Assembly (NCBI GenBank): GCA_009937205.1
Contig: JAACCR010000138.1
Location: 1 to 33,811 of the forward strand
Length of the DNA stretch: 33,811 bases
Reading direction: 5' to 3'
From: Methanobacteriota archaeon
GTDB taxonomy: Archaea > Thermoplasmatota > Poseidoniia > Poseidoniales > Poseidoniaceae
The position numbers and the translations under genes were made by a program. Shown here piece by piece: positions 1 to 33,811 of this stretch. The notes beneath the pieces are model-generated. The model worked only from the letters and a program-made list of their open reading frames with translations. It was not told where the DNA came from and did no database searches. The stretch's first letter is position 1. The number at the start of each line of letters is the position of its first letter.

Positions 1-120
1 ACCATCTTAGTTGGGGGTGGGTGAGGCTGCGCTTTATGGCGTATTCGAGCCTGCCTTCGACAAGGAGGGTTAAGTCGTAACAAGGTACCTGTAGGGGAAC
101 CTGCAGGTGGATCACCTCCT
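1..120 (+). rRNA. 16S rRNA, 3' end (5' part lies outside the window)
   Basis: Contains the universal 16S 3' region 'aagtcgtaacaaggtacctgtaggggaacctgcaggtggatcacctcct', ending in the anti-Shine-Dalgarno sequence CACCTCCT. Confidence 0.97.
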
Positions 121-129
121 AAGAAACCC

Positions 130-167
130 GGAAACGGGGGCTTCGGCCCCCGTTTCCACCCTTTTTT
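130..167 (+). terminator. Intrinsic-terminator-like hairpin after 16S
   Basis: Perfect 12-bp inverted repeat GGAAACGGGGGC-ttcg-GCCCCCGTTTCC (130-157) with a C(UUCG)G tetraloop, followed by acccTTTTTT. Confidence 0.75.
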
Positions 168-231
168 AATAGCCTCTATAGTTTACTTTTTACACCAAGT
201 AACCTAAGTACATTGCAGTTTTGATAGTTGC

Positions 232-251
232 CTGGGCAGATCGATGCCCAG
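232..251. other. Inverted repeat / 3'-UTR hairpin downstream of the NAD kinase gene
   Basis: CTGGGCA-gatcga-TGCCCAG, 7-bp perfect arms, 19 bp past the minus-strand stop codon at 270. No U-tract. Confidence 0.4.
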
Positions 252-269
252 TTGTTTGCTGTAACTCGC

Positions 270-1154
270 TTAGTTACTCAAGTTTTGAAGACGTTGACTC
301 ATCGATTGCCTAAATGTTAACAATCTAATTCTCGGTGCTTCTAAATTAACTGTAATCGTAGCACCTCTATTGAAATGAACTTCATCCCAGCCATCAGGGA
401 CGATCATTCCTCTATGCATATCAGATGTTAATGTGGTCGTTTCAGATGTCCAAGCTAAAGATGCCCAAGGACTGTCCTTTCTTTGCGAATGAGGGATGTC
501 TCTTGCCAGCATAAAGTAATGAGAATCAGTTTCATTAGATTCTATAGAGTCGCATATTTGGTTGTATTGTTGTTCATTTGCAGCATGACTTAGCCAAGCT
601 CCTTTTCCAAGCCAAGTAGAAAATATCAATCCACTACTGTGCTGGACCAATTTGTCTTCTCCCCTTCGTAGATGATACCTACTTGGAGCATACTGATGTG
701 TATTTGCAATTAGCAAATCATTCATTGCAGGATCGGTTGTAAATCGGTTACCAGATGTAGTATCGATAATCGCTTGTAAACGTGGCAAATCATTGACGAT
801 TGCCTTACCATCTAATGCTGATTGAATATCATCAGCAAATGTGTGGATGCTTGAATCCATATAAAATCCAAAACTTCCATCCTCATCCTCATCTCTTGGA
901 TGGGAGTTGACACCCATTACAGGTGTATTTGCATCAATGTTGTGTGATATACTGGTTAATGTTCCATCTCCTCCAAGTACAATTACTAGATCACGTCCAA
1001 TAAAATCAGCACGACGAACTCTTTCTCTTGCTCGTATGTCCACTCTCAGGCCTCTCTCAAGTCCGATTTCCTCAAGAATACTGCTAATTTGGTTGAGGCT
1101 TTCATCATGAACTGCTTCAAAGTTCTTCTTGTAAACAACTAAGATGTCAACCAT
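270..1154 (-). CDS. ATP-NAD kinase family protein, NADK2-like
   Basis: GGDGT motif in 'DLVIVLGGDGTLTSISHNI'. 'GVNSHPRDEDEDGSFGFY' and 'SSGLIFSTWLGKGAWLSHA' resemble NADK2-type rather than canonical NadK segments. Confidence 0.75.
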   Translation of the reverse strand: MVDILVVYKKNFEAVHDESLNQISSILEEIGLERGLRVDIRARERVRRADFIGRDLVIVLGGDGTLTSISHNIDANTPVMGVNSHPRDEDEDGSFGFYMDSSIHTFADDIQSALDGKAIVNDLPRLQAIIDTTSGNRFTTDPAMNDLLIANTHQYAPSRYHLRRGEDKLVQHSSGLIFSTWLGKGAWLSHAANEQQYNQICDSIESNETDSHYFMLARDIPHSQRKDSPWASLAWTSETTTLTSDMHRGMIVPDGWDEVHFNRGATITVNLEAPRIRLLTFRQSMSQRLQNLSN

Positions 1155-1274
1155 AACATTACTCCCCCATTACAATCCAAGATGCCCTACCTCTTCAACA
1201 CCACCAATGGAAATTTCATTTTGTATCTTGATTATGTACGAGTATTAAAAGACCTAATCACCATACATAGTAAC

Positions 1275-1952
1275 ATGCAGCCAGACCCATGGGGAGGACA
1301 ACAACCGGACCACAAACAACCTGAATCAGCAATTCAGGATAGTGTCGTAGGTGGTGATGTACACACAGGCGATGTGATTAATAATCACTATTCTCCTGAA
1401 GCAGTAATGATGGGTAATGTAAGTGAACAACCTTCAGTACTCGGTCATCAGATAGGTATGCCAGGTCAAGTAATAATGGTGCAACAACCCTCTAGTGCAG
1501 CCAAAATCATTGGAATATTAGTAATAATTTCAGGCTGTTTCGGAGTAATTGGCGGGATTGGTGAAATCTTTAGCGCAATTTCATATTCTTCTATGGCGGT
1601 TGCACTTGCGATTGCCTTTCTTAACATTGCAAACAGCGCCGCTTCTGTTTTGGGTGGCTATTGGATGACAAATTACGAAAGAAGAGGTGTCCAATTAGTT
1701 TTGATAACAGTATTAGTTAGTTTTATCGTTGCTTCAGCATCGACTTTAGTTTTGGGAGATATTATGCAAGAGGAACTTGATGCTGGTAATATGACACAGG
1801 AAGAATACGATGCAGCTCAAGGATTTATGGCTCTTATTGGTGGTGTATATCTTGCATTCGCAGCAGTTTGTTCTGGTATCTGTGGATTGATTATTGCGAT
1901 TCCACTTATGTCAGCCAATGGTGGATTAGACGAATCTAGTTTGTTTTCATAA
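1275..1952 (+). CDS. Multi-TM hypothetical protein with N-terminal 'SVVGGDVHTGDVINNHY' motif
   Basis: ORF open from 1182. The Met at 1275 (MQPDPWGGQQP) is the more likely start. Several hydrophobic helices follow the motif. Confidence 0.65.
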   Translation: MQPDPWGGQQPDHKQPESAIQDSVVGGDVHTGDVINNHYSPEAVMMGNVSEQPSVLGHQIGMPGQVIMVQQPSSAAKIIGILVIISGCFGVIGGIGEIFSAISYSSMAVALAIAFLNIANSAASVLGGYWMTNYERRGVQLVLITVLVSFIVASASTLVLGDIMQEELDAGNMTQEEYDAAQGFMALIGGVYLAFAAVCSGICGLIIAIPLMSANGGLDESSLFS

Positions 1953-2004
1953 TCATAGATAAGAGATGGAAAATACCATCAGTCGTCGCTGATTTTTCAT
2001 TAAT

Positions 2005-2472
2005 ATGGGAACTTTAGTTACGGGAACCGCTGCGACATATGTTGAAGAGTTATGGATAAATACAGACAAAAGATATGAGATAATGTGCATTACTCAAGAC
2101 GTGCAGAATGTCATAAAGCAATCTGGAATCACCGATGGTATTGTATTGGTCAATCCAATGCATATTACAGCATCTTGTTATGTCAATGATCTTGAATCTG
2201 GCTTACATCATGATATTATGAATTGGTTAGGGAAATTGGCACCATTTTATGGGGCTGATGGCAAAGATGGAGAAGAATATCACCATCATAGAACAGGTGA
2301 AGATAATGGGGATGCACATCTAAAACGGCAACTGCTTGGCCAACAAGTTACAATGGCGGTTAAAAATGGGCAATTACATTTAGGAACTTGGGAGCAAATA
2401 CACTATGCAGAGTTCGATGGAATGCGCAATAAAAGAATAATGGTCAAAGTTGTGGGCATTATTGTCCAGTGA
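2005..2472 (+). CDS. YjbQ / UPF0047 family protein
   Basis: 'MHITASCYVND', 'YHHHRTGEDNGDAHLKRQLLGQQVTMAVKNGQLHLGTWEQIHYAEFDG..NKRIMVKVVG' are typical of the YjbQ family. Confidence 0.9.
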   Translation: MGTLVTGTAATYVEELWINTDKRYEIMCITQDVQNVIKQSGITDGIVLVNPMHITASCYVNDLESGLHHDIMNWLGKLAPFYGADGKDGEEYHHHRTGEDNGDAHLKRQLLGQQVTMAVKNGQLHLGTWEQIHYAEFDGMRNKRIMVKVVGIIVQ

Positions 2473-2504
2473 TTTGAAATTGAATCACTTGTCGAGGTGT
2501 ATTT

Positions 2505-2948
2505 ATGGAAGAAGATATTTTCTCACAACCTCCGAATTTATCGGGTATGGCAAAATCATTATCGATTCAAAGGGGTCAATGGTCTCCGGGCCATTGTAGT
2601 GTCTTTGTTGATGTTGAAGAATTCCATTGTAATAAAGGTGGAGTTGCACATGGTGGGCTATTTACAATAATGTTGGATATGGCTTGCGGTGGTGCATTAG
2701 TTTCTGGTTTGTTAAAGGAAGAATGGTGTGCAACTACACAACTAAATGTTTCATTTATTGATGCTGGAAGGGTCGGTGAGAGATTGGAGGCAGTTGGAAG
2801 TGTTACCCGTAGAGGTCGGAATGTTGCCCATCTTTCTGGTGAAATCAGGTCAGAGTCTGGAAGATTAATCGCAACTGCAACTGGAACTTGGATGATTTGG
2901 CAATCAAAGCCAGAAAACTTCCCAGGTAGAGAAAGTGATAATCAGTGA
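2505..2948 (+). CDS. PaaI-like hotdog-fold thioesterase
   Basis: 'GGVAHGGLFTIMLDMACGGAL' HGG motif; length 147 aa. Confidence 0.85.
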   Translation: MEEDIFSQPPNLSGMAKSLSIQRGQWSPGHCSVFVDVEEFHCNKGGVAHGGLFTIMLDMACGGALVSGLLKEEWCATTQLNVSFIDAGRVGERLEAVGSVTRRGRNVAHLSGEIRSESGRLIATATGTWMIWQSKPENFPGRESDNQ

Positions 2949-3006
2949 TTTACGGCATTGTAGACATAGGTTGAGTTTTTGACCTAACCACTTCTCGGCC
3001 AGTTTA

Positions 3007-4227
3007 ATGAGTGAAGATGTTGTAATTATCGGCGGGGCTCGCACTCCCTTTTGTGAATGGCAAGGCGGCAAGCGTGGAGACGGTCAACCGGGTGGGCTTC
3101 TCAAGGATGTAAGCGCTCTAAAACTTGGTGAAATCGCAATTAAGGGAGCTCTAGATAAAACCGGAACTTCTGCCGAATCTGTTGACCATGTTGTAATGGG
3201 ATATGCACTCCAAACCTGTGACCAAGCAATCTTTGGTGCGAGGCATGCAGGACTAGGTGCTGGAATACCACAAGAAGTACCAATGCTAACTCTTTCTCGT
3301 ATCTGTGGTAGTGGTGTACAATCAATTGTTTCAGGTGCGCAAATGATAATGCTCAATGAAGCACAAACTGTGGTCGCTGGCGGAATGGAGAACCTATCTC
3401 AAGCACCTCATGTGCTTCGCGGAATGCGTGATACCTACAGGCTGGCAAGGCCTCCAAAAGCAGGTGTTGAATTAGAAAAAGACATGGAAGATTATCTATT
3501 TACCAACCTTCTTGACGGAATGTGTGGCTCGTTCATGGCGCAAACCAGTGATGAGATCTGTAAGCGCAAAGGAGTAACTCGTGAAGAAACCGATGAATTT
3601 GCTGCGCTGTCTCATGCTAGAACAGCAGCATCGATTGATAACGGAGTCTGGGAACAGGAGATTGTGTCTGTAAATGATGTCACATTCAAAGATGAAGACC
3701 ACGTTGTACGAGGTAGTACTGCTGAATCCTTAGCAGGCCTTAGAACAGCTTTTGGCCCAGAAAGCCTGGTAACTGCTGGAAATGCGATCGGTGTAGTTGA
3801 TGGTGCAGCAGCAGTTGTAATCAAATCAGCATCGAAGGCTGAAGCAGATGGCGATTCACCACTTGCTAGAATCGTCTCTTGGGGAATCGTTGGACTTGAA
3901 CCAGCAATTATGGCATATGGACCCGTTCCTAGTAGCCGCTTAGCTCTAGAGAAAGCAGGACTTACAATCGAAGATATCGACCGTTGGGAAATCAACGAAG
4001 CATTCGCTGGACAGGCGGTTGCATGTGTCAAGGACCTAGGATTAGATATTGAGAAAGTCAATGTTAATGGTGGAGCAGTTGGCTTAGGTCATCCTCTTGC
4101 GGCAACAGGCACACGTCTTGTTCTAACTCTGGCGTACGAATTGAAGCGTTGTGGTGGCAAGTACGGAGTCGCAACAGCCTGTATTGGTGGCGGTCAAGGA
4201 ATCGCAATGGTAATCGAAAGCCTTTGA
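3007..4227 (+). CDS. Thiolase family protein (acetyl-CoA C-acyltransferase)
   Basis: 'RICGSGVQSIVSG' active-site Cys, 'NEAFAGQAVA', 'NVNGGAVGLGHPLAATGTR', C-terminal 'ACIGGGQGIAMVIE'. Confidence 0.95.
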   Translation: MSEDVVIIGGARTPFCEWQGGKRGDGQPGGLLKDVSALKLGEIAIKGALDKTGTSAESVDHVVMGYALQTCDQAIFGARHAGLGAGIPQEVPMLTLSRICGSGVQSIVSGAQMIMLNEAQTVVAGGMENLSQAPHVLRGMRDTYRLARPPKAGVELEKDMEDYLFTNLLDGMCGSFMAQTSDEICKRKGVTREETDEFAALSHARTAASIDNGVWEQEIVSVNDVTFKDEDHVVRGSTAESLAGLRTAFGPESLVTAGNAIGVVDGAAAVVIKSASKAEADGDSPLARIVSWGIVGLEPAIMAYGPVPSSRLALEKAGLTIEDIDRWEINEAFAGQAVACVKDLGLDIEKVNVNGGAVGLGHPLAATGTRLVLTLAYELKRCGGKYGVATACIGGGQGIAMVIESL

Positions 4228-4312
4228 TTTGCAAATACTGAGCAGTGGCTAGCTACTCACCATTTCATACGAATGCTAACTCAACCGCCCGTTCTTGTAA
4301 ACTATTTCACAG

Positions 4313-4915
4313 TCAATGCATTCCAGACATATTGGAATCCATGGATTGGGTATATCCCGTTTGAGGAGCGGTCGCATTGAACCACATGCTCATCTCATGT
4401 GCGCTATTCCACAATCCAATTCGGGCAGAAATAATAGTATTATTTTCTATTAATAATATATGTGGAATTGAAGAAACAGATAAATTTTCTGACAAAAATG
4501 GTGCGTGTAAAAATGGACGGTCTACCGAGCGATTAAGTTCACCCTCTATCATCAGTTTCCATTCGGTCATATTAGAGCTATCGTTACCTGCTTGTTTGTT
4601 GAAAATGAGTAAATGATTTAGCATAATCGATTGGTCAAGTGCATCTATTGTTGGCTTACAATGCGTGCACCAAGATGCAGAAAAATAGGCAACCCAACGC
4701 CCACTATCATTTGCAGAAGCCTCATTCCAATGAGTTCCGTTTTGATCAATAAAATCAAAACTTGGTAATTCACAACCAACATGCCATTCGGGGATATTAC
4801 CTTCAGTACAAAATTCAATTGAATCATCAACCATTTCCATTTCGGGTTCGATACAACCGGATAGAATACTTACTGAAAAAAGAATAGCGATGAAATATGA
4901 GATTTTTTTATTCAT
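4313..4915 (-). CDS. Lipoprotein with thioredoxin-like domain
   Basis: Signal peptide and lipobox 'FSVSILSGCIEPE'; 'WVAYFSASWCTHCKPTIDALDQS' CxxC redox motif. Confidence 0.85.
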   Translation of the reverse strand: MNKKISYFIAILFSVSILSGCIEPEMEMVDDSIEFCTEGNIPEWHVGCELPSFDFIDQNGTHWNEASANDSGRWVAYFSASWCTHCKPTIDALDQSIMLNHLLIFNKQAGNDSSNMTEWKLMIEGELNRSVDRPFLHAPFLSENLSVSSIPHILLIENNTIISARIGLWNSAHEMSMWFNATAPQTGYTQSMDSNMSGMH

Positions 4916-5113
4916 TCAATTCACCACTGGCCCGATGTGTCTGTTCACAGTGGCCGAGTTCATCAAACTATGCTTCTTGTTTTCTATTTCCATTAGTAAT
5001 TGGTATATCCGAACATCCATTACAAAGTTATTGAACAATAGCAATGGCATTGCTTTATGATTCAGCCTTGGGTTGTGACAAATCATTAAGTGAAAAAACT
5101 GGAAGTATGCATT

Positions 5114-5578
5114 ATGTCCGAAGTATTTCCGTCTGTCACAGGGAGAAACCTCAACAAAGAAACGTTGACCATCCCCGATGATTATGGTGAGAAGAATCTC
5201 CTCGTGATAGTTGCGTTCCAACGGTGGCAACAGGGAGTTGTTGATGATGCAATTACAATTCTCGAAGCAAGTAAACTTGACCTCACCCATTCAATCATTG
5301 AAATACCGGTGATTCAACGTTCAACAAGGTTTCGCCAGATTCGCCTTGATACGTTGATGAGGGCGGCCATCAGAGATCGACATATTCGTCAAAGAACGGT
5401 CACAGTTTACACTGATAAACAAGCATTCAGAGAGAAATTGCGCATAGCCAACGACAACTCCATTCATTGGTTTTTGATAGACCATGCCAGTAAAATAATT
5501 CTCTTAAGAGGGGCCGATACAATCTCTCCCGAAAATATCACTCAAATCATTTCACACTCGAATAAGATTGATGTGTGA
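5114..5578 (+). CDS. Redoxin-fold-like protein lacking cysteines
   Basis: ORF open from 5090; start MSEVFPSVTG at 5114. 'NLLVIVAFQRWQQGVVDDAITILE' sits where an AhpC/TSA or Atp10-type active site would be; 'VTVYTDKQAF..HWFLIDHASKI' follows. Confidence 0.5.
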   Translation: MSEVFPSVTGRNLNKETLTIPDDYGEKNLLVIVAFQRWQQGVVDDAITILEASKLDLTHSIIEIPVIQRSTRFRQIRLDTLMRAAIRDRHIRQRTVTVYTDKQAFREKLRIANDNSIHWFLIDHASKIILLRGADTISPENITQIISHSNKIDV

Positions 5579-5588
5579 AGAGTTGTAA

Positions 5589-6350
5589 TCAAGAGAACAA
5601 TGTTCGGTCTATTTCTTCACGTGTGATAGTACAAAACTGGCCAGGTTGAAGATCGTAATCTTTCAAAACCATTTTCTCGGTTGATAATCGGTGTAAATGA
5701 GTAACATGGTTCCCAAGGGTTGTGAACATTCTACGAATTTGCCTTTTCTTGCCCTCATCTATGGTCAAAACTGCACTTGTTGCATGTTCTAAATCAATAG
5801 TTGCGGGTCGAGTTTGAAACTCTTCTAATGAACCGTATTCAGTAACAGATACATCAACACCTTGACGAATAGACTCAAGTTGAACTTCAGTAATCTCCTC
5901 CTCAGTCTTCACTCGATAGGTTTTCTTAATTTTCTTATTCGGATCGGTTACAGAATGGACTAATTTTCCATCTGTAGTAACCAAAAGCAAGCCAGTTGTT
6001 TCTTCATCGAGTCTTCCTACAGTGATTAATGATTCATAGATCGATGGTTCTACTTCATCTCTGAAAAGCTCATAGACAGAAACTTTGCGATGTTCAAGTT
6101 CCTGTGAATTGAGGCGAGAGCAAATACATCCAGAAGGTTTGTTGAGGAGGAAATAAACATCATTGGAAGGGAGAAACAATTCTTTTCCACGGTATTTTAC
6201 AGTACGTTTTGCAGGATTGAATTCATAGGCAATATGTTTCACAATGGAATCATTGACTGTGATATCGCCACTCCAAATGGCTTGCTTAACATCACTCTTC
6301 GATGAAAACTCACCGCATTTTGAAAGAAATTGATGAATTCGAAGTTTCAT
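5589..6350 (-). CDS. RsuA/RluB/E/F-family pseudouridine synthase with N-terminal S4 domain
   Basis: 'MKLRIHQFLSKCGEFSSKSDVKQAIWSGDITVNDSIV' S4 domain; 'VGRLDEETTGLLLVTTDGKLVH' catalytic Asp motif. ORF open to 6416. Confidence 0.9.
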   Translation of the reverse strand: MKLRIHQFLSKCGEFSSKSDVKQAIWSGDITVNDSIVKHIAYEFNPAKRTVKYRGKELFLPSNDVYFLLNKPSGCICSRLNSQELEHRKVSVYELFRDEVEPSIYESLITVGRLDEETTGLLLVTTDGKLVHSVTDPNKKIKKTYRVKTEEEITEVQLESIRQGVDVSVTEYGSLEEFQTRPATIDLEHATSAVLTIDEGKKRQIRRMFTTLGNHVTHLHRLSTEKMVLKDYDLQPGQFCTITREEIDRTLFS

Positions 6351-6464
6351 GCCTATTGCCTCATTTGCCGGTGCAATCATTTTGTTCTTAGCAGTTCCCC
6401 TTTGTAACAGAACCATCTAGATAAATTACATGGATAGAAGTCTTAATTAGATTTAATGACGAGG

Positions 6465-6480
6465 GTGAGTATATACTTAC
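6465..6480. promoter_or_regulatory. TATA-centred palindrome, copy 1
   Basis: GTGAGTATATACTTAC, intergenic, ~63 bp upstream of the 6543 start codon. Differs at one position from the element at 14260-14275. Confidence 0.35.
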
Positions 6481-6542
6481 TAAAAAAATAAGTCCTATGC
6501 TGATTAACATTACTTTATGTCTAAAGTGGATTACGGCAACTT

Positions 6543-7523
6543 GTGAAAGTCAAGTTCAATGTGCGGGAAATCCTTGGCTTCGGCTTAGGTTTGGCGTTCA
6601 TTTTTATTGGAATCGATCATTTCATCCATCCTTCTTGGTATCAACCAATTGTGCCTGAAATTCTCCCTTCACCCAAATTTTGGGTATTACTTAGTGGCCT
6701 TTTCGAGGCCTCCCTTGGACTCTTATTGATTATTCCACGTACGAGGGCTTTGGCCTCGGCTGGTATCGCTTGGATGCTTGTAGCATTGTATTGGGCCAAT
6801 TTCAACATGTGGTACAATGACATTCCTTTGAATGACACTCAATATGGTGGCGTTTTCCACATTTCTAGATTGATAATTCAAATAATTCTAATTTTTACAA
6901 TTGCCTGGATTGGAGAGATTACTCCTTTCAAAGGAGAAGAAAGAAATATCAAAAAAATGGATGTATTCTCTGGTAGAATAACTTCTTGTGGTTTTGAGAG
7001 TGGTGATAGAATTGTCATCGGCGATTGGAAGGAATCTCCATTTGGAGATTTTACCGATGTGATGTGGGCAACAAGTGAAGGAAAGAGAATTCTGATAGCT
7101 CCTAATACTCAAATATCTGATTATGTGCAATCATTGTATACTTTTGAAGAAGTATTGATTGAAGATATAAAAATTGATTATCGGCTCCAAGAAATGACCT
7201 TGAGTTCACAATCACTGAGCCTTGAATACAAGTGGAATAAAGGATGGTCGATACCATTTAGTCGTTCACTGTTTTTCATAGCAACGGTTGAATTATTATT
7301 TGCTAGAATATTTTGGGGAACGAGGACTCATGGTCGTTCAAAGAATAACCGTAAGGAATGGTATGCGATTGATAGAGTTTCTAAGATCACCGAAGCGAAG
7401 GCAACAATCAATGGCAAAGATGCTGGCAAAAAGGCTCTTATCACCGAAAAATGTAAGTTTGGATTTAGTGAATCTCCCAAGAACCCTTCATCGGTTGTTG
7501 TTCGTACCTATATTCTGAAATAG
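6543..7523 (+). CDS. DoxX-like membrane domain fused to a soluble domain of unknown function
   Basis: N-terminal ~130 aa has the four-helix DoxX-like pattern 'IFIGIDHFIHPSWYQPIVPEILPSPKFWVLLSGLFEASLGLLLIIPRTR'. The C-terminal ~190 aa is not recognised. Ends in TAG with an in-frame TAA three codons later. Confidence 0.65.
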   Translation: MKVKFNVREILGFGLGLAFIFIGIDHFIHPSWYQPIVPEILPSPKFWVLLSGLFEASLGLLLIIPRTRALASAGIAWMLVALYWANFNMWYNDIPLNDTQYGGVFHISRLIIQIILIFTIAWIGEITPFKGEERNIKKMDVFSGRITSCGFESGDRIVIGDWKESPFGDFTDVMWATSEGKRILIAPNTQISDYVQSLYTFEEVLIEDIKIDYRLQEMTLSSQSLSLEYKWNKGWSIPFSRSLFFIATVELLFARIFWGTRTHGRSKNNRKEWYAIDRVSKITEAKATINGKDAGKKALITEKCKFGFSESPKNPSSVVVRTYILK

Positions 7524-7561
7524 TCCGATTAAGTTATGCAGTGATTTCAATTGGCTTTGTT

Positions 7562-7837
7562 ATGGAAGAAGAAAATAACAGCGATACCGGAATGGTCAAT
7601 TTAATTTGGCTATGGTTTGGTTTTGAGGGATGGAAGCAACTTTCATTGGGAAAAAGAATAGGTGCACAGATTCTTTACAGAGTATTTTTCGTTGCCGGGT
7701 TTGCCGCTTGTATCATATTCTACACTACGGTATTAGGCGAAGACCCTCCATTAGCTCCACTGGTTGGGATGCTGTTGGGATGGTTTCTCTTTTTCCAAGC
7801 GTTGTTAAATTTCATCTTTGTAATCGGTTCACGTTAA
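7562..7837 (+). CDS. Small membrane protein, hypothetical
   Basis: Two hydrophobic helices; Met at 7562 within ORF 7541-7837. Confidence 0.5.
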   Translation: MEEENNSDTGMVNLIWLWFGFEGWKQLSLGKRIGAQILYRVFFVAGFAACIIFYTTVLGEDPPLAPLVGMLLGWFLFFQALLNFIFVIGSR

Positions 7838-7846
7838 AGTGATGCC

Positions 7847-9298
7847 TCAAAGAGTACTTGGGCCACCAGGTGAGAGTTCAGGCAATTGCCTTAATTCTCC
7901 AAATAGTGCAGGTCCAGTAATGAATGTTCCAACTATTCCGATTTCTCCATTTGTATTGTGAGCCAATGCGATCCATGGTCTTCCTTCATCATCAAATTCA
8001 ACGTCGATGAAATCTCCAAATCCACCGCAGCGTACATTTCCACAATCATCAGTAATGTCTAGTGGGTCATCTGGTGAATTAACTGCAACAGTTGTAATCA
8101 ATGGATTTTCTGCGAATGCATCGGTCATAACCGACATGTAACCGCTCCATCCTCCATTGTCATCACCTTCACCGATATATCCTACGACGACTCTACCTTC
8201 TGCACCAGCAAAAATAGTAGGGAATCCAGTTTCATTTACTCCAGGTGGTGCCACCATCATAGGCTCTGACCATGTGTCTCCTTGGTCACGAGAATATGCC
8301 ATCCAGGGCATATCGTCAAGGCTAATCCATGAAGCGAATAGGTTGCCGGCATCATCTGCTGCTACAGCAACTTCATGGCTGTGCCAGCCTTCTTGCATTG
8401 GAACGTTTGTGGTAATCGTGTGTTCAGTCCAAGAATATCCACCATCTAAACTTCGATAGACAGCAGGTCCGTCACATGAAGGATTTCCTCGATATATTGC
8501 ACCATCAACAGATCCAGCTAGGTGACCATGTAATCCAGAACATTGAGCAGTTCCTATAGGATATCCTGGTCGTTGAATATCCCATGTTAATCCGCCATTC
8601 AGAGAACGTGAACATTGAGGACCCAAAGCAGAACTTCCAGTGTTGATACAGAATACAAAGATGGTGTCATAAGTTCCCTGCCCATCAACATCGGGCATTG
8701 AAGCAATAGATTGGTGATCTTGTGGAGTATAGTATCCCTCAGCTGTGAATGGAATAGACCATGTTTGTCCATCATCATCAGAATATTCAACGAACATAGC
8801 GGTCAGAGCATGCATGTCAAATTTTACAATTCGGTCAGTCCACTTATCGACATAGATGTAAGGGTCATTAGATGAAGGAACTTGTCCTATGTCAGGAAGT
8901 ACTGGATTAAATGGACCCATATTAGTCCATGTTTGACCTTGGTCCATCGATGTGTAGACCATGCTACCTCTACCGGCTCCACCAAAAGATGCGTAATGGA
9001 TTCCACCGGTTGATGTAACTCCAATTGTAGGTTCAAAAGTAGTATCTCCTATTCCGTAATAAGTTCCACTAACAGGGTATGGTGTTGAATTTCCAGTTAG
9101 GTTGTCATACCCGATTGTATCATTACTAGCATTTACTGCCCCAGAATAATGATACCATGATGTAGATGTGAATAATCCATCCAAAGGAGTGGTAATTTCC
9201 ACTACTTGTTCAACTTCATCATTTCCAAAGCATCCAGATAATGTAGCACTCATCATAAGGAGAGCAAACAAAATTGCAGGTGATTGACGTAGCCCCAT
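7847..9298 (-). CDS. Secreted lipoprotein with Asp-box (BNR/sialidase-like) repeats
   Basis: Lipobox 'SATLSGCFGN'. Five Asp-box-like motifs: SMDQGQTW, SDDDGQTW, SLNGGLTW, SLDGGYSW, SRDQGDTW. ORF open to 9355; Met at 9298 preferred. Confidence 0.8.
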   Translation of the reverse strand: MGLRQSPAILFALLMMSATLSGCFGNDEVEQVVEITTPLDGLFTSTSWYHYSGAVNASNDTIGYDNLTGNSTPYPVSGTYYGIGDTTFEPTIGVTSTGGIHYASFGGAGRGSMVYTSMDQGQTWTNMGPFNPVLPDIGQVPSSNDPYIYVDKWTDRIVKFDMHALTAMFVEYSDDDGQTWSIPFTAEGYYTPQDHQSIASMPDVDGQGTYDTIFVFCINTGSSALGPQCSRSLNGGLTWDIQRPGYPIGTAQCSGLHGHLAGSVDGAIYRGNPSCDGPAVYRSLDGGYSWTEHTITTNVPMQEGWHSHEVAVAADDAGNLFASWISLDDMPWMAYSRDQGDTWSEPMMVAPPGVNETGFPTIFAGAEGRVVVGYIGEGDDNGGWSGYMSVMTDAFAENPLITTVAVNSPDDPLDITDDCGNVRCGGFGDFIDVEFDDEGRPWIALAHNTNGEIGIVGTFITGPALFGELRQLPELSPGGPSTL

Positions 9299-9509
9299 AA
9301 TGTTGCGGGGAGGACAATTGCACATGATACTAACGGATAGATGGAATAAATTCACTTACCGTGTTATTGCTATAGCCTACATGACGTAGGGGAGAGTTCA
9401 AAGAGGGGAGGCGATTTGTCTAAAACACGGACTTAACCACTGTTATTGAAAATGCGAAGGTTGCATAACATTCAAACACCATTGGCATTAATTGTAAAAT
9501 CGGAGGGAT

Positions 9510-10907
9510 TTGATGTTCTTGATAATCGGCTCGGGAAACCTCGCAATACGTTTGGCTACTTGGTGCCAGAGTAGCAGAAGTTGCATCATCGTTGGTTTGA
9601 GCGAAAAGTTGCCAATTCAGCAACAAGACGAACTTGAAAATGTTGAAATTATGGCATTACCGTATGCTGTTTCATTGAATTCACTACCTCTTGGTGATAG
9701 GAGTCCAACAGCAGTACTATTGCTCGACCCAAGCGCTTCGGATGATTCTGACCCTATTCAAGCTTTGAATACAATGTGGCCAACTGTTCCAATTTTGACC
9801 ACATTACCGCTTGAGGGGGATGGAATTGATTTAGTTAGTATCGATGATGTTTCATTTGCAGCAATCCAAGATAGAATTCGAGCATGGGACCGGAACGATG
9901 GTTCAACTGTAGTGCAGCATTATCTTTCAAGCGTTCCTAGTGGGTCTAAGGTTGCAATCTTTTGCCACGATAACCCTGACCCAGATGCACTTGCTGCTGG
10001 TCTTGCAATTCATGAATTTGTCAATACTATGAGTCTTGATGCTAAATTATACCACGGTGGATTGATTGAACACCAACAAAACAGGGCGATGGTTCATCTG
10101 CTTGATATTCCAGTACGCCGCTTAATTCTAGATTGGGAGGTGGCTGATGTTCTTAGGGAGAGCGATGTGATTATCACTGTTGATTTCCATAGACCTGGTG
10201 CGAATAACATCCTGCCAGAGGATTGTGTGCCTCATATCATTATTGATCATCATAGTGTTGAAACTAGTGTCGCTGCCGACATCACAATGGTTCGTCCTGA
10301 ATTTTCTGCAACATCATCAATGGTTGCTAGTTTGTTGATGAGTATCAATTTTCCAATGGATTCTAGAGTTGCAACAGCATTAGCATTTGGAATAAGGACC
10401 GACACTTTGGGATTCACAAGAGACTTCAATGCGGTTGATATTAGGGCTTTGTCCTGGTTGAATGCATGGGTAGATTCAGACTTGCTCCGTTCTATAGAAG
10501 CACCACCACGCTCGCAACAAACTCTTGAATCGTTCAGTGAAGGGCTCAATAATAGGATTCTAGTTGGTAAGACTCTATTAGCACCGATTAGCCAAATGCC
10601 AAATCGCGATGCATTAGCTCAAATCGCCGATTTCTTACTTCCGACTGCAGATGTTGACAATGTCATCGTCTTTGGCCCAAGGCGCGGTAGAATCATTCTT
10701 TCAGCAAGAACTAGCAACCCTGACATCCACATCGGTCGTTTATTGGCGGAAAGATGGCCTGATGGACTTGCTGGAGGGCACAAAGCCCTAGCAGGTGGAC
10801 AAATTCCATTTGAAGTGCTATTGGATGAAGTAGTAGATGATGTAGATCAAGCAAGGGATGATGCATTGAAAGCCATAGCAATAGAACTTGAAAAAGTATT
10901 CAATTGA
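9510..10907 (+). CDS. DHH-family phosphoesterase with N-terminal RCK/TrkA-N-like domain
   Basis: N-terminal 'FLIIGSGNLAIRLA'; 'FCHDNPDPDALAAGLAI'; 'HIIIDHHSVE' DHH motif; C-terminal 'GGHKALAGGQIP' DHHA1-like. SD 'GGAGG' precedes the ATG. Confidence 0.9.
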   Translation: MMFLIIGSGNLAIRLATWCQSSRSCIIVGLSEKLPIQQQDELENVEIMALPYAVSLNSLPLGDRSPTAVLLLDPSASDDSDPIQALNTMWPTVPILTTLPLEGDGIDLVSIDDVSFAAIQDRIRAWDRNDGSTVVQHYLSSVPSGSKVAIFCHDNPDPDALAAGLAIHEFVNTMSLDAKLYHGGLIEHQQNRAMVHLLDIPVRRLILDWEVADVLRESDVIITVDFHRPGANNILPEDCVPHIIIDHHSVETSVAADITMVRPEFSATSSMVASLLMSINFPMDSRVATALAFGIRTDTLGFTRDFNAVDIRALSWLNAWVDSDLLRSIEAPPRSQQTLESFSEGLNNRILVGKTLLAPISQMPNRDALAQIADFLLPTADVDNVIVFGPRRGRIILSARTSNPDIHIGRLLAERWPDGLAGGHKALAGGQIPFEVLLDEVVDDVDQARDDALKAIAIELEKVFN

Positions 10908-10921
10908 ATCGGAGGGATTGA

Positions 10922-12082
10922 ATGACTAACTCGCCATTTATCGATATTAGCCCTAATTTACGCATTCTAGGACCCGCTCACGTTGCTACAGCAAGTGTGG
11001 AAGCAGTAAGGCATCATATTGCAGAATATCAACCAGACATAGTCGCTGTAGAATTATGTAAATCAAGACATGATGCTTTGAACAGTGATCGTAGATTAGA
11101 CAAAGAAGGATTGCTCAAAGTCGTCAAAGAAGGCAAGGCACCTCTAGTCCTAATCCAGTCTTTATTGGCTGCGGAGCAGAGGAAACTTGGTTTGGATGAA
11201 GGCCAGCAACCTGGTGCGGAATTAATCGCTGCAGTCGAAGCAGCAAAAGCAGCCGGCTTAGAAGTTGAATTAGTTGACAGGGATATCCAAGTTACATTGC
11301 GAAGAGCGTGGAAGAATATGCGATTCATAGAGAAGTTTAGAGTTCTAAAATCATTATTGGCTCAAGAAGATGAAGAAGAAGTGCCTGATGTCAACACACT
11401 TCTTGACGATAGTGATTTGTTATCTTCATTGATGGAGGAATTAAGAGGATTTTCTCCAGGAGCTGGTAAAGTCTTAATTGATGAAAGAGATGAATATTTA
11501 GCAACAAAAATTTCAGCTCTAAATTCAGACAAGAAGGTTTTGGCAGTAGTCGGTGCCGGTCATTTAGCGGGTATTGAGGAGTACTTAGTTGAGGATAAAT
11601 GTGATATTAATCGTGTAGAAGAATTACAAAGTCTTCCGCGAAAAACAGTCGCTATGAAAGTAATACCATGGGCGATACCAATGTTGGTAATGGGATTGAT
11701 GGCCTATTATTTGTCCACAGGTAGTGATATTGACTTGGTTCAATTTTTCACAGTTTGGACTGCAGCAAACGCTATTTTTGCTGCTATTGGATGTATTCTT
11801 GCAAGAGGCCACCCATTGGCGATACTAACAGCGGCACTTGCCTCTCCAATTACATCATTGAATCCGACACTAGCAGCGGGTTGGTTTGCAGGATATGTAC
11901 AATTAAAAATTGCAGAACCTAGTGCGGAAGATTTAGCAGATTTCCTGAAATTAGAGCGGCTTGGAATGTTTTGGTCAAATAAAGCTGGTAGAGTTTTGAT
12001 GGTCACAGCACTGACCAATCTTGGTAGTATGGCCGGTGCATGGGTTGCAGCAGCAGGATTACTCGGTGGATTTGGATTATAA
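10922..12082 (+). CDS. TraB/PrgY family protein with C-terminal TM segments
   Basis: 'LGPAHVATASVEAVRHHIAEYQPDIVAVELCKSRHDAL' and 'AVVGAGHLAGIEEYL'. SD 'cggaggg' 5' of the ATG. Confidence 0.88.
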   Translation: MTNSPFIDISPNLRILGPAHVATASVEAVRHHIAEYQPDIVAVELCKSRHDALNSDRRLDKEGLLKVVKEGKAPLVLIQSLLAAEQRKLGLDEGQQPGAELIAAVEAAKAAGLEVELVDRDIQVTLRRAWKNMRFIEKFRVLKSLLAQEDEEEVPDVNTLLDDSDLLSSLMEELRGFSPGAGKVLIDERDEYLATKISALNSDKKVLAVVGAGHLAGIEEYLVEDKCDINRVEELQSLPRKTVAMKVIPWAIPMLVMGLMAYYLSTGSDIDLVQFFTVWTAANAIFAAIGCILARGHPLAILTAALASPITSLNPTLAAGWFAGYVQLKIAEPSAEDLADFLKLERLGMFWSNKAGRVLMVTALTNLGSMAGAWVAAAGLLGGFGL

Positions 12083-12083
12083 C

Positions 12084-12947
12084 TCACCAATTATTGAGAA
12101 CTTTGAGCAAGTCAATATGCTCCTCAACATCATGAACACGTAGAATGTCTATGCCTTCATTATGGGCAAAGGCGGCGATTGCAAGAGTTCCAGATAATCG
12201 ATCATCTGTATTTGTTTTACCAGTTAATTGAGATATCATTGATTTTCTTGAAACTCCCCATAGGATGGAATAATTGTTGATTGCGCGAAACATTTCATGG
12301 TTTTGAAGTAATTCCACATTATGCTGGAGAGTTTTTCCAAAACCTATTCCTGGGTCCAAACAGATCAATTGTTCAGGATGTCCAGCCACGACCAATGCAT
12401 TTGCAATTTCTTTCAAGTTTTCTGAAACTTCTTTGCTACAGTTTTCGTAGGTTGGGTTTGCTTGCATGTTCTTTGGTTCACCTTGCATATGCATAATGCA
12501 AACAGCACAACCACTGTCAAGTACAACTTCAACCATTTCAGAGTCGCGTAGTCCAGATACATCATTTATCATATCGGCTCCCGCTGCAATCGCTTGCCGT
12601 GCGACTTCAGCTCTTCTTGTATCAATCGAAATCAATCCGTTTCGATTTGCTTGTCTTAATCCATTAATGACAGGAATTACTCTGTCAAGTTCTTCTTGCA
12701 CTGAAACAGTTTCAGCATTTGGCCTTGTCGATTCACCACCGACGTCAACCCAAGTTGCACCCTGCTTCCACATTTTCAATCCATTTTCAATCGCACAATC
12801 AAGACTGTCTTGCCTTGAGGCTGGATGGAAAGAATCAGGAGTGATATTGAGAATCCCCATTATTATGCAGGAATCTTCACCATTCCTCCGTAAAGCCGTA
12901 GAAACGACCTCTCGGCGGGAATCATTGGGTCTAGAGTCACGCCTCAT
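12084..12947 (-). CDS. folP: Dihydropteroate synthase
   Basis: 'IMGILNITPDSFHPASRQ', 'WVDVGGESTRPNA', 'ISIDTRRAEVARQAIAAGADMINDVSG', 'LDPGIGFGKTLQHN'. The start is uncertain: MRRDSRPND at 12947 avoids overlap with the divergent gene at 13000. Confidence 0.95.
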   Translation of the reverse strand: MRRDSRPNDSRREVVSTALRRNGEDSCIIMGILNITPDSFHPASRQDSLDCAIENGLKMWKQGATWVDVGGESTRPNAETVSVQEELDRVIPVINGLRQANRNGLISIDTRRAEVARQAIAAGADMINDVSGLRDSEMVEVVLDSGCAVCIMHMQGEPKNMQANPTYENCSKEVSENLKEIANALVVAGHPEQLICLDPGIGFGKTLQHNVELLQNHEMFRAINNYSILWGVSRKSMISQLTGKTNTDDRLSGTLAIAAFAHNEGIDILRVHDVEEHIDLLKVLNNW

Positions 12948-12999
12948 CGTCAAGGCCAGCGCGGCAGGTTTCATAAGATGTGACAGTGAAGCACTCCGT

Positions 13000-13656
13000 A
13001 TGTCCGAAGAGGCCGAAGTATTGGAATTTGAGGATGGAGCACCGATTATCCCCTCTCTTGAGGTAGATGACCCCAGTGAATCCAATCTCGAATTAGCCAA
13101 CCGCCTGATTGAAAGATTGAGTCCAGAAAACCGAGGTGCATTGAGAGAAATGATCTCTAAGAAAGGGTCATTTGGAGGCGGATTAGTGACTCTAATGGTA
13201 GTATTGTGGTGGTTAGCAGTAGATTCTGTAACCGATAATTTAGATGTTGGACTTTCCAAGTTCTTTGGTTTTAATTTCTCAGAAGTTGCACTTATCGTTA
13301 TTGGATTAGCCCTAATATCTTCCATTCTTAAAGACTTTAGCAGAGAACTTGGGCTATTAGCGCCTTCATTCATTTCTGGAGGCATGGTAATTTTCAGCGC
13401 ACTCTATGTCGCTGAACCGCTAATTAACGGACTATGGCCAAATGATTTTGACTTGAATGAAGGATTATTTAGAACAATTAGATTAACCATCCTATGGGTT
13501 GGTGTCACAATTGGAGCAAAATTATTAGTTGATTCTGCATTACTAATGTGGCTCAAACAATTCTGTGATGCTAAGGGAATTGATATTCAATCAAACAATC
13601 AAGAACCACCTCAAGAGATGACTGAAGATACTGATGTATTGACGGAATTCTTGTGA
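13000..13656 (+). CDS. Hypothetical multi-TM protein
   Basis: Start MSEEAEVLEFEDGAP at 13000 in the larger ORF 12466-13656; several hydrophobic helices. Confidence 0.65.
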   Translation: MSEEAEVLEFEDGAPIIPSLEVDDPSESNLELANRLIERLSPENRGALREMISKKGSFGGGLVTLMVVLWWLAVDSVTDNLDVGLSKFFGFNFSEVALIVIGLALISSILKDFSRELGLLAPSFISGGMVIFSALYVAEPLINGLWPNDFDLNEGLFRTIRLTILWVGVTIGAKLLVDSALLMWLKQFCDAKGIDIQSNNQEPPQEMTEDTDVLTEFL

Positions 13657-13678
13657 CGGCATCCTCTTGAAGGACTGA

Positions 13679-14263
13679 TTGTTGGCTTGCGGCATGGCAG
13701 GTGAGAGACTTGATATTTTGCGCCTAGGTTATCGTAGAGGACGTGACCCTCGCATCACCACTCATCTTGCACTTGTCGGAAGAGCGCTTGGCGCTGATAG
13801 ATTCCTACTAGCTGGTGATGATGATGAAAAGATGTTTGATAATGTTAAATCAGTCAATGCACGTTTTGGTGGCGATATGCAGTGCGAACATATCAAGAGT
13901 CCAATGAGTTGGCTTCGGAAATTTGTATCGGAAGATGCAGGCGATGGCGAGGCTGGAGTTGCGATCCATCTCACCATGTATGGTGAACCGTTTAGAGAAG
14001 CGATTCCTCGGATCAGGAGAGATAGACCTGTGGCGATAATTGTTGGTGGTGCCAAAGTACCCGGTGATGTTTACAAATTATCACAATATAATGTAGCAGT
14101 TGGAAATCAACCACATTCGGAAGTAGCTGCTTTAGCCCTCTTTCTCGATGCATGGTATGGAGAGGCTGCAAGCGAAAGGAATTTTGATGGTGCCCGCTTG
14201 ATAATCGAACCAACTCCAGATGGTAAGAAAGTTATAGATTTAGAGCGCCAAGAAGAAGAGTGA
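13679..14263 (+). CDS. trm56: tRNA (cytidine-2'-O-)-methyltransferase, Trm56 family
   Basis: 'LRLGYRRGRDPRITTHLALVGRALGADRF', 'IVGGAKVPGDVYKLSQYNVAVGNQPHSEVAALALFLD'. This is a SPOUT knot in the archaeal Trm56 pattern. Confidence 0.9.
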   Translation: MLACGMAGERLDILRLGYRRGRDPRITTHLALVGRALGADRFLLAGDDDEKMFDNVKSVNARFGGDMQCEHIKSPMSWLRKFVSEDAGDGEAGVAIHLTMYGEPFREAIPRIRRDRPVAIIVGGAKVPGDVYKLSQYNVAVGNQPHSEVAALALFLDAWYGEAASERNFDGARLIIEPTPDGKKVIDLERQEEE

Positions 14264-14277
14264 GTATATTCTTACTC
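14258..14277. promoter_or_regulatory. TATA-centred palindrome, copy 2
   Basis: GAGTGAG-tatatt-CTTACTC; contains GTGAGTATATTCTTAC (14260-14275), 15/16 identical to 6465-6480. Overlaps the trm56 stop codon and lies upstream of carA. Confidence 0.35.
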
Positions 14278-14381
14278 AGTGCACTTATTGATATTACTAC
14301 TTTGTAATAGTTGAATGCGTTTTGTTTGAAAATCTATGTTTTTCATACCTAATGATTATGAGTCGCCGGTAACGACCAAAG

Positions 14382-15692
14382 TTGATGTCGGGAGACGGTT
14401 CGCAGTACGGCAGTTTCTCCCCCGGCTCTAGATGCCGTGGAGTTGGCACCACTCCCACCTTTTTTGATGCCGCAGATGGACTGGTTTCCGGCGATGAATT
14501 ACCACCTTCTGCAAGCGGTGAAGGAATCCTATTAACTGCGGATGGTGGCCGTTATGAGGGTTCACTTTTCGGTGCAGAAAAACATGGTGAAGGCGAATTG
14601 GTATTTACAACTGGAATGATGGGGTATCAAGAGTCATTGACAGACCCATCATTCGCTGGACAAGTGCTAACCTTTACTTATCCATTGATTGGAAACTACG
14701 GTATTCATCAAGGAAAGTCTGAGTCATCTAGTGTCTGGCCACGTGGAATTGTAGTCCGCCATGCAATGACTCAACCCGACCATCGCGATTCAATTGCAAC
14801 TATTGGAGAATTGATGAGGTTGCATGGAGTTCCTGGAATCGAGGGCATTGATACGAGATCTATCACTCGCAGAGTTAGGGAACTTGGAACTGTGTTGTGC
14901 GTGTTTGGTCCTAAGGATGCAGAACAACAACTCAATGCAAGATTGCAACAAATGACCTCGCCAGATTTGGAAGACCTCGTTGATGAAGTATCAATCAATT
15001 CACCAGTTATTCTCAACGAGGGTGCAGTCGATGAGTTAAATCGGCCACTACCCCGCCTTGGAGCCTTGGATTGTGGAATCAAGTATAATATTCTGAGAAA
15101 TCTTTGCCGTCACTTTGAAGTTGTTTGGTGTCCACCTAATACTGACTTTAACACATTGAAAAATAATTATCAAATCGATGCATTATTCTGTTCAAATGGG
15201 CCAGGTGACCCTGCTCATGGTGGAATGGCAAATCATGCTAAGAATACACTGGCCGCTGCTGTAAAGGACCATATGCCAGTTATGGGGATTTGTTTGGGGC
15301 ATCAATTGATGGGACTTGCTTCTGGTTTGCAGACCTACAAAATGCGATATGGACACCGCGGTGCAAATCAACCAGTGGTTGACTTAGCGGATGGCACAGT
15401 TTTAATCACTAGTCAAAACCATGGTTTCGCAGTCGCTGACCCCGAATCTGGAATGTTAGCAGCTCATCCAAGTGGAGCCTGTTCACAGTTGGTTGAAAGC
15501 CAGCATGGAGCAGAGGTCAAAGTTCGCTATGTCAATGCTAATGACAGAACAGTTGAGGGATTAGATATCGTAGGACATCCATCATTTACAGTTCAATTTC
15601 ATCCTGAAGCATGCCCCGGTCCTAATGATGCTGCACCTTTATTCCAACGCTTTAGAGAAATAGTCGATTCTCATATGGGAGGTGGATTGTAA
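14382..15692 (+). CDS. carA: Carbamoyl-phosphate synthase small subunit
   Basis: 'GICLGHQLMGLASG' GATase Cys, 'QFHPEA', 'IEGIDTRSITRRVRELGT'. Starts at TTG or the adjacent ATG. Confidence 0.97.
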   Translation: MMSGDGSQYGSFSPGSRCRGVGTTPTFFDAADGLVSGDELPPSASGEGILLTADGGRYEGSLFGAEKHGEGELVFTTGMMGYQESLTDPSFAGQVLTFTYPLIGNYGIHQGKSESSSVWPRGIVVRHAMTQPDHRDSIATIGELMRLHGVPGIEGIDTRSITRRVRELGTVLCVFGPKDAEQQLNARLQQMTSPDLEDLVDEVSINSPVILNEGAVDELNRPLPRLGALDCGIKYNILRNLCRHFEVVWCPPNTDFNTLKNNYQIDALFCSNGPGDPAHGGMANHAKNTLAAAVKDHMPVMGICLGHQLMGLASGLQTYKMRYGHRGANQPVVDLADGTVLITSQNHGFAVADPESGMLAAHPSGACSQLVESQHGAEVKVRYVNANDRTVEGLDIVGHPSFTVQFHPEACPGPNDAAPLFQRFREIVDSHMGGGL

Positions 15693-18600
15693 TGCCAAGG
15701 CGAGATGACCTAGAAACAATTCTCGTTCTTGGTAGCGGTCCGATAAAAATTGGTCAGGCTGCAGAGTTTGACTTTTCTCGGAGTCAAGCAGTAAAGGCAT
15801 GGCGAGAGGATGGGTATCGTGTTATTTTGGTTAATTCTAATCCAGCAACGATTCAAAATGATCCGGAGATGGCAGATGTAGTGTATATTGAACCCCTGCT
15901 GCCAGAAACAATAAAGAGAATCATGGAAATTGAGAAACCATGTGCATTATTGGCAGGAATGGGTGGACAAACCGCTCTAAATATTGCTAGTGAATTAGCA
16001 CATAATGGTACTTTAGAAGAATTAGGCATTGAGTTGATTGGTTCTGATTTAGATGCAATTGATAAGGCGGAAGATAGACAATTATTCAATGACGTCTGTG
16101 AGTCTATAGGTTTGCCATTGAGTGAAGCTATCGCTTGTAATACCATGGATGAGGTTATTGCAGCAGCAGAACAATTAGCATCTTGGCCGATTTTAATACG
16201 ACCTGCATTTACTCTGGGTGGCCTTGGTGGTGGAACTGCCTGGGATATGGGGCAATTAGTAGAAATCGCTACGTTGGGTCTTAGAAATTCAAGGATAAGC
16301 CAAGTTCTTATCGAGGAATCAATTCTCGGGTGGCAAGAATTGGAATATGAGGTCATGAGGGACGATGCAGACAATGCAATCATCGTTTGTACAATGGAAA
16401 ACATTGACCCGATGGGCGTTCATACTGGAGAATCAACTGTCGTTGCACCACTTCAATCATTCAGCGATGCAGACCACCAAATATTACGAGATCAAGCACT
16501 TAAATTAATTCGGGCCCTGAATATCAAGGGTGGTTGTAATGTTCAATTTGCTTTCAACCAATCAACTGGTGAAATTAGAGTAATTGAAGTCAATCCTCGC
16601 GTTTCACGTTCTTCAGCACTTGCCAGTAAAGCCACAGGATATCCAATTGCTCGCATGGGTGCGAAGATTGCAGTAGGCTATACTCTTGATGAATTACCAA
16701 ATCCAATTACTGGTGAGGGAACGACTGCTGCTTTTGAACCAACTCTAGATTATTGTGTTGTCAAAATACCGCGTTGGCCATTTGACAAATTCCGAACTGC
16801 GGATAGAACTCTAGGTACAAGCATGAAATCTACCGGTGAAGTAATGGCCATAGGGCGTAACTTTGAGGAGGCTTTCCTCAAGGCTTGGGCCAGCCTTGAA
16901 CAAGGTTATGCGTATCCAAGGCCTCTGACAAGAGCGGATGAATCAGAAGGTGAAGGTATGGCTTCAAGGGCTTTAGAGGAACTTCCAGATAGCCTTCTTG
17001 TAGAATGGTGCAGAGTTGCAACAGATCGTAGAATGGGTGCTTTAATTGAAGCCTTTAGGCGTGGCTGGAGTGTAGAGAAAGTTCATGAGATTACTAGAAT
17101 CACTAGATGGTTCCTTTATCGCTTCGAGAATATTGCTCAAATCGAAGCAGAAATATCCGCAACTGAATCATTACCAAGCCAATTAGAATATAGTCAAATT
17201 AGGAATTGGAAGAGCCACGGGTTCAGTGATGCGCACATTGCAGATGCACTAGCTAAATTCCCTGCATCAGGTCCAAAATCACTGCAAAGCGGACATGATG
17301 AGCAAGCGGTAATGCTGCGCCGTCACGAACTAGGGCTACATCCAAAATACAGAATGGTAGATTCTTGTGCGGCCGAATTTGCTGCTAAGACTCCTTATTA
17401 TTATTCAACATATGAAATTAATGACGATTTAGGAATAGATAAATTACCAAATTTGGAAAATAGAACAAAGCAGCGATTGGTTGCAATCGGTTCAGGGCCT
17501 ATTAGAATTGGACAAGGTATTGAATTTGATTATGGTTGCGTACACGCAGTTAAGGCGATACGCGAAGCAGGTCACGATGCAATATTGATAAATAATAATC
17601 CTGAAACAGTATCTACTGATTTTGATACCTCTGATCGATTATACTTTGAACCTTTAACATTAGAATATGTATCTGAAATCTTGTTACGTGAGAATGCACA
17701 TGGAATCTTGTTGCAGTTTGGAGGACAAACTGCAATTAATTTGGCAGAACCATTACAACAAAGAATGCCACATTTGGAAACACTAGGGCTAGAATTGAGT
17801 ATAATGGGCACTTCGTGTGATGCTATTGATGAAGCGAGTGATAGAGATCGATTTGAGAAGTTTGCCAAGCGTAATGGAATTCGCATGCCACGTGGACAAA
17901 CCGGAACTACAGCTGATGATGTACGCGAGGCGATTAGGAACATTGGTTTCCCAGTATTGATCCGACCATCCTATGTTCTTGGCGGGAGAGGGATGGAGAT
18001 ACTTTCAAATGATAAGCAAGTAAATGCTTACTTAGAAGAGGCTTACTTAGCCCCAGACAAACCATTACTAATCGATGAATATCTTGGCCATGCTACTGAA
18101 CTTGATGTTGATGCTGCTGCTGATGGTGAGCAAGTATTGGTCGGTGCGATAATGGAGCATCTAGAACAAGCCGGAATACATTCAGGAGATTCAACTTGTT
18201 TCATCCCAACACAGAATATTTCACAAGAGATGCTGAAAAGGGTTGAGGAACAAACAAAGATCATCGGTTTGAAACTAAAAATAAAGGGTTGCTATAATAT
18301 TCAATTTGCAATTCAAGGCGATAACTTATACTGTTTAGAAGTGAACCCACGTTCATCTAGAACCGTTCCATTCGTTGCTAAGTCCACTGGTTTACCAATG
18401 GCAAGAATCGCTGCAAGAATCACAATCGGCATTCCGTTATCACAACAGGAAATACCTCGTCGTACAACAGGCCATGTTTGTGTTAAGGCACCAGTTTTCC
18501 CATTCATTAAGTTAAGAGGTTTAGACCCTGCACCCGGCCCTGAGATGAAATCAACCGGAGAGGTATTTGGTTCAGATACTAGGGCTGACCTGGCATATCT

Positions 18601-19036
18601 CAAGGCCCGTTTGGCAACTGAAATACCAGTTGCTACAAAAGGTGGTGCTTATCTTACAGTAAGGGAAGAAGACAAGTTAGACCTGATTCCTATTGCCCAG
18701 TCATTGGTAGATCTAAACTTCACAATTTTTGCTACACCTGGTACTGCAGATGTATTGCGTAAATCCAATATTCCTGTGACCACGTCTTATCGAATTGCGG
18801 AAAGAATGCATCCAGATTCTTTAGATTTAATGAGAAAAGGAGATGTCAACTTCATTGTAAATGTACCTACTATATCCGGCGGTGCAGTTCGTGATGGAAA
18901 TATGATGCGACGCTTAGCAGTTGAATTGAATATACCATTTGTCACAACAATGCGTGGTGCGGTAATGGAAGTTGCAGCAATGAAGGCAAGTATGGAAAAT
19001 ATACTTGAACCAAGGCACCTAGAAGTGCACTATTGA
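15692..19036 (+). CDS. carB: Carbamoyl-phosphate synthase large subunit
   Basis: Duplicated ATP-grasp halves: '[27 protein letters not shown]' and '[27 protein letters not shown]'. C-terminal MGS-like domain. TAATG overlap with carA. Confidence 0.98.
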   Translation: [1114 protein letters not shown]

Positions 19037-19041
19037 TTTAT

Positions 19042-20292
19042 TCAACAAGCATCGTATGCTTCGATGATATATTTTGTTAGAGGGCTTGTCCAAGCGAGTT
19101 CACTAATCCCAGCTTCTCCCTCAATGGCATAGATTCTAACAACATCACGAACACGAACATTTCCTTCACTTGAACGCGCAACAATTGTTGCAGGTTTGAC
19201 AGTCTTTCCAGTTCCATGTGGATCGTATATTGTGTCAAGAGCCTCAGAAAGGAACCAGTCTGCCTTACCTGCAGCCTTACCTTCATATGTTTTCTTAGGA
19301 GTCTTTGCACCAAACATACCGCCACCGGTTTTCTTCTTGGTACCACCTGATGTTGGTTTCTTTTTATTCGACGAAGCAGATGATTTACCTGCACTTGCAC
19401 TCTTAGTGGCTGATGAAGAACTTGCAGCACCTCTGCCCGAAAATTCTTGTTCCATCTCAGAGCGAATTTCATTCTCTAATTCTTTGCGAATCTCTTTTTC
19501 TAATTTCTCTCGTAATTTTTCTTCAATAGCAGCAGGATTATTCTTTCCGGATAGAGCGATTGCATCATCTCTCTCATCGGTTAGTATTTGCAATGTGCCT
19601 AGATAGTGAGATGCTACTTGAATAAGAGCAGTTTCCATAGAAGCCTCAAGTTGCATTGACACAACATCATTGGAAGAGTCTCTCCACTTTCTCCATTGCA
19701 ACATAGTATTTGCATGGATGTCAGAACCACATTTAGGGCAGAAACTTCGCTTTGGCGGTTTTAGGACTGGTATTGCTCGCATTGCATCTGGGTCAATCCC
19801 CTCATGCTCTCCACTTGCAACATCGTGAATATGTGTGGAAGCTTCCATTCCATTATCCATTGCTTCTCTAAACATACCCTCTTTCAAATCCAATCTTCCA
19901 GATTGAATTAAATCCCAGCCATTGGTGTCTCGTATAACTGCCATAACCGCAGCATTAGAAGCAGGTGATTTGCCCCACTCGTAGTTTGAAAAGGACTTTG
20001 AGGAACTATTTTCGTCCTCTTCAGCGAGTGTAAGGTCAATTTCATCACCTTCTGCAGGCGCAGCGATTCCCATAAGAATCGGATTTGCGCCTTCCTCTAC
20101 TTTGGCAATCATATCGAATTTCTCAGCCATTGAAAGGTCATCGCGAATACGAATTACATCTTTCAGTTGATTTAAATCATGACCAGTTGCAGTGATTGGA
20201 CCTTGACCGTCCATATCATGGCCGCAGGATAAACAGAATTTTGCTGCCGCCTCAACGCCTGCTTCACAGGTTGGACAATAGACACCGGCCAT
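19042..20292 (-). CDS. Zinc-ribbon protein with low-complexity basic linker, hypothetical
   Basis: N-terminal 'YCPTCEAGVEAAAKFCLSCGHD', internal 'FCPKCGSDI', then a Ser/Lys/Gly-rich linker and a conserved-looking C-terminus. Start MAGVYCPTC at 20292 within ORF to 20343. Confidence 0.65.
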   Translation of the reverse strand: MAGVYCPTCEAGVEAAAKFCLSCGHDMDGQGPITATGHDLNQLKDVIRIRDDLSMAEKFDMIAKVEEGANPILMGIAAPAEGDEIDLTLAEEDENSSSKSFSNYEWGKSPASNAAVMAVIRDTNGWDLIQSGRLDLKEGMFREAMDNGMEASTHIHDVASGEHEGIDPDAMRAIPVLKPPKRSFCPKCGSDIHANTMLQWRKWRDSSNDVVSMQLEASMETALIQVASHYLGTLQILTDERDDAIALSGKNNPAAIEEKLREKLEKEIRKELENEIRSEMEQEFSGRGAASSSSATKSASAGKSSASSNKKKPTSGGTKKKTGGGMFGAKTPKKTYEGKAAGKADWFLSEALDTIYDPHGTGKTVKPATIVARSSEGNVRVRDVVRIYAIEGEAGISELAWTSPLTKYIIEAYDAC

Positions 20293-20384
20293 AAAGTGCG
20301 AAGATACTTCACCACATTTGAAGGGTATGCCTAATTTCAGCAAAAGCGAGTAGATTACCGCCTACTTATGAAAAGCCGTCAATA

Positions 20385-20408
20385 ATATAAAACTCCATAG
20401 GGAGTTAG
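20385..20408 (-). terminator. Candidate terminator of the LysRS gene
   Basis: Inverted repeat AACTCC-atag-GGAGTT (20391-20406). Read on the minus strand it is followed by a U-rich run (ttttatattatt). Confidence 0.4.
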
Positions 20409-20426
20409 TAAATAATTTCTAAACAA

Positions 20427-22031
20427 TTAATCTAATTGGCAACAAGAATCTAATTGCTTTAGGATTGTATTCTTATCCATTTCAGCCAGAATAGGAGCCA
20501 AACGAGGTCCTCTTTCAAGTCCCATTAATGCCGCATAGGCAGCGCGATATGCGCTTCTTGGACTCATGTCGTTATCCTTGGCAGATTGAGGGATTGCACT
20601 GCCGATTGATTCAGCATCCCATTGACAATTTCGTAGCGCAGTAGTCAATCCCTTCAAAGCAGATTTCTCATCATTATCCAATAGTGATAATGCCTTTTCA
20701 TCGGGTTGAGACAATATTCTGATCCTCATTTCCTCAGGAAAGTGCTCACTTTCGATCCAATGCCTCATACGGGCGAGTCTATCTTCTAATTGCTTAGTAG
20801 GCTCAGTAATCGCTGAAGATGAGATTAGACTCTGCCAGATTGCATCGTCGCTGGATTTAGTTTGGGCTAATAATGCCAGATGTCTAAATGACACTGAAGT
20901 AGCCTTTGCTATTGTACCAGGTTCAACCATGGACAGGCGAAGTGCTGCTTTTGCATCCTCTACTTGAACAAGTTGTCTGCGGCTAATATTTTCATCATTT
21001 ATTTCACTATCAAAATCTCTAGTACAAAGTCTTTCAAATTCGTCAGCTAAAGTTACTAATCCCATTCCAGTATCAAACTCTATAGCCTTATTAGGTTTTG
21101 AATTAGCAATCAGTAGTCTTAGGATTTGAGGAGGTACTAAGCGCAATGCTTCAATTGGCCCAATGGTGACTCCAGACGATGATGACATTGTGCCCTTTCC
21201 ACGTAAACTAATCCATTCATAGGTCAGAGGTTGCGGTGGTTGGTGTCCTAGAAGTGTGGAAATTTCTCTACCGGTTGCATATGAACCACCCGCTGCGCCA
21301 TGATCCTTGCCAAATGCTTCGCAAGTGACTCCAATCCAACTCCATTTTGCTGGCCAATCAATTCTCCAAGGTAACTTCCCTTCCCCTTTTGTAATATCTG
21401 AAGAACCTTCAACGCCATGGGAATCGATCCAATGAACCAGTGGATATTCGTATCCAGTGACCTTTACGCCATCTAAAGATTGCTTGCTATCAAGTGGGCT
21501 CCATGGAAACCAATCACTTGCTAATTCTCTAGTTGAGACTCTCTCAATAATTTCTCTTATCTGTTCGGCTGAATCACAAGCGATTTTGGTCATTTCTGCG
21601 AATTTACCATCCCGGTAAGAACTCAAATTATCTATGATTCGTGGTCTCACTCCAATTTCTGCTAATGCCTCCATGAAAGGGGTCAAGAAATGGTCAGCAT
21701 AGGTCCATCCATCATCATTGAACCGCTGCCAATCAGGATTATTATCTCCCTCTCTTGGTGCAGGTATTGCACCAATCTGGTGGCCAATGAATTGTTCAAA
21801 TTCTGGACCTAGAAAATTGTAGACTTTACGTAACGGGTCTGCTGAATCTACAATGAATATGAAATCGACATCAAGACCAGCATCTCTAGCAGCTCTTGCC
21901 AACATATCTCCAGTTAGTATTTCTCTTAAGTGGCCTATATGAAATTCACCACTTGGAGTAATACCTGTGGAGATCACATGAGTATTACCTCTATGCGACA
22001 AAGACTTTGCCGCTACATCTGCCCAGTGCAC
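20427..22031 (-). CDS. lysS: Lysyl-tRNA synthetase, class I
   Basis: 'ISTGITPSGEFHIGHLREILTGDML' HIGH motif; 'GKGTMSSSSGVTIGP' class I LysRS KMSKS-equivalent. Confidence 0.94.
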   Translation of the reverse strand: MHWADVAAKSLSHRGNTHVISTGITPSGEFHIGHLREILTGDMLARAARDAGLDVDFIFIVDSADPLRKVYNFLGPEFEQFIGHQIGAIPAPREGDNNPDWQRFNDDGWTYADHFLTPFMEALAEIGVRPRIIDNLSSYRDGKFAEMTKIACDSAEQIREIIERVSTRELASDWFPWSPLDSKQSLDGVKVTGYEYPLVHWIDSHGVEGSSDITKGEGKLPWRIDWPAKWSWIGVTCEAFGKDHGAAGGSYATGREISTLLGHQPPQPLTYEWISLRGKGTMSSSSGVTIGPIEALRLVPPQILRLLIANSKPNKAIEFDTGMGLVTLADEFERLCTRDFDSEINDENISRRQLVQVEDAKAALRLSMVEPGTIAKATSVSFRHLALLAQTKSSDDAIWQSLISSSAITEPTKQLEDRLARMRHWIESEHFPEEMRIRILSQPDEKALSLLDNDEKSALKGLTTALRNCQWDAESIGSAIPQSAKDNDMSPRSAYRAAYAALMGLERGPRLAPILAEMDKNTILKQLDSCCQLD

Positions 22032-22042
22032 TATGATTCACC

Positions 22043-22624
22043 TCAGACTGCAACAGCTCTAATGATTCCACGTAAAGGAACGCCGTCAATCTCGTTACGG
22101 GTGGTTTTGTTTACCAATACCACTACGAGTCCGACCTCTCCACCTGAATCGCGGATTGCTTTGATTGTACGTGACATAGTTACTCCAGATGAAAGAACAT
22201 CGTCAACAATAGCAACTCTCTTACCAGCAACTTGGCCATATTTATTAGAAAGAGAGCCCTTTCCATTTCCACTATCAGTGGTCCTATAGACAGTCATTTC
22301 CGAATCGATCATACGAGCCACTTCGTGACCAAATGCCATTCCATTAATCGAAATTCCTACGACTGTATCAGTTTCTCCGAGTCCCATTTCTTCATCAACA
22401 ACATCACCCATTATTGCACCAATCGCTGCAATACGGCCTGGTTTGACACCAATAGTTCTCCAACCAATTCGTACATCCTTTGGATGATTTTCGTTTTCTC
22501 CTGTGAGGAGCCAAGCAATAGTATCCTGTGATAATGATAATTCATCAGCAATCTGTTGGGAGTTTAATCCCTCAATGCGCAGATTAGTTGCGAGGGTGCG
22601 TAATTCTTCGATACTTAATACCAT
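22043..22624 (-). CDS. Orotate-phosphoribosyltransferase-like regulator with N-terminal HTH (GfcR family)
   Basis: HTH 'LNSQQIADELSLSQDTIAWLL'; PRPP-binding loop 'RVAIVDDVLSSGVTM'. Confidence 0.82.
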   Translation of the reverse strand: MVLSIEELRTLATNLRIEGLNSQQIADELSLSQDTIAWLLTGENENHPKDVRIGWRTIGVKPGRIAAIGAIMGDVVDEEMGLGETDTVVGISINGMAFGHEVARMIDSEMTVYRTTDSGNGKGSLSNKYGQVAGKRVAIVDDVLSSGVTMSRTIKAIRDSGGEVGLVVVLVNKTTRNEIDGVPLRGIIRAVAV

Positions 22625-22660
22625 TAAACCAAAGGGGGTTGCCCCACCCGATTCAAACCT

Positions 22661-22687
22661 TTGCTTGTAATACCTCTATACAAGCAA
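22661..22687. promoter_or_regulatory. Perfect 9-bp dyad in a divergent intergenic region
   Basis: TTGCTTGTA-atacctcta-TACAAGCAA, between the GfcR-like gene (minus, start 22624) and aIF2-beta (plus, start 22736). Confidence 0.5.
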
Positions 22688-22735
22688 CATCTAGCCCTAC
22701 AAAGGCTTCAAGAAAGGTCGGCACAGGGAAGGGGC

Positions 22736-23146
22736 ATGGGCGACTTCGAATATGAGGCTCTTCTCGACCGAGCCAGAGAAAATATTCCAGAAGAGATATC
22801 TTCAGGTTCTCGTTGGAAATTACCTACTCCTCAGATAATGATCGAAGGTTCAAATACAATTCTTAGAAACTTCAATGAATTGGTTTCTATGATGGATAGA
22901 GATGATAATCACGTATACCAATTCATCCTAAATGAGTTAGGAACTTCCGGTTCAAGAGATGGACCACGTGCTAGATTCAAGGGAAGAATTCCACCAAAGA
23001 GAATCAAGCGAACTATCGTTAATTATGTCAATACATACATCAAGTGTAGTCAATGTTCAGCACCTGATACTCACTTTGTCAAAGAGGATAGAACTACTCT
23101 TCTAAAGTGTCAAGCATGTGGTGCTACAAGACCAGTTAAACTTTGA
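22736..23146 (+). CDS. Translation initiation factor aIF2, beta subunit
   Basis: 'FEYEALLDRARENIPEE', 'IQ/YIKCSQCSAPDTHFVKEDRTTLLKCQACGATRPV' zinc ribbon. Start MGDFEYEALL at 22736. Confidence 0.94.
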   Translation: MGDFEYEALLDRARENIPEEISSGSRWKLPTPQIMIEGSNTILRNFNELVSMMDRDDNHVYQFILNELGTSGSRDGPRARFKGRIPPKRIKRTIVNYVNTYIKCSQCSAPDTHFVKEDRTTLLKCQACGATRPVKL

Positions 23147-23470
23147 TTAGTCTAATTTTAGGAGTTGCTTTTCAGCAATCTTTCCCGTTTTAAGATGCTC
23201 AAGAATTGGTATTAGATCATTTTCATCATTGATAGTATACCAAATACCTTCTGGATAAACCACGCAAGTAGTCCCTTGATCACAATAATCTAAGCAACCT
23301 GATTTCTGCACTCTTATCTCACTCAAGCCTGCTTTAATAGCAGCTAGTTTTAGAGATTTCATGTAGTCTATACTACCTCTGTCAAAACAATTTGGTCTTA
23401 CAGCTCCTTCAGGTCTTTGATGTCCACAGATAAAGACATGGCGCGAATAACCTACATCGCCCTCCGGCAT
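23147..23470 (-). CDS. (2Fe-2S) ferredoxin domain protein, thioredoxin-like fold
   Basis: 'HVFICGHQRPEGAVRPNCFDRGS...KSGCLDYCDQGTTCVVYPEGIWY', a four-Cys pattern. Confidence 0.85.
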   Translation of the reverse strand: MPEGDVGYSRHVFICGHQRPEGAVRPNCFDRGSIDYMKSLKLAAIKAGLSEIRVQKSGCLDYCDQGTTCVVYPEGIWYTINDENDLIPILEHLKTGKIAEKQLLKLD

Positions 23471-23476
23471 TGTGCC

Positions 23477-23920
23477 TCAACCCCAAAGGTGAGCATCATC
23501 GTTTCCGCTTTTTTGCTTCTCTACTTTTTCGTGTAAACTGCTACGGCGCTTCATATCATCTCTTTCGAATGCTAGTAATTCTGAATCGTCAATATATGGA
23601 GGGCGAGTATGAGCTACTAAAACGACCTGGACGATTACATCTCGCGAAATATAGTGGCTTTTACCATCCTCGGTTAGTATTTCAAGGCTTGACTTACCGC
23701 TTGATAACAAACGACCTTTAATCCAGCCATCGTTTCCTTCAGCAAGTGCTCTTGCATCCATTAAAATCTCAATTAGATCATCACGGCGGAGGCCGTGGCG
23801 TCTCTCAAGCAGATTTCCATTATGTATTCCAACATTAGATTCAAGGTCCGGAGAGCCCATTTCTTCCCATAATGTTTGCGCCCACCCCGGTAAGTCAATG
23901 CCGTTCTTCTTCTTCGCCAT
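23477..23920 (-). CDS. Hypothetical protein
   Basis: 147-aa ORF in the same direction as, and 6 bp from, the ferredoxin gene. No motif recognised. Confidence 0.6.
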   Translation of the reverse strand: MAKKKNGIDLPGWAQTLWEEMGSPDLESNVGIHNGNLLERRHGLRRDDLIEILMDARALAEGNDGWIKGRLLSSGKSSLEILTEDGKSHYISRDVIVQVVLVAHTRPPYIDDSELLAFERDDMKRRSSLHEKVEKQKSGNDDAHLWG

Positions 23921-24094
23921 GTTGTAGTTGATTAGGCGACGCTACTTGAACGCTCGTACTTGCACTAATGGATTTATTTCCACAAAAAGTTCATCGGGAT
24001 GCTATATTTCGTATTAGTAGTGCAATAATTGTCGCTTATTTAGGGGAGTGCCTTCATCAAGGGTGGGCTACCGGCATGGAATGGAGGAATAGGC

Positions 24095-25261
24095 TTGAAG
24101 GTCTCATGGCGAACAATACCAACAGTCCTTTTGGAGGACGAAGTTCTCGACAAAGCCTTCTCTAGGGCGCGAAAAGCAGCTGATAGAGTTGATGATTCAG
24201 ACAAAGTATTTCGCGTAAGAAAACAGATGAACAGAATGGTTCAGACCGCAGCAGATGTAATTTACAATCAGTTTACTGAGATGGTAGAATGCTGGCCAAG
24301 TCTAGACCAGTCACCTCAATTCGATATAGCAATGATAGATGCCTGTGTAGGATGTGATGATTATCGGCATCACCTTTCAATGCTACAGTGGGCTGCGAAG
24401 AGGATCACATCTATCGCAGGACAAAACTCCAAGAAAATTGTACGTACTGCTAGGACTGAATTAATGCACGATGCAAGAAAGGAAGCATATGGTCGAATAA
24501 GTTCTGTTATGCGCCAAGTTGGTAAATCCTTACTATGGTTAAGTGAAGCGAGAGAGACTCTTAAAAAGTTACCAACAATTAATTCTGAATTGCCTTGTAT
24601 TGTGGTCTGTGGTGCTCCAAATGTCGGTAAATCAGCCTTTATTTCTGCATTGAGTTCAGGTAATATGGCAGTGAATCATTATCCATTTACTACTAAACAA
24701 ATACACGTTGGGCATTTCTTCCATAGAAGACTTCAGCATCAATTAGTTGACACTCCTGGTTTACTTGACAGGCCGATGATAAATAGAAATGCAATTGAAA
24801 TGCAAGCGATAGCAGCATTAGAAAATACAGGCTCGTTAGTTCTATTTTTACTGGATGGGAGCGAGCAATGTGGGACTCCTATGGAGGAACAATTGAATCT
24901 TCTTGAAGAAGTTAAAGGATTATTACCAGAGACTGATTTATTGGTTGTATCATCAAAAGCAGATTTACTAAATCCAAAGCCAGAGATGTGGGATGAAGTT
25001 ATTGCAGCTGAAAAGCAATGGCGTGATGAAGGTAGTGAAGGTGACCCACAATTGCCACTTCTCTATGACAATCAAGGCCGTCCAACAATGTCAGCAACAG
25101 AATTCGCTGGAATGGATGCGATGAGAATGGAAATAGTTCACCGAGTGAAATCTGCTCGCGATATAGACCCTCTAAGTTTACCAGAGGGATGGTATCGTAG
25201 AGATCTCGATATTGCTAAACCTAAGTATATGAAAACAAGAGACTGGGACCGACGTGAATGA
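24095..25261 (+). CDS. Nog1-family GTPase
   Basis: 'TIPTVLLEDEVLDKAFSRARKAA' Nog1 N-terminus; P-loop 'GAPNVGKSAFI'; 'DTPGLLD'; 'SSKADLL'. TTG start. Confidence 0.88.
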   Translation: MKVSWRTIPTVLLEDEVLDKAFSRARKAADRVDDSDKVFRVRKQMNRMVQTAADVIYNQFTEMVECWPSLDQSPQFDIAMIDACVGCDDYRHHLSMLQWAAKRITSIAGQNSKKIVRTARTELMHDARKEAYGRISSVMRQVGKSLLWLSEARETLKKLPTINSELPCIVVCGAPNVGKSAFISALSSGNMAVNHYPFTTKQIHVGHFFHRRLQHQLVDTPGLLDRPMINRNAIEMQAIAALENTGSLVLFLLDGSEQCGTPMEEQLNLLEEVKGLLPETDLLVVSSKADLLNPKPEMWDEVIAAEKQWRDEGSEGDPQLPLLYDNQGRPTMSATEFAGMDAMRMEIVHRVKSARDIDPLSLPEGWYRRDLDIAKPKYMKTRDWDRRE

Positions 25262-25262
25262 C

Positions 25263-27041
25263 TCACATTTGCTCAATCGGAATGATCCCTACACCTTGCA
25301 TACCTGCTTTCAATAGATTTCTTGTTACTTCTGAAACCTGCAGATAGAGTGGGTTTGGAACTCCTTCAACTAGAATGTGGCAATCTCTGTAAAACCCGTT
25401 GTAAGCATTTGCCAAATCTAGTAATTGAGCCGCAAACAAATGTGGCTTCCTCATATTTACTGCTTTGTCGAGTATATCGTTATGTCTTGCAATCGTTCTT
25501 AGAAGTTCTACAAGTCCAGTTGGCATCTCTTGTTGCGAATAATCAATTTTAGATTCTATGATTGAATCAACATCAGCACCTGCTTCAATACAGCGTAGCA
25601 TTACAGAATGTGCCCTAGTATGGCTGTACATGATGAATGGTGCTGAACCTGCCTCAAATGCAAGTGCTTCTTCCCAACGGAATGTGAATCCTTTGTCAGG
25701 GCTCACTTTTATGATATTGAAACGAACAGCAGAAACACCTACAGCCTCTGCAATTTCCACCACCTTTTCTTCCGAATAATCAGGACGTAATTCTCTTACA
25801 ATAGTTGCGGCTTGTGCTTGTGCTTCCTCAAGTAAATCATCCATGAAAACTACGTTTCCTTTTCGTGTAGACATCTTTCCTTCTGGTAACTTGATAAAAC
25901 TATAGAACAGAACCTCTGGAACTCGTTCTCCTAATTCTGTTAGAGCCATTGCAACTTGCTTGCCCTGTAATTTATGATCCTCTCCCAGAACATTAATCAA
26001 ATCATCACTCTGTTGCCATTTCCACATATGATATGCAATATCTCTAGTTGCATAGAGTGATGAACCATCTCCTCTTCTAAAGAAGAATTCAGTCTTACCC
26101 TTTAGACCACGTTGGCCTAAATCAAGGTAGCCTGCACCATTATCTGCTTCACCATAAATATCCATTTCACTGAGTCTTTGCATCAATTTTGCGACATCTC
26201 CCTCGATGACGAATTTGGATTCCTTAGTGAAGGTATCAAAATTGATTCCTAATCTGCTAAGAGTTGTCAGCATTCCATCAAGAACGGGTTGGTAGGCTGA
26301 TTCAAACTGATTTAGGACATTTTGGTCACCATGTTCACTAGCATGAACTAATCTTCCGATTTCATCCTCTATCGCTTGAGTGTTTTCACCTTCACGCATT
26401 TTCTGTGCAGCTTGATACCAGCGAACAGTTTCGTGGTCGGCCTTGCCTGACCAACGAGGATTTACGGCATCTCTTCCGGCTAGGGTTTGCTCAACTTGTT
26501 CCTTGCTAAGGTTTGCAAGAGCCCATGCTAATACTGCAACTTGCTTACCCATGTCATCAACATAATATTCTGCTCTGACTTCGTTTACAAATAACCGATG
26601 AAGACGAACTAAGGAATCACCGAGTATTGCGTTTCTTGCTCTGCCGACGTGGAATGGTCCATTTGGGTTTGCAGAGGTATGCTCAATGAGAACCTTCCTC
26701 CCCGTACTGTTCATCGTTCCTAAAGCATCACCAATGCGAACTTTACCTGACAAAATTTGTTGCGCTAACCAATTGACATTGGCTTTGATGTTAAGGTATC
26801 CACCAACTGCAGAAACTTCACCTATCGCTGGATTAGAAGAGATTTCATCAGCAATTGATTGAGCTAATTCAATTGGATTTCTTGACAACTGTTTGGCCAA
26901 AGGAAAACATGGAAGTGAAAGGTCTCCTTGAGATGTATCGCGGCTAGGTGCTAACATTTGGCGCCAATGATCACCAGAAATACCAGCTTTGACAAGAGCC
27001 TGGCCAATCAGTTGTTCAATCTCATCTCGTAGAAGTTTCAA
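25263..27041 (-). CDS. argS: Arginyl-tRNA synthetase
   Basis: 'SANPNGPFHVGRARNAILGDSL', 'YYVDDMG', 'KLPEGKMSTRKGNVV'. Confidence 0.97.
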   Translation of the reverse strand: MKLLRDEIEQLIGQALVKAGISGDHWRQMLAPSRDTSQGDLSLPCFPLAKQLSRNPIELAQSIADEISSNPAIGEVSAVGGYLNIKANVNWLAQQILSGKVRIGDALGTMNSTGRKVLIEHTSANPNGPFHVGRARNAILGDSLVRLHRLFVNEVRAEYYVDDMGKQVAVLAWALANLSKEQVEQTLAGRDAVNPRWSGKADHETVRWYQAAQKMREGENTQAIEDEIGRLVHASEHGDQNVLNQFESAYQPVLDGMLTTLSRLGINFDTFTKESKFVIEGDVAKLMQRLSEMDIYGEADNGAGYLDLGQRGLKGKTEFFFRRGDGSSLYATRDIAYHMWKWQQSDDLINVLGEDHKLQGKQVAMALTELGERVPEVLFYSFIKLPEGKMSTRKGNVVFMDDLLEEAQAQAATIVRELRPDYSEEKVVEIAEAVGVSAVRFNIIKVSPDKGFTFRWEEALAFEAGSAPFIMYSHTRAHSVMLRCIEAGADVDSIIESKIDYSQQEMPTGLVELLRTIARHNDILDKAVNMRKPHLFAAQLLDLANAYNGFYRDCHILVEGVPNPLYLQVSEVTRNLLKAGMQGVGIIPIEQM

Positions 27042-27051
27042 TTAATTCACC

Positions 27052-28299
27052 TCACATCCAAGGATACCGTAATATTGCTGCAAGTCCGCCAAATCCAAGC
27101 ATTAGTTGGGAGCCTTCCTCCGTATCAACCGAGATATATACAAGTTCAGTGTTGGATTTTACTGCCATTACACTCAATTCATCGATTAAAGAAACATTTT
27201 CTAGTTCCTTGGCCTTATCTCCAGAAACATCACAAGAAGGGCAATTCGGCATTACTTCCATGCGTCCAATTGTTATTTTCCATTCATTTCTACAGCCACC
27301 GCATTGGAGAGTTAGTGTATTCTTTCTCAATGCTTCTGAAATAAGTAATTTTTGAACTGCACCTTGGTCAAGCGCTTGCTTAACCATTTGTTCACCATAT
27401 GTTGCCTTCGGATGGGTTTTAATCAATTCGGAAAGGAATACATCCATGATTTTACGCTCAGCGTCAAGTTCTATTTCTCCCATCATCTGTCCAGCATTGC
27501 CGACCAATTCACGGATTCCACTGTCATTGGAATATCCTACATCAAAAGTGGTCTTAGCAATTTTTTTAACGATTTCGTGATGGAAATAATCATTCTTGAC
27601 AACGAAATCCTTGGTAGCGCCAGGACCTCCGACAATGATTGCTTGGATATTATCCAAATTTGGTAACCAGTAATCACAAGCATGCTCACTGGCACGCTTG
27701 AAGAACTTGTGCGCAGCCTCTTCAATAAGTCTCTCGAAACGTTGTGCTGATTGACCTCCTTGGCGGTGTTTACCCATGATATTGGAAACTAAATGCTCCT
27801 GAATGTGTATTCTTTTACCGGTGGCGATTCCAAATGCTGCTTCAGATCTATCAATTACGAATAATCCATATGATTTTTTGTCGATAAGCATATCTTCAAG
27901 TTGTGTTAATTCAAAAGTTGAATCACATCGGTAGCGAAATGACAAAAGTGGTTGAGGTGGGTTCTCAACTAAGACATTGATCATTCGGTTTCTATTATTT
28001 CCAACAATGATTGAACCGACGAATAAAGCGATACCGTTTTCTCCAGCATTTTTTATTTTAGAAAGTGAAGAAAGTGCGGAATCAATCGCTCCTTGGACAT
28101 TCTTACGGGTTCCTTTAGATTTGATATTTGCAGCTTGTCCGTGCTCATTTTGCAGTAGTTGCCGTGCATCGGATACTTGGCGGTCTGGTGGAATAATAAT
28201 ACTGACCAGTTCAGTGCCAAAGCCCTTCATTTCACGAAGGTCTTCCAATGCCATCTTGAGACGGAGTCGGCGAGAAGCAAGTTCAACATCATCTGACAC
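27052..28299 (-). CDS. prf1: Peptide chain release factor aRF1
   Basis: 'AANIKSKGTRKNVQ' NIKS motif; 'YRCDSTF' matches YxCxxxF; 'GKHRQGGQSAQRFERL' GGQ motif. Confidence 0.97.
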   Translation of the reverse strand: MSDDVELASRRLRLKMALEDLREMKGFGTELVSIIIPPDRQVSDARQLLQNEHGQAANIKSKGTRKNVQGAIDSALSSLSKIKNAGENGIALFVGSIIVGNNRNRMINVLVENPPQPLLSFRYRCDSTFELTQLEDMLIDKKSYGLFVIDRSEAAFGIATGKRIHIQEHLVSNIMGKHRQGGQSAQRFERLIEEAAHKFFKRASEHACDYWLPNLDNIQAIIVGGPGATKDFVVKNDYFHHEIVKKIAKTTFDVGYSNDSGIRELVGNAGQMMGEIELDAERKIMDVFLSELIKTHPKATYGEQMVKQALDQGAVQKLLISEALRKNTLTLQCGGCRNEWKITIGRMEVMPNCPSCDVSGDKAKELENVSLIDELSVMAVKSNTELVYISVDTEEGSQLMLGFGGLAAILRYPWM

Positions 28300-28501
28300 A
28301 GTCTACGCCTCTAATTTAGTGGCAGAGACGAGGGGTTTTCAACCCTCGCCCCTTTGTTGAATTAACTTTGAAGTTCTCGAGCAAGTTACTTTGATAAATT
28401 TACTATTCATTGGGATAGGATTAGATTGAAACTTAATAATTGGCTCTATGTCAATAATCACAAGGGATATGCTCAAAGAATAGGTCTGCGAGGGGAGACC
28501 G

Positions 28502-29209
28502 ATGACAAGTCGTCATATCGTTGCATTAGGAGGCAGTTTGTTGCGTCCGGAGGAATCCGAACAACGCAGTGCATGGTTCGGTCAACTTAGACAACTAGCA
28601 GTCCACTTAGAAGGTAATGGCCGAAGAGTTGGCATAGTCATAGGCGGAGGTCTTCCGGCAAGAGAGGCTATTGAATTAGCAAAAACTTGTGTTTCAGCAT
28701 CTGATAAATTAGACCAAGTTGGCATTGCAGCAACTCGGTTGAATGCAACAGTAATCCAGCAAGTATTGATTGATATCGGCTGTAGTGTAGCACCTTCAAT
28801 CCCTCATACTACTTCGGAGTCTGCTGAATTATTAGAAAAATACAATTTTGTGGTGATGGGTGGAACTACTCCGGGACATACAACAGATGCAGTGGCAGTT
28901 GCCTTTGCTAGAGATGCAGGTGCAAGGACTTGTATTATCGCAACAAATGTTAGTCATGTCTATGATAAAGACCCTAGGGAATTTGATGATGCTCAATCAT
29001 TGACGAAATTGACAATTGATCAGTAGGCAGAGATTACCGGAATAGGAGAACCACTTGCGCCAGGTGCTTCAGCGGTCATTGACCCAGTCGCAGTCGGTTG
29101 GGCAAAAGATTCATGCATCGATTTAGCGGTATTAGATGGGCGTCAAATATCAATATTAGAACAAGCATTAGATGGCCAACCATTCGATGGTACGCTAATA
29201 AATTCATGA
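28502..29209 (+). CDS. pyrH: UMP kinase (archaeal PyrH) with an in-frame TAG at 29024-29026
   Basis: 'IVALGGSLL', 'VGIVIGGGLPAREAIELAK', 'VVMGGTTPGHTTDAVAVAFARDAGA', 'NVSHVYDKDPR'. After the TAG the same frame reads 'AEITGIGEPLAPGASAVIDPVAVGWAKDSCIDLAVLDGRQISILEQALDGQPFDGTLINS' to TGA at 29207-29209. Confidence 0.9.
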
Positions 29210-29218
29210 GGTGATAAA

Positions 29219-29467
29219 ATGTCTGAATCAGCAAGTAATACGAAAAATTCACGCAATAGCAGCCGAGTACAGCCGCATAAGCATTGCAGGATTTGTCAAG
29301 AAGCGATTCCAACAAAAACAGAACCAAGAGTTTGCAAAAAAGAAGAGTGTATCACTAAGAATGAAAAAAATGAGAAGAATCAGAAACAAGTTAGGGTTCT
29401 AATGCTCATCTTCTTTGGCATATTCGCTCTACCATTTGTTGCCTCAATTGTATTACAACTACTCTGA
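29219..29467 (+). CDS. Small zinc-ribbon/TM protein, DUF2116-like
   Basis: 'HKHCRICQEAIPTKTEPRVCKKEECITKNEKNEKNQKQ' followed by one C-terminal TM helix. SD 'gaggtgat' upstream. Confidence 0.72.
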   Translation: MSESASNTKNSRNSSRVQPHKHCRICQEAIPTKTEPRVCKKEECITKNEKNEKNQKQVRVLMLIFFGIFALPFVASIVLQLL

Positions 29468-29470
29468 GAA

Positions 29471-29977
29471 TCAAGAATTTTGGAATTCTCCAAGTAATCC
29501 TTCAGCAGTTCCAGCAACTTGTTCAGTTTGTCCAGCAGCGGTTAGACGATCACCTAGTTTGTACAATTCTTTGAAAGCCTCTTCTATTGAACTCGTTTGC
29601 TTTAAGAATTGTATCGCAGGCCAACCACAGTCTATGATTCCTGGCTCTACTGTGCTTTCTTCAACCCATGCAGCGCATGACACGCCATGACATAGTGCAC
29701 TGAATTGTGATAGATCTAACCAAAATGTATTACGTTTACAAACTGGACAAGTTTTACACTCAATTGTTGATAGAACGGTCATTGCATCGTCTCCAACAAT
29801 ATCAATTTCCCAAATAACTATGCTTGCAGACTTTAAATTCATAAGTTCACTTTTCTTTAGGAAAGTGCGTAATACCTGCCAAGCAGTCTCTTCTGAACTA
29901 AAGCAGCCCATGCCTATAGCCTTGCCATCTGCTTCAACTGCAGTTGGAACAAATACGCGACTCGGAGTATCGGCCAT
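29471..29977 (-). CDS. Hypothetical protein with Cys-rich segment
   Basis: Start MADTPSRVFVPTAVEADG at 29977; 'CKTCPVCKRNTFWLDLSQFSALCHGVSC' possible metal site. Confidence 0.6.
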   Translation of the reverse strand: MADTPSRVFVPTAVEADGKAIGMGCFSSEETAWQVLRTFLKKSELMNLKSASIVIWEIDIVGDDAMTVLSTIECKTCPVCKRNTFWLDLSQFSALCHGVSCAAWVEESTVEPGIIDCGWPAIQFLKQTSSIEEAFKELYKLGDRLTAAGQTEQVAGTAEGLLGEFQNS

Positions 29978-30051
29978 TACAGCGCCCTTGATGCGAAGCC
30001 CTTCAATACTTATGCAAAAATATGCAATTAAACTTCTATTTGTCAAGCCGG

Positions 30052-30417
30052 TTATTGTGGACGGGACCATTCCATTTCAATGACTGGTAAGCCACCCGGG
30101 TGAGGTAGTGGTGCTTGTGGTTTTTCAATTCGTATTTTTATTTTACAAACCATTTGATTACTGGAGAGGTTTTTGATTATTCGTTCACACATTGTTTCCA
30201 TTAGTCCAATCGGTTTTTTAGCATCAATAATTTCAGCATCAATTGCGATTTGAATATCAGCATAATTCAGTGTATTTACTAACTTACCAGCAATGCTATG
30301 GTCTATTATTGTCGCCCATACAGTGAAATTGAAAGGTTGTTTTTCCTCATGTTCGAATTCATAATAGCCATGCTTGGCCATAACAGTATAATTCTCTAAA
30401 GCGACAGTGATAGTCAT
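30052..30417 (-). CDS. folB: Dihydroneopterin aldolase family protein
   Basis: 'ITVALENYTVMAKHGYYEFEHEEKQPFNFTVWATI', 'NYADI', 'LMETMCERIIKNL', 'IRIEKPQAPLP'. Confidence 0.88.
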   Translation of the reverse strand: MTITVALENYTVMAKHGYYEFEHEEKQPFNFTVWATIIDHSIAGKLVNTLNYADIQIAIDAEIIDAKKPIGLMETMCERIIKNLSSNQMVCKIKIRIEKPQAPLPHPGGLPVIEMEWSRPQ

Positions 30418-30426
30418 AGCGATCAC

Positions 30427-30720
30427 TCAGTCTTCAGAATCTCTTTCGTGAACCCAAATTAGATGGTATCCGAATTGAGTTTTAACAGGTGCTGAGACTG
30501 TTTTCAAAGGGGTACTCCATACAGCTAACTCAAATTCCTTAACCATATTTCCTTTACGAAACCAACCCAAATCTCCACCCTTTTGAGATGACGGACAAGA
30601 GCTCTTTTTCCTCGCTAATTTTTGAAAATCTTTCAACTTTGAAACTTTATCTTTAATCTGTACTGCTTCAGATTTAGATTCAACCAAAATGTGACTTGCC
30701 CATGCATTAGGTGCGACCAT
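30427..30720 (-). CDS. Parvulin-type peptidyl-prolyl isomerase
   Basis: 'AWASHILVESKSEAVQIKDKV', 'GGDLGWFRKGNMVKEFE', 'VKTQFGYHLIWV'. Confidence 0.93.
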   Translation of the reverse strand: MVAPNAWASHILVESKSEAVQIKDKVSKLKDFQKLARKKSSCPSSQKGGDLGWFRKGNMVKEFELAVWSTPLKTVSAPVKTQFGYHLIWVHERDSED

Positions 30721-30760
30721 GAAAGGGCTATGAGATTCTATGCTTCAACTCTTTTGAATA

Positions 30761-32563
30761 TCATGAATCGATATTGTAGGCTAATGCACTCAAATATGTT
30801 CCATAAATTGTAATAGATACACCCAATGATTCTTCGTTAAAACGTTCCATATTGTCTTTGTATGTGTGATACTCCCAACTTCCGCTACCATAGCATACGA
30901 CAGCTCTACCGTTTGCACCACTTCCTAAATCATAGACAAATGGTCCATGATCCGAATTGTATGGCATTCCATCTTTGTCGCCCTTGTCTCCTAATAGTGC
31001 AGACATACGAATTTCGTATCTATTCGCAATATCTGGATATGTTGAAATATATGCTTTTTTGATGCTTTCAACATTTCTATAATCGTCCATACTATTTGTG
31101 AACAATGTCAATGAGTTACCACGATTAGCAAAATCAGCATCGACGTGATTCATATCTAAATTTATGTATAGGCGTAGATTTCTTTTCAAATCATCCTTCA
31201 TTTCATTGACATAGGCTCTACTTCCGTAAAGACCTTCTTCTTCTCCACCCCATGTGCAGAATCGGATTGTTCTATCAGGTGTTCCCGATTCGTTAACGAG
31301 TTTGGAAATTTGTCTTGACATCTCCATTATGCTAGCTGTTCCTGAAGTATCATCAATTGCACCAGGGCCACTGTAGACTGTGTCGTGATGTGCTCCAGCG
31401 ATTACTACTTCCGATGATTTACCCTTGATTTCTCCACAAGGCACGTATATTGTTCTAGTGCCGTCATTAGTGACATCTATGTTCATTGCGATAGATCCTG
31501 AACCATTTATTACTGCAGCTTCTAATATTTCACCAGCATCTTTTGACATTGCAATGAATGATAACTCGGTTGGTACAGTTCCACCATTTGCTTCTGTAAT
31601 TGCTTCTATAGAGGTTCCCTTGAAGATAGGTACGCAATCAGTTGCCTCAACTTTACCACAATTGTAATCCTTGTTGACTCTGATTAACGACACTAAATCA
31701 TTTTCTGCAGCTTTACTCATCAATGCAGTATTGCCAGTAATTGAGCCACCACCTCTGACATAGCCAATTTGTCCACTCGCCTCTTGCCAAAGTGATTCTT
31801 CGGAACCGTTGCCTAAATCAACAATTGGAACATTATCGCCGAATTGGAAGAAACTAGAACCGCTGAATCCTTGAATCACATAATCAATTCGATGTTCAAA
31901 GGTATATGCACTACTCCCAATATCTGCAACAGAACATGGCTGTACTAAGGGGAGATTTCCCTGCGTACAAACTTGTAGAGATGGTTCTGCATTTACATGG
32001 TGCATTTCAACTTCATAAGAATGGAGTGTAGTTGTCATTCCAAGTGATTTGAAATGCTCTTCTATCATTTGTGCAGCAGCTGCCTCTTCATCGGTTCCAC
32101 TCATTCTACCTTCCCAATCAGGGTGGCCGAGATCAACAAGGCTCTGGGCATACTGTCTAGCCATTGAAGCATCATATTCAATCAATTCAAATTCAAGTTC
32201 CTCTTCAAATCCAAGCCATGCAGGTTGAATAATAAGGACTGCTGAAATCATCAGCAAGGAAAGACCTATTGCCGCTATTATTTTGAGATTATGTGGGCCT
32301 GAGAGTGGTGCAATCATTCTTTGAAATGTAGTAGAATTACTCGAAAACTCTGTGTCCTCATCTAACTGAAGAAACTTCTCATCTGAATCGCCATCAACTA
32401 ATATCGCTTCTCCAACCGGTAACTGTGGCAGCAACTTGCTTGCTTCATGAGCCGATAGACGCTCAATCAATTGGGCCTTAGTTCCGGATACAGAGAGTTT
32501 ATTGGTTTTGCAAAGTTTCTTTAATTCGAATACTTTCAATGAATTAAAATCTGTATCAGACAT
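30761..32563 (-). CDS. M28-family metallopeptidase with N-terminal SAP-like domain, TM helix and PA-like insertion
   Basis: SAP 'FNSLKVFELKKLCKTNKLSVSGTKAQLIERLSAHE'; TM 'IIAAIGLSLLMISAVLII'; M28 'AGAHHDTVYSGPGAIDDTSGTA', 'WGGEEEGLYGSRAYV', 'NSDHGPF'. Confidence 0.85.
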   Translation of the reverse strand: MSDTDFNSLKVFELKKLCKTNKLSVSGTKAQLIERLSAHEASKLLPQLPVGEAILVDGDSDEKFLQLDEDTEFSSNSTTFQRMIAPLSGPHNLKIIAAIGLSLLMISAVLIIQPAWLGFEEELEFELIEYDASMARQYAQSLVDLGHPDWEGRMSGTDEEAAAAQMIEEHFKSLGMTTTLHSYEVEMHHVNAEPSLQVCTQGNLPLVQPCSVADIGSSAYTFEHRIDYVIQGFSGSSFFQFGDNVPIVDLGNGSEESLWQEASGQIGYVRGGGSITGNTALMSKAAENDLVSLIRVNKDYNCGKVEATDCVPIFKGTSIEAITEANGGTVPTELSFIAMSKDAGEILEAAVINGSGSIAMNIDVTNDGTRTIYVPCGEIKGKSSEVVIAGAHHDTVYSGPGAIDDTSGTASIMEMSRQISKLVNESGTPDRTIRFCTWGGEEEGLYGSRAYVNEMKDDLKRNLRLYINLDMNHVDADFANRGNSLTLFTNSMDDYRNVESIKKAYISTYPDIANRYEIRMSALLGDKGDKDGMPYNSDHGPFVYDLGSGANGRAVVCYGSGSWEYHTYKDNMERFNEESLGVSITIYGTYLSALAYNIDS

Positions 32564-32624
32564 ATTTGCACCATACGGGGCTATTAGCCCGACCTTGATG
32601 AACTAAATGGTATTATGATTAGAA

Positions 32625-33197
32625 TTATTGGATTTCTTTACCAGTCCATCGCTTGCCAATGCTATGTTCTAGGCCCAATTGGTCAAGTATTCTTGCAACA
32701 ATGAAGTCGACCATGTCATCGATTGATTGCGGATGATTATAAAATCCAGGAGATGCTGGGATAATGATCGTATTCCAAGATGACAATTTAGCCATATTTT
32801 CGAGATGAACAGTAGCATAAGGGGCTTCACGTGGAACTATGATCAACTTGCGTCTTTCCTTTAATGCCACAATTGCGGAACGTGTTACTAAATTATCACT
32901 AATCCCTGCAGCTAGTTTACCCAAAGTAGTTCCTGAACAAGGGCAGATGATTACAGCATCAATATTTGCAGAACCAGATGCCGATTTTGCTGCAACATTC
33001 CCCTCATCTTCAAGAATTGCAGAATAGCTTGCAGCAATGGTCTCTTTATCGGTTTGACATTCATGTGCAAGTGTCAGTACTCCAGATTCAGTTACAATAA
33101 GCCGTACTTGAACTCCAAGATTTGACAAGCACTCAGTAAGGCGTTTGCCGTATATTGCACCAGATGCACCGGTTATTGCCACTACTACTTCACCCAT
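32625..33197 (-). CDS. ubiX: UbiX-family flavin prenyltransferase
   Basis: 'VVVAITGASGAIYGKRLTECLSNLGVQVRLIVTESG', 'ICPCSGTTLGKLAAGISDNLVTRSAIVALKERRKLIIVPREAPYATVHLENMAKL'. Start MGEVVV at 33197. Confidence 0.94.
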   Translation of the reverse strand: MGEVVVAITGASGAIYGKRLTECLSNLGVQVRLIVTESGVLTLAHECQTDKETIAASYSAILEDEGNVAAKSASGSANIDAVIICPCSGTTLGKLAAGISDNLVTRSAIVALKERRKLIIVPREAPYATVHLENMAKLSSWNTIIIPASPGFYNHPQSIDDMVDFIVARILDQLGLEHSIGKRWTGKEIQ

Positions 33198-33238
33198 GTA
33201 CTGTGCAACTCCTTTTTGCATATATGCCCTTGTTTTTA

Positions 33239-33811
33239 CTAATATATTGAAATCAAGGCTTTTTCTAAGTTTAATATTGCCTCTAAGAATAATTCAGGCT
33301 CTATAGACCATGCTACTCTTAACCACCCGCATAATTCTTCTGAGAACATAGAGCCGGGTACTGCTAATACCGAATGTTCTGCACATGCTCCATCGACGAA
33401 GGTCATTGAATCAAATCCATTTGGAAGTTGGAAAGCACCGAAAACACCGTAAGGTGGTTCATTCCAAACAATATTCTGTCTTGTCAGCATTTCCCTTAAT
33501 ACTGGAAGATTAATTTCTCTATAGTGTTTAATTTTTTCAATAGCTAGGTCCAAATGTGGGAAAACAGCACTTGCTAAGCGAATTGTAGGACTTGACATCA
33601 TTCCTGAAACGGTTAAGAATGCTCTTTTTGCATTGGCAGTGAGTTCTTTGTTGGCGATGATCCAGCCAAAACGAATTGGCCCCAATCCATAGATTTTGGT
33701 TAATGAGTTGATAGATATACAGTGTTCACCTTCTAAGTGGAATGGTTTGTAATCTTCTGTACCCTTCATCGAATCGATATATACTTCATCGGAGATGATT
33801 TTGATTGCTAA
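33239..33811 (-). CDS. Class I/II pyridoxal-phosphate aminotransferase, 5' end beyond the window
   Basis: Frame is open to the window edge ('AIKIISDEVYIDSMKGTED...'). PLP Lys region 'SINSLTKIYGLGPIRFGWIIANKEL'. Ends TAG immediately followed by in-frame TAA. Confidence 0.9.
   Translation of the reverse strand, partial: LAIKIISDEVYIDSMKGTEDYKPFHLEGEHCISINSLTKIYGLGPIRFGWIIANKELTANAKRAFLTVSGMMSSPTIRLASAVFPHLDLAIEKIKHYREINLPVLREMLTRQNIVWNEPPYGVFGAFQLPNGFDSMTFVDGACAEHSVLAVPGSMFSEELCGWLRVAWSIEPELFLEAILNLEKALISIY

Follow-up and report, generated by a model that had tools for sequence, protein, structure and literature searches.

The window analysed here, a stretch of 33,811 nucleotides from a draft genome of the family Poseidoniaceae, carries on its forward strand a gene for an archaeal UMP kinase (pyrH) of the amino acid kinase fold, whose full frame (28502..29209) is interrupted by one in-frame stop codon. 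The frame opens with an ATG at 28502, encounters a TAG at 29024-29026, and beyond it stays open for 60 more sense codons (AEITGIGEPLAPGAS...LINS), with no change of frame, up to a TGA at 29207-29209. These 60 codons (29027..29206, forward strand) encode the C-terminus of UMP kinase and include no in-frame ATG, GTG or TTG. The 3' neighbour of pyrH, also on the forward strand, is an intact gene for a DUF2116 protein, a probable treble clef (29219..29467), while on the opposite strand the gene is adjoined by an intact gene for the peptide chain release factor aRF1 with eRF1 domains 1-3 (27052..28299, reverse strand).

An intact orthologue of the gene matches Pfam family PF00696 and scores 180 bits against the TIGR02076 model (pyrH_arch), whose cut-off is 158.05. 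The 174 residues upstream of the TAG score 145.6 bits against this model, which is under the cut-off, and the window's gene would qualify as a full-length family member only with an amino acid counted at the TAG. The solved archaeal UMP kinases 2j4j and 2ij9 align through the C-terminus, and the window's gene is 96% identical to its nearest orthologue over 235 residues, with no frameshift past the TAG. Given that homology continues beyond the TAG to the C-terminus in a single frame, the 60-codon continuation is not due to chance. The initial annotation had described a single TAG within a homologous frame extending 60 codons to the TGA, with no need to invoke a frameshift, and both its coordinates and this description proved exact.

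The residue expected at the interrupted position is clear from related genomes. Among 109 copies of pyrH from relatives, some of which derive from genomes counted twice because two collections were used, 108 specify Leu at the corresponding codon, the remaining copy specifies Phe, and none has a stop. All six of the closest relatives (90-96% identical) carry TTG at this site, such that the window differs from them by a T-to-A change at 29025, just as the initial annotation had supposed on proposing that the TAG replaces a Leu TTG codon. A whole-genome search located pyrH in 57 of 60 genomes of the genus, the window's own genome included, and only the window's genome (hereafter G000) has an interior stop; the other 56 matched genomes encode a full-length protein. 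We found no second pyrH in G000, so the gene is single copy there, and the intact paralogue that would have made the interrupted frame a plain pseudogene was not encountered. Searches of viral contigs for either the TTG or the TAG allele gave no match, and neither did a search of phage records.

In the decisive test, interior stop codons were compared between G000, which is fragmented (152 contigs) and 82% complete, and its closest relative among the genomes compared, G001. The comparison covered approximately 0.88 Mb of G000 and 0.84 Mb of G001, or about half of each genome, and was restricted to the longest non-overlapping frames that exhibit third-position divergence, since antisense frames otherwise inflate the stop counts. 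The 289 frames of G001 that were matched in G000 (107,642 codons) revealed 12 interior stops in G000 and no frameshifts. Two of these stops fall in frames that we consider spurious and dropped: a 222-residue frame at position 29688 of the window, which has no Pfam family and overlaps a real gene (29471-30070), and a 163-residue frame, judged from its sequence only. The remaining ten lie in conserved genes with Pfam families, and each differs by one base from the codon present in G001. In addition to pyrH (L175, TTG to TAG), the affected genes are a TFB (Y95, TAT to TAG), argF (S61, TCA to TAA), a Gfo/Idh/MocA oxidoreductase (S213, TCA to TAA), an FtsJ methyltransferase (E175, GAG to TAG), a DUF2240 gene (C24, TGC to TGA), an epimerase (K247, AAA to TAA), nadA (C335, TGC to TGA), pus10 (L285, TTA to TAA) and an FtsX permease (Q428, CAA to TAA). 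The nine stops other than that of pyrH are found at contig positions C77:3140, C72:1422, C152:14731, C142:26018, C142:32927, C82:5748, C130:518, C126:5101 and C104:19811. All three stop codons are represented (five TAA, three TAG and two TGA), and nine of the ten changes are transversions.

The reciprocal test, with 272 frames and 100,082 codons, yielded no convincing interior stop in G001. Its two weak candidates reside in a short frame that is only 82% identical and near a shifted N-terminus, and the Fisher P for the excess of stops in G000 is 0.002 with G001 counted as having zero and 0.011 with it counted as having one. Three of the other interrupted genes were also followed across the 60 genomes searched, and in each case the interior stop occurs in G000 alone: for ftsJ (TAG) among 56 matched genomes, for nadA (TGA) among 55, and for argF (TAA) among 42. 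The nadA gene of G000 is a fragment at a contig end. No intact second copy of nadA or argF was found in G000; an additional argF-like match there is a relative with 30% identity, which we rejected as an intact copy. G000 therefore holds like lesions in unrelated genes of one assembly that its relatives do not carry, as is expected of errors in a consensus sequence.

The number of stops can be translated into an approximate error rate. Random substitutions in the compared genes create a stop in 4.6% of cases, and under this model the ten stops correspond to approximately 217 errors, or 6.7e-4 per base. This rate predicts approximately 0.96 nonsense changes in the window, where one is observed. 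Differences between the window and G001 comprise 921 transitions and 457 transversions (kappa of approximately 4), and at a kappa of 4 the expected share of transversions is approximately 0.52, giving a probability of approximately 0.014 for at least nine among ten. The excess of transversions lends modest support to error over natural mutation. Five of the ten changes are C:G to A:T, but the codons that can be converted to stops by one change already favour this class, and for this reason we do not claim a specific damage process. Substitutions private to the window around pyrH are mainly transitions and, in this small test, resemble normal divergence, and thus errors at the inferred rate would be invisible outside the nonsense signal.

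With these observations in mind, we consider it very likely that the pyrH TAG stems from an erroneous base substitution in the consensus of the draft assembly rather than from a mutation carried by living cells, an interpretation drawn from sequence comparisons and resting chiefly on the nine other conserved genes that carry one-base stops of all three kinds without counterparts in relatives. The organism itself would most likely carry the Leu codon TTG at this site and possess a normal UMP kinase of full length, and the errors could stem from low coverage or from damage. A recent and true nonsense mutation that had become fixed or common in the population sampled, and that left pyrH a pseudogene, would also account for a TAG that stands in the assembled sequence one base away from TTG, in a single-copy gene whose remainder shows the strong conservation expected if the lesion arose very recently. 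We regard this as unlikely, however, given that UMP kinase is normally essential and has no second copy that we could find in G000, that nine more conserved genes, including nadA, argF, pus10 and a TFB, would need lesions as well, and that the ten lesions are mostly transversions and come without frameshifts. A broader version, in which the lesions are real and many recent nonsense alleles of core genes are tolerated through readthrough of all three stops or reflect a heavy load of dying cells, appears very improbable. It is conceivable that the lesion is real in pyrH alone and that the other nine are errors.

The initial annotation had listed error, recent nonsense mutation, suppression or pyrrolysine insertion, and a functional truncated enzyme as possibilities; an error arising from a single TTG-to-TAG change is the best supported of these, and the last two are opposed by several lines of evidence. 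Pyrrolysine decoding does occur in other Thermoplasmatota (PMC9723677), the pyrH frame stays open past the TAG, and an incomplete assembly could miss a tRNA, all of which would fit amber readthrough by a suppressor tRNA or by pyrrolysine. Even so, no PylS above the TIGR02367 cut-off was found in G000 or in the 60 genomes of the genus, with a positive control that passed in one of 14 genomes; weaker matches below the cut-off were assigned by score and spread to other class II synthetases. Likewise, no CUA anticodon is present among the 32 tRNAs found in the 82% of the genome that is represented, the anticodons having been read by ARAGORN for 28 and from Rfam alignments for four. ARAGORN missed two tRNA genes (G000:C15:25292-25393 and G000:C21:11140-11270) whose anticodon regions contain long insertions; judged from the Rfam alignment, these genes resemble those of tRNA-Tyr and tRNA-Met with introns. 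TAG is an ordinary terminator in G000, ending 16 of 245 genes (TAA ends 72 and TGA 157), compared with 13 of 245 in G001. All three stop codons thus end genes, and all three occur as lesions, TAA and TGA included, which is not the pattern of a reassigned stop codon. With an intact aRF1 gene adjoining pyrH as well, readthrough seems exceedingly improbable. We hold an equally dim view of a functional 174-residue UMP kinase or a two-piece enzyme. Most of the AA_kinase domain does lie within the first 174 residues, but the 60 lost residues are conserved in relatives, all 56 of the other matched genomes keep the full length, the solved archaeal enzymes reach through the lost segment, and no in-frame ATG, GTG or TTG was found after the TAG from which a second piece could be restarted. 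The loss of conserved residues and the lack of a restart codon make a working short or split enzyme unlikely.

The TAG is probably without biological significance. As a caution, however, G000 appears to contain a wrong base roughly every 1.5 kb, so that an isolated in-frame stop or an unusual residue in this assembly should not be taken as evidence for a pseudogene or recoding without reads. Comparing every stop codon of a whole assembly with those of a sister genome is a cheap way to tell such cases apart.

The window's gene resembles the known archaeal UMP kinase PyrH (TIGR02076, PF00696; solved structures 2j4j, 2ij9 and 2bmu) in its full-frame sequence, its length of approximately 235 residues, its single copy and its DUF2116 neighbour, and differs only by the TAG at codon 175. 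It shares with pyrrolysine recoding in archaea (PMC9723677) an in-frame TAG within a conserved frame, but differs in that no PylS or CUA tRNA was found in its genome, that other kinds of stop are present among the lesions, and that pyrH is not a methylamine methyltransferase. Our search for literature on nonsense errors in metagenome-assembled genomes returned no matching report. When set beside spurious stops in draft metagenome assemblies, G000 is alike in its scattered one-base nonsense changes, which affect unrelated conserved genes, involve all three stops and are not shared by relatives, and we saw no difference between the two.
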